Source of the DNA: Limnobacter humi
GTDB taxonomy: Bacteria; Pseudomonadota; Gammaproteobacteria; Burkholderiales; Burkholderiaceae_B
Assembly (NCBI RefSeq): GCF_024518835.1
Contig: NZ_JANIGO010000005.1
Location: 1-64,000 of the forward strand
Direction of reading: 5' to 3'
DNA: 64,000 bases
Both the position numbers and the translations under genes were made by a program. Positions 1 through 64,000 of this stretch are shown here, piece after piece (the first letter of the stretch is position 1; each line of letters begins with the position of its first letter). The notes beneath the pieces were generated by a model. It was not told the DNA's origin, did no database searches, and saw only the letters and a list, made by a program, of their open reading frames with translations.

Positions 1-114
1 GTAAATCGTCGGTTTGCTAACACCGTGGCGTTTGGCCACTTCCACGACCGTGTCTTTGTCTGTTTCTCTCAGGATTCGAACAATCTGTTCATCACTGAAT
101 CGGGCTCGTTTCAT
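1..114 (-). pseudogene. IS3-family transposase OrfA, N-terminal part (runs off window)
   Basis: Reading leftward from an ATG at 114, 38 codons give MKRARFSDEQIVRILRE and then a helix-turn-helix segment (VAKRHGVSKPTIY). This is the standard start of IS3-family OrfA proteins, whose N-terminus binds the transposon ends. The frame is open to the window edge, so I cannot tell whether the element is intact. Bases 115-318, between it and the glycan genes, show no gene. Its position next to AT-rich glycan genes fits an IS-bounded locus. Confidence 0.75.
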
Positions 115-318
115 GTCGTCTCTCACTTCGTTGAGAGACCATTGTAATTAAGTCACGTCGGGTAGAGAGCTCTAGGGCAATTCAAGTGGCAATACGTAAA
201 TTTAGATGAAAATGCCTCAGGTTTCGAATACTCATGTTCTACTTTCTGTGGGGATTTAAGGGTCATCAAACACTCAAATCAAATATTTATGAGGGTTACG
301 GGGATTTCGCAAGGCCTG

Positions 319-1458
319 CTAATTATCATCATATTTGTTAAAAATAAATTCGACTTTAGAGCTGTACATTTTATCCCAGCTCATGCCACTAACGGTGAGT
401 GCGGCGGCCTCACCGAGTTCGCTACAGAGCATTGGGTTGTCAATGAACCGTAGTAGAGTTTGAGCAATTTGGTCTGTTGATGTTGGATCAACCATTTGAA
501 AACCAGGCAGACCGTTCAAGAGTTCCGCAGCGCCAACGCTATTAGACAGAACTACAGGTCTTTTACGTGCTGCTGTTTCAAATACTGCTAATCCCCAGCT
601 TTGATCGATATTGATGAATGCAAAAATATGGCAGTTTGCTATTTCGTGATCTAACTCCTCATCGCTTATATTTTCTCGGACGGTGAGAGGAAGCTCATGT
701 GAGATCGCTAGATTACGAATTTTTTCAGCATATTCAGGTCGAGCGCGAGTATCGCCTACTATAGTTAACTCAACACTCCTTCTTGATTTTGCAGCCGCAA
801 TTGCACAAGCCTCTACTAGGCGTTCGTAATTGCGGTAACCAAAGAAAACACCAGTAGACAGTACGCGAAACGGTGACATGTGTGGCAGTGACGTGTTTAG
901 GGCTTGCGTAGGTAAATCGACGCCACAGTACAGCAGCTCAGCATTAATACCTAGGTGCTGATGAACACGCATCACATTTTTGCCAACATTTACGGTGATG
1001 TGATCAACCATACGGGCCATTAACTGGTTGAACAGTCGAGCAATCGGGTGATGCCAACGAGCAGATAATTTCGCGCTGTTTCCCAATCGAAAAGAATGAT
1101 GAAGATCATTGATCTGCCAGACGTAGCAGCGGGCTCGTTTACGAAGCCATGAAGTGAAGAAAAATAATAATCCACCGTTGTCGTGAATATTCAATACATC
1201 AAATTTGGTAAGTTTAAATGCAAGTAGAATCGGCGCAAGGCGTCGGAATAGCCTGCTTAAACGGGATTTTGGTCGTTCATCATACAATGTCACTATATCA
1301 ATGTTTTCAAAATCTGGAAAAGTCTTGACGAGATTAAATATGGGTGTAAATAGTTGAACCTTATGTCCTTGTTGAACTAAATATTGTGTAAGCCGCAATA
1401 CCTGCTTGTGTGTCCCACCCTTGACATCTAGCTCACTTACGTATATCGCAATTTTCAT
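319..1458 (-). CDS. GT4-type glycosyltransferase
   Basis: A 379-residue GT-B-fold glycosyltransferase that probably adds one sugar to a surface-polysaccharide repeat unit at the inner membrane. The N-terminus (MKIAIYVSELDVKGGTHKQ) has the glycine-rich loop typical of the acceptor domain. The C-terminal half carries the GT4 donor-site pattern: WGLAVFETAARKRPVVLS, then GAAELL, with the E-x7-E spacing. A longer start at 1485 is possible, but I prefer 1458 because its ATG overlaps the TGA of the upstream glycosyltransferase gene (ATGA), which is typical of coupled translation. It is the last gene of the AT-rich three-gene operon at 319-3748. The sugar and acceptor cannot be told from sequence. 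Confidence 0.85.
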   Translation of the reverse strand: MKIAIYVSELDVKGGTHKQVLRLTQYLVQQGHKVQLFTPIFNLVKTFPDFENIDIVTLYDERPKSRLSRLFRRLAPILLAFKLTKFDVLNIHDNGGLLFFFTSWLRKRARCYVWQINDLHHSFRLGNSAKLSARWHHPIARLFNQLMARMVDHITVNVGKNVMRVHQHLGINAELLYCGVDLPTQALNTSLPHMSPFRVLSTGVFFGYRNYERLVEACAIAAAKSRRSVELTIVGDTRARPEYAEKIRNLAISHELPLTVRENISDEELDHEIANCHIFAFINIDQSWGLAVFETAARKRPVVLSNSVGAAELLNGLPGFQMVDPTSTDQIAQTLLRFIDNPMLCSELGEAAALTVSGMSWDKMYSSKVEFIFNKYDDN

Positions 1459-2435
1459 AGGTATTTCTTTACTTCTTTCATCCATGCATTAGCGAGGTGT
1501 ACCTCTTCATTAATTACCACTCCAATATGGCGCAACTTCTCCCAGGCGGTTAGAACAAATTCGTCCAAAGCCATTGCTTCAATTGTTTCAAGTGCAGTGA
1601 CAATTTCTTCATTGCGTAGATAGCCAACCACCTCGTCACTAAAATCCCGCATGAGATTATGCTCGTTGCGTTCCTGTACCACTGTGGCAGCCCGAAAAGC
1701 AATTTTCTTGCCCTGTTTCCAGAGTCCGGCCTGGGCTACGAATGATCGCCAAATATCCGTCATACGAAAGCTCACATGACATGGCAGATACAGCGCAGGA
1801 AAGGCCTCTTTGAAGAATAGAGTATTCTGCGAGTTAAATGAACACCATGTACCGTTGTCAAGTAACACCGGTGTGCGCTGTCTGAAAATAAGTGGTTTTT
1901 TGAAAAGCAGTCGATAAATTGCATCCACATCCGGATCGCCATCAGCTAAAAACTGCTGAATAGGTGCCGATTCAGTGACTACTTCTTCAGTTAAATGACC
2001 ACCCTCGTGAATGGAGTCTAAAGGATTCCCTCGAGGCCATATGAGCTGATCTGAAAAGTGTTTATAAACATTCGACCATCGAGTTCCACCCAGACGTTGA
2101 CCTGTAACTTCACGCGAAATATTAGTTCCAAAATATTGTCCAGGAATGTTGTCATCATCAGTCTCTAGAATGACATCTGCTCCTTGTTGAATTGCATACA
2201 AGTACCCAAGGTTTTTTCGGCAGTAATGATTTGCGGGGGTATCTCTAGCAAGGTCACCAAAGTTTTTAAGTTGTTGTTCATACGAAAAATAGTTGATGCC
2301 TGGGCTTGACCAGTCTGCTGGCGTTTTTCGATCACCAACTACCACACAACGCCAACCTAACTTGGTCATTTCGCTTATGCGGTGAATCGCCTTAGTGGGC
2401 GAGTTGATTGTTGTTATGACAATCCATTTCTTCAT
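1455..2435 (-). CDS. STELLO-type (DUF288) glycosyltransferase
   Basis: 326 residues resembling the STELLO/DUF288 family, a glycosyltransferase group best known from plant Golgi proteins and found sporadically in bacterial polysaccharide loci. The start (KKWIVITTINSPTKAIHRI), the YFSYEQQ stretch near residue 50 and the acidic motif ILETDDDN near residue 90 fit the family; the DDD is the probable metal/nucleotide-sugar site. It has no signal peptide and no obvious membrane segment. It overlaps the flippase gene by 4 bp upstream and the GT4 gene by 4 bp downstream, so the three are almost certainly co-translated. Family assignment is from motif recall; substrate unknown. Confidence 0.75.
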   Translation of the reverse strand: MKKWIVITTINSPTKAIHRISEMTKLGWRCVVVGDRKTPADWSSPGINYFSYEQQLKNFGDLARDTPANHYCRKNLGYLYAIQQGADVILETDDDNIPGQYFGTNISREVTGQRLGGTRWSNVYKHFSDQLIWPRGNPLDSIHEGGHLTEEVVTESAPIQQFLADGDPDVDAIYRLLFKKPLIFRQRTPVLLDNGTWCSFNSQNTLFFKEAFPALYLPCHVSFRMTDIWRSFVAQAGLWKQGKKIAFRAATVVQERNEHNLMRDFSDEVVGYLRNEEIVTALETIEAMALDEFVLTAWEKLRHIGVVINEEVHLANAWMKEVKKYL

Positions 2436-3748
2436 AATTTACTCTTTAATAGTCGATGAATAAAAACTGTTTCTGTGATGCCAACGATGAGCGTAAATGA
2501 GATGATTGTTCCTATTATTGGTCCGTAAAGTCCGATAGAACCTGCGAGATAAATTTTTAATCCTGTCCCGACAATTAACATTACTGATGCCACTGCTATT
2601 TGTAGGTGTAAAATTTGTAAGCCGTTGAGCAGCATGGCCATGCACTGTCCATACCCTTCGAGTATTACCCAAATAGCTAGCAGCCACAATAATTGAGCGG
2701 GAGCTTGAACTTTTTCACCCGTCCATATATCAAGAATTATGTTGCCAATCATTACGAGTAAGGTTGCCAAAAAAATGCTTGCGATCATACTACGTTTGAG
2801 GTTTTCTAGGTAGGCACTTCTGAGCCAATTAAAATCTCCTTTGGCTTTCGCGTCAGCCACTGCAGGCCACAAGGGCCCTAAGATCAAACTGTTAACCATC
2901 ACAACAATACTAAACATGCGCCATGTAGTAGCATAGGTCGCCACATCGTCTGGGCTAGCCACAGTAGTCAAAATAACGTTATCGGAGTTGTATACGATTG
3001 AGACAGTAATCTGCAGTAGGAAAAACAGACCAGCCCCCTTAAGAAGAGAGGTAGTTAAATCATAATCAATGTTTCCACTTAACTTTATGTCGGGATAATG
3101 TTGTCGTAGGTGATGCAAGCTATAGCTCCCGTATACCACTACCATTAACAACACATAGCCAAGCACGAAGACGGCCAAGTCGGCTGCTTGCCAAGCTAAT
3201 AGTGCTGCGAAACCTAAATATGAAAGGGAGAATGCAAGTTGTAGGATCGTAGCTGAGCCCGCTCGTTGATGAGCAAAGAGCAGACGCTGCACAAAAGTCG
3301 CAGGAATCACAAGTCCGTAGCACATTACAAAACTGGCCACTAAGTCGATATGGCTTGCCAGGAAAGATCCGGAACGCAAGGCCATCGCCTCCAACATTCC
3401 AGAAAAGTAAAATAAGCTACCGACGAACAGAAAAAAAACGGCGATGCTACCTAGTACAAGATAAGCATGGCGAACTATCCGTGTAGCCCGTTCGTGATCA
3501 TCATGGGCCAATGCTTCTGTAACTCTGCCCATGGCGCTATTTCCAATTCCGAAATCTAGGAATTGCATCATTGTCAGCAATGATGTGGTTGTTGCCCATA
3601 TTGCAAAGTCACTGATACTTAGCGCTGACATTACTAATGGCACCGTGGCTAAGTTTGCCCCGATTGATAAAGCTCGCGCCAGAAGACCTGTCTTGGCAGC
3701 TTTGTCAATAAGGTGCTGACGGCGGTCAGCAAGATATTTTGATCTCAT
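2432..3748 (-). CDS. Wzx-type oligosaccharide flippase (MOP superfamily)
   Basis: 438 residues with about 12 hydrophobic segments spread over the whole length and a short basic N-terminus (MRSKYLADRRQHLIDKAAK). This is the layout of polysaccharide-export flippases, which turn undecaprenyl-linked repeat units to the periplasmic face of the inner membrane. The first segment contains the common pattern ANLATVPLVMSALSISDFAIWAT followed by LDFGIGN (residues about 30-70). It is the first gene of the operon and overlaps the STELLO gene by 4 bp. Base composition of 319-3748 is clearly more AT-rich than the rest of the window, suggesting acquisition of the operon by transfer. Confidence 0.85.
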   Translation of the reverse strand: MRSKYLADRRQHLIDKAAKTGLLARALSIGANLATVPLVMSALSISDFAIWATTTSLLTMMQFLDFGIGNSAMGRVTEALAHDDHERATRIVRHAYLVLGSIAVFFLFVGSLFYFSGMLEAMALRSGSFLASHIDLVASFVMCYGLVIPATFVQRLLFAHQRAGSATILQLAFSLSYLGFAALLAWQAADLAVFVLGYVLLMVVVYGSYSLHHLRQHYPDIKLSGNIDYDLTTSLLKGAGLFFLLQITVSIVYNSDNVILTTVASPDDVATYATTWRMFSIVVMVNSLILGPLWPAVADAKAKGDFNWLRSAYLENLKRSMIASIFLATLLVMIGNIILDIWTGEKVQAPAQLLWLLAIWVILEGYGQCMAMLLNGLQILHLQIAVASVMLIVGTGLKIYLAGSIGLYGPIIGTIISFTLIVGITETVFIHRLLKSKL

Positions 3749-3929
3749 TGGTGACTACCGATTTGGCTTGATTTAAACACACAAAAGTTTCCCATGGCTT
3801 GAGATAGATTTCTGATTGACTGTGATTACTTATGGTGGCCCCGATCTGATCTGACAGTTTCCGTCTAGAGCAGACCTCGTTTAGTCGGACCATTTTTGTG
3901 AAATGTTAATAAATACCTAGCCCTGCGGA

Positions 3930-4166
3930 TTAAGCAGCCAATGCTGCAACCTGGTTGACGAAATACACCTCGTCTGGGGTTTTGCAATCTAAGGCTTGAG
4001 GGCCTCGAGCTACATTGTAAAGTTCGACGTACTCATGTAGGAGTTTTTTGACCTCCGATGTTGTTTCATAGGCCCGAAGGTACACCTCTTTGTATTTGAT
4101 CGCGCGCCAGAATCGCTCGATCACCACATTGCCACGCCAACATCCCTTGCCATCCATGCTGATTTG
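3930..4166 (-). pseudogene. C-terminal fragment of IS3-family OrfB (outer element)
   Basis: About 78 codons encode the C-terminus of a DDE transposase: ISMDGKGCWRGNVVIERFWRAIKYKEVYL followed by TPDEVYF near the end. The glutamate of VIERFW is the third residue of the DDE triad. The open frame appears to start at an ATG at 4157, but homology continues a few codons upstream to the inverted repeat of the IS2-group element at 4167, so this is the downstream piece of an interrupted gene and not an independent one. Confidence 0.85.
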
Positions 4167-4195
4167 TGGACTCGCCCCCGTATTACAGGGCCATC
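4167..4195. repeat. Terminal inverted repeat of the IS2-group element (orfB end)
   Basis: Begins TGGACTCGCCCCCG and continues to about 4195 (ACAGGGCC shared with the other end as ACAGTGCC). Its partner is at 5482-5510. It lies just past the orfB stop codon at 4200. Confidence 0.75.
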
Positions 4196-4199
4196 GGTA

Positions 4200-5084
4200 T
4201 TAGTTAATTGACTTCGGCTTTTCCCGGAATCTCCGAGGAGGCAGGTACCCCAAAGCACTGTGAGGGTGCTTTTCATTGTAATGTTCAAACCACAACTTTA
4301 AATCACGCATGACCGTCTGCGAGTCAGGCCGATTGGCCAGACGAGCATAGTCACGTTTGAACGTCTTCACAAAGCTCTCGGCCATGCCGTTGCTTTGCGG
4401 GCTTTCCACCGGCGTTCTGACGGGTTTGAGCCCCAGTTGTTTTGCAAAGGTTCTGGTTTCAATCGCGGTGTAACAAGAGCCATTGTCCGACAGCCATTCA
4501 ATGGGAGTTTGCGCAGTACTGCCCGCGCCAAACCGATATTCCACTGCTTGCATCATCAAATCTCCAACCAGGCCAGCGTCAATGCCTTTGGTGGTTGCAA
4601 CCCAGCTCATGACCTCACGGTCACAGCAATCCAAGGCAAAGGCCACTCGAACTTTCTCACCGTTGTCGCAAGACAGTTCAAATCCGTCCGAGCACCAACG
4701 AGTGTTGCTGCTTTGAACAGCCACTTTTCCGTCGTGCCTACGCGTATCCCTAGGCTTACTGCCATGCCGAAACAACAACAAATTGTTGTCTCGCATTACT
4801 CGGTAAACCCGTTTATGGTTAACCAGTCGTGGACTACCATCGACCCCTTGAAACTTCAGAATCGCCCACACACGGCGATAGCCGTAAGTGGGCAGGTCTT
4901 TGGCAACGCTGATGATGTCACTGAACAACTGGTCGTCATCAGGCCTGGGGTGCGCCTTTCGACGGTCAACCCAATCAGCTTTTCTGGTTCTCAGAGCGGT
5001 TATGTGACTGCGCGAAATGCCAAGGACAAAACAGACCTCTCTTACTGGTCGTCCCCGGGCAACAAGGGCGAGTGCGCAATCCAC
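4200..5084 (-). CDS. IS2-group transposase OrfB (DDE integrase-like)
   Basis: 294 residues closely resembling IS2 OrfB, the catalytic half of the transposase. The helix-turn-helix-like N-terminus is followed by [13 protein letters not shown] and [10 protein letters not shown]. The RNase-H-like core has the triad in RWCSDGFEL (D), WLSDNGSCY (D) and [15 protein letters not shown] (E), and the protein ends [13 protein letters not shown]. The frame opens with a GTG (5084) inside the end of orfA in the -1 frame. As in IS2, the active product is expected to be an OrfAB fusion made by -1 frameshifting. No disabling mutation is visible. Confidence 0.9.
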
Positions 5085-5446
5085 TTTCGGCTTTTACCGT
5101 ACTCAACCGCTTCCTTGAGAATTTCGTTCTCAAGCGTTTTGCGGCCCAGCGCAGCTTCCAATTGTTTGATGCGCTTCAAAGCTTCTTTCATTTCAGAAGC
5201 TGGTACCACTGGTTCGTTGGCGCCAACCGCAACCAAAGAACCGTCTGTATATGATTTGCGCCATTGGAACAACTGGCTGGCAGTGATGCCCGCTTCGCGG
5301 GCCACCAAGGAAACCGTTTTACCGGCTTGGTATGTTTCCTGGACCAAAGCCAACTTCTCCGAGGGTGTCCAGCGCCGTCGGCGCTGGACACCCGTAATCA
5401 CTTCAACCCGCTCGGGCTTGCCATCTGAACTCATAGTCGTAAACAT
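5042..5446 (-). CDS. IS2-group transposase OrfA
   Basis: 134 residues from the ATG at 5446, chosen because an AGGAA ribosome-binding sequence lies about 9 bp upstream; a longer frame to 5494 has no such support. The protein has a helix-turn-helix ([33 protein letters not shown]) and a leucine-zipper-like coiled coil ([28 protein letters not shown]) that mediates OrfA/OrfAB multimerisation in this family. Its last 43 bp overlap orfB, where frameshifting would join the two frames. Confidence 0.88.
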
Positions 5447-5481
5447 AGATGTATTCCTAGTCCTAAGTTTAAGGAATACCT

Positions 5482-5510
5482 CCGGCACTGTCATTCAGGG
5501 GGCAAGTTCA
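5482..5510. repeat. Terminal inverted repeat of the IS2-group element (orfA end)
   Basis: Read inward on the minus strand it starts TGAACTTGCCCCCTG and matches the repeat at 4167-4195 in about two thirds of positions, with the GCCCCC core identical. Confidence 0.75.
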
Positions 5511-6115
5511 ATGTATATAGAGACCGAGACCTTTAAGCATTTCCATTAAATCCACGCTGGTAAATTGACTGCACTGATCAGTGTTGCCGATCTCGGGCTT
5601 GCCATATTTGATTATCGATTCTTGAAACGTTTCAACGCGGAAATCCGCATGCATGGTATTGGACAGCCTCCGAATGTGCACTTTCCTGCTAAACCAATCA
5701 ATTACTGTACATAAATAAAAGGGGCTGCGTTTCGTGGGAAGGTTGCTGATGTCCAGTGCCCAGGCCTGATTGGTCCGATCCATTGGCAGTGTTCCAATCA
5801 AATACGGACAGATCTTGTGCTTGGGGGGGCTTGCTGGTGTTAGGCTTGCAGTAAATAGCTTGAATGCCCATTCTGCGCATCAAGGTGAAGACTTTGTGCT
5901 CACCAACACCTGCAAATCCCTGCCGCAGCAACAAGTCACTCATCATGCAACTGCTCGCATACGGTCGGTCCAAATTCAAACGATCCATCGCTGCCATCAG
6001 CGAGAGGTTAGCATCAGAAGCCGGCATAGGCTTGTATACGCATCGACCTAGCCATACAAAGAATCTTGGCCTGCCCATCTACCGGCAACTCATGGTTCGG
6101 GTCAATAAGCGCTTT
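5511..6115 (-). pseudogene. N-terminal part of outer-element OrfB, frameshifted
   Basis: Homology to IS3-family OrfB runs through three frames: IDPNHELPVDGQAKILCMARS (about 6050-6115), then PASDANLSLMAAMDRL...RRMGIQAIYCKPNTSKP, then KICPYLIGTLPMDRTNQAWALDISNLP...KPEIGNTDQCSQFTS. The second shift falls in a run of seven Gs at 5823-5829 (plus strand), a typical homopolymer slip. Two of the catalytic aspartates (ALDIS, NTDQ) survive. The gene ends abruptly at 5511, where the IS2-group element begins. Confidence 0.82.
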
Positions 6116-6119
6116 GCGC

Positions 6120-6335
6120 TCAGCAACGCAGCCCTGGTTGCGCGCTTTCTAAAAAATCGTTCTCCAGTTTCAGCTCACCAATTTTTGCAGACAACACTTT
6201 CTCATCGGCTGTGGGCTCTGGGCCTCCGGAGGCACCCTAAACTTAGGAAGCACCTTGCAGCAAATCGGCTTTCCACGTGCAATTTGGGTGGGTACACATC
6301 GCATTTCTGGGCAATACGAGGAAGATTAAAGCTTT
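6120..6335 (-). pseudogene. Remnant of outer-element OrfA
   Basis: Leftward translation gives IAQKCDVYPPKLH, then after a frame change WKADLLQGAS, two stop codons, and KVLSAKIGELKLENDFLES. In intact IS3-family OrfA proteins these correspond in order to the helix-turn-helix end, the linker and the KIGEL coiled coil that precedes OrfB. No open frame remains, so the gene is dead. Confidence 0.65.
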
Positions 6336-6343
6336 GAGAGTTG

Positions 6344-6691
6344 TTAATCCCCGACTTGTTCTATTTCAGACCTGAGATTTTCGATCTCCATTCGCAGCGC
6401 CTCGTACTCTGCCAGTTTCCGCTTCAAAAACCGCCCAGTCAGCGCCGCCTTCTCTGCGATACCCTTTGGGGTCAGCACATACACATACCCAAACTTGTTC
6501 TTGCTCTGCGCAAAGTTCTGCATCTTCACCAACCCTTTCTCCTTCAGGGCCTTCAGGCAATAATTCAGTCCGCTGGTGCTCACGCCCAGGCGTTCGGCCA
6601 GTTCACGCTGGGTAAGGTCCGGGTTTTCATCCAGAATTCGCATCACCCTGTACGCAGTGTCTTCTTGAAGTTGTTGTTGCCGGCTGGCCAT
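6344..6691 (-). CDS. MarR-family EPS-associated transcriptional regulator
   Basis: 115 residues from the ATG at 6691 (longer starts up to 6829 run through unlikely sequence). The winged helix is clear: LDENPDLTQRELAERLGVSTSGLNYCLKALKEKGLVKMQNF, then a wing (FGYVYVLTPKGIAEKAALTGRFLKRKL) and a C-terminal coiled coil (EYEALRMEIENLRSEIEQ). This is the pattern of the small MarR-type regulators found beside exopolysaccharide loci of Gram-negative bacteria, so I infer it controls surface-glycan genes here. Its stop lies next to the decayed IS, so the genes it once accompanied on that side may have been lost. The 260 bp upstream (6692-6951) hold no gene I can support. Confidence 0.85.
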   Translation of the reverse strand: MASRQQQLQEDTAYRVMRILDENPDLTQRELAERLGVSTSGLNYCLKALKEKGLVKMQNFAQSKNKFGYVYVLTPKGIAEKAALTGRFLKRKLAEYEALRMEIENLRSEIEQVGD

Positions 6692-6951
6692 GTTGGGGCG
6701 GGTATTTCCAGTGTTGGGCACGCTACCGCCCTGCAGTGTCGCGGTCGGCATTCGCGGAAATAAGAATACGGTTTGGGGGGCAATACTTTTTGTACAAACT
6801 TGAACAATTAAATCACGCCCGTGCGGCACTTTGGGGTCAGACTCTAATTTTTCGCACTAAATCGGTGCTTTTTTGCGTCCCATATTTCGGTGACACCCAA
6901 CGCAGCACTTCTCACCCTGTCAGAAATTTCCTTACAGTTTGGCCTTCTACA

Positions 6952-7824
6952 ATGCCTGGAAGGTGCTTCGTGCCACTCAAATGTCTCCAAAACTTGGCTG
7001 TGGCGGTGCTGGTTTCTACCACTGCGGCTTGCTCAACATCGCCCGTTTCATCCACTGCACAGCAGGTGGCTGAAGGTGGACAGCAGTATGTGTCCACCCT
7101 CAAAAAGGTCAACGTTTTGGCGCTGGACCATTCTCTGGAATTTACCGCCGACCTGCTACCCAACCTGCAGCGCACCCAGAGCACTTTGGAGGAGCAAACC
7201 CAGACCATGCGCGAACGGGCTCAAGCGGTGAGCCTGGTCAATGCCTATCTTGATTTGCAAGCCCAATACTTTGCACAACTTCAAGCCCTGGCCAAAGGGG
7301 ACCAAACCGCTGCCACCCAAAAAAATGTAAAGGCGTTGGCCGATGCCTTGGGGGTGGTGCCCAATCTACCGGGTTTGGCTGCACCCATTAAAAACAGTGT
7401 GGCCAGCCTGGCGGGGCATGTGGCCACTGCTGCACACAACCGCGAAGTGGCATTGGTGTTGCAACGGGATGCCAGTGTGGTGGGGCAGGCTTTGCTGTTC
7501 AATCAGCAGGTGCTGGACGAGCAAATACAGTGGATGACCTTTCGGGAGCAACTGGCCCGCGAAGTGGCTTATCGCGACAACGTGGAAAAGCCCTACCTGG
7601 CCGAGAAAAAACTGGGTGAAGCTTGGAAGAAGGCGTGGATGAGCAGCATCAAACCGCCGCCCAACATTGCACTGCTGGAAGAGGCGCGGCAAGCTAGCCT
7701 GCGCATGCAGCAAGCTTGGCTGGACGTGCTGCGCGGCCAGGGCAATATGAACCAGTTGAGCGGCGTGTTCACCGAGCTGCAAGCCAGCATTCAAACCCTT
7801 CAAACGCGGCAGGCAAACCCATGA
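6952..7824 (+). CDS. Predicted lipoprotein, unknown function
   Basis: 290 residues from the ATG at 6952, which places a signal peptide (LQNLAVAVLVSTTAAC) with a lipobox-like TAAC near residue 25. The mature part is almost entirely helical and alanine/glutamine-rich (TLEEQTQTMRERAQAV, YFAQLQALAKGDQ), suggesting a periplasmic helical bundle anchored in a membrane. No family is recognised. It is the first gene of a four-gene run with 4-bp overlaps or tiny gaps (6952-9193). An alternative frame start at 6736 would add an AT-rich, non-signal-like leader and is rejected. Confidence 0.7.
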   Translation: MPGRCFVPLKCLQNLAVAVLVSTTAACSTSPVSSTAQQVAEGGQQYVSTLKKVNVLALDHSLEFTADLLPNLQRTQSTLEEQTQTMRERAQAVSLVNAYLDLQAQYFAQLQALAKGDQTAATQKNVKALADALGVVPNLPGLAAPIKNSVASLAGHVATAAHNREVALVLQRDASVVGQALLFNQQVLDEQIQWMTFREQLAREVAYRDNVEKPYLAEKKLGEAWKKAWMSSIKPPPNIALLEEARQASLRMQQAWLDVLRGQGNMNQLSGVFTELQASIQTLQTRQANP

Positions 7825-8159
7825 GCAACTCCACCGTCAACACCGACCTTCAACAACTGCGCAAGCACACCCAGGATGTGTTTGCGGCCCTCTACCGAAT
7901 TGACATTGCTGAACTCAACCCAAGCCAGCGCGAACAACACCAGCAGCAGCTCAGCATGGCCTACATGGCTTTGGTGAAGCTTGAGAACGCCCAATTGAGC
8001 CAACTCACCCAGGAAGCGAAAGCGAATTTGGTGGCGTTGCAAGCTGCCATGGCCAGCCTGGCTCAGCGCGTTGACAAAGCCAAGCATACGACGGATGTGT
8101 TGACCACCGTGGCCAAAGGTCTGGATGCACTGAGCGATGTGTTGAAGTGGGTGGGGTAA
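7821..8159 (+). CDS. Small helical protein, unknown function
   Basis: 112 residues, starting at an ATG that overlaps the upstream TGA (ATGA), so translation is coupled to the lipoprotein gene. The sequence is heptad-like and rich in Gln and Ala (LQQLRKHTQDVFAALYRI, QREQHQQQLSMAYMALVKLENAQLSQL), with no signal peptide and no cysteine. It probably forms a coiled coil, perhaps pairing with the helical lipoprotein before it, although it has no export signal of its own. No family recognised. Confidence 0.7.
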   Translation: MSNSTVNTDLQQLRKHTQDVFAALYRIDIAELNPSQREQHQQQLSMAYMALVKLENAQLSQLTQEAKANLVALQAAMASLAQRVDKAKHTTDVLTTVAKGLDALSDVLKWVG

Positions 8160-8162
8160 AGC

Positions 8163-8675
8163 ATGCCCCAAACCTGCACCGCAAAATTTCCCGCCTGTGT
8201 CACGCAGTACTTCACATTGCGCGAGCTTACAGTGACCAGTACGGGCTTAGCAAACCAACCCGAATCCCCAATCATCATCGCCAATTTGCGTGAATTGGCG
8301 ATGAACATTCTTCACCCGCTGTTTGAGGAGTTTGGCCCGCGGCTGACCATCAACAGCGCGTATAGAAGCGCTGCGGTGAATAGGGCTGTAGGCGGCTCAG
8401 ACACCTCGCAGCACCTCACTGGCCAAGCGGCTGACTTTGAGGTTCGGGGGATGAGCAATTATGACTTGGCGTGTTGGGTGCGGGACAATCTAAATCATGG
8501 CCAGTTGATTTTGGAACACTTCACCCCCGGAGTGCATTCCTCGGGTTGGGTCCATTGTTCGTTTCAGCCTGTTCGGGGGCAACGTGAGGAAAAGACCAAA
8601 TTCAAAAATTCTCGCAAGCTACATGATGGAATATTGTTTACCGAGCCAGCCAACATCATCAGGAAGTTATCGTGA
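8163..8675 (+). CDS. Peptidase M15A-type domain protein
   Basis: 170 residues of the M15A (D-Ala-D-Ala carboxypeptidase-like/endolysin-like) fold. Zinc-site motifs are visible: SAYRS, then SQHLTGQAADFEV (His and Asp ligands about residues 84-92) and GWVHCSF (third His about residue 129). Enzymes of this type cut peptidoglycan peptide cross-links; many are phage or prophage lysins. There is no signal peptide, so export would need another route. It starts 3 bp after the preceding stop and overlaps the next gene by 4 bp (GTGA). The context suggests a wall-directed cassette, but no phage structural gene is nearby. Confidence 0.8.
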   Translation: MPQTCTAKFPACVTQYFTLRELTVTSTGLANQPESPIIIANLRELAMNILHPLFEEFGPRLTINSAYRSAAVNRAVGGSDTSQHLTGQAADFEVRGMSNYDLACWVRDNLNHGQLILEHFTPGVHSSGWVHCSFQPVRGQREEKTKFKNSRKLHDGILFTEPANIIRKLS

Positions 8676-9193
8676 TTCGACGCTTTAAACACATCGTGAT
8701 TTCATTTGCTGCTGTTGGCCTTTTGTCATGCAACAAGCCTTTAGAGGGCAGTGTTCATGCTGCACAAAAAAGTGAGAACTGGTTGTTTGGCCAATGGGCT
8801 ACGTACACCGATGATGGGTTTGACTTAACAAAAGCCTGCGAAAGGCCCGATAGCCAGTTTGGAAAACAATACCTTTACTGGCGCGATGAGGTTGAGGGTG
8901 ATCTCGATGAGGAGTTGAACAAGGTTGACGAATATCGGATAGAAGGTGGGTTGGTTAAGGCGCACGTTTCAACACAAACAAGCCGCAGTGCCTATGTTCA
9001 AAAAGACGGTTTCATGTATTTTGAGAAAGTGGCGGAGAATGTTGTGAAGATGGTGGATTGGAAATATCCGAATCGATCGCCTTTGTTGTTCAAATGCCCG
9101 TCTTCACCCATTCCGTATTCCGCCGATGTGGCACCCACCCCACCCAAGTACGACAACATTGAACCGGGCATTATTGACAGGCCTAGAAGCTAG
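8672..9193 (+). CDS. Predicted lipoprotein, unknown function
   Basis: 173 residues from a GTG that overlaps the TGA of the M15 gene. The N-terminus (IRRFKHIVISFAAVGLLSC) is a classical lipoprotein signal with a lipobox ending in Cys 20. The mature part is acidic, with several aromatic residues (WLFGQWATYTDDGFDLTKAC, QYLYWRDEVEGDLDEELN) and three cysteines in all. Nothing in it identifies a known family. Its tight coupling to a putative peptidoglycan hydrolase makes an inhibitor or immunity role conceivable, but that is inference only. Confidence 0.7.
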   Translation: MIRRFKHIVISFAAVGLLSCNKPLEGSVHAAQKSENWLFGQWATYTDDGFDLTKACERPDSQFGKQYLYWRDEVEGDLDEELNKVDEYRIEGGLVKAHVSTQTSRSAYVQKDGFMYFEKVAENVVKMVDWKYPNRSPLLFKCPSSPIPYSADVAPTPPKYDNIEPGIIDRPRS

Positions 9194-9264
9194 GGGTGTT
9201 TTAGAAATCTGCCAATTCATAGCTGGTGCTGCGGCCCCCAGCGGCTGCATGCGGCCGAATGTAG

Positions 9265-9306
9265 GAATAACCGCCGCTTTTCATGCGGTGATTGCATGGG
9301 TTATTC
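9265..9306. repeat. Inverted repeat downstream of the lipoprotein cassette
   Basis: GAATAACC at 9265-9272 is repeated inverted as GGTTATTC at 9299-9306, with an inner CCGC/GCGG pair around 9273-9288, so the transcript could fold into a branched hairpin. There is no T-tract after it, so it is not a classical intrinsic terminator. The 267 bp from 9194 to 9460 contain no gene. Confidence 0.4.
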
Positions 9307-9387
9307 ACCGCAGGGTCAACTGGGCTTGACGCCCTGCCTTAATCATGACTTGAAGCGTGTTGTAATTCCTCGCTTCTAACGGTTTAT

Positions 9388-9446
9388 ATTCCAAAATTAA
9401 CAGGGTTTCATTCCTTGATTTACGGTACCATATTCCTTAATTTACG
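9388..9446 (+). repeat. Three 22-bp-spaced direct repeats upstream of an AAA ATPase gene
   Basis: The 15-bp units attccaaaattaaca (9388), attccttgatttacg (9410) and attccttaatttacg (9432) start exactly 22 bp apart, two helical turns. The last two match in 14 of 15 positions and the first in 10 of 15. They end 14 bp before the ATG at 9461. Phased direct repeats in this position suggest cooperative binding of a regulator, possibly the ATPase's own partner; this is inferred from layout only. Confidence 0.6.
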
Positions 9447-9460
9447 AAAAATTAAAACCG

Positions 9461-10702
9461 ATGGGCAACCCCTCACTTTACCCGCGTCGCATTCAGTCGC
9501 GTTTGATAGAAGCCCTGGCCGATACCCCAGTGGTGCTGTTGACTGGCCCGCGTCAGTCGGGCAAAACCACTTTGGTGAGGGGAATCACCGCTGAGGGTAT
9601 GCGCTACCTGACATTGGACGACCAACTGACCTTGATGTCTGCCCAACAAGACCCCGTCGGGTTCATCCGGGCCTTGGACCGTGCGGTCATTGATGAAATA
9701 CAACGTGCGCCAGCATTGTTGTTGGCGATCAAAAAAAGTGTAGACGAGGACCGGCGGCCTGGGCGATTTTTGCTTACTGGTTCGGCCAACCTAATGGCCT
9801 TGCCGACTGTGGCCGACTCGCTGGCTGGTCGCATGGAAAACCTGTTGTTGATGCCTCTGTCCCAGTGTGAGGTCGAGGGGCATTCTACAAATTGGATCGA
9901 CAGTGTGTTTGACGGTCGAATTCCCCAACCTGGTCAATATTTGGCTGAAATGAATTTGGTCGATCGTGTGCTGCGCGGTGGCTATCCTGAAGCGATTGCA
10001 AGGCCAACATCCAGGCGCCGAACCGTTTGGGCACAACAGTACATCAATGCACTCATTCAGCGTGACGTTCGTGACATTGCGGCTATTGAAAAGCTGGATC
10101 ATTTACCGCGCTTTCTGAGTGCTCTGGCCCAGATGGCTGGCCAAATGTGCAATTACACCCAGCTTGGCGCACAGCTTGGCTTGGACAACAAAACCGCATC
10201 GAAGTACGTCGGTGTATTTGAGCAAATGTATTTGCTAAAGCGAATAGAAGTGTGGGCTCACAATCGACTCAATCGGGTTCTTAAAACGGCCAAATTGCAA
10301 TTCATTGATTCCGGCCTTTTGGCAATGTTGCAGGGTTTGACAGCCAATGAGGTTCAACAAAACAGAACACGGTTTGGTAATGTGCTCGAATCGTTTGTTT
10401 ATGGTGAGTTATTGAAGGCAACAACCACTTCGGAAGGCGTTTATTCCTTGATGTATTACCGCGATGCTGACCAGGTGGAGGTCGATATTGTGATTGAAAA
10501 TACTGTCGGGGATTTGGTGGGTGTGGAAGTAAAGGCCTCTGCAACCGTAAAGGACAGTGACCTGCGGGGTTTGAGAAAACTCTCTGGCCTGGCAGGTAGC
10601 AAATTCAAGATGGGTATTGTGTTGTACGACGGCGATGACACATTGCCGTTGGGCAATAACCTTTGGGCTGCGCCGCTGGCTACTTTGTGGGGGCGACCGT
10701 AG
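9461..10702 (+). CDS. AAA ATPase with DUF4143 C-terminal domain
   Basis: 413 residues of the AAA_14/DUF4143 family, abundant in bacteria and archaea but with no settled function. Walker A is TGPRQSGKTT (residues 28-37), Walker B is RAVIDEIQRAP (about 75) and FLLTGSANLM (about 107) is the sensor. The C-terminal half (QRDVRDIAAIEKLDHLPRFL, then YYRDADQVEVDIVIEN, GVEVKAS) has the restriction-nuclease-like pattern D...E-V-K common in DUF4143 proteins. The gene stands alone, convergent with the AbiEii-like gene, and sits behind three 22-bp repeats. A stand-alone toxin/defence-like or regulatory ATPase are both possible. Confidence 0.85.
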   Translation: MGNPSLYPRRIQSRLIEALADTPVVLLTGPRQSGKTTLVRGITAEGMRYLTLDDQLTLMSAQQDPVGFIRALDRAVIDEIQRAPALLLAIKKSVDEDRRPGRFLLTGSANLMALPTVADSLAGRMENLLLMPLSQCEVEGHSTNWIDSVFDGRIPQPGQYLAEMNLVDRVLRGGYPEAIARPTSRRRTVWAQQYINALIQRDVRDIAAIEKLDHLPRFLSALAQMAGQMCNYTQLGAQLGLDNKTASKYVGVFEQMYLLKRIEVWAHNRLNRVLKTAKLQFIDSGLLAMLQGLTANEVQQNRTRFGNVLESFVYGELLKATTTSEGVYSLMYYRDADQVEVDIVIENTVGDLVGVEVKASATVKDSDLRGLRKLSGLAGSKFKMGIVLYDGDDTLPLGNNLWAAPLATLWGRP

Positions 10703-10746
10703 AGGGGAGTGGAGTTTTGGCGGGCCAAGTGCTGCCCCGCAAAGCG

Positions 10747-11448
10747 CTATTGCAAACTGTTCAAGGCCAATATGTGTTGCATCAACTGCGCGGGCGGTAT
10801 TTGTATCGCCATGCGTTCACAGGCTTTTAACAGCCGTTCTGGTTGTTGTTGCACCGCATGGATGGCCTTATTCAGGTCACTCAGAATGGAGTCGCCGTAG
10901 GCGCGTCTGGCTTTCTGGAGGCCCAATTCAAACTCAGCATGTGTAGGGTGCATCATGGCCAGGTCGATCAGGTCTCGGGTATTGACGGAGGGGTCTGCCC
11001 AGCGGTCGGAATTGGCCAACAGTTTGCTTGCAATGAGGTCTGTTTTACGCAGTGTGGCAACGCCGAGTATGTGCTCATCCGGGCCTGGGGTGTCCAACTC
11101 AATCCGACCTTCCAGCACGATTTCAAATTTTATGGGTGTCCCCATCACCAGTAGGCGGGTGCGAATGCCGTATTGATCGGACCGCAGTTCGCCAAATTGA
11201 ACCCACTGACTGGCTGCTGGCAAAAACAAATCCTGAACGCTTCCACCGACTTTGCACAACTGCCGAAGTTGCCGGTAGTGGTCGGTATTCGACACCATGA
11301 AATCCAGGTCGACGGACTCGCGATATTCGCCGTACTGTAGGGCAATGGCTGTGCCCCCACCAAAGTAGCACTGGTGCTCTGCCAGTTTGGGGGCGTTAAG
11401 GCCTTGCAGCGCCAGTGCAATCAATTGATGGTGTTTACGGCTGAACAT
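10747..11448 (-). CDS. AbiEii/AbiGii-type nucleotidyltransferase toxin
   Basis: 233 residues from the ATG at 11448, which overlaps the end of the upstream regulator gene by 14 bp. The nucleotidyltransferase signature is present: FGGGTAIALQYGEYRESVDLDFMV (residues about 29-52), matching the GG-[ST]...D-x-D pattern of the AbiEii (DUF1814) family. Then come KFEIVLEGRIEL and the conserved TLRKTDLIASKLLANSDRW.....RDLIDLAMM. AbiEii proteins transfer nucleotides to tRNA or other targets and are toxins of AbiE-type modules that limit phage infection. The longer frame to 11589 lies over the partner gene and is not supported. Confidence 0.85.
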   Translation of the reverse strand: MFSRKHHQLIALALQGLNAPKLAEHQCYFGGGTAIALQYGEYRESVDLDFMVSNTDHYRQLRQLCKVGGSVQDLFLPAASQWVQFGELRSDQYGIRTRLLVMGTPIKFEIVLEGRIELDTPGPDEHILGVATLRKTDLIASKLLANSDRWADPSVNTRDLIDLAMMHPTHAEFELGLQKARRAYGDSILSDLNKAIHAVQQQPERLLKACERMAIQIPPAQLMQHILALNSLQ

Positions 11449-11908
11449 GCAACAAGGCCTCTTCGAAAGCTTGCTCAAGTAGGGTGATGAACTGTATTTC
11501 GGCTTCGCCCAGTGTTGCAACTTGAACATGGCGCCAGTTGTTTTGATACAGCTTGAACGCAGCCTGCAAGCTGATTTCCGCATTGTCATGGTGCTGCCAT
11601 GCCAATTTTTGCAATTCAGGATATTGAGTGACGCAAACCCGGCTCGGCAGCATGGGTGAATGGCTGTTCTCTTGCGGAGGTAAGGCGCCCAGTAGGCCCA
11701 GTGCAGCCATGGTATTCAGGCAGGCGCCCAACGTAATGCTGGTGCTGCCTTGTTCCAGGCGATGCAAGGTGACACGGGATATACCTGCCGCCAGCGCGGT
11801 TTGCGTGGCCGGCACCTTGAGCGCTTTGCGGCGGTTGGCGATAAATGCGCCAAGCCGCTGTGCGGCTGCGGCGGATTGTTCGAAGGTGTGAGCAATGTTT
11901 TTCGACAT
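11435..11908 (-). CDS. XRE-type antitoxin/regulator paired with the AbiEii-like toxin
   Basis: 157 residues from the ATG at 11908. The N-terminal Cro/C1-type helix-turn-helix is at LGAFIANRRKALKVPATQTALAAGISRVTLHRLEQGSTSITLGACLNTMAALGL (about 18-72). The rest (ALHVQ end, HDNAEISLQAAFKLYQNNWRHV) is helical and unassigned. It is the first gene of a two-gene operon with a 14-bp overlap into the nucleotidyltransferase gene, the usual layout of AbiE-like pairs with a short cognate regulator in front. A perfect inverted repeat just upstream (11911-11958) is the probable operator for self-repression. Confidence 0.8.
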   Translation of the reverse strand: MSKNIAHTFEQSAAAAQRLGAFIANRRKALKVPATQTALAAGISRVTLHRLEQGSTSITLGACLNTMAALGLLGALPPQENSHSPMLPSRVCVTQYPELQKLAWQHHDNAEISLQAAFKLYQNNWRHVQVATLGEAEIQFITLLEQAFEEALLHVQP

Positions 11909-11910
11909 AA

Positions 11911-11958
11911 TGTTTCTTATTATATGCAAAAATATTGTATTGTAAATAATAAGAAACA
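11911..11958 (-). promoter_or_regulatory. Inverted-repeat operator of the AbiE-like module
   Basis: TGTTTCTTATTAT (11911-11923) and its exact reverse complement ATAATAAGAAACA (11946-11958) are separated by 22 bp, immediately upstream of the regulator's ATG at 11908. The arms are 35 bp apart centre to centre. Such sites are commonly bound by XRE antitoxins. The whole stretch is AT-rich, so it can also contain the promoter. Confidence 0.7.
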
Positions 11959-11959
11959 A

Positions 11960-12742
11960 CTAAACTGTTTTGAGGTAACCCAACTCCTGCGCAACCCAAC
12001 GCCAGCGGCGTGGGTCCTTTTTTACCGCAGCAAACCCAGCCCGGCTAAGCCCCAGCCGGCTGTGCGGTGCTTCCCAGGGCTGGCGCAAGCCCTGCGCATC
12101 CACATCGGCACGCAACGCCCACTGCAGGTGTTGCCCGGTTTGAAAGCTGCGCTGTCGCAAAGGCAGGTCTTCAAGCCATGGGGTTTGTGCAGCCAAAGTG
12201 CCCGCCCAAGCCACCACGCTGGGCACATTGAAAGCGCGGTGTGCATACACCAGCGCAGCACAGTCCCCCTGTGCATTCAGGCTGCTCAATAGCGGCACTG
12301 CAGCGCTGCCCAAGGTATCCAATGGCCGCCTGGCAAGTTCTGCCTCAGTGGTCCAACTTCGGGCTTGAACAAACGGCGCATCGGGGTTGGCAAAGGTAAG
12401 CGTGCCCAAAGTATTGGCCCCCACCAGGCTTAGCAACTCCAGTGGGCCCAGCGGCACCTCTGGGTACAGGCTTTGCAGCAGGGCGCAGCCAGCCGGGTTG
12501 GGCAGGTGTTGCTCAAACACCGGAAACAATTCAGGCCAACGGTACAGGTTTCGGCTGGGGGGCATGAGCACGCTCACGGCGGCTTGCTCGATGCTTCCGC
12601 TTGCGTAGTGAAACCAGTATTCACCGCTGTCTTCACAGCCCAGCCAACCACAGGGGCGGCCAGCATTGAACACTTGCAGCAGCTTGACTGGCCCGCCCAG
12701 GCGGGGCAGTTGCCGCAATAGCGGATACTGCTCCAGGCTCAC
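11960..12742 (-). CDS. HipA N-terminal-domain protein without kinase domain (HipS-like)
   Basis: 260 residues from a GTG that overlaps the upstream TGA (GTGA). Residues about 20-125 follow the N-terminal subdomain of HipA (GWLG...GEYWFHYASGSIEQAAVSVLM, then LFPVFEQHLPNP, PLELLSLVGANTLGTLTF). The serine-kinase parts of HipA are absent. The remaining 130 residues (from about SWTTEAELARRPL to WRWVAQELGYLKTV) match nothing I recognise. In HipBST systems the corresponding subdomain is a separate protein, HipS, of about 100 residues; this one is much longer and no HipT kinase is adjacent. It could be a HipS-type antitoxin with an extra domain or a toxin whose effector half is new. Confidence 0.65.
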   Translation of the reverse strand: MSLEQYPLLRQLPRLGGPVKLLQVFNAGRPCGWLGCEDSGEYWFHYASGSIEQAAVSVLMPPSRNLYRWPELFPVFEQHLPNPAGCALLQSLYPEVPLGPLELLSLVGANTLGTLTFANPDAPFVQARSWTTEAELARRPLDTLGSAAVPLLSSLNAQGDCAALVYAHRAFNVPSVVAWAGTLAAQTPWLEDLPLRQRSFQTGQHLQWALRADVDAQGLRQPWEAPHSRLGLSRAGFAAVKKDPRRWRWVAQELGYLKTV

Positions 12743-13023
12743 GGTGTGAGCCCGTCGGTTTTGAAGTAATCAGCCGCGGAATACAGGTCGGGTGCCTCAG
12801 GCTTTCCCGCATGCAGCGCCAAGCCAAACACGCGCAGCACCCGCATGGCGGTGGCAAACGACACGTCTTCTCCCCGTTCAATGCGGAAAATCGTGTCCCG
12901 GCTCACGCCAGCCAGTTCGGCCAGTGTGTCGGCGGTCATTTTTCGGCCTTGGGCACCAGCGGTTTTCCGGTGGGTTTTCACCAAGTGGGCCAAGTCCAGC
13001 GGGTTTTTCAGGTTTTCAACCAT
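12739..13023 (-). CDS. HipB-like XRE-family regulator
   Basis: 94 residues. The helix-turn-helix is MTADTLAELAGVSRDTIFRIERGEDVSFATAMRVLRVFGLALHA (about 29-72), the arrangement seen in HipB-type antitoxins that bind DNA and neutralise or present their partner. It is the first gene of the pair and overlaps the HipA-N gene by 4 bp. A long near-perfect palindrome lies 18-55 bp upstream of its ATG and is the likely autoregulatory operator. Confidence 0.8.
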   Translation of the reverse strand: MVENLKNPLDLAHLVKTHRKTAGAQGRKMTADTLAELAGVSRDTIFRIERGEDVSFATAMRVLRVFGLALHAGKPEAPDLYSAADYFKTDGLTP

Positions 13024-13040
13024 TTCAAATAAAATGAAAA

Positions 13041-13078
13041 ATTCAATAAATAATCCGTATACGGATTATTTAATGAAT
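13041..13078 (-). promoter_or_regulatory. 38-bp near-perfect palindrome, probable operator of the HipB-like regulator
   Basis: Centred between 13059 and 13060: the inner arms AATAATCCGTA and TACGGATTATT are exactly complementary, and the symmetry continues to 13041-13078 with a single mismatched pair (13046/13073). It lies just upstream of the regulator start at 13023. The opposite side faces gmd (13171), so it might also influence that gene. Confidence 0.75.
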
Positions 13079-13170
13079 ATATCAGACGTTTTTTGATTTG
13101 CGGGCACTAGCCAGTGTTCAGGGCTTTGACCTAAGCTTTGGCTCGTTATTGATCAATACATGCACACACC

Positions 13171-14289
13171 ATGGCCAAAGTTGCGCTGATTACCGGCATT
13201 ACCGGACAAGACGGGTCCTACCTTGCAGAATTTTTGCTCGCCAAGGGCTACGAGGTGCATGGCATCAAGCGCCGGGCGTCCCTGTTCAACACCCAGCGGG
13301 TGGACCACATTTACGAAGACCCGCATATGGAAAACGCCCGCTTTAAGTTGCACTATGGCGACCTCACCGACAGCTCCAACTTGACCCGCATTTTGAAAGA
13401 AGTGCAGCCCGATGAGGTGTACAACCTGGGTGCGCAAAGCCATGTGGCCGTGAGCTTTGAAAGCCCGGAATACACCGCCGATGTGGACGCCATGGGCACC
13501 TTGCGTTTGCTGGAAGCCATTCGCTTTTTGGGCCTGGAAAAGAAGACCCGGTTTTACCAGGCATCAACGTCGGAATTGTATGGCTTGGTGCAGGAAATTC
13601 CCCAAAAGGAAACCACGCCGTTTTACCCTCGCAGCCCGTATGCGGTGGCCAAAATGTACGCGTACTGGATTACCGTGAACTACCGCGAAAGCTATGGCAT
13701 GTACGCCTGCAACGGCATTTTGTTCAACCATGAAAGCCCGCGCCGCGGCGAAACCTTTGTAACCCGCAAGGTAACGCGTGGTTTGTCCAACATTGCAGTG
13801 GGCCTGGAGCCTTGCCTGTACATGGGCAACATGGATGCGCTGCGGGACTGGGGGCACGCCAAAGACTATGTGGAGATGCAGTGGATGATGCTGCAGCAGG
13901 ACCAGCCTGAAGACTTTGTGATTGCCACCGGCGTGCAGTACAGCGTGCGTCAGTTTATTGAGATGAGTGCAAAGGAACTGGGCGTGACCCTGCGTTGGGA
14001 AGGCACCGGTGTGGATGAGCGCGGCATTGTGGCCAAAGTAGACGGCAACAACGCACCAGCCTTGAAAGAAGGCGATGTGATTGTGCGCATCGACCCCCGT
14101 TATTTCCGCCCGGCGGAAGTGGAAACCCTGCTGGGCGACCCCACCAAGGCCAAGGAAAAACTGGGTTGGGTGCCCCAAATTACCCTGCAAGAGATGGTGG
14201 CCGAAATGGTGGCTGCCGACCTTGAAACAGCCAAGCGCCATGCCTTGCTGAAGCAGCACGGCTACAGCGTGGCGGTTAGCCGCGAATAA
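13171..14289 (+). CDS. gmd: GDP-mannose 4,6-dehydratase
   Basis: 372 residues of the short-chain dehydrogenase family. It converts GDP-mannose to GDP-4-keto-6-deoxymannose, the first step to GDP-L-fucose and related 6-deoxyhexoses, in the cytoplasm. The NADP-binding loop [15 protein letters not shown] is at residue 8, the [13 protein letters not shown] motif near 90 and the catalytic [10 protein letters not shown] near 155. [21 protein letters not shown] is typical of Gmd. The length is normal. The next gene, fcl, starts 9 bp after its stop and performs the following step. Confidence 0.95.
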
Positions 14290-14298
14290 GGGGCTCAC

Positions 14299-15273
14299 AT
14301 GCTGAGCCTGAATTCAACAATTTATGTGGCAGGCCACCGCGGCATGGTGGGCAGCGCCATTGTGCGCCGCCTGCACACTTTGGGTTACCACAACCTGGTG
14401 GTGCGCACGCACGCGGAATTGAACCTGTGCAACCAGGCCGATGTGCAGGCTTTTTTTGATGCAGAAAAGCCCGATGCGGTGGTGTTGGCGGCAGCCAAGG
14501 TGGGCGGCATTCACGCCAACAACACCTACCCGGCCGATTTCATCATGGACAACCTGTTGATGGAATGCAACGTGGTGCGTGCTGCCCACCACAGTGGTTG
14601 CCAGCACTTGCTGTTTTTGGGGTCCAGCTGCATTTACCCCAAACTGGCGCCACAGCCCATGCGGGAAGACGCCCTGCTCACTGGCATTTTGGAAAGCACC
14701 AACGAGCCCTATGCCGTGGCCAAAATTGCGGGTATCAAGTTGTGTGAAAGTTACAACCGCCAACACGGCCGGGATTACCGCAGCGTGATGCCCACCAACC
14801 TGTACGGCGAAAATGACAACTTCCACCCGGACAACAGCCACGTGATACCGGCCATGATGCGCCGCTTCCACGAGGCAAAGCTGCGCGGCGATGCCGAGGT
14901 GGTGGTGTGGGGAACTGGCAAACCCATGCGGGAATTTTTGCATGTGGATGACATGGCGGCTGCCAGCGTGCACGTTCTGCTGCTGGACGAGGCCACTTAC
15001 AAGGCCAACACCCAGCCCATGCTGAGCCACATCAATGTGGGCACCGGCGTGGACTGCACCATTGCCGAGTTGGCGCACACCATGGCCCGTGTGGTGGGCT
15101 TTGAGGGCCGCCTCAGCTTTGACACCACCAAGCCCGATGGCACCCCCAGAAAGCTGATGGACGTAACCCGGTTGAAATCACTGGGTTGGCAATATACGAT
15201 TAATCTGGAGGATGGCTTGAAACGGACGTATGCCTGGTACCAGCAGAATGTGGACCAGGTGAGGCAATTGTAA
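14299..15273 (+). CDS. fcl: GDP-L-fucose synthase
   Basis: 324 residues. This epimerase-reductase turns the Gmd product into GDP-L-fucose. The Rossmann start is [17 protein letters not shown] (residue 9) and [18 protein letters not shown] is diagnostic of the family. The Ser/Tyr/Lys triad lies in [10 protein letters not shown] and [19 protein letters not shown]. The ATG at 14299 follows a GGGGCTCAC ribosome-binding sequence. Together with gmd it supplies fucose for the surface glycan. It is followed 17 bp later by an RfaH/NusG-like gene. Confidence 0.95.
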
Positions 15274-15290
15274 AGGGGGCAAGCAGCCAC

Positions 15291-15794
15291 ATGGCCCACT
15301 GGTATGTGATGTACACGAAACCCCGCCTGGAAACCCAGGCTGTGGAAAACCTGGAGCGCCAGAATTACCGGGTGTTTTACCCGCAGGCCCGTGTGCGAAA
15401 GCGCCGGTCCACAGGCTTGGCCGAGGTGGTTGAACCGTTGTTCCCTCGGTACCTGTTTGTTCGGCTGGAAAGCGGGGTGGATGATTTTTCGAAGTTGCGG
15501 TCCACCAAAGGCTGCATTGACCTGGTGAAGTTTGGCGGCAAGGCCACGCCCGTGCCGCAAGCCCTGGTGGACTTGATTCAAAGCCAGTTGGCCGATGATG
15601 GTTTGCTCCACCTGGAAGCCCTGAACGGCATGCCCAAGGTGGGCAGCAGTATGCGGGTGGCCGACGGGCCGTTTGAAGGCTTGATGGCCACCATTGCCCA
15701 GCACAAGGGTGCAGACCGGGTGCTGGTGCTGCTCAATGTGTTGGGTGGCGAGCGCCGGGTGGTGTTGTCGGCCACCCAGCTGCAATCACCCTAG
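15291..15794 (+). CDS. RfaH/NusG-like transcription antiterminator
   Basis: 167 residues with the NGN domain (HWYVMYTKPRLETQAVENLERQNYRVFYP; PRYLFVRLE near 50) and a C-terminal KOW segment (VADGPFEGLMATIAQHKGADRVLVLLNVLGGERRVVL). The main NusG is normally encoded with the ribosomal genes, so a second copy inside a sugar locus suggests an operon-specific antiterminator of the RfaH type that lets polymerase run through a long polysaccharide operon. A strong ribosome-binding site (AAAGGGGG) precedes the ATG. I looked for an ops-like element nearby and did not find one. Confidence 0.85.
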   Translation: MAHWYVMYTKPRLETQAVENLERQNYRVFYPQARVRKRRSTGLAEVVEPLFPRYLFVRLESGVDDFSKLRSTKGCIDLVKFGGKATPVPQALVDLIQSQLADDGLLHLEALNGMPKVGSSMRVADGPFEGLMATIAQHKGADRVLVLLNVLGGERRVVLSATQLQSP

Positions 15795-15803
15795 GCGCCG
15801 TGC

Positions 15804-16208
15804 TTACTTTGGGCGGTTCCAGTCGTTCAGGCAGTTGATGCGCACATCGGCCTTGGCCACTGGGCCGGTTTGGGTCAGGCTGCGGCTTTCGCCAGGCTGA
15901 ATGTACAACTCGCTGCCTTGGCCACCAATGACCACATTGCACCGTTTGGGGTGCTTGGCGTGGTTGTTGGTGATTTTCACTTCCGTTTGTTCGCAGGTTT
16001 GGGTGATTTCAGCCAGGGTGGTACCGTCCTGCAGTTTTTGTGTGGCGGGCCCTTCCATGTTGCACAACGAGGCGGGTTGGGTGGTGTTTTCGCCGGAGGC
16101 TGGCGATTGGCCGGGTGCTGGCACCACTGCCACGCAGGCGCTTAATGCCAGGGCAGACAGGGTTAGCGCCAGGGGCGCCACAAGGCGGGAGAAGTTCGTG
16201 CGTGTCAT
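15804..16208 (-). CDS. Small predicted lipoprotein, unknown function
   Basis: 134 residues from the ATG at 16208 (a start at 16229 would add seven residues before the signal). The N-terminus RTNFSRLVAPLALTLSALALSAC is a lipoprotein signal with the lipobox LSAC. The mature domain has three further cysteines and a beta-like core (EVKITNNH...RCNVVIGGQGSELYIQPGESRSL). No family recognised. It faces rfbB across a 123-bp divergent intergenic region and is convergent with the RfaH-like gene. Confidence 0.75.
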   Translation of the reverse strand: MTRTNFSRLVAPLALTLSALALSACVAVVPAPGQSPASGENTTQPASLCNMEGPATQKLQDGTTLAEITQTCEQTEVKITNNHAKHPKRCNVVIGGQGSELYIQPGESRSLTQTGPVAKADVRINCLNDWNRPK

Positions 16209-16331
16209 GGGTTTGCAGTCCTCTGTCAACGATATAATCGGCCCAAGGCTTGGCGGTGAATGCAGGCCTGCTTAGGCTGGATCAGTATTTTTCTGTAATC
16301 CCTGAAGTGTAACCCGAACTTTTCCTGAATC

Positions 16332-17366
16332 ATGACCCTACTGGTAACCGGCTCGGCTGGTTTTATTGGCTCCTGTTTTGTCCGTCAGCACCTGGCCGCG
16401 CACAGCGAGCCTGTGGTGTCGCTGGATGCCCTCACCTACGCGGGCCACCTCAGCACCCTGGCCCCGGTGATGGACAACCCGTTGCACACCTTCGTGCATG
16501 CCTCCATTGGCGACACTGACGCTGTTCAGGCGGTGCTGCGCACCCACAAGCCCCGCGCCATTCTGAACTTTGCGGCTGAAAGCCATGTGGACCGTTCCAT
16601 TCTGGGGCCGGAGGCTTTTATTCAAACCAATGTGGTGGGCACTTACCGCCTGTTGGAATGCGCCCGCGCTTACTGGGCAGCCTTGCCCCACAATGAACAG
16701 GCCACCTTCCGGTTTCTGCATGTGAGCACCGACGAGGTGTACGGCACATTGGGCCCCAGCGACGCCCCTTTTGCAGAAACCAACCGTTACGAACCCAACA
16801 GCCCCTACAGCGCCAGCAAGGCCGCCAGCGACCATTTGGTGCGGGCCTGGCACCACACCTATGGCTTGCCGGTGTTGACCACCAACTGCAGCAACAACTA
16901 CGGGCCTTACCATTTTCCGGAAAAGCTGATTCCCCTGTGCATCAGCAACGCCCTGGCGGGCAAGCCCTTGCCGGTGTATGGCGATGGCCAGCAAATTCGC
17001 GACTGGTTGTTTGTTGAAGACCACACGCGGGCCATTCGCACCGTGCTGGCGCAAGGGCAGGTGGGTGAAACCTACAACGTGGGTGGGTGGAACGAGATGG
17101 CGAACCTGGATGTGGTGCGGCTGATTTGTACCTTGCTGGACGAGCTCATGCCACGAGCCCGGGGCGGCAGTTATGTGGACCAGATTGCATTCGTGACCGA
17201 CCGGCCGGGCCATGACCGCCGCTATGCGATTGATGCACGCAAAATTGAACGAACGCTGGGCTGGAAACCCCAGGAAACCTTTGAAACCGGCATCCGCAAA
17301 ACCGTGCAGTGGTTTTTGAACAATCAGGACTGGGTTGCGCAGATGGTGCAGCGCCGGGACCAATAA
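16332..17366 (+). CDS. rfbB: dTDP-glucose 4,6-dehydratase
   Basis: 344 residues. It catalyses the second step of dTDP-L-rhamnose synthesis (dTDP-glucose to the 4-keto-6-deoxy sugar). The NAD-binding loop [13 protein letters not shown] is at residue 6, [11 protein letters not shown] near 80, [11 protein letters not shown] near 133 and the catalytic [15 protein letters not shown] near 160, all canonical; [13 protein letters not shown] follows. The length is normal. rfbD follows after 23 bp. rfbA and rfbC, needed to complete the pathway, are not in the window. Confidence 0.95.
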
Positions 17367-17389
17367 TTTTTTAAGGCAAGGGATACATC

Positions 17390-18352
17390 GTGGGAATACG
17401 CGTATTGGTGTTGGGCAGTTATGGACAACTGGGCCACACCCTAGGGCAGCACGCCAAACCCGCGTTGCTGGACACGCTGGACGCGTACGTGGGTGTGGAC
17501 CGCGACACCCTGGACATGACCGACCCCGACCAGTTGATTTCAACGTTGAAGGATGTGCGGCCGGATGTGATCATCAATGCCGCGGCGTACACGGCGGTGG
17601 AACAGGCTGAAAAAGATGCGCACGCCGCTTTTGCCGTGAATGCGCACGCCGTGGGCGTGCTGGCCGAGCAAGCCAAAAAGCAGGGTGCAGTGCTGGTGCA
17701 TTACAGCACCGACTATGTATTCGATGGCACAGCCACGCGCCCTTATGTTGAAACCGACGCGGTAAACCCGGTGAGTGTGTACGGTCAGTCCAAATTACAG
17801 GGCGAGCAGTTTTTGGAAGAGGTGGGCGGCCATTGGGTCAACTTTCGCACCAGTTGGGTGTTTGCCCAGCGGGGCGGCAATTTCTGCAAAACCATCTTGA
17901 AGGCTGCCAGCGAGCGCGACGAGCTCAAGGTGGTGGACGACCAGCGCGGTGCCCCAACACCCGCCAATTTTCTGGCGGAACTGGGTTTGCAAGTGGCCGG
18001 TGTGGTGGCCATGAGCCGGTACAAACAGCTGGGCAAACTGGCACCATCTTTTTTGCCAGACCACCCGTCGGAAGTGCCCAGTGGCGAAACCTTTCATGCC
18101 ACGGCTGCTGGTGAAACCACCTGGTATGACTATGCCTGTTTTGCCATTGAGCAGGCCCACCAGCAGGGCTTGTTGACGCGTGTGCCCACCGTGTTGCGTG
18201 CCAAAACGCCCGACATGAACTTCAAGGCAGCACGGCCAGCCTATTCCGTGTTGGACAACACCAAATTGAAATCGGTGTTTCGCGTGAACCAGCCAGACTG
18301 GCAAAAAGCGGTGCGCAACCTGGTGGTGAACCTAGGCCCGGATTTTCAGTGA
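17390..18352 (+). CDS. rfbD: dTDP-4-dehydrorhamnose reductase
   Basis: 320 residues from a GTG at 17390, preceded by AAGGCAAGGG. It reduces dTDP-4-keto-rhamnose to dTDP-L-rhamnose. VLGSYGQLGHTL (residue 7) binds NADPH, DVIINAAAYTAVEQAE lies near 62 and the catalytic HYSTDYVFDG / NPVSVYGQSKLQGE pair lies at about 105-145. It is the second gene of the rfbBD pair and convergent with ftsX, whose stop is 7 bp away. Confidence 0.93.
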   Translation: MGIRVLVLGSYGQLGHTLGQHAKPALLDTLDAYVGVDRDTLDMTDPDQLISTLKDVRPDVIINAAAYTAVEQAEKDAHAAFAVNAHAVGVLAEQAKKQGAVLVHYSTDYVFDGTATRPYVETDAVNPVSVYGQSKLQGEQFLEEVGGHWVNFRTSWVFAQRGGNFCKTILKAASERDELKVVDDQRGAPTPANFLAELGLQVAGVVAMSRYKQLGKLAPSFLPDHPSEVPSGETFHATAAGETTWYDYACFAIEQAHQQGLLTRVPTVLRAKTPDMNFKAARPAYSVLDNTKLKSVFRVNQPDWQKAVRNLVVNLGPDFQ

Positions 18353-18359
18353 GCCTGCT

Positions 18360-19268
18360 TTAGTGAATGCGCCACACGGTTGAACGCACGGAAGCCCAGG
18401 CGCCCAGCATGACCAGCACCACCCACACCGAGACCATGCCCAGCGCAGTGACCATGCTGGGTGCCTGAAAGCGAAAGCCGCTGTCGAATTGTCGGATCCA
18501 CTGGCCGACTGCATCGTCGGCCAGACCCATGCCGCCGCTAACCAAGCCATAGGCCAGGCCAAACGCCACCAGGGCCAGACTGACCGACCACCACAGCGTG
18601 GGGCGGCCCACCTCGGCATCGGTGGCGCCCAGCGCTTTCAGCACATGCACCTCGGCCTGGTTGCGCACCAGTTGCAGGCGCACGGTGTTGAAGGTCACCA
18701 CCAGCACCATGCCAGCGATCATCACCGCCAAGGCACCCGCAATGAGTTGGGCACTGTTGAGCAGGCCTTGCAGGCGGCGAACCCATTGGGCATCGTACTG
18801 AACAAATTCAACGCCAGCGTATTTCTTCCATTCGGCAATTTTGCTGTCGATAAGGTTGGTGTCGGTTTTGGCGTCCACACGCAAGGTGGCCACCACCGTG
18901 TAGGGCAGGGGGTTTTCGGGCAAGGCGGAGGCCAGGTCGGGCGTTTGGCTTTGCTCGCGCAGCCGCGCCAGGGCCTGTTGCGGCGTGACCACCTTGACCG
19001 ACTCCAGATCAAAATCCCGCTTCAGCTTGGTGGCCGCGGTTTGCACGCTGTCTTCGGATGCGTCGGTGCGGAAATACAGGCTGACTTCGGGGTCGCCCAC
19101 GGCCCGGTCCATGGAGGGAATGAGTGCGCTTAAGCCCTGCGCGATGGCCCAGGGCATGGCCAGCGCAATGGCCAGCACCAGGGCGTTGAACAGGTGGCCA
19201 AGGGGCTCGTCCAGCCACAGCTTCAGACCAGCTGAAATTGAAAACCATTGCAGTCGTAACCAGCGCAT
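18360..19268 (-). CDS. ftsX: Cell-division protein FtsX
   Basis: 302 residues, the membrane half of FtsEX, which couples ATP hydrolysis to activation of peptidoglycan hydrolases at the septum. Four hydrophobic segments are visible: one near residue 30 (FNALVLAIALAMPWAIAQGL), then three in the C-terminal half (QLIAGALAVMIAGMVLVVTF, WWSVSLALVAFGLAYGLVS, MVTALGMVSVWVVLVMLGA). The large periplasmic loop between the first two binds the hydrolase activator. It lies 41 bp after ftsE, in the common ftsY-ftsE-ftsX order. Confidence 0.93.
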   Translation of the reverse strand: MRWLRLQWFSISAGLKLWLDEPLGHLFNALVLAIALAMPWAIAQGLSALIPSMDRAVGDPEVSLYFRTDASEDSVQTAATKLKRDFDLESVKVVTPQQALARLREQSQTPDLASALPENPLPYTVVATLRVDAKTDTNLIDSKIAEWKKYAGVEFVQYDAQWVRRLQGLLNSAQLIAGALAVMIAGMVLVVTFNTVRLQLVRNQAEVHVLKALGATDAEVGRPTLWWSVSLALVAFGLAYGLVSGGMGLADDAVGQWIRQFDSGFRFQAPSMVTALGMVSVWVVLVMLGAWASVRSTVWRIH

Positions 19269-19309
19269 GTGTGTATTTCCGGTGTGGTGTGGGCTTTACT
19301 CAGGGTTGC

Positions 19310-20044
19310 TTACGCACCATAAGCCTTGTTCAAAAAGTCTTTCGAGAATTCCTGCACGCCACCTTCGCGCCCGCCGGCTTGAGACAGGTCTGCCGGTGTG
19401 GGCAGCACTTGCCCGTCCCCCAGGCGAAGGCGGTGGGTGACCCGGTTGAAACGATGGGATTCATGCGTGGCCACCATCACAGTGACGCCGGCCCGGTTGA
19501 ATTCTTCCAGCAAGGTGACCACACGCGATGCCGACTCATCGTCCAGCTGCGCGGTGGGTTCGTCGGCCAGGACCAGTGCCGGCCGGTTGACCACTGCCCG
19601 GGCAATTTGCAGGCGCAGTTGTTGGCCGCCGGACAGTTCCGTGGGCAACATGTGGTCGGTGTGGCTAAGCCCCACCCGCGCCAAGGCCGCTTTCACCCGG
19701 CTTTGAATGTCGGTTTCAGACTGGCCTACCACGCGAAGCGGCAGGGCCACATTGTCGAAGCAGGTGCGGTTTTGCAGCAACTGAACATCCAGCCCGGTGT
19801 AGCCCACCGAACGGCGATAGTGTGCCCGCTCCCGGCGGTTCAGTTTGGCAATCGAGCTTTTGCCCACAAAAATATCGCCACTGCTGGGTGTTTCGAAAGT
19901 GGCCAGCAGCCGCAAAATAGAACTTTTACCAGCGCCGGAATGGCCTTCCAGCAGGGTGAATGAGCCTTTGGGCAACTGGAAGTTCACGCCCTTCAGAGCT
20001 GCATGTTCGCCATATTTCAGCGACACATTCTTGAATACGATCAT
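19310..20044 (-). CDS. ftsE: Cell-division ATP-binding protein FtsE
   Basis: 244 residues of the ABC ATPase fold and the cytoplasmic partner of FtsX. Walker A is EGHSGAGKSS (residues about 33-42), the signature ELSGGQQLRLQIARAVVN, Walker B ALVLADEPTAQLD and the H-loop VATHES. The C-terminal tail (about 20 residues beyond the usual FtsE end, GDGQVLPTPADLSQAGGREGG) is slightly long. Its ATG overlaps the ftsY stop (ATGA), so the two are translationally coupled. Confidence 0.93.
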   Translation of the reverse strand: MIVFKNVSLKYGEHAALKGVNFQLPKGSFTLLEGHSGAGKSSILRLLATFETPSSGDIFVGKSSIAKLNRRERAHYRRSVGYTGLDVQLLQNRTCFDNVALPLRVVGQSETDIQSRVKAALARVGLSHTDHMLPTELSGGQQLRLQIARAVVNRPALVLADEPTAQLDDESASRVVTLLEEFNRAGVTVMVATHESHRFNRVTHRLRLGDGQVLPTPADLSQAGGREGGVQEFSKDFLNKAYGA

Positions 20045-20982
20045 GGCGCAGTGTTTCCTTCGGCATCAATGCCCACCAGGGCGTTGGCAAATTCCCGGGG
20101 GCTGAACGGGCGCAGGTCGCCGAGTTTTTCGCCCACGCCAATAAAGGCCACCGGTACACGGGTGCTCATGCTCATGGCGGCCAGGATGCCACCTTTGGCG
20201 GTGCCGTCAAGCTTGGTGACCACCAGCGCAGTCAACCCCAATGCATCGTTGAACGCCTTGATTTGCTGAAGCGCATTTTGACCATTGGTGGCATCGACCA
20301 CCAGCACGATTTCATGCGGTGCATCAACCTTGGCTTTGCCCAGCACCTTCTTGATTTTTTTCAGCTCTTCCATGAGGTGCAGCTGCGTAGGCAGCCGGCC
20401 TGCGGTGTCGCAAATCACGATGTGGCTGTTGCGGGCAATACCCGACTGCACCGAGTCGAAAGCCACGGCACCGGGGTCGCTGCCCTCGGCAGAAATCACA
20501 TCCACATTGCTGCGTTGGGCCCACACATCCAACTGCTCGCGCGCGGCCGCCCGGAAGGTGTCGCCAGCAGCCAGCAGCACGGAGTAACCAATTTCGGCAT
20601 AGTGGTTGGCCAGCTTGCCAATGCTGGTGGTTTTGCCGGCTCCATTGACCCCAACCACCATCATGACCAGCGGGCGGGCGCGGTCGACACCCATGCTGGT
20701 TTCCAGTGGGCGCAGCAGGTCGAACACCGCATCGCGCAGCACCAAACGCACGCCTTCCGGACTGGTGATGCCGTGTTGATACACCTGGTCACGCACCTTT
20801 TGCATCAGCAGTTCGGTGGCAGGAAGCCCGCAATCGGCCAGCAGCAAGCGCTCTTCCAGGTCCTCGAAAAAAGCATCGTCCACTTTTTCGCCGGTGAACA
20901 TGGAGGCCAGGCCGGAGCGTGTTTTGGTCAAGCCCGACTTCAGACGGCCTAGCCAGTCCTGTCGCTGCCCGGGGATGTGCAT
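20041..20982 (-). CDS. ftsY: Signal recognition particle receptor FtsY
   Basis: 313 residues. FtsY receives SRP-ribosome complexes at the inner membrane. The NG domain is complete: helical N part (LKSGLTKTRSGLASMF, VDDAFFEDLEERLLLADCG), G1 GVNGAGKTTSIGKLA, G3 DTAGRLPTQ, G4 TKLDGTAKGG and the closing GVGEKLGDLRPF. The acidic N-terminal A domain of the E. coli protein is missing, as is usual outside enterobacteria. It is first in the ftsYEX operon and divergent from the M16 peptidase genes. Confidence 0.95.
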   Translation of the reverse strand: MHIPGQRQDWLGRLKSGLTKTRSGLASMFTGEKVDDAFFEDLEERLLLADCGLPATELLMQKVRDQVYQHGITSPEGVRLVLRDAVFDLLRPLETSMGVDRARPLVMMVVGVNGAGKTTSIGKLANHYAEIGYSVLLAAGDTFRAAAREQLDVWAQRSNVDVISAEGSDPGAVAFDSVQSGIARNSHIVICDTAGRLPTQLHLMEELKKIKKVLGKAKVDAPHEIVLVVDATNGQNALQQIKAFNDALGLTALVVTKLDGTAKGGILAAMSMSTRVPVAFIGVGEKLGDLRPFSPREFANALVGIDAEGNTAP

Positions 20983-21126
20983 TCAATTCGCTCCATAAAA
21001 CAGGGTGGCCAGTGAACAAATCGCGATTCACGCGGTCACAGGCTGGCGTGGTGAAGAACTTATTCTACCATTGCGGCAAAAGGCCTCCTTTGGCGAGGCT
21101 CCACAATGCAGACGGATGGATGACGC

Positions 21127-22545
21127 ATGAAGCAACCCGGCACATACTCTTCTGGCCCCTGGATGGCCCGCATGACAGCAACCTTGGGCACAATCGCCCT
21201 GAGTGCCACCTTGCTGGCCCCGCTGGCAGCCCGCGCAGCCGATGGCGAGGTGACCCAGTACACCCTGAAAAACGGCCTGAGGCTGGTGGTGAAAGAGGAC
21301 CACCGGTCGCCCACGGTGGCCCACATGGTGTGGTACAAGGCGGGTTCCATCGATGAATACAACGGCACCACGGGTGTGGCCCACGTGCTGGAACACATGA
21401 TGTTCAAGGGCACCAAAACCCTGAAGCCTGGCGACTTCTCGAAGATTGTGGCGGGCCTGGGCGGGCGAGACAATGCCTTTACCAGCCGTGACTACACCGC
21501 CTACTTTCAACAACTGCAGGCCAAAAACCTGAAGCGGGTGTTTGAGCTGGAGGCCGACCGCATGGCCAACCTGCAACTGACCGAGGCTGAGTTCAAAAAA
21601 GAAATTCAAGTGGTGATGGAAGAGCGCCGCTGGCGCACCGATGACCAGGCCCAGAGCAAACTGTACGAAGCCTTCATGGCCACGGCCTACCAGGCCAACC
21701 CCACCCGCACGCCGGTGATTGGCTGGATGAACGACCTGGAGAGCCTCACTTACAAAGACGCTCGGCATTGGTACAACACGTGGTACACCCCCCAGAATGC
21801 CGTGGTGGTGGTGGTGGGCGATGTAAAACCCGCGCAGGTGAAGACCTGGGCGGAAGGCACCTACGGCCAAGTGAAACCCAAACAGCTTGAAGAGCGCAAA
21901 CCCCAGGAAGAACCCAAGCAGGAAGGGGTGCGCCGCATTGAGGTGAAGGCACCGGCTGAAAACCCTTATGTGATGATGGGTTTTAAGGCGCCCAAGTTGG
22001 AAAACGTGGACAAAGACCGCGACCCCTATGCCTTGTCGGTGTTGGCCGCGGTGCTGGATGGTTATTCCGGAGCGCGCATGAACCGTGAACTGGTACAGGA
22101 CAGCAAAGTGGCCACGCAGGTGGGCGCCAGTTACGACATGACCGGGCGCGGGCCGTCGATGTTCTTTCTGGATGCCACACCGTCGGACGGTAAAACCGTG
22201 GCCGATTTGGAGCCGCTGCTGCTGGCCCAGGTGAAGAAAGTGGCCGAGCAGGGCGTGACCGAGCAGGAATTGGCGCGGGTTAAAGCCCAGTTGGTGGCCG
22301 CGCAGGTGTTCAAGCGGGACTCCGTGTTTGGTCAGGCCATGGAAATTGGCCAGAACCTCATCATCGGTTTTTCAGTGAAAGACATTGACACCATGATTGA
22401 GAAAGTAAAGTCGGTAACACCCGCTGAAGTGCAAAGCGTGGCGCAGCGCTATTTCTCGCCCGACCAAATGACCGTGGGCACCCTGTTCCCCTTGCCGATC
22501 GACCCCAATGAAAAGCACAACAAGCCCAAGGGCCTGACCCACTAA
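21127..22545 (+). CDS. M16-family zinc metallopeptidase (catalytic)
   Basis: 472 residues with a signal peptide (MTATLGTIALSATLLAPLAARAADG), so probably periplasmic. The inverted zinc motif HVLEH is at 86-90 and the third ligand lies in the EERR stretch near 165. Two M16 domains follow in the pitrilysin order. It is paired with a second M16 protein 23 bp downstream that lacks the zinc motif, as in many two-subunit bacterial M16 systems. Substrates are unknown. A later in-frame Met (residue 13) could be the true start; either way a signal peptide remains. Confidence 0.9.
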   Translation: MKQPGTYSSGPWMARMTATLGTIALSATLLAPLAARAADGEVTQYTLKNGLRLVVKEDHRSPTVAHMVWYKAGSIDEYNGTTGVAHVLEHMMFKGTKTLKPGDFSKIVAGLGGRDNAFTSRDYTAYFQQLQAKNLKRVFELEADRMANLQLTEAEFKKEIQVVMEERRWRTDDQAQSKLYEAFMATAYQANPTRTPVIGWMNDLESLTYKDARHWYNTWYTPQNAVVVVVGDVKPAQVKTWAEGTYGQVKPKQLEERKPQEEPKQEGVRRIEVKAPAENPYVMMGFKAPKLENVDKDRDPYALSVLAAVLDGYSGARMNRELVQDSKVATQVGASYDMTGRGPSMFFLDATPSDGKTVADLEPLLLAQVKKVAEQGVTEQELARVKAQLVAAQVFKRDSVFGQAMEIGQNLIIGFSVKDIDTMIEKVKSVTPAEVQSVAQRYFSPDQMTVGTLFPLPIDPNEKHNKPKGLTH

Positions 22546-22568
22546 CCAGCACGCTCAGGAAGTACAGC

Positions 22569-23903
22569 ATGAAACACTGGATGAACCCCTTGAAAACCGC
22601 GCTTGCAGTAGGCTTTGTGGCCCTGAGCGCCCAAGCCAACGCCGCCTTGCCCATTGAAACCTGGAAAACCGACAGCGGTGCGAAGGTGATGTACATGCGC
22701 GCCGAGGCGCTGCCCATTCTGGACTTGCGCATTGATTTTTTTGCCGGCAACCGTGCCGACCCCGCCAACAAGGTGGGGCTGGCCAGTGCCACGGCTGACA
22801 TGATTGGCCGTGGCGCCGAAGGCCTGGATGAAAACCGGATTGCCGATGGTTTTGCCGACACTGGGGCCGTGTTTGGCAGTGCAGCGGGCGAGGACTCCGC
22901 CGGTTTGCAGCTGCGCACATTGACCTCGGAGCCCGAGTTTTCCAAGTCGATTGCCTTGTTCAAAACCGTGCTGCAAAAGCCGGTGTTTGATGCGCAGGTG
23001 TATGCCCGTGAACAGGCCCGCAGCATTGCCGGCCTGAAAGAAGCCCTGACCAAGCCCGACACCCTGGCCCAGCGCGCGTTTTCGCAAGCGCTTTACCCAC
23101 AGCACCCCTATGGCTATGTGGAAACCGAGCAATCCATCAAGGCGGTGAGCATTGAGGATATTCGCCAGTTTTACAAAACCCATTACCTGGGCAATGCGGC
23201 GGTGGTGAGCATTGTGGGCAATATCAGCCGTGCGCAAGCTGAAAAGCTGGCCAATGAACTGACAGCTACCTTGCCCACCGGCACCCTGGCAGAACCCGCC
23301 TTGGGCAGTGCAAACGCAGCGCAATTGCAAGCGCAAATGCAGGGCAAAACCATCCAGATTGACCACCCGGCTGCGCAAAGCCACATCCTGATGGGTTTGC
23401 CCACCCTGGCGCGCGGTAATCCCCAGTATTTTGACTTGCTGGTGGCCAACCATGTGCTGGGCGGTGGCGGCTTCAATTCCCGGTTGATGAACGAAATTCG
23501 CGAGAAGCGCGGCCTGGCTTACAGTGCGTATTCGTATTTCATGCCGTCCGGTGATGCCGGGCCGTTCCAGGCCGGTGTGCAAACCAAGCGGGAGCAAACC
23601 GGGCAGGCGCTGGAACTGATGCGCAAAACCATTCTCGACTTCATCACCAAAGGGCCAAGCGCTGACGAGCTGAAGGCAGCCAAGGCCAACCTGGTGGGTG
23701 GGTTTCCCTTGCGCGTGGACAGCAATAGCAAGCTGATCACCAACATCTCGATGATGGGCCTGTACAACCTGCCGCTGGACTACCTGGACACCTGGACCGC
23801 CAACATCGACAAGGTGACGGTGGACAGTGCGCGCAAGGCCTTTGCCAATGCCGTCAAGGCCGATAAATTGGTGACTGTGGTGGTGGGCGGCCAGCCCAAA
23901 TGA
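22569..23903 (+). CDS. M16-family peptidase-like protein, non-catalytic partner
   Basis: 444 residues with a signal peptide (LKTALAVGFVALSAQANAAL). The fold is M16, but at the place of HxxEH it reads SATADMIGRGAEG (residues about 74-86), so it cannot bind zinc in the usual way. The C-terminal half keeps the conserved NEIREKRGLAYSAYSYF (about 305-321), which shapes the substrate cavity. It most likely forms the inactive half of a heterodimer with the preceding gene product. Its TGA overlaps the rsmD start (ATGA). Confidence 0.88.
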   Translation: MKHWMNPLKTALAVGFVALSAQANAALPIETWKTDSGAKVMYMRAEALPILDLRIDFFAGNRADPANKVGLASATADMIGRGAEGLDENRIADGFADTGAVFGSAAGEDSAGLQLRTLTSEPEFSKSIALFKTVLQKPVFDAQVYAREQARSIAGLKEALTKPDTLAQRAFSQALYPQHPYGYVETEQSIKAVSIEDIRQFYKTHYLGNAAVVSIVGNISRAQAEKLANELTATLPTGTLAEPALGSANAAQLQAQMQGKTIQIDHPAAQSHILMGLPTLARGNPQYFDLLVANHVLGGGGFNSRLMNEIREKRGLAYSAYSYFMPSGDAGPFQAGVQTKREQTGQALELMRKTILDFITKGPSADELKAAKANLVGGFPLRVDSNSKLITNISMMGLYNLPLDYLDTWTANIDKVTVDSARKAFANAVKADKLVTVVVGGQPK

Positions 23904-24526
23904 AGGCTGCACCGGGCAAGGCTGCACCGGGCAGCTTGCGGATTATTGCAGGCCACTGGCGCCGCCTGCAGTTGCCGGTTGCACCGGTGGAGGGGTTGCG
24001 GCCCACGCCTGACCGTGTCCGCGAAACCGTGTTCAATTGGCTGGGGCAGGATTGCACCGGTTGGCGCGTGCTGGACTTGTATGCCGGCACTGGCGCCCTG
24101 GGTTTTGAAGCGGCCTCGCGCGGCGCGGCTGAGGTGGTGCAGGTGGAAGCCCACCGGGTGGTGGCCCAGCAGCTGAATCAGAACAGAACCTACTTGCTCA
24201 GCAAATGGGATGCTGCGCAAGGCAAGGCCCCACACATTCAGGTGCAGGTGGGCGATGCGGTGGCGTACGCTCGCCAGGGCGGTACAAAAGCATTTGACCT
24301 GGTAGCCCTGGACCCGCCGTTTCGCACCAACCAATGGGTTCAGATTGCGCCCCATGTGCCCGGTTTGCTGAAACCCGGCGGTCTGGTTTACATCGAATGG
24401 CATGAAAACCTGTTTGCCGACGAGCAGGCTTTGGCGCAACAACTCGGAATTGCAAAAATTGATGCCCTGCGTCATTTAAAAGCCGGCCAAGTGCATGCGC
24501 ATTTGTTCGCCCTGCCAGCTCTGTGA
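23900..24526 (+). CDS. rsmD: 16S rRNA (guanine(966)-N2)-methyltransferase
   Basis: 208 residues. It methylates G966 of 16S rRNA in the assembling 30S subunit, using SAM. Signature segments are SLRIIAGHWRRLQL and RPTPDRVRETVFNWL near the start, the SAM site DLYAGTGALGFEAASRGA (about 60) and the catalytic LDPPF (about 136). The family is usually about 185-200 residues; the slightly long N-terminus (MKAAPGKAAPG) contains a short repeat. The start is fixed by the ATGA overlap with the M16 gene. Confidence 0.93.
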   Translation: MKAAPGKAAPGSLRIIAGHWRRLQLPVAPVEGLRPTPDRVRETVFNWLGQDCTGWRVLDLYAGTGALGFEAASRGAAEVVQVEAHRVVAQQLNQNRTYLLSKWDAAQGKAPHIQVQVGDAVAYARQGGTKAFDLVALDPPFRTNQWVQIAPHVPGLLKPGGLVYIEWHENLFADEQALAQQLGIAKIDALRHLKAGQVHAHLFALPAL

Positions 24527-24574
24527 TACAAAGCGGTTATCCACAATAAAACCCTGGCATTTTGGAGATCAGCG

Positions 24575-26592
<2,018 letters not shown>

Positions 26593-26598
26593 GCTGAT

Positions 26599-27690
26599 TT
26601 ACACGTTGAAGAGGAAGTTCATGACGTCGCCGTCGTGAACCACGTATTCCTTGCCTTCAGCACGCATCTTGCCAGCCTCTTTGGCGCCGTTTTCGCCTTT
26701 GAACGCGATGAAGTCATCAAAGGCGATGGTTTGGGCGCGAATGAAACCGCGTTCAAAGTCGGTGTGGATGACCCCGGCTGCTTTGGGCGCGGTGTCGCCA
26801 ATCTTGATGGTCCAGGCGCGCACTTCCTTCACCCCGGCCGTGAAGTAGGTTTGCAAACCCAACAGCTTGAAACCGGCTCGAATCACCCGATTTAGGCCGG
26901 GTTCGCTCATGCCGATGCTTTCCAGAAATTCCAGTTTGTCGGCATCGTCCAGGTCGGCAATTTCGGCTTCAATGGCTGCACAGACAGCCACCACCGGTGC
27001 ATTCTGTTTGGCAGCGTATTCCTGTAGGCGCGCCAGGAATGGATTGTTCTCGAAGCCGTCTTCAGCCACGTTGGCCACATACATGGCTGGCTTGGCGGTG
27101 ATCAGGCCGAAGCTTTTGATGGCGAACAGGTCTTCGGCGTCCAGGCCCAAGGCGCGCACGGGTTTGACTTCATTGAGCTGTGCCTGGCATTTCTCGAGAA
27201 TGGCCAGCACTTTGGCGGCTTCTTTGTCGTTGGCCCGCGCTTGTTTGGCATAGCGAATGACTGCCTTTTCGACCGTGCCCAAGTCAGCCAGGCACAACTC
27301 GGTTTCAATGGTTTCAATGTCGGACAGTGGGTCGACCTTGCCGTTGACATGCACCACATTGTCGTCTTCAAAGCAGCGCACCACATTCACAATGGCATCG
27401 GTTTCGCGGATGTGCGCCAAGAACTGGTTGCCCAGCCCCTCGCCTTTGGAGGCGCCCGCCACCAGGCCGGCGATGTCCACAAACTCCACCGTGGCCGGCA
27501 CAATGCGCTCCGGTTTTACAATGTCGGCCAGTTGCTGCAGGCGGGCGTCTGGAACTTCCACAATGCCCACATTGGGCTCGATGGTACAGAAGGGATAGTT
27601 TTCAGCTGCAATGCCTGCTTTGGTGAGTGCATTGAACAGGGTGGATTTGCCAACGTTGGGCAGACCAACGATGCCGCATTTGAGTGTCAT
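26599..27690 (-). CDS. ychF: Redox-regulated ATPase YchF
   Basis: 363 residues of the Obg-related family that prefers ATP and binds ribosomes; it affects oxidative-stress responses. G1 is [14 protein letters not shown] (residues 8-21), G3 [20 protein letters not shown] (about 73) and the C-terminal TGS domain ends [17 protein letters not shown]. Length and ends match the family exactly. It often follows pth, as in E. coli; here pth is about 3.2 kb away, with the deaminase-like pair and a patatin gene in between. Confidence 0.96.
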
Positions 27691-27765
27691 AGGGAGAAGT
27701 GCTTTGAGGGACGCGAAACAGGTTGAATTGTAACGCTTTTGCTGCTGGAACTTTCAGGGCTGGGT

Positions 27766-27797
27766 GGACTACTTATCAATTTGAATTGGTAAAGTCC
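27766..27797 (+). promoter_or_regulatory. Inverted repeat directly before the 27799 start codon
   Basis: GGACT-ac-TTATCAATT and AATTGGTAA-AGTCC pair over 13 of 14 positions around a 2-nt loop, with a 2-nt bulge. The last base is one nucleotide before the ATG at 27799. No clear ribosome-binding sequence exists outside the structure, so a hairpin in the mRNA could limit translation, or the DNA site could be an operator. Confidence 0.45.
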
Positions 27798-27798
27798 A

Positions 27799-28449
27799 AT
27801 GCCTCTAGCCGCTCAAACAAGCCTATTTCCCTCAACGAGAACCCACCGAGAGGTCAATTCAGCACTGTATTCGGAGGCCATCAATCCGGCCAGCAATCCG
27901 CGCTTGAATCAGCAGTTTGTGGCCTTGGCCCAAGTATTGTCCAGCGCAAAAGGATTGGACGGTGAGCTTCAGCAGTTGTTGGAGAGTATGAGCGCCAATC
28001 CAGCCAAACCCTTGTTGGTCTGCATAGACAGGGCTTGCTGGCCAGCTGCTTATCAGCCGGCAGAGCGCAAGTTGGTGATTCACCCAGACCTTATTCGAAT
28101 CGCGCAGGACAGCCCGCCGGCCCGCCTGTATGCAGCAGCCGAGATTTTTGATCAGGTGATTTACGCCACACTGCATGCACAATCGACCGATTCGTCTGCG
28201 TCCATGGTGTTTCAAGGTGTTGGCACCGATGTTTTGAAAACATTGGTGCGCATCAAGGAAAAAAAGCAGACGCAACAGCAAACGGGTCTGAGCAATGCCC
28301 AGAGTGATCAACCTTCTGAGGCCAACGCCCCTTTGTTGATTGACCCCACCAGCGCTTGGCATTTGGCCTGCCCACGCTATGGTGACGAGTCCCATTGCGT
28401 GAGGGCATTTGTAAAAGCGGCCAACAAGCTGCTGGCGAGTCGGCCATGA
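27799..28449 (+). CDS. Unknown protein paired with a deaminase-like toxin
   Basis: 216 residues, no signal peptide or membrane segment. It is helical and Gln/Ala/Ser-rich (NPRLNQQFVALAQVLSSAKGLDGELQQLLESM), with a middle segment IRIAQDSPPARLYAAAEIFDQVIYATLHAQ and a low-complexity linker (KKQTQQQTGLSNAQSDQPSEAN). The C-terminus has ACPRYGDESHC. No family recognised. Its TGA overlaps the ATG of the deaminase-like gene, so the two are made together. The context suggests a chaperone, export adaptor or immunity protein; nothing in its own sequence decides between them. Confidence 0.7.
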   Translation: MPLAAQTSLFPSTRTHREVNSALYSEAINPASNPRLNQQFVALAQVLSSAKGLDGELQQLLESMSANPAKPLLVCIDRACWPAAYQPAERKLVIHPDLIRIAQDSPPARLYAAAEIFDQVIYATLHAQSTDSSASMVFQGVGTDVLKTLVRIKEKKQTQQQTGLSNAQSDQPSEANAPLLIDPTSAWHLACPRYGDESHCVRAFVKAANKLLASRP

Positions 28450-29780
28450 CCAAAAGTTATGCCCAGGCATTGAAAGCGCCAGTCATGTCGCAATCGAGCC
28501 AAGCAGTTGACCGTTCCAGTCGAGCCTCACCGGCACCCACTGACAATGTATTGTTTGGAGTGCCGGTGAAACCGTTGGCATTACCTCCGCGAGCCGTTGG
28601 GGTGGATGCCGACACAGGTGCGCTGACAGTGACGCCCCAGGGCGCGACTCAACTGGGAACCCCACCAGCCGGGATTATGGCGCAAATCACCAATGCTTGT
28701 TTCACGCAACAATTTACGGCACCAGCCGTTCGTGGTGCCGTCCAGCAATTCATCTCACCAGTCAGCTTACAAAAAATGCTGAATGAACCGGCCTTGTTGC
28801 GTGTGGTGGGCGATTTGCTCAATGAGAGCCAGGCACCACCGGTGGCATCATCGGTGGCACAATCGGCACGCCGTTCTTTGGACGCCAATTTCGAGACGAT
28901 TGCCGGTCGCAAACCGCACCGATCAGAGCTCGCCGTGTTGCAGCAGGCTGGCGAGAGTTGGTCCAGTTCGAACAAGGCTCAGTCACTTCTGACCCTGGCT
29001 TCTGCGCCGACTGTATACGGTACGGTGTTTGATGAAATGCTCAAACGTCATGGTGATGTGCGTATTGCGACACACTCCCGAAACACACTTCGAGCAGAAC
29101 ACCCCAGAGATTATCAAGACTTGTGCAGCGTGTTGCAGTCTGTTCTTGGCAAACAATATTGTGCGAATGCCGAGAACTGGCGTTTGATCCAGGGACAGTG
29201 GACTAATCAGATCAAGGACAAGCGAAATTTTCTAATCACTGTGGTGCGAAACGCCGGGCAGCCCGTTCTGCGTTGGGTATCGGCCTCTGGCGCGCGCCGT
29301 GACGTTGATCAACACCCCAAAGGCCGAATCCAGCTTCGACTGACCGATGGATCAGTCAATCATCCTGGCGTTACGGCGTGCATGCCAACCTTGGAGCCTT
29401 CCCTGGATGAAAGGCGGTGTAATGTTGAGGCCAACATGGGCAGATTAAAGCCAATGGTCGGTGCGCCGGTGTACTTTGTATCCTGGGATGACCTGTTAAT
29501 TGGTGGGCCCAGCAAGCCTCGTGAGGAAGCCCGAATTTTACCCAGAACATTCACGCGGACGTCCAGCGACGATTTTCATGATCGTGCCCGTGACACCGAA
29601 TACGCGGTGATGTCTGCTCTTAGCATGGTGTTGCAAAACCATGGTTCCCATTTGGCGGGTCCCATTGAAATTACCATGTTTTCACGTTATCCCATGTGCT
29701 CATCCTGTCAAAGTGCATCCAGCTTGGCGCTGCTAAGGCCTGAATTTTCCGCAGTCAACCAATTCCGGATTTACAGTTAG
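28446..29780 (+). CDS. Putative nucleic-acid/nucleotide deaminase toxin (BURPS668_1122-like)
   Basis: 444 residues from the ATG at 28446, fixed by the ATGA overlap with the partner gene. The N-terminal 60 residues are Ser/Ala/Pro-rich and probably unfolded; a helical middle follows. The C-terminal part (about 245-444) has the features of the BURPS668_1122 (Toxin-deaminase) branch of the deaminase superfamily: FLITVVRNAGQPVLRWVSASG, then ARDTEYAVMSALSMVLQ with the catalytic-type Glu 385, then GPIEITMFSRYPMCSSCQSA with zinc-type Cys 418 and Cys 421, ending in a beta strand (NQFRIYS). Members elsewhere are polymorphic toxins. There is no signal peptide or known delivery domain, so the export route is unknown. 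Confidence 0.7.
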   Translation: MTKSYAQALKAPVMSQSSQAVDRSSRASPAPTDNVLFGVPVKPLALPPRAVGVDADTGALTVTPQGATQLGTPPAGIMAQITNACFTQQFTAPAVRGAVQQFISPVSLQKMLNEPALLRVVGDLLNESQAPPVASSVAQSARRSLDANFETIAGRKPHRSELAVLQQAGESWSSSNKAQSLLTLASAPTVYGTVFDEMLKRHGDVRIATHSRNTLRAEHPRDYQDLCSVLQSVLGKQYCANAENWRLIQGQWTNQIKDKRNFLITVVRNAGQPVLRWVSASGARRDVDQHPKGRIQLRLTDGSVNHPGVTACMPTLEPSLDERRCNVEANMGRLKPMVGAPVYFVSWDDLLIGGPSKPREEARILPRTFTRTSSDDFHDRARDTEYAVMSALSMVLQNHGSHLAGPIEITMFSRYPMCSSCQSASSLALLRPEFSAVNQFRIYS

Positions 29781-29810
29781 CAGTGCAGTGGGTCGACCTG
29801 TTGCCTGTGT

Positions 29811-30920
29811 TTAAAGTCGCGGTTGCTCAAGCCAATTGGCAAACTCGTCGGCCAGTCGGTGGCTTTCTGCAATTGCGGCATTCCAGTGGGCAATGCGTTG
29901 ATCATGGTCCAGGCCATAACGCTTGAAGTCGCTGCGGTCCGGTATTTTTTTGGCCGGCAGGCTGTTGACGAATTCGTCAGTGGGGCACAGCAGCACCACG
30001 TTGCTCATCCAGTCTGGGCGCGCTTTTCGAAGTTTGAGAAACTTGTCGAGCCAACCCGGGGTGACCGTGCTGGCGAAATGTGGATAGAGCACCAGCCCAT
30101 CCAGCCGGTGATAGGGCAAGGCCAGGTGGTAGTCGGTCAGGCCTCCATCCCAAAACGGACCTTCATGGTGCTGCACGGTGTGTGCATCATCGGGCATGGC
30201 TTTCACAATGTGCTGTACCGGGTTGAGCACAAAGGGAATGCTGCCGGAAGCCAACAGTGCATCTCGAATGTTTAGCGGGTGCAGTTCGGCACGGTGGGTG
30301 GGGATGGCATCGAAGGGTTGATCCAGCCAGGCGGTGGCGGCACCGGGTGAATGGAATATCCAACGCTCAAAATAGCGGGACAGGTGGTTGCGGTTGATGC
30401 TGTTGGCCAACACTGCGGCAGCAAAGCCGCGTTTGCGTTCCCGCTGTTGCTGGGCATGGTGGAGGGGGCTTAAACCGCGGTTTACCCACACGAAAAGTTG
30501 TTTGTGCTGTGGCAGGCTCATGCTGTGAGCCTGATCAGCCACCAGCTGTTGAACCATGCTGTGGCACACTTCGGTGATTTGGTGGCGGTTCACCTGTTTG
30601 CCATAACGCTGCGCCTCGCAGTACTGCCAGGCAAGTCGCTTCAGGGCCTCCACGGGCTCACTGCTGGCCGCGGCAGCCATGCGCCAGGCACCAATGGAGG
30701 CACCCAGCAATTGCAAGGGCTTGGTGCCACTGGCGGCCCGTTGTTCCAGGTGCGCTGCATTGAACCATTGACCAAACAGAAAGTGGTCCAGGCCCTGCAG
30801 AATAAGGCCTTTGGGGCCGCCAGCAGCGCCGGGAATTGCCTGGACATCAAAGGGGGATAGGCCATGTTGCGCGATGTGTTTGCGCGCCCGCTCGCCTGCA
30901 ATGATGCGCAGGGCTTTCAT
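29811..30920 (-). CDS. Patatin-like phospholipase
   Basis: 369 residues. The oxyanion-hole segment GAAGGPKG (residues about 31-38) and the nucleophile elbow GASIGAW (about 73-79, Ser 75) are characteristic of patatin lipases, and the Asp of WDGGLTDYHLALPY (about 228) supplies the catalytic dyad. There is no signal peptide, so it is probably cytoplasmic or membrane-associated. Its start overlaps the pth stop (ATGA), so the two genes are co-translated. It is convergent with the deaminase-like gene 30 bp away. Its substrate is unknown. Confidence 0.85.
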   Translation of the reverse strand: MKALRIIAGERARKHIAQHGLSPFDVQAIPGAAGGPKGLILQGLDHFLFGQWFNAAHLEQRAASGTKPLQLLGASIGAWRMAAAASSEPVEALKRLAWQYCEAQRYGKQVNRHQITEVCHSMVQQLVADQAHSMSLPQHKQLFVWVNRGLSPLHHAQQQRERKRGFAAAVLANSINRNHLSRYFERWIFHSPGAATAWLDQPFDAIPTHRAELHPLNIRDALLASGSIPFVLNPVQHIVKAMPDDAHTVQHHEGPFWDGGLTDYHLALPYHRLDGLVLYPHFASTVTPGWLDKFLKLRKARPDWMSNVVLLCPTDEFVNSLPAKKIPDRSDFKRYGLDHDQRIAHWNAAIAESHRLADEFANWLEQPRL

Positions 30921-31543
30921 GCAGACTTCACCGCTTGATAGGCTTGGTCCACCTCCGTGTGCACCCGCGTGGTGGCTTGGGCCATGTCCCCCTTTAGAAC
31001 CAGGTCGGTGTGCTTGAGCAAAATATCGATGGTTTTATCGATGGCGATTTGTTGATCGTTGCTGGGCCTGTGCAACACAAAGTCGGCCACGCCTTGTTGC
31101 AGGTTCAGGCTACGTGGGTGGCCAATGCCGATGCGCGCGCGCCAGAACTCGTTGCTGCCCAGGTGGGCCACCATGTCCTTCAAGCCATTGTGGCCGGCAT
31201 GGCCGCCGCCTTTCTTGATCTTGAGCTGGCCGGGCAATAGGTCCAGCTCGTCATGGGCCACCAGGATTTCTTCTGGTTTGATCTTGAAGAACTTGGCCAG
31301 TGCGCCCACCGCTTGACCAGAGCGGTTCATGAAGGTGGTGGGAAACAATAGCCACACGTCTTCCCCGTGGGCTTTGATGCGGGCGATGTCACCAAAGAAC
31401 CGTTTGTCGGATTGCAGGAAAACATTGTTCGCGCGGGCGAGGTCATTGAGGTACCACACACCAGCATTGTGGCGGGTGGTTTCGTATTGGGGGCCAGGGT
31501 TGCCGAGGCCCACGATAAGACGGATGGGAGTGTTGCTGGACAT
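30917..31543 (-). CDS. pth: Peptidyl-tRNA hydrolase
   Basis: 208 residues from the ATG at 31543; a longer frame to 31618 lacks homology. It releases tRNA from prematurely dropped peptidyl-tRNA. Canonical motifs are GLGNPGPQYETTRHNAG (residues about 13-29, catalytic His), TFMNRSGQAV (about 69), HDELDLLPGQLKIKKGGGHAGHNGLKD (about 96-122) and the FWRARIGIGHP turn. It lies downstream of rplY, the usual order, separated from it by an intrinsic terminator. Confidence 0.96.
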   Translation of the reverse strand: MSSNTPIRLIVGLGNPGPQYETTRHNAGVWYLNDLARANNVFLQSDKRFFGDIARIKAHGEDVWLLFPTTFMNRSGQAVGALAKFFKIKPEEILVAHDELDLLPGQLKIKKGGGHAGHNGLKDMVAHLGSNEFWRARIGIGHPRSLNLQQGVADFVLHRPSNDQQIAIDKTIDILLKHTDLVLKGDMAQATTRVHTEVDQAYQAVKSA

Positions 31544-31627
31544 CAGGGTGTATGGCTGTGTGTGCTCAGGGCGAGTATACGCGCAGAAGCTGTGCGATGT
31601 GGGGGCAACACAAAACAAGCTCAGGCG

Positions 31628-31661
31628 TAAAAAAAGCAGACCGCCTTTCAGCGGTCTGCTT
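31628..31661 (-). terminator. Intrinsic terminator after rplY
   Basis: On the minus strand AGCAGACCGC - TGAAAG - GCGGTCTGCT forms a perfect 10-bp stem with a 6-nt loop (31635-31660), followed by a run of seven Ts. It lies 27 bp past the rplY stop. Confidence 0.9.
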
Positions 31662-31687
31662 TCTCAACAACCGAAAAACCGGTGTGT

Positions 31688-32278
31688 TTACTCGTCGCCA
31701 CCCGCCTTGGCGGCTGCGTTCTTGATCTTCACGGTTACCAGCGACAGGTCGTCTTGTCCGTGGTTGGGGATGGACACACCAGCGGGCAACTGCAGGTCAG
31801 TCACGTGAATGGAGCGCTTGGTGATGTCCAAGGTGCTGCAATCCACGGCGATGAATTCTGGCAGGTCTGCGGGCAGACATTCCACTTCCACCTGGTTGGC
31901 CACAAAGGTTACCTGACCGGCGTACAGCTTCACAGCTGGGCTTTCCAGGTGGCCGGAGTAGTGCAGGGGCACGGGCATGTGAACTTTCTGATTTGGGTCT
32001 ACGCGCTGGAAATCCATGTGCAGGATTTGCTGCTTGTAAGGGTGCATCTGGTAGTCACGCAGCACGGCTTTTTCGGCCTTGCCATCGATTTCCAGGTCGA
32101 GAATCGATGAGTGGAACTTCTCTTTCTGCAGGGCGTGCCACAGTGGGTTGTGCTCGATGGCGATGGCAGCGGCTTGCGAGTTGCCACCATAGACAATGCC
32201 AGGTACCTGGCCAGCACGACGCAGGCGGCGGCTCGCTCCGGAACCCTGCTCTGTGCGGGATGTTGCGACGACTTTCAT
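31688..32278 (-). CDS. rplY: 50S ribosomal protein L25/Ctc
   Basis: 196 residues, the long Ctc/TL5 form: an N-terminal 5S-rRNA-binding L25 domain (MKVVATSRTEQGSGASRRLRRAGQVPGIVYGG) plus a C-terminal TL5-type beta domain (KLYAGQVTFVANQVEVECLPADLPEFIAVDCSTL). The ATG at 32278 has a GGAGATCAAC ribosome-binding site; earlier in-frame codons to 32332 are not supported. prs-rplY-pth is a conserved betaproteobacterial order. Confidence 0.95.
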   Translation of the reverse strand: MKVVATSRTEQGSGASRRLRRAGQVPGIVYGGNSQAAAIAIEHNPLWHALQKEKFHSSILDLEIDGKAEKAVLRDYQMHPYKQQILHMDFQRVDPNQKVHMPVPLHYSGHLESPAVKLYAGQVTFVANQVEVECLPADLPEFIAVDCSTLDITKRSIHVTDLQLPAGVSIPNHGQDDLSLVTVKIKNAAAKAGGDE

Positions 32279-32361
32279 GTTGATCTCCAAATTTGAATTC
32301 ACCGCGACCAGTGAACCCAAGGTATGCAGCACTGGGTAAGGGCGGCTGCAAATGGCCCTGT

Positions 32362-33312
32362 TTAATCAATGAACAGCGAGGACACCGAGTCGGAGCGGAC
32401 GATGCGGCGAATGGTTTCGGCCAGCAGTTCGTCCACGCTCAGCACTCGAATGTTCTTGCTGTTTTTGGCTTCGTCGGACAATGGGATGGTGTCTGTGACC
32501 ACCAGTTCATCCAGATCAGATTCTTCAACCCGCTGAATGGCTCCACCGGACAACACCGGGTGTGTACAGTAGGCCAGCACTTTTTTGGCGCCATGCGCCT
32601 TGAGCGCGGAAGCTGCCTTGCACAGGGTGTTCGCCGTGTCGACCATGTCGTCCATGATCACGCAGGTGCGGTCTTTCACGTCGCCAATAATGTTCATCAC
32701 TTCGGCCACATTGGCACGGGGACGGCGCTTGTCGATGATGGCCAGGTCGCAGTCCAGGCGTTTGGCCAGTGCGCGGGCACGAACCACACCACCCACGTCC
32801 GGCGACACCACCATCAGGTTTTCAAATTTTTGTTTCCACACATCGCCCAGCAAAACGGGTGATGCGTAGATGTTGTCCACGGGAATGTCGAAGAAGCCTT
32901 GAATTTGATCGGCGTGCAGGTCCATGGTCAGCACGCGGTCAACACCCACCACCTGCAGCATGTTGGCCACGACTTTGGCCGTGATGGCCACGCGGGAGGA
33001 GCGCACGCGGCGGTCCTGGCGTGCATAGCCAAAGTAAGGGATGGCTGCGGTGATACGGCCTGCCGAGGCGCGTTTCAGCGCATCGATCATGACCATCATT
33101 TCCATCAGGTTGTCGTTGGTGGGGGCACAGGTGGACTGTAGGACAAACACATCCTTGCCGCGCACATTTTCGTTGATTTCCACCATCACTTCGCCGTCGG
33201 AGAAGCGGCCCACGGTGGCCTTGCCCAGTGGAATGTTCAGTTGTTTGGCCACAGACTCTGCCAGGGTCGGATTGGCGTTGCCGGTGAAGATCATCAAACT
33301 GTCGCTGGCCAT
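32362..33312 (-). CDS. prs: Ribose-phosphate pyrophosphokinase
   Basis: 316 residues from the ATG at 33312 ([19 protein letters not shown]). It makes PRPP for nucleotide, His and Trp synthesis. The segment [34 protein letters not shown], the ATP-loop [23 protein letters not shown] and the PRPP-site [12 protein letters not shown] are all canonical, and the length is typical. The gene lies between tRNA-Gln and rplY with a hairpin terminator upstream, so it likely has its own promoter or depends on read-through. Confidence 0.96.
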
Positions 33313-33348
33313 GGTGTCCCCGGGGCTAAACGTGAGGGTTGAAGCAAA

Positions 33349-33383
33349 CAATAAAAAAGGGCCAACCGATGGCTGGCCCTTTT
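33349..33383 (-). terminator. Intrinsic terminator between tRNA-Gln and prs
   Basis: On the minus strand AAAAGGGCCA - GCCATCGGT - TGGCCCTTTT (33355-33383) is a perfect 10-bp stem followed by further Ts. It begins 7 bp after the tRNA 3' end, so it ends the ispE/tRNA transcript before prs. Confidence 0.8.
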
Positions 33384-33390
33384 GGTGGTT

Positions 33391-33467
33391 TGGCAGGGGA
33401 GGAAGGACTCGAACCCTCGCATGCCGGAATCAAAATCCGGTGCCTTAACCAACTTGGCGACTCCCCT
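33391..33467 (-). tRNA. tRNA-Gln (anticodon TTG)
   Basis: 77 nt including encoded CCA. The acceptor arms AGGGGAG and CTCCCCT pair fully. The anticodon arm is CCGGA - TTTTGAT - TCCGG, giving the TTG anticodon, and the T arm carries GGTTCGAGTCC. The discriminator base is G. It sits between ispE and prs, a common location in Burkholderiales. Confidence 0.95.
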
Positions 33468-33498
33468 AAAACTTTTTTCGACCGGCTGGTTAAACCCT

Positions 33499-34434
33499 TT
33501 ATGAAAGGAGGGAACAACCAAACACCTGACCTGCCTGCATGAGCGGGTTGCCAGACACCGCCTGTTGTGCGCTGCTGAGTTGGCTTGGGCTGGCAAACAC
33601 GGCAAACATGGCGGATCCGGAACCGGTCATTCGAACCAAAAGCGGGTTGGCCGTTGCAACCAGTTGTTTGAAACTGTTGAAGTACTGTTGCCACTCGGGC
33701 CGACGTTTTTCAACCACAGTTTGTAACACGTTGCAGGTGCTGGAACTTAAAAAGCTCAACAGGCACTGGTTGTTTACACCGCTTTCGAGACGGCTGGCCG
33801 AATCGAAGACCGCAATTTTGACGTCTTTCGAGTCGCGTGTCAATTCCGGATCACGAAAAATTTCATGGGTGGGGCAGGAAATGGGTGGTTTGAACACCAG
33901 CACCTGCCCTTGTAAGCCCGGCATGGGGGTTATTTTCTCGCCAATGCCCTCGACAAATGCTGGTTTTTGGGCCAGAAAGAAGGGCACGTCCGCCCCCAGT
34001 TGCAGAGCGCTGTGGTGTAGCAAATCCGCATCAAGCGGGCAGCCCAACGCGGTATTCAGGGCCTTCAGGACGGTGGCTGCGTTGCTGCTGCCGCCGCCCA
34101 GCCCCGCTTCTTCGGGAATTCGCTTGTCCACGTGCAGTGAAATGCGCAAGCCCTGTGACTGGTGTTGTGCCCAGGCCGCGTAGACAGCCTGCAGGGCGCG
34201 GACGGTGAGGTCTTTGTCCGGTGGAATGTGCAGCAGGTCGCCGGTGCGTTCGATGTGCAGGGCGGGCGTGGCCAAGCGTTGCACGCGCAGTTGGATCGTG
34301 TCGGCCAGGCTGATGGGACAGAACACGCTTTGCAGCAGGTGATAACCATCGGCCCGCCGACCTGTGATGTGCAGGAACAGGTTGATTTTGGCGGGTGAGG
34401 CCAGGGTGGTGTCGAGCAGGCTACTCGCGCCCAA
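33499..34434 (-). CDS. ispE: 4-diphosphocytidyl-2-C-methyl-D-erythritol kinase
   Basis: 311 residues of the GHMP kinase family, acting in the MEP isoprenoid pathway. PAKINLFLHITGRRADGYHLLQSVF (residues about 14-38) and the ATP loop PEEAGLGGGSSNAATVL (about 108-124) are canonical; the C-terminal motif is MTGSGSAMFAVF. The only plausible start is a TTG at 34434 that overlaps the last 14 bp of lolB. The inserted segment DSASRLESGVNNQCLLSFL is typical of betaproteobacterial IspE. Confidence 0.93.
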   Translation of the reverse strand: MGASSLLDTTLASPAKINLFLHITGRRADGYHLLQSVFCPISLADTIQLRVQRLATPALHIERTGDLLHIPPDKDLTVRALQAVYAAWAQHQSQGLRISLHVDKRIPEEAGLGGGSSNAATVLKALNTALGCPLDADLLHHSALQLGADVPFFLAQKPAFVEGIGEKITPMPGLQGQVLVFKPPISCPTHEIFRDPELTRDSKDVKIAVFDSASRLESGVNNQCLLSFLSSSTCNVLQTVVEKRRPEWQQYFNSFKQLVATANPLLVRMTGSGSAMFAVFASPSQLSSAQQAVSGNPLMQAGQVFGCSLLS

Positions 34435-35014
34435 TTTTGCCTTGCGGAATCAGGTCGATGCGGCCAGAGGTATTGTTTTGAACAAACAACACCCGGTAAT
34501 GGCCATCGCTGTTTTGCCATTTCCAGTGTTCGGGCAGTGTGGGCAGCTGGTTTGGATTTGGGTTTTTCATCCAGTTCACCAAGGCATCGGCGGGCAGTGT
34601 GACCGGGAACATCAGGTCAAACAGGCTTTGCCAGTCTTGCGCCAAATACACCCGCCCGTCGGCCGCACGCACCTCGTAGTAATTGCCGTTGCGCTGGGCT
34701 TGACCAAGGCTGGGGCCGAGGGTTGAATTCACTTCCAGGTAGGCCAGCTCCACCGGTGGGTGATCGCCCTTCACGGCAATACCAGAACGCCATTCATAGG
34801 ACCCGGACACCGATTCGGCCTTGACCTGGCCTTGATCGTCGACCGCCTTCCACAGCAACCCGAAACGCCCGTAGTGACAGCTGGCATCACTGGCGGTGCA
34901 GTCGATGCCGCCAGCCGGTTTGCCCAGGGTGCTGCAGGCCGACAGCAGAAAACCCAGAAGAACTGGGGCCGTCCAGCGGAGCCAGCCGGCTTGGTGTGTG
35001 TGGACGTGCTGCAT
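34421..35014 (-). CDS. lolB: Outer-membrane lipoprotein receptor LolB
   Basis: 197 residues with a lipoprotein signal (LRWTAPVLLGFLLSAC, Cys 27). LolB receives lipoproteins from LolA and inserts them into the outer membrane. The body shows the expected barrel pattern (YGRFGLLWKAVDDQGQVKAESVSGSYEWRSG; LNSTLGPSLGQAQRNGNYYEVRAADGRVYLAQDWQSLF; WMKNPNPNQLP). Position between the TPR lipoprotein and ispE is conserved in this order. Its 3' end overlaps ispE by 14 bp. Confidence 0.92.
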   Translation of the reverse strand: MQHVHTHQAGWLRWTAPVLLGFLLSACSTLGKPAGGIDCTASDASCHYGRFGLLWKAVDDQGQVKAESVSGSYEWRSGIAVKGDHPPVELAYLEVNSTLGPSLGQAQRNGNYYEVRAADGRVYLAQDWQSLFDLMFPVTLPADALVNWMKNPNPNQLPTLPEHWKWQNSDGHYRVLFVQNNTSGRIDLIPQGKIGRE

Positions 35015-35017
35015 GGT

Positions 35018-36796
35018 TTATACGCCTGACAGGGTTTGAAGCAGGCGGCCCAGTTTGTCGCTGTTGGGGAAGCGCTGCTTGAGTTTGTCGCCCAGCTGGC
35101 GGGCTTCCTGTTGCTCGCCGTTTTTGGACAGCACCTCAACCAGGTGGGCACCAATTTCTTCGTCGGGCCGAAGGGCATAGGCTTTGCGCAAGGTTTCCAC
35201 GGCTTTGTCCAGATTGCCCATGCGGTAGTGCACCCAGCCCAGGGAGTCCAGGATGAACGGATCGTTGGGGGCCAGTTCAACGGCTTTGGTGATCAGTGTC
35301 AGTGCTTCGGGCAGTCGCAGGTTGCGCTCGGCCAGGGTATAACCCAGGGCGTTGTAGCCGTGGGGGTTGTCCGGGCGGACCGAAATCAGGGCGTTGAGGT
35401 AATGTTCGACGGTGGCCAGGTCGTTTTGCCGTTCGGCCACCATGGCCCGTTCATAAAGCAGGTCGGGTTGGTTGGGGTAAGCCCTCAGGCTGTTGTCCAG
35501 TTCAGCCACAGCCTGCTCGGGCATTTTCCGCGTTTCGGCCAATTGGCTTTTGGCCAGGGTTAGGCGCACCGCCAGGTCTTCGTTGGCTGGTTTGAATGCA
35601 TTGAGCACCCGGGCTGCTGCACGGTAGTTGCCTTGCTGTTCGTACACCGCCGATTTTTTCAACTGGATGTCGATGTCGTCTCGGGCGTTGGGCGCTTTGT
35701 CCAGCCAGCGCAAGGCGCCAGCGGTGTCTTTGTCGTTTTGCGCCAGTTCAGCCAGCGTCAGGTAAATCAGGGTTTCATTCTGGCGCTCGGTGGTTGGGGT
35801 GCGTTTCAAATAAGTGTTGAAGTTGGCCTCAGCACCCTGGCGATCGCCTGTTTTTGACAGCACAAAACCCAGGCTGGAATACAGCGGTGTGTTGTCGGGT
35901 TGAAGCGCAATCATTTCCCGAAAGCGGTCGCGTGCCAGCGGCCATTGCTCAAGCTGGGTGTAGGTGCGGGCCAGGTACAGTCGGGCGCCAAACCAGCGGG
36001 GGTTCTCGTCGGCTTTGGTGGCCATCAGTTGCAGGGCTGCGTCGGGGTTTGCGTCCCGGCGTTCCATGATTTGTGCCAGTTGAACGTAATACCGTTCCTG
36101 TGGTGATACTGCAATCACCTTGTTCAGGTGGTCGGCAGCCAGTGCAAATTGATCGGACGACTCCGCGATTTGGGACAACAACAGTTGTGTGTCAGCGTCT
36201 TGGGGTTGATTGCCGAACAGGGTGATGGCCGTGTTGTATGCCTTGGTTTTGTCTGGAATGCGCAGCAGCATTTCCAGCGCCACCTTTTGCGGTGTGGCGC
36301 TGCTGAGTCCGGGGTGGGATTGCTCGGCGGCCTTGACCTCGTTCAGGTAGGTCTTGAGGGCTGGCATGGCCTCATCGACCCGATTGGTACCCAGTTGCAA
36401 CACCAGAACAGAGCGGCTGGCCTGTTTGTCGCTGGGGGCCAGTTGTTGCCACAGGCGGGCGGCTTCCAGTGCCGGTTCCAATTGGCTTTCGCCCAAGGCA
36501 ATTTCCAGGGCTCGTTTGGCCAGTTCGGGATTTTTTTCGAGTTTGGCTGCCTCGGTGTAGGCCAGGGTGGCCGAATAGGCATCGCCCCGCTGGCTGGCAA
36601 TTTCGGCGGTGAGCAGCGCAAACAGCGGATTTTGCTCCACCAGTTGAGCCACACGCTGCTGATAGCTTTGGCGGGCGCCATCGGGGGTATTGGCGAACGC
36701 ATTTTGGTCTGACTGCGGTGCGGTGGCACAGCCTGCTACAATGCTGGCCATTAACAGGCCGGCCGTGCATGTCAGTACCCGATTCAGAGATGTCAT
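35018..36796 (-). CDS. TPR-repeat lipoprotein
   Basis: 592 residues. The N-terminus (LTCTAGLLMASIVAGCATAP) has a lipobox ending in Cys 23. The rest is a long array of tetratricopeptide repeats (for example NPHGYNALGYTLAERNLRLPEALTLITKAVELAPNDPFILDSLGWVHYRMG), so it is probably an outer-membrane-anchored scaffold. It lies 3 bp upstream of lolB in the same direction and opposite mutM. The TPR-lolB-ispE order is conserved in betaproteobacteria. Its partner proteins are not known. Confidence 0.88.
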   Translation of the reverse strand: MTSLNRVLTCTAGLLMASIVAGCATAPQSDQNAFANTPDGARQSYQQRVAQLVEQNPLFALLTAEIASQRGDAYSATLAYTEAAKLEKNPELAKRALEIALGESQLEPALEAARLWQQLAPSDKQASRSVLVLQLGTNRVDEAMPALKTYLNEVKAAEQSHPGLSSATPQKVALEMLLRIPDKTKAYNTAITLFGNQPQDADTQLLLSQIAESSDQFALAADHLNKVIAVSPQERYYVQLAQIMERRDANPDAALQLMATKADENPRWFGARLYLARTYTQLEQWPLARDRFREMIALQPDNTPLYSSLGFVLSKTGDRQGAEANFNTYLKRTPTTERQNETLIYLTLAELAQNDKDTAGALRWLDKAPNARDDIDIQLKKSAVYEQQGNYRAAARVLNAFKPANEDLAVRLTLAKSQLAETRKMPEQAVAELDNSLRAYPNQPDLLYERAMVAERQNDLATVEHYLNALISVRPDNPHGYNALGYTLAERNLRLPEALTLITKAVELAPNDPFILDSLGWVHYRMGNLDKAVETLRKAYALRPDEEIGAHLVEVLSKNGEQQEARQLGDKLKQRFPNSDKLGRLLQTLSGV

Positions 36797-36925
36797 GATT
36801 TACTACCCGATGTGTAGGCCAAGGCCAATGCCAATGCAGTGCTTATTATTATCACATGACCCAATCGCTTTGGGGCCACAAGACCCCACTCCCCCAGATG
36901 TGTCTGTTCTTCAAGGTTGATCACC

Positions 36926-37759
36926 ATGCCGGAATTGCCTGAAGTGGAAATCACGGCCCGTGGTGTGGGGCAGCATGTGTTGGGTCACCTCCTTGAACGC
37001 ACCACGGTGCTGGAAAGACGACTTCGCTGGCCGGTGCCCGATGCCGTCAACCTGTGCAACGGGTGGACACTGGATTCGGTAACCCGTCGCTCAAAGTACC
37101 TGGTGATGCAGTTTGGCCAACAGGCTTTGGTGGTTCACTTGGGGATGTCTGGCTCACTGAAGGTGGTAGACCCTGCGGCACCCCTGGAAAAACATGACCA
37201 CATTGAGTGGTTATTTCGCGCCGCGGATGGCCGCCACTGTGCCTTGCGTTACAACGACCCCCGACGCTTCGGCAGTGTGGAACATGTGGCGGTGACGGCG
37301 GGTTGGGAGGCGCGCTTTCAGCGATTTTCCGCCTTGGGCCCCGAGCCTTTCAGCGCAGACTTCACGCCGCAGGGGCTGTTCAAAGCCACCCGGGGAAAGC
37401 GCGTGTCCATCAAGGCGTTGCTGCTGGCTGGCCATGCTGTGGTGGGGGTGGGCAATATCTACGCCTGCGAGGCCTTGTTTCGAAGTGCCATTCGACCTGG
37501 ACGTGCAGCAGGCCGGTTGAGCCGCGCCGACTGTGTCCGATTGCACCAGGCGGTGGTGGCGGTGCTTGGCGAGGCGATTGAACGGGGCGGTTCAACCCTG
37601 CGCAATTTTTCAGCGGTGAATGGTGAGCTTGGACATTTTCAGACCCATTGCGATGTGTATGGTCGAGAGGGCGAGCCGTGCAAACGCTGCGGGGCCACCG
37701 TGAAGCGCCGGGTGATGAACCAGCGCAGCACCTTTTACTGCCCTGGGTGCCAGGCATGA
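36926..37759 (+). CDS. mutM: Formamidopyrimidine-DNA glycosylase
   Basis: 277 residues. It excises 8-oxoguanine and other oxidised purines and nicks the strand. The start is set at 36926 rather than 36917 because the enzyme needs MPELPEVE with Pro 2 as nucleophile and Glu 3; AAGG lies about 10 bp upstream. Further marks are SKYLVMQF (Lys), HLGMSGSL, VGNIYACEALFRSAI and the C-terminal zinc finger CDVYGREGEPCKRCGATVKRR...YCPGCQ. It is coupled to mutY by an ATGA overlap, which joins the two arms of the 8-oxoG defence. Confidence 0.96.
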   Translation: MPELPEVEITARGVGQHVLGHLLERTTVLERRLRWPVPDAVNLCNGWTLDSVTRRSKYLVMQFGQQALVVHLGMSGSLKVVDPAAPLEKHDHIEWLFRAADGRHCALRYNDPRRFGSVEHVAVTAGWEARFQRFSALGPEPFSADFTPQGLFKATRGKRVSIKALLLAGHAVVGVGNIYACEALFRSAIRPGRAAGRLSRADCVRLHQAVVAVLGEAIERGGSTLRNFSAVNGELGHFQTHCDVYGREGEPCKRCGATVKRRVMNQRSTFYCPGCQA

Positions 37760-38892
37760 GTGCGCAGGCCACTCCCGCGCCTCTACAGGCCAAGGCTTTT
37801 GCAGATGCAGTGACGGCGTGGCAAAAGCGGGAAGGCCGGCAACACTTGCCCTGGCAATACACTGGGGATGCCTACAAAGTGTGGTTGAGCGAGATCATGC
37901 TGCAGCAGACCCAGGTCAGCACGGTGCTGAATTACTACGCCCGTTTTCTGGATGCTTTTCCAACAGTGGCCGACCTGGCTGCTGCCCCCAGCGAGGCTGT
38001 GATGACCTTGTGGGCAGGCTTGGGCTATTACAGCCGTGCGCGCAATTTGCATGCGTGTGCAAAAGCGGTGGTGGCGCAGTTTGGTGGACAGTTTCCGCGG
38101 GATGTGGAGGCCTTGGCCTCGCTGCCTGGTATTGGCCGTTCCACCGCGGGCGCGGTTGCCTCCCTGGCCCATGGCGTGCAGGCGCCGATTCTGGATGGCA
38201 ATGTGAAGCGGGTGTTTTGCCGCTATTACGGCATTGAGGGTGACCCGATGTCCACGCCCGTGGTGAAGCGACTGTGGGAGATCGCCCAGCACAATGTGCC
38301 CGCGGTAGAGCCTGGGCGATACAACCAGGCTTTGATGGATTTGGGCGCTACGCGATGCACGCCGCGCAATGCACGCTGCGGCCAGTGCCCGTTGATGTCC
38401 ACCTGCGTGGCCTTGCGGCAGGGGCGTGTTGAGCAACTGCCATCGCCCAAACTCAAAAAGCCCAGGCCTGAATTGCATTTTGTGGCGATTTGGCTTGTGG
38501 ATGCCCGTGGTTGTGTCTGGTTGCAACAGCAGACCGAACGCGGGCTCTGGAAAGACCTGTGGATGCCACCGTGTATTCCGGTTCCCGTGAATTCTGATTC
38601 AGGCTCATGGTATGAGCTTGTGCGTGCATTGGTGCAGAGTACCGGTTTGCAAGTGAATGCCGATGCACTGCGCACAGCATTGAATTCAGCGGCTGCACAA
38701 CCGTGGCTGGTGCATGAGTTGACGCACCGCAAGATGCATTTTAAAACCGTGTTGTTGCGTCATGACGGGGTGCTGGACTTGTGCAAAGCGGCCGATGCAC
38801 TGCCCTTGCCCAAGGTGGTTCACAAGTTAACCGAGGCTGCGGTGGCGCAGCAAAATACTCTCGATGTCGGCCAGGGGTTGGCTTTGAAATAG
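37756..38892 (+). CDS. mutY: Adenine DNA glycosylase
   Basis: 378 residues from the ATG overlapping the mutM stop. It removes A mispaired with 8-oxoG. The catalytic Glu is in WLSEIMLQQTQV (about 40), the helix-hairpin-helix is LASLPGIGRSTAGAVAS with Asp in ILDGNVKRVFCR, and the [4Fe-4S] ligands are CTPRNARCGQCPLMSTC (C-x6-C-x2-C-x5-C). The C-terminal NUDIX-like domain (WLVDARGCVWLQQQTERGLWKDLWMPP) reads 8-oxoG. The last 66 bp overlap rapZ tail to tail. Confidence 0.95.
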   Translation: MSAQATPAPLQAKAFADAVTAWQKREGRQHLPWQYTGDAYKVWLSEIMLQQTQVSTVLNYYARFLDAFPTVADLAAAPSEAVMTLWAGLGYYSRARNLHACAKAVVAQFGGQFPRDVEALASLPGIGRSTAGAVASLAHGVQAPILDGNVKRVFCRYYGIEGDPMSTPVVKRLWEIAQHNVPAVEPGRYNQALMDLGATRCTPRNARCGQCPLMSTCVALRQGRVEQLPSPKLKKPRPELHFVAIWLVDARGCVWLQQQTERGLWKDLWMPPCIPVPVNSDSGSWYELVRALVQSTGLQVNADALRTALNSAAAQPWLVHELTHRKMHFKTVLLRHDGVLDLCKAADALPLPKVVHKLTEAAVAQQNTLDVGQGLALK

Positions 38893-39687
38893 GCGGGCCA
38901 GTGTCTCGGCCACATACACCGAGCGGTGTTGGCCACCCGTGCAGCCGATGGCCACGGTGACATAGCTACGGTGCTCATCCAGGTAGGAAGGCAACCATTT
39001 GCGCAAGTAGTGCTCAATGTCCCCAACCAGTTCATGGCTTCGGTTGTCGGCTTGAATGAAGGCAACCACTTCCGCGTCTTTGCCGGTCAGCGGGCGCAGG
39101 TTTTTGTCGTAATACGGATTGGACAAACAGCGCACATCAAACACCAGGTCTGCATCCGTGGGCAGCCCTTTTTTGAATCCAAAGGTTTCAAACACCAGGG
39201 TAAGGCGGGCTTTCTGGCCTTCCACGGTGTCTAGCACCCAGCGGCGCAAGGTGTTGGGCAGCAAGCCCGAGGTGTCGATGCTGTTGGAGATGGCTTTCAG
39301 CGGTGCCAGGGCCAAACGCTCTGCATCCACACATTCCTGCACGGTGGCCTGCTCGCCCAGGCGCGCACTCATGGGGTGGCGGCGACGGCTTTCGGAGTAG
39401 CGCGTGACCAGTGTTTCATCATCGGCATCCAGGAAGATGGGCCGCGCATCGGTGCCTTGTTTGCGAAGGTTCAGCAGCAGTTCAGGTACGTCCACAATGT
39501 CTTTGCCGGTGCGTGCATCGGCTGCAATGGCCACTTGGCCAATGCCCTCGGATTCCAGTCGCTTCAGAACATCCGCAATGAAACTGGGTGGCAGGTTGTC
39601 GACGCAATAAAAGCCGGAATCTTCCAGCGCCCGAATGGCCACTGATTTGCCGGAGCCTGACATGCCGGTGACCAAAACCACTTTCAT
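38827..39687 (-). CDS. rapZ: RNase adapter protein RapZ
   Basis: 286 residues, a P-loop protein that controls amino-sugar synthesis through small RNAs in E. coli and is linked to the nitrogen PTS. Walker A is GMSGSGKSVAIRALED (residues 8-23). DADDETLVTRYSESRRRHPM (about 88) and the C-terminal VAIGCTGGQHRSVYVAE (about 248) are diagnostic. It lies 24 bp downstream of hprK, in the hprK-rapZ order seen in betaproteobacteria, and overlaps mutY by 66 bp. Confidence 0.95.
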   Translation of the reverse strand: MKVVLVTGMSGSGKSVAIRALEDSGFYCVDNLPPSFIADVLKRLESEGIGQVAIAADARTGKDIVDVPELLLNLRKQGTDARPIFLDADDETLVTRYSESRRRHPMSARLGEQATVQECVDAERLALAPLKAISNSIDTSGLLPNTLRRWVLDTVEGQKARLTLVFETFGFKKGLPTDADLVFDVRCLSNPYYDKNLRPLTGKDAEVVAFIQADNRSHELVGDIEHYLRKWLPSYLDEHRSYVTVAIGCTGGQHRSVYVAETLARLFQSQPLADIESILLRHRSLG

Positions 39688-39711
39688 GGGTTGCTCCTTG
39701 GGTGGGTGCGT

Positions 39712-40683
39712 TCAGTGGTCCAGATCGGCATCGGGAATGGTGGGGGGTTCTTCGCCACCCAATTCGCTCAACATGGCTTTTTGCTGGCGCACCATGAATT
39801 CGTCCAGTGTATTGATGCCCCGCATTTGCAAAATGGTGTTGCGCACGGCGGCTTCCAGCAGCACGGCCAGGTTGCGGCCTGCAGCCACTGGCAGCATCAC
39901 TTTCCGAATGGGAAGGCCCAGCACTTCCTGGAATTGGGTTTCGGTCAGCAAACGATCCTGGTGTTGTTCGAGTGACGCCCTGCGCACCAGGTGAACAATC
40001 AGCTTCAGGCGCATTTTGCGCCGCACGGCGGTTTCACCAAAAATGGCTTTGATGTCCAGCAGGCCCACCCCGCGCACTTCCATCAGGTTGCGAATGAGTT
40101 CTGGGCAACGCCCTTCGATGTAATTGGGCGCCACGCGGGAAAACTCCACCACATCATCGGCCACCAAACCTTGCCCACGGGAAATCAGTTCCAGACCGAG
40201 TTCACTTTTGCCCAAACCCGATTCGCCGCAGATCAGAACACCCATGCCCAGCACGTCCATGAAGACGCCATGCATCATGGTGGTGGGAGCCAGCCATTTG
40301 TTGATGTAGACCCGCAGGAAATCGATGATTTCAGCGGCGGGCAAGGGGGTTGTCAGCAGCGGAATGTTGGCCGTGTTGCAGGCCTCGGACAGCAAGGGGT
40401 GTGGATTGAACGACTCGGCCACAATGATGGCGGGCGGGTTGCCTTCAATCAGTTTTTCTATTTGATGGCGCTTGCGGTCATCGGAAATTCGGGCGAAGTA
40501 TTCGATTTCCTGCCGGCCAAACACCTGAATGCGGCCTGGGTGAATGGTGTTGAGGTGACCGACCAGGTCTGAGGATGCAAAGCACTGAAGATCCAGGCCC
40601 CGGCTGCCACCATTCAGGCCTGCCAACCACTCCAGTTTGAGTTTGTCGCGGTTGGCTTCGATGAGTTCTCTCAGTTGCTTCAC
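39712..40683 (-). CDS. hprK: HPr kinase/phosphorylase
   Basis: 323 residues. It phosphorylates and dephosphorylates a serine of HPr-type PTS proteins. The N-terminal domain leads to the P-loop [18 protein letters not shown] (about 153-170), followed by the HprK signature [20 protein letters not shown] (about 203-222) and a C-terminal helix. It lies 6 bp downstream of ptsN, forming a ptsN-hprK-rapZ regulatory operon. No HPr or EI gene is in the window. Confidence 0.95.
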
Positions 40684-40689
40684 GGGTGC

Positions 40690-41160
40690 TTAACTCGCCG
40701 GTTGGTAGGGCTCCCAGTTGGCGATGAGCTGATGGGTCAGTTCCGGATTGGATTCTGTCAGCAGCTTTTCGCGGAATTCGCGGTCAGACAACATTTGAGC
40801 CAGTTCAGACAGTATATCCAGATGGTGCTGGTTTGCGCTTTCGGGCACCAGCAAAAACATCAGCAGCTTGACGGGTTGGCCGTCGGGCGCATCGAAGGGA
40901 ATCGGGTCTTGCACTCGGACCAGGCAGGCCACCGGTTCGCGCAAGCCTTTGATGCGACCATGGGGTACTGCCACTTGCTGCCCCAGGCCTGTGGACCCGA
41001 GACGTTCGCGCGCAAACAGACTGTCGAATACCTTGGCCCGGGCAATGCCCTGGTTGTTTTCAAACACCAAACCGGCTTGTTCAAATACGCGCTTTTTGCT
41101 GGTGACTTGCGCATCCAACACGATGTTGGATGACGGCAGAAGATTTGCGATTAAGTTCAT
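40690..41160 (-). CDS. ptsN: Nitrogen-regulatory PTS EIIA component
   Basis: 156 residues from the ATG at 41160. EIIA-Ntr receives phosphate from NPr and regulates potassium, nitrogen and envelope functions. The phosphorylated His is in VAVPHGRIKGL (about 65-75). Other family marks are SKKRVFEQAGLVFENN and FLLVPESANQHHLDILSELAQMLSD. The upstream in-frame extension to 41220 covers the terminator region and is rejected. First gene of the ptsN-hprK-rapZ run. Confidence 0.94.
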   Translation of the reverse strand: MNLIANLLPSSNIVLDAQVTSKKRVFEQAGLVFENNQGIARAKVFDSLFARERLGSTGLGQQVAVPHGRIKGLREPVACLVRVQDPIPFDAPDGQPVKLLMFLLVPESANQHHLDILSELAQMLSDREFREKLLTESNPELTHQLIANWEPYQPAS

Positions 41161-41212
41161 CGGATTGATTCCCGATACCCGCTTCAAAAATTGTGGGCCG
41201 ATTATACGCCAT

Positions 41213-41246
41213 AAAAACAAAAAAGGCGGAACGGGGTCCGCCTTTT
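41213..41246 (-). terminator. Intrinsic terminator between hpf and ptsN
   Basis: On the minus strand AAAAGGCGGA - CCCCGT - TCCGCCTTTT (41221-41246) is a perfect 10-bp stem followed by TTGTTTTTATGG. It ends transcripts from the rpoN/hpf side; ptsN starts about 53 bp further on. Confidence 0.85.
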
Positions 41247-41307
41247 GGATTTCCCTGAAAATACAGGGATTTAGGTGTTTTGCCGATGGGGCTCTGTTTG
41301 CAGTGTG

Positions 41308-41637
41308 TTATTCCGCTTCCTCGACTGCCGAGTGTTTGATGGGGGCATGGCTGTGGCTGGTCAGTTTGTCTTTGTGACGCAGCACTTGTCGGTCGAGCTT
41401 GTCGGCCAGCGAGTCAATGGCGGCGTACATGTTCTCGTCACTGGACTCCGCGTGAATGTCTTTTCCGCGCACATGCAGGGTTACTTCTGCTTTTTGAACC
41501 AGTTTGGTCACCGACAGCGTGACCGATGCGTCAATCACATGGTCAAAGTGCCTTTTCACCCGATCGAGTTTTTCAATCACATACTGGCGAATGGCTGGGG
41601 TAACTTCGAGATGATGACCATTGATGTTCAAGTTCAT
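41308..41637 (-). CDS. hpf: Ribosome hibernation promoting factor
   Basis: 109 residues from the ATG at 41637 (MNLNINGHHLEVTPAIRQYVIEKLDRVKRHFDHVIDA). It binds stalled ribosomes at the decoding centre in slow growth. The beta-alpha-beta-beta-beta-alpha pattern is clear (KAEVTLHVRGKDIHAESSDENMYAAIDSLADKLDRQVLRHKDK). This is the short form without the dimerising C-terminal domain. The order rpoN-hpf is conserved in proteobacteria. Confidence 0.95.
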   Translation of the reverse strand: MNLNINGHHLEVTPAIRQYVIEKLDRVKRHFDHVIDASVTLSVTKLVQKAEVTLHVRGKDIHAESSDENMYAAIDSLADKLDRQVLRHKDKLTSHSHAPIKHSAVEEAE

Positions 41638-41680
41638 ACAGACTCTCCTTACGTTGCTGCGCATTGGCCCCGTGCAAAAG

Positions 41681-43216
41681 TCAGAGCGATTTGCGCATGT
41701 TCACCGGGGGTATCTTGAGTGATTCCCGGTATTTAGCCACCGTGCGTCTTGCGACCACGATGCCCTGCTGACCGAGTAGTTCGGCAATCTGGCTATCGGA
41801 TATTGGCTGCTTCGGGTCCTCCGAGGAAATCAGTTGCTTGATGAGCGCACGGATGGCCGTGCTGGAAGCCTGTCCGCCCGAGTCGGTGGAAACATGGCTG
41901 CCGAAGAAATACTTTAGCTCAACCAACCCATGCGGCGTCAACATGTATTTTTGCGTGGTGACTCGCGAAACAGTCGATTCATGAAGGCCCAAAAGATCCG
42001 CTATTTCTCGCAGAACCAAAGGTTGCATGGCGATTTCACCATGGTTGAAGTAGCCGATTTGCCGTTCAACAATGGCTTGAGAGACCCGTAAAATCGTGTC
42101 AAATCGCTGTTGAACGTTCTTCAATAACCACCGGGCTTCCTGCAATTGGGCGCTCAGTTGGGCGCTTTGCCCGCGATTGGAACGCAAAATGGCCGCGTAA
42201 ACCTCGTTGATGCGAATGCGGGGCATCACATCGGGGTTCAACTGGACATGCCATTTGCCACCGGATTTGCGCACGATGACATCGGGCACCACATGGTCGT
42301 CGTCCACGCGGCGGAATTTGGCCCCGGGAAATGGTTCCAGCGAGCGGATGAGTTGGTGGCATTCCTTGAGCAGCTCTTCATCCACATTGAGCGCTTTTTT
42401 CAGCTTGGTGTAGTCGCGTTGGGCCAAAAGGCTCAGGTGTTCCGAGATGATCAGGCGGCAGGTATTGAACAGTTGCGTGTCGTTGGCTAGGTGTTGCCGG
42501 GTTTTTAGCTGCAGAAGCAGGCATTCGGATGCGTTGCGGGCCCCCACGCCTGGCGGGTCGAAACTTTGCAGCAATTTGAGGGCTGCCTGCAATTCCTCAA
42601 ATTCAAGATCGGGCACTTCCTGCAGGGTGTCCCACAGGTCTTCCAGCTCGACGGTGAGGTAACCGTCGTCATTGAGGTAGTCGATCAGCCACAGCACCAG
42701 GTTTTTGTCGCGCTCGGACGCATTGGTCATGCGGAGCTGGTCGATGAGGTGTTGCGAGAGGCTGCTCTCAGGGGCCGCCAGCTGCAACCCGGGTTTTTCT
42801 TCATCGCCGTCGGGATGGGTTCCACTGTTGTCACGCCAATCGCCTTCCCAGTTGTCCTGAATGGCGTCGATGCTGTCGCGTTGAACCTGGTCTTCGCCGT
42901 CCCGGTCTGCATCGGGCGCCAGTTCCTGGACCTGCTCAGCCACGGGCTCTGCGCGCGCTGGCTCGGTTTCGCCGGGGTCAAAGCTGTCGGTGGGTGTGTC
43001 GTCCAGTTCGCTGTTGGCACCCAGGCTCACGGTTTGGTCTGCGCCATTTTCATCGCCGTCCTCATCGGACACTTCCAGCAAGGGGTTTTCGGCCAGGGCT
43101 TGCTGAATTTCCTGTTGCAGTTCCAGCGTGGACAATTGCAGCAGCCGAATGGACTGTTGCAATTGAGGTGTCAGCGTCAGGTTTTGTGAGACTTTGAGTT
43201 GAAGCGACTGTTTCAT
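41681..43216 (-). CDS. rpoN: RNA polymerase sigma-54 factor
   Basis: 511 residues. Sigma-54 directs polymerase to -24/-12 promoters that need an enhancer-binding ATPase. The glutamine-rich activator region is at the start ([35 protein letters not shown]) and an acidic linker covers about 50-130. Core-binding and HTH regions follow ([24 protein letters not shown]), and the RpoN box [10 protein letters not shown] is at about 488-497. Complete. It follows lptB by 17 bp, the conserved lpt-rpoN-hpf arrangement. Confidence 0.97.
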
Positions 43217-43233
43217 GGCGTGGTTAAGCGGCC

Positions 43234-43980
43234 TTACATCCGGAAGTGTTCGCCCAGATACACCCGCCGCACATCGTCGTTTTCGATGATTTGGGATGGT
43301 GTACCCGAGGCCAGCACTCGGCCAGCACTGATGATGTAGGCCCGGTCGCAGATGCCCAGTGTTTCGCGGACGTTGTGGTCGGTGATGAGCACGCCAATGC
43401 CTTTGGATTTCAGGAAGGCCACTATTTTCTGGATTTCCAAGACAGCAATTGGGTCGACGCCAGCAAAGGGTTCGTCCAGCAGCACAAAACGGGGGGAGCT
43501 GGCCAGGGCGCGCGCAATTTCAAGCCGGCGACGCTCACCACCCGACAATGATGCCGCCAGCGACGTGCGAATGTGGGCAATTTGCAGGTCATTGAGCAGG
43601 TCTTCCACAGCCTGGTCAACGGTTTTATCGGCCGGTGGATTGATTTCCAGCACCGCCCGAATGTTTTCTTCGGTGGTCAGCTTGCGAAAGACAGATGCTT
43701 CTTGCGGCAGATAGGACAAGCCAGCCCGCGCCCGGTCGTGAATGGGCTTGAGGGTGATGTCGCTGCCTTCCAGGCAGATGTAACCCTCATCGGCCGCCAC
43801 CAACCCCACGATCATGTAAAAGCAGGTGGTTTTACCAGCGCCGTTGGGGCCAAGCAGCCCAACCACTTCGCCGGTGTCCACATGCAGCGATACATCCTCA
43901 ATAACCCGTTTGCTGCGGTAGGCTTTTCTCAAACTCAAGGCCTGAAGACGCCCTTGACCGGTCAGTGTTTTTGAAAGCAT
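43234..43980 (-). CDS. lptB: LPS export ABC transporter ATPase LptB
   Basis: 248 residues. It powers extraction of LPS from the inner membrane with LptFG. Walker A is [17 protein letters not shown] (about 39), the Q-loop lies in [25 protein letters not shown], the signature is [17 protein letters not shown] and Walker B is [38 protein letters not shown] is typical of LptB. It lies 3 bp after lptA. Confidence 0.96.
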
Positions 43981-43983
43981 GGC

Positions 43984-44526
43984 TTACTCCGCCTTGTCCC
44001 GGGGTTTGATCACCGCCTGCACACGGCTTTTCCCTGGTCCATTGCCGTCGCCCACCACATTGAGGGTTTCGGAATTTTGTTGGTACACAATTTTGTTGCC
44101 AGTGATCGATTCTGTCAGTTGGCCATTGGCGCTTTTTTGGAGGTTGGCCTGGCCTGTCAATGTGACCACCGAGGTGGCGCCATCGAGTTCAATCAGGTTG
44201 GCGGTGCCGTTGATCAGCAACACCTCACCGGGTTTGACGGAGTCTCGCTGCTGCTTGAACCGCGCTGGGCTGCCCTCGATGGTGGCGTGTTGTGTGCCGT
44301 CTTTGGTCTCCCGCAAGGTGAGCTTGTCCCCGCGAACCACCAAGGTGCCGCGGGTGAGCAGCACATTGCCGGTGAACACGTTCACGCTGGCTTTTTCGTT
44401 GTAATTCATCTGGTTGGCGTCGATGGTGGTCGGCTGCTTCTTGTCCGACTCCAGGGACCATGCCGTGGTGGTGATCATCAGCAGTGACACCAGCGCCCAC
44501 ACCAGGGGCAATGGAGGGTGGTTCAT
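43984..44526 (-). CDS. lptA: LPS transport periplasmic protein LptA
   Basis: 180 residues with a signal peptide (PLVWALVSLLMITTTAWSLES). The OstA-type repeat is clear (TTIDANQMNYNEKASVNVFTGNVLLTRGTLVVRGDKLTLRETKDG). LptA forms the beta-jellyroll bridge that carries LPS across the periplasm. It starts within the lptC stop (4-bp overlap) and is followed by lptB. Confidence 0.94.
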   Translation of the reverse strand: MNHPPLPLVWALVSLLMITTTAWSLESDKKQPTTIDANQMNYNEKASVNVFTGNVLLTRGTLVVRGDKLTLRETKDGTQHATIEGSPARFKQQRDSVKPGEVLLINGTANLIELDGATSVVTLTGQANLQKSANGQLTESITGNKIVYQQNSETLNVVGDGNGPGKSRVQAVIKPRDKAE

Positions 44527-45110
44527 GGTTTGGCCTCAATCCTGATTTTTACCGGCCCAACCGATTTGAGTTCGCCGGTGCTGTTGTTGAATTCCACGCC
44601 GCTGGCCACCATGTGCTGGCCAGGCCGGTCGATGGTGACCTGATCACGGCTGCGGATCATCTGTTTTGGGTTGTCCATCACCAGGCTGTCCGATCGCAGT
44701 TGGGTGGTGACCCCATCGCGTTCGGCCAGCACGGACACTTGTTTGCGCAGGGTGAGCTGATCGCTGTCCAGTTCGTAGACCCCTTCCAGCGCTTGACCCT
44801 GCACCGTGGTGCCTTGTGGCTCAAACTGTTCAATGTTCGGGCGGGTGATGTTCCACAGATTGCCTTGTGGAATGTGTTCTGCCGATTTGCTCCGAATGTG
44901 GGAATAGCGGTTCAAGACCAGGTCTTGGCTTTGCACGGAAAAATTGCGCAGGTAGTAGTCCGCCACGGTGGGGTCTTTTTTGCCTTGCGAGCTGAACAGG
45001 CTGAGTTCAGATTGCATGGCGTACCAATACGAGCTGGCTGCCAGCAAAAAGGTGAGCAGCAGCGGAATGAACTGCGACAGCACAGCAGCGAAGGAACGGA
45101 TCAGGCTCAT
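44523..45110 (-). CDS. lptC: LPS export protein LptC
   Basis: 195 residues with one N-terminal membrane anchor (FIPLLLTFLLAASSYWYAM) and a periplasmic OstA-like jellyroll (LNRYSHIRSKSAEHIPQGNLWNITRPNIEQF; ELDSDQLTLRKQVSVLAERDG; MIRSRDQVTIDRPGQHMVASGVEF). It passes LPS from LptBFG to LptA. It overlaps kdsC and lptA by 4 bp on each side. Confidence 0.92.
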   Translation of the reverse strand: MSLIRSFAAVLSQFIPLLLTFLLAASSYWYAMQSELSLFSSQGKKDPTVADYYLRNFSVQSQDLVLNRYSHIRSKSAEHIPQGNLWNITRPNIEQFEPQGTTVQGQALEGVYELDSDQLTLRKQVSVLAERDGVTTQLRSDSLVMDNPKQMIRSRDQVTIDRPGQHMVASGVEFNNSTGELKSVGPVKIRIEAKP

Positions 45111-45646
45111 GCGTTCATCCAGGGGTTGGCGTAACCGGCCTGGTGGCTCAGGATGAAGTCACACAGCTCGCGCACCGCCCCTTGGCCCGTGGGGCGGGTG
45201 TTGATCCAGTGTGCAACAGCTTTCATGGGTTCAGGCGAGTGGGGCGTGGTGCAGGCCAAACCCACAGCTTTCAACACGGGGTAGTCGGGCCAGTCGTCAC
45301 CAAAGAATGCGCAGTGTGACCAGTCCAGTGCCAATTCCTGGCGGATGTTGTTCAGGGCCTCCAGTTTGGTTTTGCAGCCTTGTACCAATGCGTGAATACC
45401 GAGATCTTTGGCCCGCTTCTCGACAATGAGACTGGACCGGGCGGTGATCCAGACCACTTTCACACCGTGGTCCATCAGCAGGCGCAGGCCTTGCCCATCA
45501 AACACGGAAAACCGTTTCATGACTTCGCCGTCGTTGCCAAAGTACAAACCGCCATCGGTCAGTGTGCCGTCGACATCCAGGCCGAGCAGGCGAATGGTGG
45601 CTGCACGCTGTGCGGTGGCTGTTTGGTGGGAATCGTTGGTCGCCAT
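45107..45646 (-). CDS. kdsC: 3-deoxy-D-manno-octulosonate 8-phosphate phosphatase
   Basis: 179 residues of the HAD superfamily without cap domain; it makes KDO for LPS inner core. Motif I is LLGLDVDGTLTDGGLYFG (about 20-37), motif II ITARSSLIVEKRAKDLGI and motif IV CAFFGDDWPDYPVLKAVGLA. It starts 2 bp after the kdsD stop and overlaps lptC by 4 bp. Confidence 0.95.
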   Translation of the reverse strand: MATNDSHQTATAQRAATIRLLGLDVDGTLTDGGLYFGNDGEVMKRFSVFDGQGLRLLMDHGVKVVWITARSSLIVEKRAKDLGIHALVQGCKTKLEALNNIRQELALDWSHCAFFGDDWPDYPVLKAVGLACTTPHSPEPMKAVAHWINTRPTGQGAVRELCDFILSHQAGYANPWMNA

Positions 45647-45648
45647 GC

Positions 45649-46641
45649 TTACACCACCTTGGCTTCGAACAGGTCGTGAAAGTTCAATGCCCCCACCACT
45701 CGACCTTCGGTATCGGTGACCACCACTTGGCTGATGTGGTTCACCTCCATCATGCGGACGGCTTCGACCGCCAGTTTGTCGGGTGAAATGGAATGGGGGT
45801 TTGCACTCATGACTTCGGAGACGATCAAGCCGCGCAGGTCCAGGCCCTGTTCAATCAAACGGCGCAAGTCCCCATCGGTGAATACACCCAGCAGGGTTTG
45901 CTTGGAATCCACCACGGCGGTCATGCCCAGGCCTTTTTTGGTGATCTCCAGAATGGCGTTGGAAATGGATGCGCTGGGGGACACCATCGGAATGCGATCG
46001 CCTTGGCGCATGACATCGCGCACGTGGGTCAGCAGCTTTCGACCCAGGCTGCCACCGGGGTGGGAGAGGGCGAAGTCTTCTTCCGTGAACCCTCGTGCTT
46101 TTAACACCACCACAGCCAGGGCGTCGCCCATGGCCAACGCGGCCGTGGTGCTTGCGGTGGGGGCCAGGTTGAGCGGGCAAGCTTCTTTTTCGACGCTGCA
46201 ATCCAGCACGACGTCGGCTTGGCGGGCCAGCGTGGAATCCATCTTGCCGGTCATGGCGATAATTTTGGCGCCGCGGCGCGCAATGGCTGGAATGACTGCA
46301 ATCAGTTCTTCGGTCTGCCCGGAATTGGACAGGGCGAGCACCACGTCGTCGGCGGTGATCATGCCCAGGTCGCCATGGGACGCTTCGGTGGCGTGAACAA
46401 AAAATGACGGTGTGCCTGTGCTGGCGAATGTGGCTGCAATTTTTTGAGCAATCAATCCGGACTTGCCCACGCCGATCAGGATGATCCGACCCCGGCAATC
46501 CAGAATGGTTTGCACCGCCGCTGAAAACTGCCCGTTCAGTTTGGGCACCAGCGCCGAAATGGCCTGCGCTTCAATGTCCAGCGCCTCTTTGGCTTTGACC
46601 AAAAAATCGGTGTGATGGGCTGGATTCGGCAGGTCTGGCAT
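45649..46641 (-). CDS. kdsD: Arabinose-5-phosphate isomerase
   Basis: 330 residues from the ATG at 46641; a longer frame to 46836 runs across the opposing antiporter start and is rejected. It converts ribulose-5-P to arabinose-5-P, the KDO precursor. The SIS domain (CRGRIILIGVGKSGLIAQKIAATFASTGTPSFFVHATEASHGDLGMI) is followed by two CBS domains (about 205-330). First gene of the kdsD-kdsC-lptC-lptA-lptB-rpoN-hpf operon. Confidence 0.95.
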   Translation of the reverse strand: MPDLPNPAHHTDFLVKAKEALDIEAQAISALVPKLNGQFSAAVQTILDCRGRIILIGVGKSGLIAQKIAATFASTGTPSFFVHATEASHGDLGMITADDVVLALSNSGQTEELIAVIPAIARRGAKIIAMTGKMDSTLARQADVVLDCSVEKEACPLNLAPTASTTAALAMGDALAVVVLKARGFTEEDFALSHPGGSLGRKLLTHVRDVMRQGDRIPMVSPSASISNAILEITKKGLGMTAVVDSKQTLLGVFTDGDLRRLIEQGLDLRGLIVSEVMSANPHSISPDKLAVEAVRMMEVNHISQVVVTDTEGRVVGALNFHDLFEAKVV

Positions 46642-46714
46642 GGTGGTCCCTGTTAGACTCAAGCAAGGCGGGGGATTGTGACAGTGTCGTTTTAGCGGCA
46701 GTATAGCAAAGCCC

Positions 46715-48754
46715 GTGCCAATTCTCTTCCCGAACTTTGCATTCAACGTGCCCAACGCTCTCGAGCTCTCTCTGATTCTGATGCTGGTCGCCGTTTTGGC
46801 GGTGTCGCTGTTCAAGCACTGGAAACTTCCAGCCATGCTGGGCTATTTGTTTGCGGGCACCCTGATCGGACCCTTCTCCCTGGGCTTTGTTCCCGATGTG
46901 CCGGAAACCCGACACCTGGCTGAGTTCGGTGTGGTGTTTTTGATGTTTTCCATCGGGCTGGAATTCAGCCTGCCCAAATTGCATGCCATGCGGCGGGTGG
47001 TGTTCGGGCTTGGGCTGGCACAGGTCTCGCTCACCATCTTGGGCGTGATGGCCCTGGGCTGGCTGTTGAACTGGATTTTCAACGTGTCCATGGCCACGGC
47101 ATTTGTACTGGCGGGGGCTGCGGCCATGTCGTCCACGGCCATTGTCAGCAAACTGTTGGCAGAGCGGCTTGAGTTGGATTCAGCCCACGGTCGGCAAATC
47201 ATGGGCATTTTATTGTTTCAGGATTTGGCGGTGGTGCCACTGCTGATCATCATTCCAGCCCTGGCGGAGGATGCCAGCCACTTGCCGCAAACCCTCAGCT
47301 TGGCCATGGTGAAAGCTGCATTGGTGCTGGGTTTGATGCTGGTGTTTGGTCAGCGGATGATGAACTGGTGGATGACCTTCGTCGCCCGCAGCAAGTCCCA
47401 GGAACTGTTTGTGCTCAATGTGTTGTTGATCACCCTGGGGCTGGCCTGGTTAACGGAACTTGCTGAATTGTCGCTGGCCTTGGGGGCCTTTGTGGCCGGC
47501 ATTCTGATTGCCGAAACCCAATACAAGCATCAGGTGGAAGAGGACATCAAGCCATTTCGCGATGTGTTGCTGGGCCTGTTTTTCGTAACCACGGGCATGT
47601 TGCTCAACCCGGCTGTGGTGGTGACGAACTGGTACTGGGTTATTTTGCTGTCTGTGGTTCCGGTGATCGCGAAGCTGGTGTTGATTGCCGCATTGGCCAA
47701 AATATTTGGCGCGAACACGGGAACCGCCATGCGCACGGGTATTTACCTGGCCCAGGCTGGTGAGTTTGGGTTTGTGCTGTTGTCCAATGCGGGTTCAACC
47801 GGGTTTGGTTTGGTACCCGACCCGTGGTTGCAAACCATCACGGCCAGCATGGTGCTGTCGATGTTGGCAGCACCATTCATGATTCAGCATGCAGACCGTA
47901 TTGTGTTGCGGTTCTCCAGTCAGGAATGGTTGCAGCGTTCCCTGGAGCTGCACCAGATTGCCCAGAAAAGCCTGTCCACCAGCAAGCATGTGCTGGTGTG
48001 CGGGTTTGGGCGCAGTGGACAACACCTGGCGCGTTTGCTGGACCGGGAAGACTTGAGTTATGTGGCCCTGGACCTGGACCCAGACCGAATTCGCGAGGCC
48101 ACGGCCGCCGGTGATTCTGTGGTGTTTGGTGATGCAGCCAAGCGCGAAACCCTGGTGGCCGCTGGCTTGCTACGGGCCAGTTGCGTGGTGGTGACCTTTG
48201 CCGAGACCAAAACCGCGGAAAAGGTGTTGATGGCTGTTCGCCAGTTGGCACCCGCTGTGCCGGTGATTGTGCGAACCACCGATGAAAGTGATCTGGAACG
48301 ATTGACCGCCGCAGGGGCCACTGAGGTGGTACCCGAAATTCTGGAAGGCAGTTTGATGCTGGGTTCGCAGGCGCTCATGTTGTTGGGGGTACCGGTGTCC
48401 CGGGTGGTCAAGCAGATCCGGAATATCCGTGAATCCCGTTACCAAATGTTCAGGGGTGTGTTCCGCGGTGTGGATGATGAATCCGACACGCCGGAAAACC
48501 AGTGGGTGCGATTACACTCGGTCATTATTGAGCCCGGCGCAACCGGTGTTGGCCGGTCACTTGCCGAACTGGGCCTGATGGATTTGGGGGTGGAGGTCAA
48601 TGCCATTCGCCGTCGGGGTATTCGGGGTGGAGACCCGTCCCCCGACACCCGATTGGAAAGTGGCGATATTCTGGTGCTGAAAGGGCAGCCCGATGCCTTG
48701 AGCCTGGCCGAATCAAAAATACTGGGACGAAAACCAGGCAGACAGGACGCGTGA
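46715..48754 (+). CDS. KefB/YbaL-type monovalent cation:proton antiporter
   Basis: 679 residues, beginning at a GTG. The N-terminal part (about 1-395) is a 12-13 segment CPA2 antiporter domain (MLGYLFAGTLIGPFSLGF, FMFSIGLEFSLPKL, GAAAMSSTAIVSKLL, LLFQDLAVVPLL, ALGAFVAGILIAETQY). Next comes an RCK/TrkA-N domain (HVLVCGFGRSGQHLARLLDREDLSYVALDLD) and a TrkA-C domain at the end. It probably exchanges K+ or Na+ for protons under ligand control. Divergent from kdsD. A second GTG at 46751 is another possible start. Confidence 0.9.
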   Translation: MPILFPNFAFNVPNALELSLILMLVAVLAVSLFKHWKLPAMLGYLFAGTLIGPFSLGFVPDVPETRHLAEFGVVFLMFSIGLEFSLPKLHAMRRVVFGLGLAQVSLTILGVMALGWLLNWIFNVSMATAFVLAGAAAMSSTAIVSKLLAERLELDSAHGRQIMGILLFQDLAVVPLLIIIPALAEDASHLPQTLSLAMVKAALVLGLMLVFGQRMMNWWMTFVARSKSQELFVLNVLLITLGLAWLTELAELSLALGAFVAGILIAETQYKHQVEEDIKPFRDVLLGLFFVTTGMLLNPAVVVTNWYWVILLSVVPVIAKLVLIAALAKIFGANTGTAMRTGIYLAQAGEFGFVLLSNAGSTGFGLVPDPWLQTITASMVLSMLAAPFMIQHADRIVLRFSSQEWLQRSLELHQIAQKSLSTSKHVLVCGFGRSGQHLARLLDREDLSYVALDLDPDRIREATAAGDSVVFGDAAKRETLVAAGLLRASCVVVTFAETKTAEKVLMAVRQLAPAVPVIVRTTDESDLERLTAAGATEVVPEILEGSLMLGSQALMLLGVPVSRVVKQIRNIRESRYQMFRGVFRGVDDESDTPENQWVRLHSVIIEPGATGVGRSLAELGLMDLGVEVNAIRRRGIRGGDPSPDTRLESGDILVLKGQPDALSLAESKILGRKPGRQDA

Positions 48755-48770
48755 GCACCCGGCGGCGGGT

Positions 48771-49418
48771 TTAACGCAGCACATACAGGGCACCGCACTG
48801 CACATCGGCTTTTTCATTCCAGAAGCCGTTGCTTGTGCAGGCTGCGACATCGGCGTTGAGCACTTGAACGCTGCCTTTCAAAGGGTTTCCATCGTCCAGT
48901 TTGCGATCAATTTCTGCCAGTTGGCGAACCGGCCCCTGGTCTGCAAACAGCACCACAGCCGCACCTTCTGGTGTACTCGGTCCCTCCAGTGTGCTGCTAA
49001 TCACCATCACGCCACCCAACCGACTGGCCATGCAGCTGCTGGGTCCGCAGCTGGCATCCGCTGTGGCGGGTGGCGAGTAATCGCCCTGAATGAAGCCAGC
49101 TTTCTGAAGTTGGGTGAACACATGGCCTTCTTCTTCTGTGCCTTCAATGCGGCCATTGCCATCCCCGCCAGTGGTGCCCAGCCCCGCTGCATCTGCCGCG
49201 GGAAAATCGCCAGGCAGGGCACCATACCGGCTTTGGAAACCGACCATGGCTGTCTCCAGGCTGGCCAGGTCGGTGATGACGGACTGTACTTTGGCACTGG
49301 CGATCAGTTCGCGCCCTTTGAGAATCCCCCCGGCCAGAATCGCCAACACCGCCATGGCAATGGACAGTTCCAGCAGTGAGAATCCGGCAGACGAGGTGGG
49401 GCGGGTGTTGTGTTTCAT
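48771..49418 (-). CDS. Prepilin-like protein with type IV pilin N-terminus
   Basis: 215 residues from the ATG at 49418. The leader and cleavage site read RPTSSAGFSLLELSIAMAVLAILAGGI, with cleavage expected after the Gly before F and the Glu at +5. FQSRYGALPGDFPAADA is typical of PulG/PilA-like pilins and minor pilins. A C-terminal disulfide is likely (CTSNGFWNEKADVQCG). Last gene of the leftward pilus-like cluster; 92 bp separate it from the preceding gene. Confidence 0.85.
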   Translation of the reverse strand: MKHNTRPTSSAGFSLLELSIAMAVLAILAGGILKGRELIASAKVQSVITDLASLETAMVGFQSRYGALPGDFPAADAAGLGTTGGDGNGRIEGTEEEGHVFTQLQKAGFIQGDYSPPATADASCGPSSCMASRLGGVMVISSTLEGPSTPEGAAVVLFADQGPVRQLAEIDRKLDDGNPLKGSVQVLNADVAACTSNGFWNEKADVQCGALYVLR

Positions 49419-49510
49419 GGTGTGTGTATTCCGTAGGTGGGTGGTTGGATCGAGTTGGAGCATGTCAGCCCACAGGCCTTTTGCATGGGTAACCGGGTGT
49501 GGGAATCGGT

Positions 49511-50281
49511 TCAGTGTGTTTGGGTGGACGCTGTTGGGGCTGGCGCGCCACCAGACAGCCAGCCGCCTTGAAGCCACAGCCAAAAGAGCCGGTCATAAGA
49601 CAGCCACACTCGGTTGGATGAACTGCCGGCGATGTCGAGAATGAACTGGTGACCGCGTTGCCCGTTGTCCGCCAGTGCCAGGTCTTGTTCCGCCAGTGCC
49701 ACCAGCACGGCACTCTCGCTCAGCGTGGGCAGGTTGCCACAGCCCCAAGCCTGCACCGGTGGCGGCGAGGCACCGGTTCGATGGCAGAGGTGCAACGCAG
49801 GTAAAGGGCCTTGACCCACCGCGAGGTTGGCGGTGGGCGGGTTGAATACAATTTCCGACAACTGTTGGGGTGACAGCAATTCAAACGGATGGGCCCGCAG
49901 CAGCACGCCCGCAGCGGGCGCCGTGGCGGAGGCCAAATCGGCCAGCGCCATGCGTAAGCGGTAGGGCTTGGGTAACCCCAGGCTCTGCGATGGAAACCAG
50001 CCTGTCGCCTGCAGGCAAGTACCGCCCTGACGCGCTTCCCAGCCATCGGCCTGATCTGCTGGGCAGGGCAATCGCCCATGGGTGAGTACAAACGCCTCCA
50101 GGGCTTCTTGCAGACCACGTTGGGCCTGTTGCCGCTTCAGTTCCAGCTCGCTGGCCTGCTGATTGGCCACGAGTTTTATCAATGGGCCCAGAAGCAGACC
50201 CACAATCATGAGCACCAATGCGGTTTCAAGCAACGTGAAACCACTGCGGGCGTTTAATCTGTGTTGACGGTGGCCGTCCAT
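49511..50281 (-). CDS. Prepilin-like minor pilin
   Basis: 256 residues. The cleavage site RSGFTLLETALVLMIVGLLLGPLI (about 12-35) is a clear type IV prepilin signature. LTHGRLPCPADQADG (about 67-80) recurs in the next upstream gene product (GHLPCPANTPGG), so the two share a module. No further domain recognised. The gene overlaps the upstream gene by 28 bp. Confidence 0.82.
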   Translation of the reverse strand: MDGHRQHRLNARSGFTLLETALVLMIVGLLLGPLIKLVANQQASELELKRQQAQRGLQEALEAFVLTHGRLPCPADQADGWEARQGGTCLQATGWFPSQSLGLPKPYRLRMALADLASATAPAAGVLLRAHPFELLSPQQLSEIVFNPPTANLAVGQGPLPALHLCHRTGASPPPVQAWGCGNLPTLSESAVLVALAEQDLALADNGQRGHQFILDIAGSSSNRVWLSYDRLFWLWLQGGWLSGGAPAPTASTQTH

Positions 50282-51411
50282 CCGCTGTCTCCATGAACAA
50301 TTTGAAGTTGACTCAACCGGCCAGACACCACCGATGGCCAGGAAAACTCACAGTCGCAGGCATCCGCCCCCGGGCTGGTGGGGCATAACGGTTCGGCCGT
50401 GGGGTTGCATGGGCGATTGATGCCCGCCTCGGGTTTGAAGCGACTGATTGGCCACCGGCTATCAAGGCCAGCTGGACCTTTAAAGCTGCAGGCCGAATAG
50501 GCAGTGCTAACACAATGAAAAAGCGGTGTTCCATCGGGCTCAAGCTGTGAGCCCGAGCAGCCATTCGACCCTGCGCAGGTGTCCCGGGAAATCCAGTGTG
50601 CGTTTTGACTGCAACTGCAGGTGCAGCGTGTTTTTGTGCAATGGCATTGGCAACCCGCGTTGATGGCCTGCCAACGGTTTGCGGTGCCCGCAGGCTGCAG
50701 GTTTTCGTTGGTCTGGGGTGCAACAGGGCCGCTGTTCAGGCGCTGTTGTTCATAAAGCGCCCAGCGTTGCAGTGTGAACAGGGTTTGTTGCTGCACCACA
50801 GAGCGCACGGCGCTTTGGAGTTCACGCAGAGAAATCAGCAAATAAGGTGGCTCTACTTGCCAATAATCAGGCCCGAGCACCTGGATTCCTGTGGCAGCCA
50901 CGGCTGCGATGTTGGTTTGAATACCTTCCGGCGTATTCACGGTGAGTGGGGGTAGATCAAAGTTCACCCACTGGCTCCAGCCCAGCGGATTGGGTTGCAC
51001 CAACTGCGATGAGACGCCGTAATACCACGCAGGGGCAGGTTGTTTGCTGGATGCCGGCGCTGTGGTTGGGCCCAGTGCGCTACCCAGGTAATTGGTTTTG
51101 ATCACGGTGGTTGCGGGCCAATAGCCCACGCGCGCATTGGAACAGACCACGCGGGGGGCGCCACCTGGCGTGTTGGCAGGACAGGGCAAATGCCCGGCTT
51201 GCGTCAACGTGTTGATGCCCTGGCGTGAAGCGAAGTTCAACAAGGTCTGTTTCATGGCCCAAAGTTGCAGCCGGGTATTCGCACTGCGCTGAAATTGAGC
51301 CTGTTGTTGGTTGTGCCACATTGACCAAAAGCCGGTGCTGGACACCGTGACCAGGGCCAGGGCGACCAGGGCTGCCAACAAGGCTTGACCGCGTGAAGAC
51401 AGAAGGTTCAT
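50254..51411 (-). CDS. Prepilin-like protein with cysteine cluster
   Basis: 385 residues. The N-terminal hydrophobic helix (GQALLAALVALALVTVSSTGFWSM) resembles a minor-pilin or GspK-like helix, but the GFTLLE motif is absent. Residues 73-79 read GHLPCPA, as in the neighbouring prepilin. Residues 254-267 hold six cysteines (C-x-C-x-C-x4-C-x-C-x-C), and more follow at 279, 285, 300 and 308, suggesting several disulfides or a metal site outside the cytoplasm. No family recognised for the C-terminal 200 residues. It starts 9 bp after the preceding stop. Confidence 0.75.
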   Translation of the reverse strand: MNLLSSRGQALLAALVALALVTVSSTGFWSMWHNQQQAQFQRSANTRLQLWAMKQTLLNFASRQGINTLTQAGHLPCPANTPGGAPRVVCSNARVGYWPATTVIKTNYLGSALGPTTAPASSKQPAPAWYYGVSSQLVQPNPLGWSQWVNFDLPPLTVNTPEGIQTNIAAVAATGIQVLGPDYWQVEPPYLLISLRELQSAVRSVVQQQTLFTLQRWALYEQQRLNSGPVAPQTNENLQPAGTANRWQAINAGCQCHCTKTRCTCSCSQNAHWISRDTCAGSNGCSGSQLEPDGTPLFHCVSTAYSACSFKGPAGLDSRWPISRFKPEAGINRPCNPTAEPLCPTSPGADACDCEFSWPSVVSGRLSQLQIVHGDSGWTATVNTD

Positions 51412-51420
51412 GGAGAATGT

Positions 51421-52017
51421 TCAGGGGCGATGTTTGGGTGCAAGCCATGTTTCATGACGGGCGTCGTATTGACGCAGGCCCTCACGGGTTTGTATCCACC
51501 CGCTGCGCTGCGCTTGTGCGTGGACATCGATATCCGTCGTGTTGGTTGCGTTCAATGCGTTCGCCGCCATGGATTGCACGACTGTTGACGGCTTGAACAA
51601 GGCATTGCTGATGTGGATGGAAGCCGGCGGCACCGCGCTGGCCATTCCGCCCGGTGAAGCACTGGACATGCACTTCACCTTGAACTGGGGGCCCTCAGGT
51701 TGCACGGTGCAACGGCCCCAAACCAATCGGTTTTGGGCCATCCACTGGAAGGCACCGGACCAAACCGCCTGCTCGGTGTTGACCTGTTCATGATGGATCA
51801 ACACTGCGGCAGGTGGCAGGGCGCTGGGCCGCTTCTGCGACGGAAACCGGCTATTCAAGCTGGGCGATGATGCGCGAGGTGGCGATGGTTTTTGATCAAA
51901 GGTGAACAAGGCAGTCAACCCAAGCATGCCGAGGGTGCTGAGACCTGTGATGGCCTTGGAATACCATCGAAATTCACGCAGGCTGTTGTTCAGTGCTGAG
52001 CGGGTTGTCATGGTCAT
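51421..52017 (-). CDS. Single-pass membrane protein of the pilus-like cluster, unknown
   Basis: 198 residues, starting at an ATG overlapping the upstream stop (ATGA). One membrane segment near the N-terminus (YSKAITGLSTLGMLGLTALFTF, about 19-40) precedes a periplasmic domain rich in Pro, Ser and Ala, with two cysteines (WGRCTVQPEGPQFKVKC). Size and topology are like GspM/PilP/MshK-type accessory proteins, but I see no decisive motif. Confidence 0.7.
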   Translation of the reverse strand: MTMTTRSALNNSLREFRWYSKAITGLSTLGMLGLTALFTFDQKPSPPRASSPSLNSRFPSQKRPSALPPAAVLIHHEQVNTEQAVWSGAFQWMAQNRLVWGRCTVQPEGPQFKVKCMSSASPGGMASAVPPASIHISNALFKPSTVVQSMAANALNATNTTDIDVHAQAQRSGWIQTREGLRQYDARHETWLAPKHRP

Positions 52018-52907
52018 TGCGCCGGTGCAGTTTTTGGGTTTGGAGCCGTGCAAACAACCATTGAATCGCCTGCCGCTGTGCATCCTTTGGGAAGGCGACG
52101 CGGAACGCGGTCCAGTTGCAACACACTGATGGTGGGTACGCCGGCTTGCCACTCAAATTCCAGCGACTCAACGTGTTTTTTCCCCCGCGCACCAAACTGT
52201 TGAAGCTGGTTTCCCCAGGCCTGCCATTGGGCCGTCGAGAGGCCTTCTGCAGGGGTTGTCAATGCCGGGTCCAGCCGCTGGGGGGGCGCTGCCTGGGTTG
52301 GTTGACGGGGTGCTTGGTTTGATGTCGTCTGAAAAGTGGAGCCCATGATCACCCCGCTGGCTGCAACGCAAGCCAGCAGCAGCCGGACAGGCCAGTGCCT
52401 GCGGGAAAACAGGGCTTGTTGAATACTGAACCGCAGGCGGACCAACCGAGACGGTGGCCACACATCGAGTCCTTGAACCCATGGTTCAAACACCCGATGT
52501 TCATGGCGCTTGAAATAGAGGTACTCCACACTGTCTGGACCAGACTTGCTGTGGGCTTCGCACACCACCTGTCGGCGCGCCGGGTAATGCTGAAGCGACT
52601 CCATCAACGCAGCCAGTTCTGGCGTGTGGGGCAACGCATGCCAGCGAACAGGGCTTTGGCGAACGGCGCACCATCGGGCTGTGTTTTGTGCCACACACGG
52701 TTCGTCCGGCAGGTTGATCAACACCACCGTGGATGGCATGGACAGGCTGTTGATGTGCTCTGCTGTGCCCGAAAAGTCAGCCCATGCCTGAGGTGGTTGG
52801 CCTTGCCAGCCCTGGCTGGTCGGCTCAAGCCGCTGCACTTGCCAAGCAGTGTGAGCTGCCGTGCGGAATATCCACCAACAATCCATGGGGGCTGAGGGGT
52901 TGGTCAT
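52014..52907 (-). CDS. Membrane protein of the pilus-like cluster, unknown
   Basis: 297 residues if the ATG in the ATGA overlap at 52907 is used (52913 is the alternative). An N-terminal cytoplasmic part of about 170 residues is followed by one membrane segment (WPVRLLLACVAASGVIMGSTF) and a periplasmic tail (AEGLSTAQWQAWGNQLQQFGARGKKHVESLEFEWQAGVPTISVLQLD). This topology matches GspL/PilMN-type inner-membrane assembly proteins, but no actin-like nucleotide motif is visible. Function is inferred only from position between the platform protein and another membrane protein. Confidence 0.68.
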   Translation of the reverse strand: MTNPSAPMDCWWIFRTAAHTAWQVQRLEPTSQGWQGQPPQAWADFSGTAEHINSLSMPSTVVLINLPDEPCVAQNTARWCAVRQSPVRWHALPHTPELAALMESLQHYPARRQVVCEAHSKSGPDSVEYLYFKRHEHRVFEPWVQGLDVWPPSRLVRLRFSIQQALFSRRHWPVRLLLACVAASGVIMGSTFQTTSNQAPRQPTQAAPPQRLDPALTTPAEGLSTAQWQAWGNQLQQFGARGKKHVESLEFEWQAGVPTISVLQLDRVPRRLPKGCTAAGDSMVVCTAPNPKTAPAQ

Positions 52908-53902
52908 GGCCATTGCCCCAATTGCTGGTACAGGGGTGCCAGGGTGGTTTGATACGCCAGCAGGATCACCAAGCCTGACACACCCAGTGCCATGGGCGAG
53001 AGCCATGTGCTCAGGCGTTGGCGTCTTTGTTGGGCCATGGTCAGGTAAATACGGGCGCACAGGTTGAAGCACTGGTGAAGGTTGCCGCTGTGTTCAGCCA
53101 GGCGACCTTGGCTAACCAGAAAGCCGGGTGCCTGTGCCTGTTCAAGGGCACTGGACAACCGGTTGCCCCGCTGCAGGCTTCTTAACAAATGGTGGTTGAA
53201 TTCAGCCAACGCTTTTTCCATGGCCGATCGACCCGTCAATGGTCTGTTCAGTACCTTCAGGAGATCCACGCCTGCTTCAAGTTCACAGGCCATGGTGAAA
53301 AAATGCTGGTGAACCTGCAGTGCCGGACGAATCTTCCAGCGCCCGAGGTATGCACCAAAGCCCAACGCACGGTGTTGGCTGACCCGTGAGCGCAATACCA
53401 ACCCGACAACAGCGATTGCGCCGCCAGTCATTATCAGCGTGGTGGGCAGATCCAGCGACAGCGGGGGGATGGAGAATCCCACCGTGGAGCCCAGCAAAAT
53501 CCACAAGCCCACGGCACTGAACAGTACCAGGGCTGGGTAGCTCAAGCTTTGAAGCAGGCTGTGTCGAAACTGTTGCGCCTGTCGCCATTCCTGGCTTTGA
53601 CGGGTCAAGGCTTGGCTCCAGTCGCCATGAACTTGCGCACATCGAACCGCCAATTGAAGCGGCGCCGGCCAGTTGTTGTGTTGGGCACCAAACACCTGTT
53701 CCGGTGCAACACCGCCTTGAAGTGCTTCAATGCAAGGCCCAAGGCGGTCTTGCAAGCGGCGGTGCTGACCGTGTTGGGTCATCCATTCCAGGCTCAATTC
53801 AAGGGCCTCCAGTGCGCTCAGACCGGTGTGGCAAAGTTCTGCCCATTGGCTCATCCAGTCAATCCAGACGGACTCCGGTATAGGTCGCTCAAACCGCTTC
53901 AT
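52904..53902 (-). CDS. GspF/PilC-type platform protein
   Basis: 332 residues, shorter than the usual 400 of GspF, MshG or PilC. It has three membrane segments (LSYPALVLFSAVGLWILLGS, LPTTLIMTGGAIAVVGLVL, LSPMALGVSGLVILLAYQTTL). The cytoplasmic domain repeats show the T2SF pattern (LCHTGLSALEALELSLEW; ACELEAGVDLLKVLNRPL). It forms the inner-membrane platform that couples the ATPase to the pilus. 4-bp overlaps on both sides tie it to the ATPase gene and to the unknown gene after it. Confidence 0.85.
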   Translation of the reverse strand: MKRFERPIPESVWIDWMSQWAELCHTGLSALEALELSLEWMTQHGQHRRLQDRLGPCIEALQGGVAPEQVFGAQHNNWPAPLQLAVRCAQVHGDWSQALTRQSQEWRQAQQFRHSLLQSLSYPALVLFSAVGLWILLGSTVGFSIPPLSLDLPTTLIMTGGAIAVVGLVLRSRVSQHRALGFGAYLGRWKIRPALQVHQHFFTMACELEAGVDLLKVLNRPLTGRSAMEKALAEFNHHLLRSLQRGNRLSSALEQAQAPGFLVSQGRLAEHSGNLHQCFNLCARIYLTMAQQRRQRLSTWLSPMALGVSGLVILLAYQTTLAPLYQQLGQWP

Positions 53903-54873
53903 GGGGTTGGCTTCCCCGTGTTACGCAGCAGTTGGTGAAGGTCAGACAAGCGATCGCAATCCAGCAAGTCTCCCCTGTTCACAGTGGTGAAGTCCATTAA
54001 TTCGGCCACTGGGCGCCGATGACCGTTCCGTTGGGTGCAGGGGCGAAGCTGTTGGGCCAGTACGCCGTTCAAACAATTCAGCAGGCTGGGCAAGGGGACG
54101 CCCAGCTCCATCAACCGATACAGTGCGCCCGTGCAATCCGGCGCGTGGACTGAGGCCAACACGCGGTGACCTGTCAATGCTGCGTGCAACGTGAGTTGGG
54201 CTGTTTCAACATCCCGGATTTCCCCGATCAGAATGGTGTCAGGGTCTTGGCGCATCAACGAGCGAAGCCCAGCCGCCACATCGAGGTGTGGCAGCCGTGT
54301 GAGGTCGGTCTGCAGGGCTTTGGGGTGAATCACTTCCACTGGTTCTTCCAGCGTCACCAGCCGCCCAGTGTGTTCGCCGAGCTCATGCAGGATGGCGTGC
54401 AATGTGGTGGACTTTCCCGCACCGGTGGCCCCGGCAACCAGCAAGAGCCCATGGTCGAGCGTGGCGAGTTTGCGCAGGCTCTGGACCAGCGGGGCTGGAA
54501 AGTTCAGGTTACCCAGTCCTTGTGCGGCATGGGTGTTGAGCAGCCGAATAACCAGACTTTCCCCATGCAGACCAGGGTGGGTCGCCAACCGGATGTCAAG
54601 GCCAAGATGGCTGAGTCGCCCGTCCTGGGGGCGACGACTTTCAGCAATGTTCATGTTGCAGGCGGCCTTGAGGGTTTGAATCAACGCCCGGGCCGTTGTT
54701 GGGAGCAGTGTCTGCCGTTGGCCAATATGCCCTGCAATTCGCAGGCTGGCGTGGTAATGGTTGTCCCCAGCGGTCAAGTGCAGGTCGGATGCGCCAGCGC
54801 CGTGTGCATAGGTCAGCACGTCAGCCCAGGTGGATTGCAACGCAGTCAGAAACGGGTGTTGTCCCTGGCTCAT
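53899..54873 (-). CDS. GspE/PilT-type secretion ATPase
   Basis: 324 residues from the ATG at 54873. Walker A is VAGATGAGKSTTLHAIL, the Asp-box LVTLEEPVEVIHPKALQTDL, Walker B DPDTILIGEIRDVETAQLTLHAALTGHRVLASVHAPD and the His box follows. The protein lacks the large N-terminal domain and the tetracysteine motif of GspE/PilB and is PilT-sized (ASDLHLTAGDNHYHASLRIAGHI at the start also resembles PilT). It is the only such ATPase in the cluster. Overlap with the secretin stop is 4 bp (ATGA). Confidence 0.87.
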   Translation of the reverse strand: MSQGQHPFLTALQSTWADVLTYAHGAGASDLHLTAGDNHYHASLRIAGHIGQRQTLLPTTARALIQTLKAACNMNIAESRRPQDGRLSHLGLDIRLATHPGLHGESLVIRLLNTHAAQGLGNLNFPAPLVQSLRKLATLDHGLLLVAGATGAGKSTTLHAILHELGEHTGRLVTLEEPVEVIHPKALQTDLTRLPHLDVAAGLRSLMRQDPDTILIGEIRDVETAQLTLHAALTGHRVLASVHAPDCTGALYRLMELGVPLPSLLNCLNGVLAQQLRPCTQRNGHRRPVAELMDFTTVNRGDLLDCDRLSDLHQLLRNTGKPTP

Positions 54874-56840
54874 GGCAGTGGTTGCGCGCGGGCTGTGGAG
54901 GCTGGGTTGAGCGACAGCAGGGCCAAAAAGGGGAGTTGGCATGTTTGCTGGGCACACCGCGCACGGCTTTGTTCGATGGCGTTGTCGACCTCGGTGCTCA
55001 GCCCCTGCTCATGGGCCAGCAAGGCCAGGTTAAACCAGGGCTCGGGTGCATCCGGATACTGGGTGGTCATCAGGTGCATCAAGCGTGTGGCCTGGGCTGT
55101 GTCGCCATGCTGACTGAGAAACAGACCATAACGAAGATTTTGGGCAAATGCCGGGTCGTTGTTGGCGCCTTGTGGTGAGGCACTGATGCTGGGGGAATCC
55201 AATACGGTGGCCTTGAGCAACACCACCAGCTCAATTTGATTGTTGCTGCGTCGCTGGCTCTGCGTGATGGGGTCGAGTGCATCCGGACTGCCGGGAATAC
55301 CCCTGTCCAAGGTGTTCAGCTCCTGCTGCCGAAGCCCACCCAGCAGGGCCATCTCACCATCCCGCAGTTTGAGCACGGACTCCAGTTCACGGGTTTGAAT
55401 CTCGGGAACCTGGCTCACGATATTCAATTGTCGCAAGGCTGGATTGGGATCCTGAACAAACCCCACAATTCGGCTCAGGGTCGGGCGCACGCGCAGTTGC
55501 ACTGCATTGTTGTCGGCAATTTGCGGGGTGACGGTCATCAAAAAGCCAACCGGAACGGTCTGAACCTGGGTGTTGTATGTAGAAAATGCCGGGCTGTTTT
55601 GTGTTGGCGCACTGGTTTGTACATCGGTGGTGAAGTACACCCGGTTGTCAATGACTTTGAGCACAGAAGGCTGCTGGTTCATGGCCACAATCCGGGGGGA
55701 TGACAGCACAGAGGCCTTGCCAAACTCTTCCAGCAGTCGAAGTACCACACTGGATTCACCGCTGGACCCAGTGCGGCTTGCGGTCACCGTGAGAACCGGG
55801 TTGACCGTGTTCAAACCCTGGACCAGCAGACCAGCACGGGTGCCAGAGTCCCTCAGCAGATTCCAGTCGATTCCGCGCTCAAAACGGTCGTTCAGGGTCA
55901 CTTCCGTGATCACGGCTTCCAGAATGACCTGGCGATCCAGGCGCTGCTGAAGCAGTTTGAGCCATTGGGCGACGCGCGCATGTTGAGAGGGTTTGGCAAG
56001 CACTGCCACGGTTCCCGACTCCGGATTCACAATGACACGGCCCGAGCGCACTTCCCGACGTGTGGTGGTGACTTCTCGCTGGTTGCTGTTGGTGCTGCTG
56101 GCCGTGCGGCGAGGGTTCAGGAACCGACTGCGGTTTGAGTCCCGATTGCTTTCAAAGGCACGGTCTTTGTCTTCTTCGCGGGTGCGTTCTTGGGTTGAAA
56201 ACTCCTGGGGGCGAAGCTGAGCCTGAATGAGTTGTTCAATCTCGGCTGTCAGTTTCTCCCACACATTGTGATCCTGTTCGTTCAGCAGTGTCAGGTCAGA
56301 CCGATTGCCACTTTCCCGCCGCTCGCCGGGTTGAACAGCTTGGTTGGCCACGGCCGAGCTCAGTCGCGAGCTGTCGCTCATTTGGCGGGCAATAGACAGA
56401 TAGTCCAACTTGTACAGCCGCAATTCATCTTTGTCGCACCGCAGTTTGAGTTGTCCTTTCTCCAGCGATACCACCGCGTCGGTCTGTTCCCCCAGCAAGG
56501 CCATTAATTCACGCAGCGGCAGGTCTCGACCGACCAGGCTCACAGGCTGTACTCCGCAGGCGTCAAAGCTGTAACCCAGCCGCATGTCCTGTGCGACCAA
56601 TTCCAATACATGGCTGGCCGGCAAATTTTCGATTCGCAGATTCAACGGGTGGGCAAGCGCCGGACTCTGTTCAACGGGCTGGTGTGCCGATTCAGTGATC
56701 CACAAGGCCTGGGTCGGTGTTTTTCCGCCATGGGGCATTGCTGCATCTGCCAGGTGGGGCGCTGGTGTTGTACTGGTGCAGGCTGCGAGTGCCGTGAGCA
56801 ACAAAACAACACCCAGGTTGCGAGGCGGGCAGCAATTCAT
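54870..56840 (-). CDS. MshL-like secretin lipoprotein with C-terminal TPR region
   Basis: 656 residues. The signal LGVVLLLTALAAC has a lipobox. An N-terminal secretin-N/STN part (LNLRIENLPASHVLELVAQDMRLGYSFDAC) and a low-complexity region (FSTQERTREEDKDRAFESNRDSNRSRF) precede the secretin core (DRQVILEAVITEVTLNDRFERGIDW; VLSSPRIVAMNQQPSVLKVIDN; FLMTVTPQIADNNAVQLRVRPTLSRIVG; GGLRQQELNTLDRGIPG). The final 110 residues look like TPR helices (ATRLMHLMTTQYPDAPEPWFNLALLAHEQG). It forms the outer-membrane pore of the machine. First gene of the cluster, divergent from mlaF. Confidence 0.88.
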   Translation of the reverse strand: MNCCPPRNLGVVLLLTALAACTSTTPAPHLADAAMPHGGKTPTQALWITESAHQPVEQSPALAHPLNLRIENLPASHVLELVAQDMRLGYSFDACGVQPVSLVGRDLPLRELMALLGEQTDAVVSLEKGQLKLRCDKDELRLYKLDYLSIARQMSDSSRLSSAVANQAVQPGERRESGNRSDLTLLNEQDHNVWEKLTAEIEQLIQAQLRPQEFSTQERTREEDKDRAFESNRDSNRSRFLNPRRTASSTNSNQREVTTTRREVRSGRVIVNPESGTVAVLAKPSQHARVAQWLKLLQQRLDRQVILEAVITEVTLNDRFERGIDWNLLRDSGTRAGLLVQGLNTVNPVLTVTASRTGSSGESSVVLRLLEEFGKASVLSSPRIVAMNQQPSVLKVIDNRVYFTTDVQTSAPTQNSPAFSTYNTQVQTVPVGFLMTVTPQIADNNAVQLRVRPTLSRIVGFVQDPNPALRQLNIVSQVPEIQTRELESVLKLRDGEMALLGGLRQQELNTLDRGIPGSPDALDPITQSQRRSNNQIELVVLLKATVLDSPSISASPQGANNDPAFAQNLRYGLFLSQHGDTAQATRLMHLMTTQYPDAPEPWFNLALLAHEQGLSTEVDNAIEQSRARCAQQTCQLPFLALLSLNPASTARAQPLP

Positions 56841-57037
56841 AGAACCTTCATGTTGAATCGGGAAGGTCGGATGTTAGACAAGCAGACTGGATGCCCCACA
56901 CCGTGGTCATACCCTGGAGGTGACGGTGTCGCTTTTAGGGAGCGATGCTTGGCGTTTACAGGGTGTTACTGAACCGGCGTTCAGTCTCTTCGGGTTAGAA
57001 TGTCAAATTGCGATACAAAAACAGCAGGGGCGCCCAG

Positions 57038-57826
57038 ATGGGCTTTGTAGCAGAACTTGATCAAGTGGATTTTGGTTACGGCGACCGCCTCATCTTGAAA
57101 GACATCACCCTTCGAATCCCCAAGGGAAAGGTGGTCTCGGTGATGGGCGGATCCGGCTCGGGCAAGACCACCCTGCTGCGGCTGATGTGCGGGCAATACC
57201 CCGTCAGCCGGGGCCATGTCAGTGTGCTGGGCCAAAATATTGTGAAGGCCTCCACGAAAGACCTGTACGCGTTTCGCAAGCGAATCGGGGTGTTGTTCCA
57301 GTTCGGTGCCCTGTTTACGGATTTGTCGGTGTTTGACAATGTGGCCTTCCCGTTGCGCGAACACACCAATTTGCCCGAGTCGGCCATTCGCGACCTGGTG
57401 TTGCTCAAATTGCACGCGGTGGGCCTTCGGGGGGCCTCTCACCTCATGCCGTCTGAAATTTCCGGGGGCATGAGCCGGCGTGTTGCGTTGGCCCGTGCGG
57501 TGGCGCTGGATCCTGAGCTGATTTTTTATGATGAGCCCTTTGCCGGTTTGGATCCGATTTCCTTGGGTATCACAGCCAATTTGATCCGGACGTTGAACGA
57601 CGCCCTGGGCGCCACATCCGTGGTTGTGACCCATGATATCCACGAGTCTTTTGCCATCAGCGACTACGTGATCGTGATTGCCAACGGCAAAGTGTTGGCC
57701 GAAGGTACGCCGTCAGAAGTTAGCGAGAACACAGACCCGTATGTGCAGCAATTTATTCAAGGATTGCCCGAGGGACCGGTGAAGTTTCATTACCCGGCGG
57801 TGGATTTGCTGGAGGACTTCGCATGA
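57038..57826 (+). CDS. mlaF: Mla lipid-transport ABC ATPase MlaF
   Basis: 262 residues from the ATG at 57038, preceded by AGGGGCGCCC; an upstream TTG at 57008 is less likely. MlaF drives retrograde phospholipid transport that keeps the outer membrane asymmetric. Walker A is GGSGSGKTTLLRLMCG (about 40), the signature ISGGMSRRVALARAVALD, Walker B LIFYDEPFAGLDPISLG and the H-loop VVTHDIHE. The C-terminal extension (PYVQQFIQGLPEGPVKFHYP) contacts the partner subunit. First gene of mlaFEDACB. Confidence 0.95.
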   Translation: MGFVAELDQVDFGYGDRLILKDITLRIPKGKVVSVMGGSGSGKTTLLRLMCGQYPVSRGHVSVLGQNIVKASTKDLYAFRKRIGVLFQFGALFTDLSVFDNVAFPLREHTNLPESAIRDLVLLKLHAVGLRGASHLMPSEISGGMSRRVALARAVALDPELIFYDEPFAGLDPISLGITANLIRTLNDALGATSVVVTHDIHESFAISDYVIVIANGKVLAEGTPSEVSENTDPYVQQFIQGLPEGPVKFHYPAVDLLEDFA

Positions 57827-58608
57827 GCCCGGTTGCATGGGTGTCCGACATTGGCGCGGGTGTTCGCGCCAGCATCACTGGCTTGGGGCAGTTTGCCCGC
57901 CTGGTGCTTCAGCTGTTCATGCTGTTGCCCAAGGCTGTGTTGCGACCGCGCCTCATTATTGATCAGATTCACTTTATCGGTAATTACTCGCTGGTCATCA
58001 TCGTGGTGTCGGGCTTGTTTGTGGGCTTTGTGCTGGGTTTGCAGGGCTACTACACCCTAAACCGGTATGGGGCTGAACAGGCCTTGGGCTTGCTGGTGGC
58101 GTTGTCTCTGGTGCGCGAGTTGGGGCCGGTGGTGTCGGGACTGCTGTTTGCAGGGCGGGCAGGTACCTCACTGACCGCAGAAATCGGTCTGATGAAAGCG
58201 GGTGAGCAATTGACGGCCATGGAAATGATGGCGGTTGACCCCCGGGCCCGCATTCTGGCGCCCCGCTGGGTGGCTGGATTGGTGTCCATGCCCCTGTTGG
58301 CGGCTTTGTTCAGCGCTGTGGGCGTGATGGGGGGTTATGTGGTGGGTGTATTGCTCATCGGTGTCGACTCGGGTGCTTTTTGGTCCCAAATGCAGGCCGG
58401 GGTGGACTTCCAGGATGACATCCTCAATGGGGTGATCAAGAGCATCGTGTTTGGCGTGGCCGTGAACGCAATTGCCCTGTTTCAGGGGTATGAATGCCAG
58501 CCAACGCCCGAGGGTGTGTCGCGGGCAACAACCCGGACCGTGGTGATTTCTTCACTCACCATTCTCGGCTTGGACTTCATTTTGACCGCGCTGATGTTCA
58601 GCGTGTGA
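57823..58608 (+). CDS. mlaE: Mla permease MlaE
   Basis: 261 residues with the usual hydrophobic segments of the MlaE family (SLVIIVVSGLFVGFVLGLQGYYTLNRYG, LVRELGPVVSGLLFAGRAGTSLTAEIGLMKAGEQLTAMEMM, MPLLAALFSAVGVMGGYVVGVLLIG). The GRAGTSLTAEIGLM stretch is the coupling region. Its ATG overlaps the mlaF stop. It forms the inner-membrane core with MlaF, MlaB and MlaD. Confidence 0.95.
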   Translation: MSPVAWVSDIGAGVRASITGLGQFARLVLQLFMLLPKAVLRPRLIIDQIHFIGNYSLVIIVVSGLFVGFVLGLQGYYTLNRYGAEQALGLLVALSLVRELGPVVSGLLFAGRAGTSLTAEIGLMKAGEQLTAMEMMAVDPRARILAPRWVAGLVSMPLLAALFSAVGVMGGYVVGVLLIGVDSGAFWSQMQAGVDFQDDILNGVIKSIVFGVAVNAIALFQGYECQPTPEGVSRATTRTVVISSLTILGLDFILTALMFSV

Positions 58609-58636
58609 TTGGTTATTTTTAGAAGCGGACAGATCA

Positions 58637-59122
58637 ATGAAAAAGAGTGCAGTGGATTTCTGGGTTGGGCTTTTTGTGCTCATCGGCGCTTTGGCCCTGG
58701 TGTTTTTGGCACTGAAGGCCGGAAACCTGAGTTCGTTTTCCACCGGTGCCCAGTACCGAGTGTTGGCGGAATTTGACAACATTGGTGGTTTGAAACCGCG
58801 GGCTCCCGTCAAAAGCGCTGGCGTTGTGGTGGGCCGTGTGGCCAACATCTCGCTGGACCCTGTCACTTTTCGCGCGGTGGTTGCCATCGATCTGGAGGAA
58901 GGATTCAAATTTCCCAAGGATTCTTCAGCCAAAATCCTGACATCGGGGCTGTTGGGTGAGCAGTACATCGGCGTAGAACCCGGTGGCGATGAGGATAACC
59001 TGACGTCTGGGCAAAAGTTTGCCCGCACGCAGTCTGCGGTGGTGCTGGAAAATCTGATCAGCCAGTTTCTTTACAGCAAGGCATCTGAGCCAACGCCAGC
59101 GGCCGGTGCAAGCAATCAATAA
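58637..59122 (+). CDS. mlaD: Mla substrate-binding protein MlaD
   Basis: 161 residues. One N-terminal membrane anchor (VDFWVGLFVLIGALALVFLALK) is followed by a single MCE domain (YRVLAEFDNIGGLKPRAPVKSAGVVVGRVANISLDPVTFRAVVAIDL; ILTSGLLGEQYIGVEPGG). It forms a hexameric ring that passes lipids between MlaC and MlaFE. 28 bp follow mlaE. Confidence 0.95.
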   Translation: MKKSAVDFWVGLFVLIGALALVFLALKAGNLSSFSTGAQYRVLAEFDNIGGLKPRAPVKSAGVVVGRVANISLDPVTFRAVVAIDLEEGFKFPKDSSAKILTSGLLGEQYIGVEPGGDEDNLTSGQKFARTQSAVVLENLISQFLYSKASEPTPAAGASNQ

Positions 59123-59147
59123 AAACAGGGTTTCGTGGGAGCTATTT

Positions 59148-60038
59148 GTGCGCAATTCAATTCAAAAACTGGTGATGGTGGTGGCCGTGCTGGGGTCTGC
59201 AGCCGGCTGCTCAACCCTGCGTGCCCCGTCTCCGGCGGACCCGTTTGAAGGGTTCAACCGTGGGGTTAGTACTTTCAATGAAGGTGTTGACATCGCCGTC
59301 CTCAAGCCATTGGCCAAGGGCTACAACGCGGTGACCGCTCCGGAAGTTCGAACCGTGGTTGGGAATTTCTTCTCCAACCTGGAAGACATTGCGGTGGCTT
59401 TCAACAACCTGCTGCAAGGCAAACCCAAAGAGGCGGGCGGCGACATCAGCCGGTTTGCACTGAATTCCACCGTGGGCATTTTTGGTTTGGTGGATGTGGC
59501 ATCCGAGTTGGGTTTTCAGAAGCACGATGAGGACTTCGGTCAAACACTGGGTGTTTGGGGCGTGGGCTCTGGGCCTTACCTCGTTCTGCCGCTGTTGGGC
59601 CCCAGCACCCTTCGGGATGCCAGCGGGAAGGTGGTCGATGCGCCGCTGAACCCCTTGCGTTATCACGATGACGTGAGCGAGCGCAATTCCTTGGTGTTTT
59701 TGAGCCTGGTGGACAAGCGGGCGCGGTTGTTGCCCGCCACTGACCTGGTTGATCGCGTTGCCTTGGACAAGTACGCATTTGTGCGTGACGCCTACTTGGC
59801 CCGGCGTGCCAGCCAGATTCGGGATGGCGCGCCAGACCCCAATGACAAGGCGCCCATGGACGATGGGGATGAAAGCAGCCTGATGATGGAGCCGCACCCG
59901 CCGTTCAAGGCAGCCCTGGATGTGTTTAAACCCCTGGCGGGGGACCAACCGGCATTTTCCATGCCCGGTGGTCTGGAACAAAGTGCCCGCGCAAAAGCCG
60001 CACTGGGTCTGGAAGCGTCGGAGTCGACCCTTCATTGA
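59148..60038 (+). CDS. mlaA: Outer-membrane lipoprotein MlaA/VacJ
   Basis: 296 residues from the GTG at 59148, chosen because GGGAG lies 7 bp upstream and the product then starts with a proper lipoprotein signal (RNSIQKLVMVVAVLGSAAGC, Cys 21). A longer frame to 59106 starts inside mlaD. MlaA removes phospholipids from the outer leaflet of the outer membrane. DPFEGFNRGVSTFNEGVDIAVLKPLAKGYNAVTAPEVRTVVGNFFSNL and FGQTLGVWGVGSGPYLVLPLLGPSTLRD are diagnostic. The C-terminal tail (about 60 residues) is longer than in E. coli. Confidence 0.94.
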   Translation: MRNSIQKLVMVVAVLGSAAGCSTLRAPSPADPFEGFNRGVSTFNEGVDIAVLKPLAKGYNAVTAPEVRTVVGNFFSNLEDIAVAFNNLLQGKPKEAGGDISRFALNSTVGIFGLVDVASELGFQKHDEDFGQTLGVWGVGSGPYLVLPLLGPSTLRDASGKVVDAPLNPLRYHDDVSERNSLVFLSLVDKRARLLPATDLVDRVALDKYAFVRDAYLARRASQIRDGAPDPNDKAPMDDGDESSLMMEPHPPFKAALDVFKPLAGDQPAFSMPGGLEQSARAKAALGLEASESTLH

Positions 60039-60100
60039 AGTCAACAGCGGGTCGCCGACCCGCGTTGTAAAACTGTCACCGTAGCAAGAATGGGAACATC

Positions 60101-60721
60101 ATGAAAAATGCAGTAAAAATGTGGGTGTATGGGTTGTTGATGGGTGCCATGGGCTTGGGCTTTGTCGCGCCAGCCATGGCCGATGACCTGCCTGCCAACG
60201 AATTCGTTGAAAAATTCAGCAACGAGGTGTTGACTGAGATCAAGGCGCGCAAGAAGGAATTGGTGGCTGATCCAGCCAAGCTGGACGCGCTGATTGACCA
60301 AAAGGTGATGCCCAATGTCAATTTCCGAAAAATGACCCAACTGGTGGTGGGCGCACCCTGGCGAGCCGCTACCCCAGCGCAGCGCGATGCCATTGTGGAG
60401 CAGTTCAAAATTCTGCTGACCAAAACCTATGCGGGGGCGTTGTCCCAGGTGGGTGATCAAACGCTGAAAGTCGACAAGCTGCGTGCCCGTCCGGAGGACA
60501 CCGATGTGGTGGTCAATAGCCAGGTGTTGCGCAAGGATGGTCCGCCGGTGGACCTGGCCTACCGCGTTGAGAAGAAAGATGGCAAGTGGAAAATTTATGA
60601 CCTGAGCGTGTTGGGCCTGTGGTTGGTGGATTCCTACAAAGCCCAGTTCCAGCCCATCATCAACCAGTCGGGTGTGGATGGTTTGATTTCCAGCCTGAAG
60701 GCCAAAAACAGTCAGGGTTGA
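60101..60721 (+). CDS. mlaC: Periplasmic phospholipid carrier MlaC
   Basis: 206 residues with a signal peptide (MWVYGLLMGAMGLGFVAPAMAD). MlaC ferries phospholipids between MlaA and MlaD. Family segments: FVEKFSNEVLTEIKARKKEL, VMPNVNFRKMTQLVVGAPWRAATPAQRDAIVEQFKILLTKTYAGAL and IYDLSVLGLWLVDSYKAQFQPIINQSGVDGLISSL. It follows mlaA after 62 bp and mlaB starts directly after it. Confidence 0.95.
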   Translation: MKNAVKMWVYGLLMGAMGLGFVAPAMADDLPANEFVEKFSNEVLTEIKARKKELVADPAKLDALIDQKVMPNVNFRKMTQLVVGAPWRAATPAQRDAIVEQFKILLTKTYAGALSQVGDQTLKVDKLRARPEDTDVVVNSQVLRKDGPPVDLAYRVEKKDGKWKIYDLSVLGLWLVDSYKAQFQPIINQSGVDGLISSLKAKNSQG

Positions 60722-60722
60722 G

Positions 60723-60989
60723 ATGAAAATTTCTGCAGAAGCCATCACTGTGCGCAATGGTGAGCAAGTGATTGCTGAGGTCACCAAGGCAGTGGCCGGT
60801 GGCGATCGCGTGCTGGACTTCTCGAATGTCCAGCACATTGATTCCACCGCCCTGGCGGTGGTGTTGGCCGCACAGCGTGTTGCGGCCCGGCACGCGTCCC
60901 AAACCGACAAAACACTCCAACTTCAACACACGCCAACCCAACTGCAAAGTTTGGTGGCAGCCTACGGGGTACAATCGCTGTTCCTGTGA
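60723..60989 (+). CDS. mlaB: STAS-domain protein MlaB
   Basis: 88 residues, a single STAS domain (DRVLDFSNVQHIDSTALAVVLAAQRVAARH, where the Ser-Thr of HIDST is the conserved loop). MlaB binds and stabilises MlaF. It starts 1 bp after the mlaC stop and closes the mla operon. The sequence is shorter and more divergent than MlaF/E, as usual for this subunit. Confidence 0.9.
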   Translation: MKISAEAITVRNGEQVIAEVTKAVAGGDRVLDFSNVQHIDSTALAVVLAAQRVAARHASQTDKTLQLQHTPTQLQSLVAAYGVQSLFL

Positions 60990-61034
60990 ATCTGTCGCGC
61001 CCCCACGGGCGCGCAAGGCTGTGTCCGTCCCATC

Positions 61035-61943
61035 ATGTCTCTTGCATTAGAGCTCAGCTCGGTATCCAAATATTTTGGCCAGTTCCGTTCGCTTCACGAG
61101 GTATCGCTCACCGTGGAGCAGGGCGAGTTTTTTGCGTTACTGGGTCCCAACGGTGCTGGAAAAACCACGCTGATCAACATCATCGCCGGTTTGAGCAAAC
61201 CCTCGGCTGGCACCGCAAAGGTGATGGGGTTTGATGTACAAACCCGGTTCCGTGATGCTCGTCGAAGCATCGGCATCGTGCCGCAAGAACTGGTGTTTGA
61301 CCCGTTTTTCTCGGTTCGGGAAACCTTGCGGTTTCAGTCCGGCTATTTCGGCTTGCCCAACAACGACGACTGGATTGACGAGCTGCTGAGCTCACTTGGC
61401 CTGGCCGACAAGGCGGACAACAACATGCGGACGCTGTCTGGCGGGATGAAGCGGCGGGTGATGGTGGCGCAAGCGCTGGTTCACAAACCCCCTGTGATTG
61501 TGCTGGATGAACCCACCGCCGGCGTGGATGTGGAGTTGCGCCAAACCCTCTGGAAATTCATCTCGGGTTTGAATGCCAAAGGCCACACCATTTTGCTGAC
61601 CACGCATTACCTTGAAGAAGCCGAAACATTGTGCAACCGCATCGCCATGCTCAAAAAAGGCGAAATCCTGACGGTGGACACCACACCGAATTTGCTCAAC
61701 AAACACGCCAGTCAAACCCTGGCACTTCACATCAATGGCGTATTGCCCGCCAGTCTTGAAAAACGGGTGCTGAAAAGCAGTGTGGTGGACGGCCGTTATA
61801 CCCTGGCGCTGTCCCGGCCAGCCGAGATTGAGGACATTCTGGCGGCTTGCCGAAAAGACCACCTGGATGTGCTGGAATGTGCAATTGAAAAGCCCGACCT
61901 GGAAGAGGTGTTTGTGCAGTTGATGAGTGGTGGTGCCCAATGA
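61035..61943 (+). CDS. ABC exporter ATPase (YadG-like)
   Basis: 302 residues. Walker A is [17 protein letters not shown] (about 38), the signature TLSGGMKRRVMVAQALVH, Walker B VIVLDEPTAGVDVELRQTLW and the H-loop LLTTHYLEEAETLCNRI. The C-terminal 75 residues form the regulatory tail common in ABC-2 exporters (DTTPNLLNKHASQTLALHINGVLPASLEKRVLKSS). Adjacent to the ABC-2 permease with a 4-bp overlap. This pair next to mla and bolA is common in betaproteobacteria. Its substrate is unknown. Confidence 0.9.
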   Translation: MSLALELSSVSKYFGQFRSLHEVSLTVEQGEFFALLGPNGAGKTTLINIIAGLSKPSAGTAKVMGFDVQTRFRDARRSIGIVPQELVFDPFFSVRETLRFQSGYFGLPNNDDWIDELLSSLGLADKADNNMRTLSGGMKRRVMVAQALVHKPPVIVLDEPTAGVDVELRQTLWKFISGLNAKGHTILLTTHYLEEAETLCNRIAMLKKGEILTVDTTPNLLNKHASQTLALHINGVLPASLEKRVLKSSVVDGRYTLALSRPAEIEDILAACRKDHLDVLECAIEKPDLEEVFVQLMSGGAQ

Positions 61944-62695
61944 CCGGCTGGAAAACCCTGTTCAAAAAAGAGGTGTTGCGCTTCTGGAAGGTCAGCTTCC
62001 AGACCGTGTTGGCACCGGTGGTGACCGCGCTGTTGTACCTCATGATTTTCAGCCACGTACTGGACGGCAAGGTAGAACCCTACCCCGGCGTGGGGTATGC
62101 GGCATTTCTGGTGCCTGGTCTGGTCATGATGTCGGTCTTGCAAAATGCCTTCGCAAATTCTTCATCCAGCCTCATTCAATCCAAAATCACCGGCAACCTG
62201 GTGTTTGTGTTGTTGCCCCCGTTGTCCCACTTTGAGTTTTTCAGTGCCTATGTATTGGCCTCCATGGTGCGTGGCGTGGCGGTCGGTTTGGGTGTGCTGG
62301 CGGTCACGGTGGCGTTTGTAGGCCTGCACATGGCTCACCCTGGCTGGATTTTGGTTCATGCCGTGGTTGGCTCTGCCTTGTTGGGCACCATGGGTGTCAT
62401 TGCCGGTATTTGGGCGGAAAAATTTGACCAACTGGCCGCTTTCCAGAACTTCATCATCATGCCAGCCACGTTTTTGTCAGGTGTGTTCTATTCCATTCAT
62501 TCCCTGCCGGGCGTGTGGCAAACCGTGTCGCATTTCAACCCATTTTTCTACTTGATTGATGGCTTCCGGTATGGATTTTTTGGGGTCAGTGACGTGAGTC
62601 CCTGGTTCAGTTTGGGTGTTGGCTTGGTTGCCTGGGCAATTTTGACCACGATTGCGCTGCGCATGGTCATCTCCGGCTACAAATTGAGGGGATAA
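61940..62695 (+). CDS. ABC-2 type permease (YadH-like)
   Basis: 251 residues with six hydrophobic segments typical of ABC-2 permeases (VLAPVVTALLYLMIFSHVLDGK, YAAFLVPGLVMMSVLQNAFANSSSSLIQSKITGN, AVVGSALLGTMGVIAGIWA, FIIMPATFLSGVFYSIHSLPGVWQTVSHFNPFFYLIDGFRYGFFGV). The PLSHFEFFSAYVLASMVRG loop is typical of the YadH group. It pairs with the ATPase before it. What it exports is unknown. Confidence 0.9.
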   Translation: MTGWKTLFKKEVLRFWKVSFQTVLAPVVTALLYLMIFSHVLDGKVEPYPGVGYAAFLVPGLVMMSVLQNAFANSSSSLIQSKITGNLVFVLLPPLSHFEFFSAYVLASMVRGVAVGLGVLAVTVAFVGLHMAHPGWILVHAVVGSALLGTMGVIAGIWAEKFDQLAAFQNFIIMPATFLSGVFYSIHSLPGVWQTVSHFNPFFYLIDGFRYGFFGVSDVSPWFSLGVGLVAWAILTTIALRMVISGYKLRG

Positions 62696-62728
62696 TAATG
62701 CCGTTGAATCAATCAGATAGGAATTGCC

Positions 62729-62968
62729 ATGTTGTTGCCTGAAACGGTGCGCGGTTACATCGCGCAAGGTCTGGACTGCGATCACCTGGAAGTCAGCGGT
62801 GATGGCCAGCACTTCGAAGCCGTGATTGTGGCCAAAGCATTTGAGGGCCTGCGCGCTGTGCAGCGACATCAGAAGGTTTACGCAGTGCTGGGAGACCGGA
62901 TGCGTGAAGAAATCCACGCCCTGTCCATGAAAACGCTGACGCCCGCTGAGTGGGCGCAGAACGCTTAA
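62729..62968 (+). CDS. BolA-family protein (IbaG-like)
   Basis: 79 residues with the class II KH-like fold ([56 protein letters not shown]). The conserved His of the GDGQHF segment and the RHQKVY loop bind glutaredoxin-held iron-sulfur clusters. IbaG is encoded just before murA in many proteobacteria, as here (32 bp apart). Confidence 0.93.
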
Positions 62969-63000
62969 AACAACACGTACACGAAAGGACAACCCCTTCC

Positions 63001-64000
63001 ATGGATTCGTTTCTGATCAAGGGCGGAAAACCCTTGCACGGCGAAGTGGCCATTTCTGGCGCCAAAAACGCTGCACTGCCCATTCTTTGTGCCAGCTTGC
63101 TGACGGCCGAGCCAGTGCAGGTGCACAACGTGCCGCGCCTGCGCGACATCAACACCTGCCTGCGATTGCTGGGCTCACTGGGTGTGCAGTGTTTCTGGCA
63201 CGGTGAAAATAGCCTGGCGTTGCGTGCTGAAGAAATTACAGAACCGGTGGCCAGTTACGACTTGGTGAAAACCATGCGCGCCAGCATCCTGGTGCTGGGC
63301 CCATTGCTTGCCCGGTTTGGCGAGGCCTCGGTCAGCTTGCCTGGTGGTTGTGCCATTGGCCAGCGCCCGGTGGACCAGCACATCAAAGGCTTGCAGGCCA
63401 TGGGTGCCGAAATCCACATCGAAAAGGGCTACATCCACGCCAAGGCCAAGCGCCTCAAAGGCGCACGGATTGTGACCGATATGGTCACCGTGACCGGCAC
63501 CGAAAACCTCATGATGGCTGCGGCGCTGGCCGAAGGCACCACCATCATCGAGAACGCAGCCCGTGAGCCTGAAGTGGTGGACCTGGGCAACATGCTGGTC
63601 AAAATGGGTGCGCAAATCGAGGGCATCGGCACTGACACACTCACCATTCACGGCGTGAAGCGCCTGAACGGTTGCACCCACACCGTGATGCCCGACCGCA
63701 TTGAGGCCGGCACATTCCTGTGTGCCGTGGCCGCCTGCGGCGGTGACATCACCTTGCACAATGCCGATGCGCCCAGCATGGATGCCACGCTGGAGAAACT
63801 GCGGATCGCCGGTTTGCAAATTGATGTGGATGGCAACAGCATTCGCGCCATCATGGAGGGCCGCCCCAAAGCTGTGGGGGCGCGAACAGCCCCGTTCCCG
63901 GGATTTGCCACCGATATGCAGGCCCAATTGATGGCTGTTAACTGTGTGGCTGACGGCACGTCCATCATCAACGAGACCATTTTCGAAAACCGCTTCATGC
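63001..64000 (+). CDS. murA: UDP-N-acetylglucosamine 1-carboxyvinyltransferase (5' part)
   Basis: The first 333 codons of MurA, which makes the first committed precursor of peptidoglycan; the gene runs off the right edge (about 420 residues expected). The start [28 protein letters not shown] contains the Lys and Asn substrate ligands. The catalytic Cys is in [25 protein letters not shown] (about 117). [16 protein letters not shown] and [15 protein letters not shown] are also canonical. It follows bolA as in other proteobacteria. Confidence 0.96.

Follow-up and report, generated by a model that had tools for sequence, protein, structure and literature searches.

HipB and HipA, the products of toxin-antitoxin loci such as hipB-hipA of E. 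coli K-12, have been described to form a HipB2A2 complex which binds operators and autoregulates (PMC8262856), and the N-domain coupled to HipA is reported to be responsible for dimerisation during DNA binding (PMC9758233). The Hip kinase families HipT, HipG, HipM, HipI, HipJ and HipL are described as keeping the kinase motifs (PMC8262856), and kinase-dead HipA mutants of Caulobacter were reported to cause no growth arrest (PMC8545095). In the HipBST systems, the HipS antitoxin is encoded together with the HipT kinase; residues E63 and W65 of HipS have been reported to enter the kinase site, Trp65 being kept in some HipS proteins only. Two further arrangements are HipN, a putative antitoxin in which a HipS-like part is joined to a HIRAN domain (PMC8262856), and the composite HipA of Legionella pneumophila, lpg2378-lpg2379-lpg2380, whose pieces are proposed to rebuild a kinase (PMC9758233). 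In the open-access literature, searched by title and the start of the abstract and with subscription journals mostly outside its scope, no description of a HipBA pair with a dead kinase was found. In this paper, we have analysed a candidate for such a pair in Limnobacter. If our reading is true, a HipA would have lost catalysis and yet been kept, together with its HipB partner, throughout a genus. This would be a clear natural example of a toxin turned into a non-toxic regulator; it would allow one to ask what HipA does besides phosphorylation, and its position opposite gmd, the gene of GDP-mannose 4,6-dehydratase, makes the regulatory target directly testable.

The pair is located in a stretch of 64,000 nucleotides from Limnobacter humi, hereafter the window; other genomes are denoted by G and loci by L. 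The features of the pair and of the genes that follow it are:

12739-13023, minus strand: HipB-like helix-turn-helix (HTH) protein (ORF of 94 aa, ATG start; Pfam HTH_3, E 1.1e-7)
11960-12742, minus strand: predicted kinase-dead HipA derivative (ORF of 260 aa, GTG start; 4-nt overlap with the HTH gene)
12392-12679, minus strand: HipA N-subdomain 1 or HipS-like domain, residues 22-117 of the 260-aa protein (Pfam Couple_hipA and model match)
11963-12391, minus strand: C-terminal half, residues 118-260, most likely an eroded and truncated HipA kinase part, assigned through relatives and not from its own sequence alone
10747-11959, minus strand: AbiE-like pair, HTH-AbiEi at 11435-11959 and AbiEii at 10747-11589 (PADLOC)

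The initial annotation, made from the letters of the window, had described a HipB-like regulator joined to a kinase-less HipA N-domain protein, with the likeness to HipA limited to the N-terminal part and with an AbiE-like pair in the place where a HipT would be expected, and all of this was borne out. The HTH protein scores 32.2 bits against HTH_3 (cut-off 23), and its region SRDTIFRIERGED is well conserved in an alignment of 12 copies of the family described below. Couple_hipA covers residues 22-117 of the 260-aa protein with an E-value of 4.6e-9 and 37.1 bits (cut-off 22.5), while HipA_C (PF07804) is absent from this protein in the Pfam search, and beyond residue 117 neither Pfam nor NCBIfam gives a match at E up to 1. 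NCBIfam finds couple_hipA and couple_hipB on the two proteins below threshold only, the latter (TIGR03070) with 35.4 bits against a cut-off of 71.65, and the PADLOC match to the 260-aa protein stops at residue 82. As the GTG start lies inside the 4-nt overlap, the two proteins are probably translated together. The next two genes match AbiEi (C-terminus, E 1.7e-16) and AbiEii (E 3.3e-65), and no kinase gene was found among them. A tblastn search with the C-terminal halves of three relatives found no lost C-terminal piece below the stop at 11960 (best E 0.30). A seeming second copy in the same genome (G000:C12:337902-338189, E 6.6e-4) contains five stops and runs antisense to a 420-aa ORF (L074), and was rejected as a chance match.

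The locus shares with HipBA the order of an HTH gene followed by a HipA-type gene, the overlap of the two genes, N-subdomain 1, the order of the kinase fold in relatives and, in the window, a palindrome upstream of the HTH gene; unlike HipBA, it has no catalytic loop and, in the window and G154 copies, no ATP-binding lysine, and about 100 C-terminal HipA residues are missing from the core copy that we have modelled, the window copy being shorter still. As in HipBST, the HTH gene precedes a gene whose HipS-like domain carries no kinase motifs. HipS, however, comprises about 100 aa, whereas the proteins here are 242-316 aa long and include a kinase remnant; no HipT gene comes next, and Glu63 and Trp65 of HipS are not kept in the window. 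The two-part build with a HipS-like part recalls HipN as described in PMC8262856, yet no Pfam family, HIRAN among them, is matched by the second part here, and the pair of the window has no Hip kinase gene beside it. The Legionella arrangement likewise consists of HipA in pieces of less than kinase size; there, however, a kinase is proposed to be rebuilt (PMC9758233), whereas the proteins here have lost the catalytic residues, and in the window the pair has no C-lobe gene next to it.

When 268 genomes of the taxonomic family were searched with the 260-aa protein, 58 of them contained matches, and loci were extracted for 30 of the 74 match rows. Most matches were frames of more than 400 aa that matched in the N-domain only, and the group of kinase-less proteins was found within the genus itself. 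This protein family has 13 copies including that of the window, all in Limnobacter, with sizes of 242-316 aa, and the HTH gene lies directly upstream of the HipA-like gene in all 12 copies first compared (the window and 11 others) as well as in the 13th, L051, which joined only the later comparisons (nearest relatives, trees, motif and neighbour checks, palindromes). With 12 further copies in the same order, the pair of the window is not a chance ORF arrangement. Six of the nine named loci that the family profile recovered belong to L. parvus, L. litoralis and Limnobacter sp. MED105, P1, 130 and CACIAM 66H1, and the remaining three to two Gammaproteobacteria metagenome bins; these bins, like the genome of the window, were counted in the genus by kinship. 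By the HTH profile, the pair is present in 11 of the 16 genus genomes and in 11 of the 13 good ones; G150 has two copies on two contigs and a contamination of 4%, so these may come from two strains. Order-wide, the family profile matched at least 5 of 399 genomes at E 1e-8, two of them from the genus itself and the other three with frames of 436, 457 and 192 aa; because the genomes were drawn evenly and at most five candidates were scored per genome, this search may miss copies. In a survey of the class with PF13657, the frames among the matches listed were mostly longer than 400 aa. Neither a scan of genome contigs with the single protein nor the phages gave a match, and three plasmid records matched in part.

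In the tree of HipA-like proteins, the 13 copies form one clade (support 100/99; 13 of 34 rows; 200 of 200 bootstrap trees), in keeping with the kinase having been lost once; midpoint rooting was applied, and there were long-branch warnings, L041 and L042 being among the rows concerned. In the alignment of these proteins, the L042 row begins within its ORF, at a codon that is not a start codon, and the L035 row is cut by a contig end. In the HTH tree, on the other hand, the family is not recovered as a single clade; such a grouping appears in 26% of the bootstrap trees. The seven nearest HTH proteins outside the family are HipB partners of 406-419-aa HipAs in the same taxonomic family (59.6-44.1 bits by profile score). 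The window protein itself has its best outside matches in L012, L013 and L015 of this 406-419-aa HipA group, with L017 among them, and the profile of the family N-domain prefers L031, L047 and L046, so that the nearest relatives vary by method.

The catalytic motif of HipA is gone from the family as far as checked. The D.H.KN catalytic motif occurs in none of the 12 family proteins checked, as against 28 of 33 HipAs, and its D-x-H-x-K-N form is absent from the window protein; PF07804 was not matched in the five other copies scanned either (L038, L033, L041, L042 and L032). The only lysines of the window protein are residues 20, 241, 242 and 258, with none between 21 and 240, and the ATP-binding lysine is missing from the window copy and, in the alignment, from the G154 copy. 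K181, D309, N314 and D332 (E. coli HipA numbering) are kept in 34 of 34 aligned HipAs, while the G154 copy has V, a gap, D and D at these positions. The G154 protein thus looks like a HipA with its catalytic core cut out.

It is through this G154 protein (L041, 309 aa) that the C-terminal half of the family can be linked to HipA. On a profile built from 33 HipA proteins of 370-520 aa, drawn from the loci collected in the analysis, its residues 4-238 fall on positions 8-245 of 418 with 90 bits, spanning the N-domain and reaching into the N-lobe of the kinase. Its C-terminal half alone matches the HipA profile collinearly over 118 columns (hhalign 97%, E 8.6e-11); none of 60 shuffles reached the score, and the reversed sequence gave E 0.5. 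The profile of the C-terminal half of the whole family matches HipA in the same place (E 2.8e-4, 39 columns, 0/60 shuffles), and that of the core group gives a short match of 34 columns (E 0.025, 0/60 shuffles). The initial annotation had counted a close full-length homologue with a kinase domain as a sign that the protein is simply a truncated HipA, and G154 does bridge the family to HipA, but it too is without the catalytic loop.

The window copy is reached from here through its relatives. Compared with HipA by itself, its C-terminal half is not significant, as 6 of 60 shuffles reach the score, and with G154 it gives a marginal Smith-Waterman match (p 0.0245; 13/500 shuffles). It does match the C-terminal profile of the core family (0/100 shuffles), and its residues 136-260 match the G145 copy (0/500). 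From residue 136 onward, the shuffles reaching the score were 1/500 each for G146 and G155, 7/500 for G156, 21/500 for G147, and 71/500 and 156/500 for the two copies of G150, and there was no match to G151 (90/500), G144 (254/500) or G143 (457/500); the Smith-Waterman score of 73 of the whole C-terminal half against G151 (0/500) is owed to a stretch just behind the N-domain. A profile match of the C-terminal half to antigen P35 was weak (E 0.056-0.071), level with the HipS matches of the same search.

For the G145 copy (L038), structure prediction with AlphaFold2 reached a mean pLDDT of 71.0, the best of five models (44.5 to 71.0), with block means of 78-92 over residues 151-290. In VIA-align, its residues 22-295 superpose on residues 2-336 of E. 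coli HipA (3tpb) with Z 13.1 and an rmsd of 3.6 A over 238 residues; HipA, HipT-type and HipS-type entries, a part of them bearing no title but bacterial kinase, fill the top 23 rows, and no kinase from outside the Hip group exceeds Z 4.7. Foldseek alone gives E 0.045, with Hip-type entries at ranks 1-11. Since the superposition stops at position 336 and E. coli HipA has 440 aa, the G145 protein ends about 100 residues short. The model of the window protein itself is poor (mean pLDDT 58.6), above all in the C-terminal half, and the N-domain is the one part of it that could be superposed on known chains, those of HipS and HipA (Z from 13.8 down to 8.6; 13.3-13.8 on HipS-type chains), so the assignment of its C-terminal half rests on the relatives.

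The C-terminal half of the family is thus most likely an eroded, truncated HipA kinase fold and no new effector. Two suggestions of the initial annotation, a HipS that has acquired a new domain and a toxin whose effector half replaces the kinase, hence find no support: by profile and by model, the region concerned is a HipA kinase fold in relatives. A toxin with a new C-terminal effector domain would explain why nothing in Pfam or NCBIfam is recognised past residue 117 and why PADLOC stops at residue 82, but given the kinase fold of the same region in relatives we regard it as very improbable. We attach hardly any probability to a composite kinase, in which the protein would supply the N-domain and N-lobe and a separate gene the C-lobe, as proposed for the split HipA of L. 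pneumophila lpg2378-lpg2380 (described in PMC9758233): the two genes that come next are an AbiE-like pair, the window and G154 proteins lack the ATP lysine, and G147 and G156 carry the pair without a HipA_C match anywhere in the genome. The same two genomes make a HipBST system with a distant HipT less likely.

The main rival to the reading that we prefer is immunity, or anti-addiction, in which the HTH protein and the HipS-like domain would neutralise a resident or incoming HipA or HipT in trans, as HipS does HipT. HipS is indeed an antitoxin built of the same subdomain (PMC8262856, PMC10627512), 9 of the 11 genomes that carry the pair also contain HipA_C genes, and hipBA immediately adjoins the pair in G151 and G155. 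However, two pair genomes, G147 and G156, are without a HipA_C match, the residues E63 and W65 of E. coli HipS align with N and A in the window protein, and, judging from the G145 model, the protein's own kinase remnant would cover the surface used by HipS. On balance, we consider immunity unlikely.

We have also asked how far the pair is decaying. The initial annotation had suggested a degraded system, and it was right in so far as the catalytic motifs are gone; the core copies, however, are under purifying selection. Among eight such copies (28 pairs, the window copy not among them), dN/dS is 0.08-0.22 for the C-terminal half in 18 pairs, the other 10 not being computable, 0.12-0.44 for the N-terminal half in 26 of the 28 pairs, and 0.04-0.26 for the HTH gene in all 28. 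The frame is open in all 12 copies uncut by a contig end, and in the 13th, L035, it is open up to the contig end. Neutral decay would mean a dying hipBA operon in which the window copy is further along than the others, and it could call on the shorter window protein (260 aa versus 282-302 aa in the core copies), its divergent C-terminal half, the G151 copy of 242 aa, and the fact that purifying selection was seen in core copies only. Against this stand the intact frames, core-copy dN/dS values well below 1 in both halves and in the HTH gene, and one shared chromosomal place for 12 of the 13 copies, and we hold neutral decay to be improbable. Simple decay of the pair is therefore unlikely, and with purifying selection acting on core copies that have lost their catalytic motifs, a retained remnant is favoured over a pseudogene.

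This shared chromosomal place lies beside gmd, which is divergent from the pair in the window:

13171-14289, plus strand: gmd, GDP-mannose 4,6-dehydratase, candidate co-regulated gene (Pfam PF16363, E 1.3e-157)
14299-15273, plus strand: GDP-fucose synthase-like gene after gmd (ORF; BLAST cluster with orthologues)
13024-13170, no strand: divergent intergenic region of 147 bp between the HTH gene and gmd (ORF positions)
13047-13072, no strand: perfect palindrome of 26 bp, TAAATAATCCGTATACGGATTATTTA, candidate HipB-type operator (palindrome scan)

We take the second of these genes to be a GDP-fucose synthase from gene order and family; its orthologue in L038 matches PF01370. gmd is a neighbour of 12 of the 13 copies of the pair. 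Nine of these are directly divergent, with 121-183 bp between the start codons, and the other three have other genes in between; the copy of G151 lies elsewhere, away from the gmd of its genome. Altogether, gmd is present in 14 of the 16 genus genomes: G142 and G153 have neither gmd nor the pair, and G148, G149 and G152, two of which are incomplete (85 and 65%), carry gmd but not the pair. The tree built for gmd has little resolution.

In Limnobacter, the neighbourhood of gmd is a hotspot of toxin-antitoxin genes. Besides the pair, it holds the AbiE-like genes in the window, Fic in G155 (L037) and G152 (L070), a Polbeta nucleotidyltransferase with a 139-aa partner in G147 and G150 (L036, L035), and, in G152 (L070), only a hipB with a HipA fragment of 196 aa; hipBA directly adjoins the pair in G155 (L037) as well as at the displaced copy of G151 (L032). 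The AbiE pair of the window has a promoter-like site of its own at 11946-11919 (11 of 12 consensus bases; one found versus 0.7 expected) and matched nothing by BLAST in the 11 other loci of the comparison; it was therefore treated as a separate module. What can be concluded from the adjacency of gmd is weakened by the hotspot.

The palindrome of the window has arms of 13 bp, which were equalled in none of 200 shuffles, and lies 23 bp before the start codon of the HTH gene; its 16-bp core has a single occurrence in the genome when up to two mismatches are allowed. The scan also reads 13047-13072 as a terminator-like hairpin, T-rich after it on the minus strand, but the gene to be terminated lies downstream of it. 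Within 140 bp upstream of the other 12 family copies, exact arms reach at most 8 bp, so the palindrome is not conserved, and an operator conserved across the genus was looked for upstream of the family copies and not found. This lack of conservation, next to a well-conserved HTH recognition region, weakens the reading of the palindrome as an operator. Among the nearest hipBA relatives, two of seven hipB genes have strong upstream palindromes (L015, arms of 14, 0/200 shuffles; L012, arms of 10, 1/200), and the other five have no strong one.

Taken together, we think it fairly probable that the pair is a HipBA derivative with a dead kinase that has been kept as an autoregulator, the kinase part acting as a structural co-regulator and not as a toxin. 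The HTH protein and the dead HipA would form a HipB2A2-like complex, which would bind the short divergent promoter region, possibly at the palindrome 13047-13072 in the window, and repress its own operon; the pair would thereby retain that half of HipBA biology which consists in DNA binding and autoregulation, and would have shed the toxin. Through the shared promoter region the complex might also tune gmd and GDP-fucose synthesis. Such a control of gmd is plausible, but the adjacency could be an inherited position in a toxin-antitoxin hotspot, and the G151 copy away from gmd and the three genomes with gmd alone speak against it. A more specific proposal, that the HipB-like repressor and the dead HipA jointly control the gmd promoter as a genus-specific switch for cell-surface sugar synthesis, with the pseudokinase as a ligand- or partner-sensing co-repressor, is offered tentatively and with more doubt than belief.

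Some further genes around these loci deserve mention. Downstream of the kinase-dead gene, an ORF of about 860-900 aa is conserved in two genomes (L040:2616-5306 and L036:2511-5087), and Pfam recognises nothing in the L040 ORF up to E 0.1. In G152, which is without the kinase-dead pair, an overlapping pair of 109 and 169 aa lies between Fic and hipB (L070:8200-9035), presumably another toxin-antitoxin pair by its AbrB-type and RelE/YhaV-type look. In the window, the gmd and fucose genes are followed by a gene of 167 aa (15291-15794, plus strand) which forms a BLAST cluster with a NusG-type protein of L042 (PF02357), and which may be a NusG paralogue specific to the polysaccharide operon.
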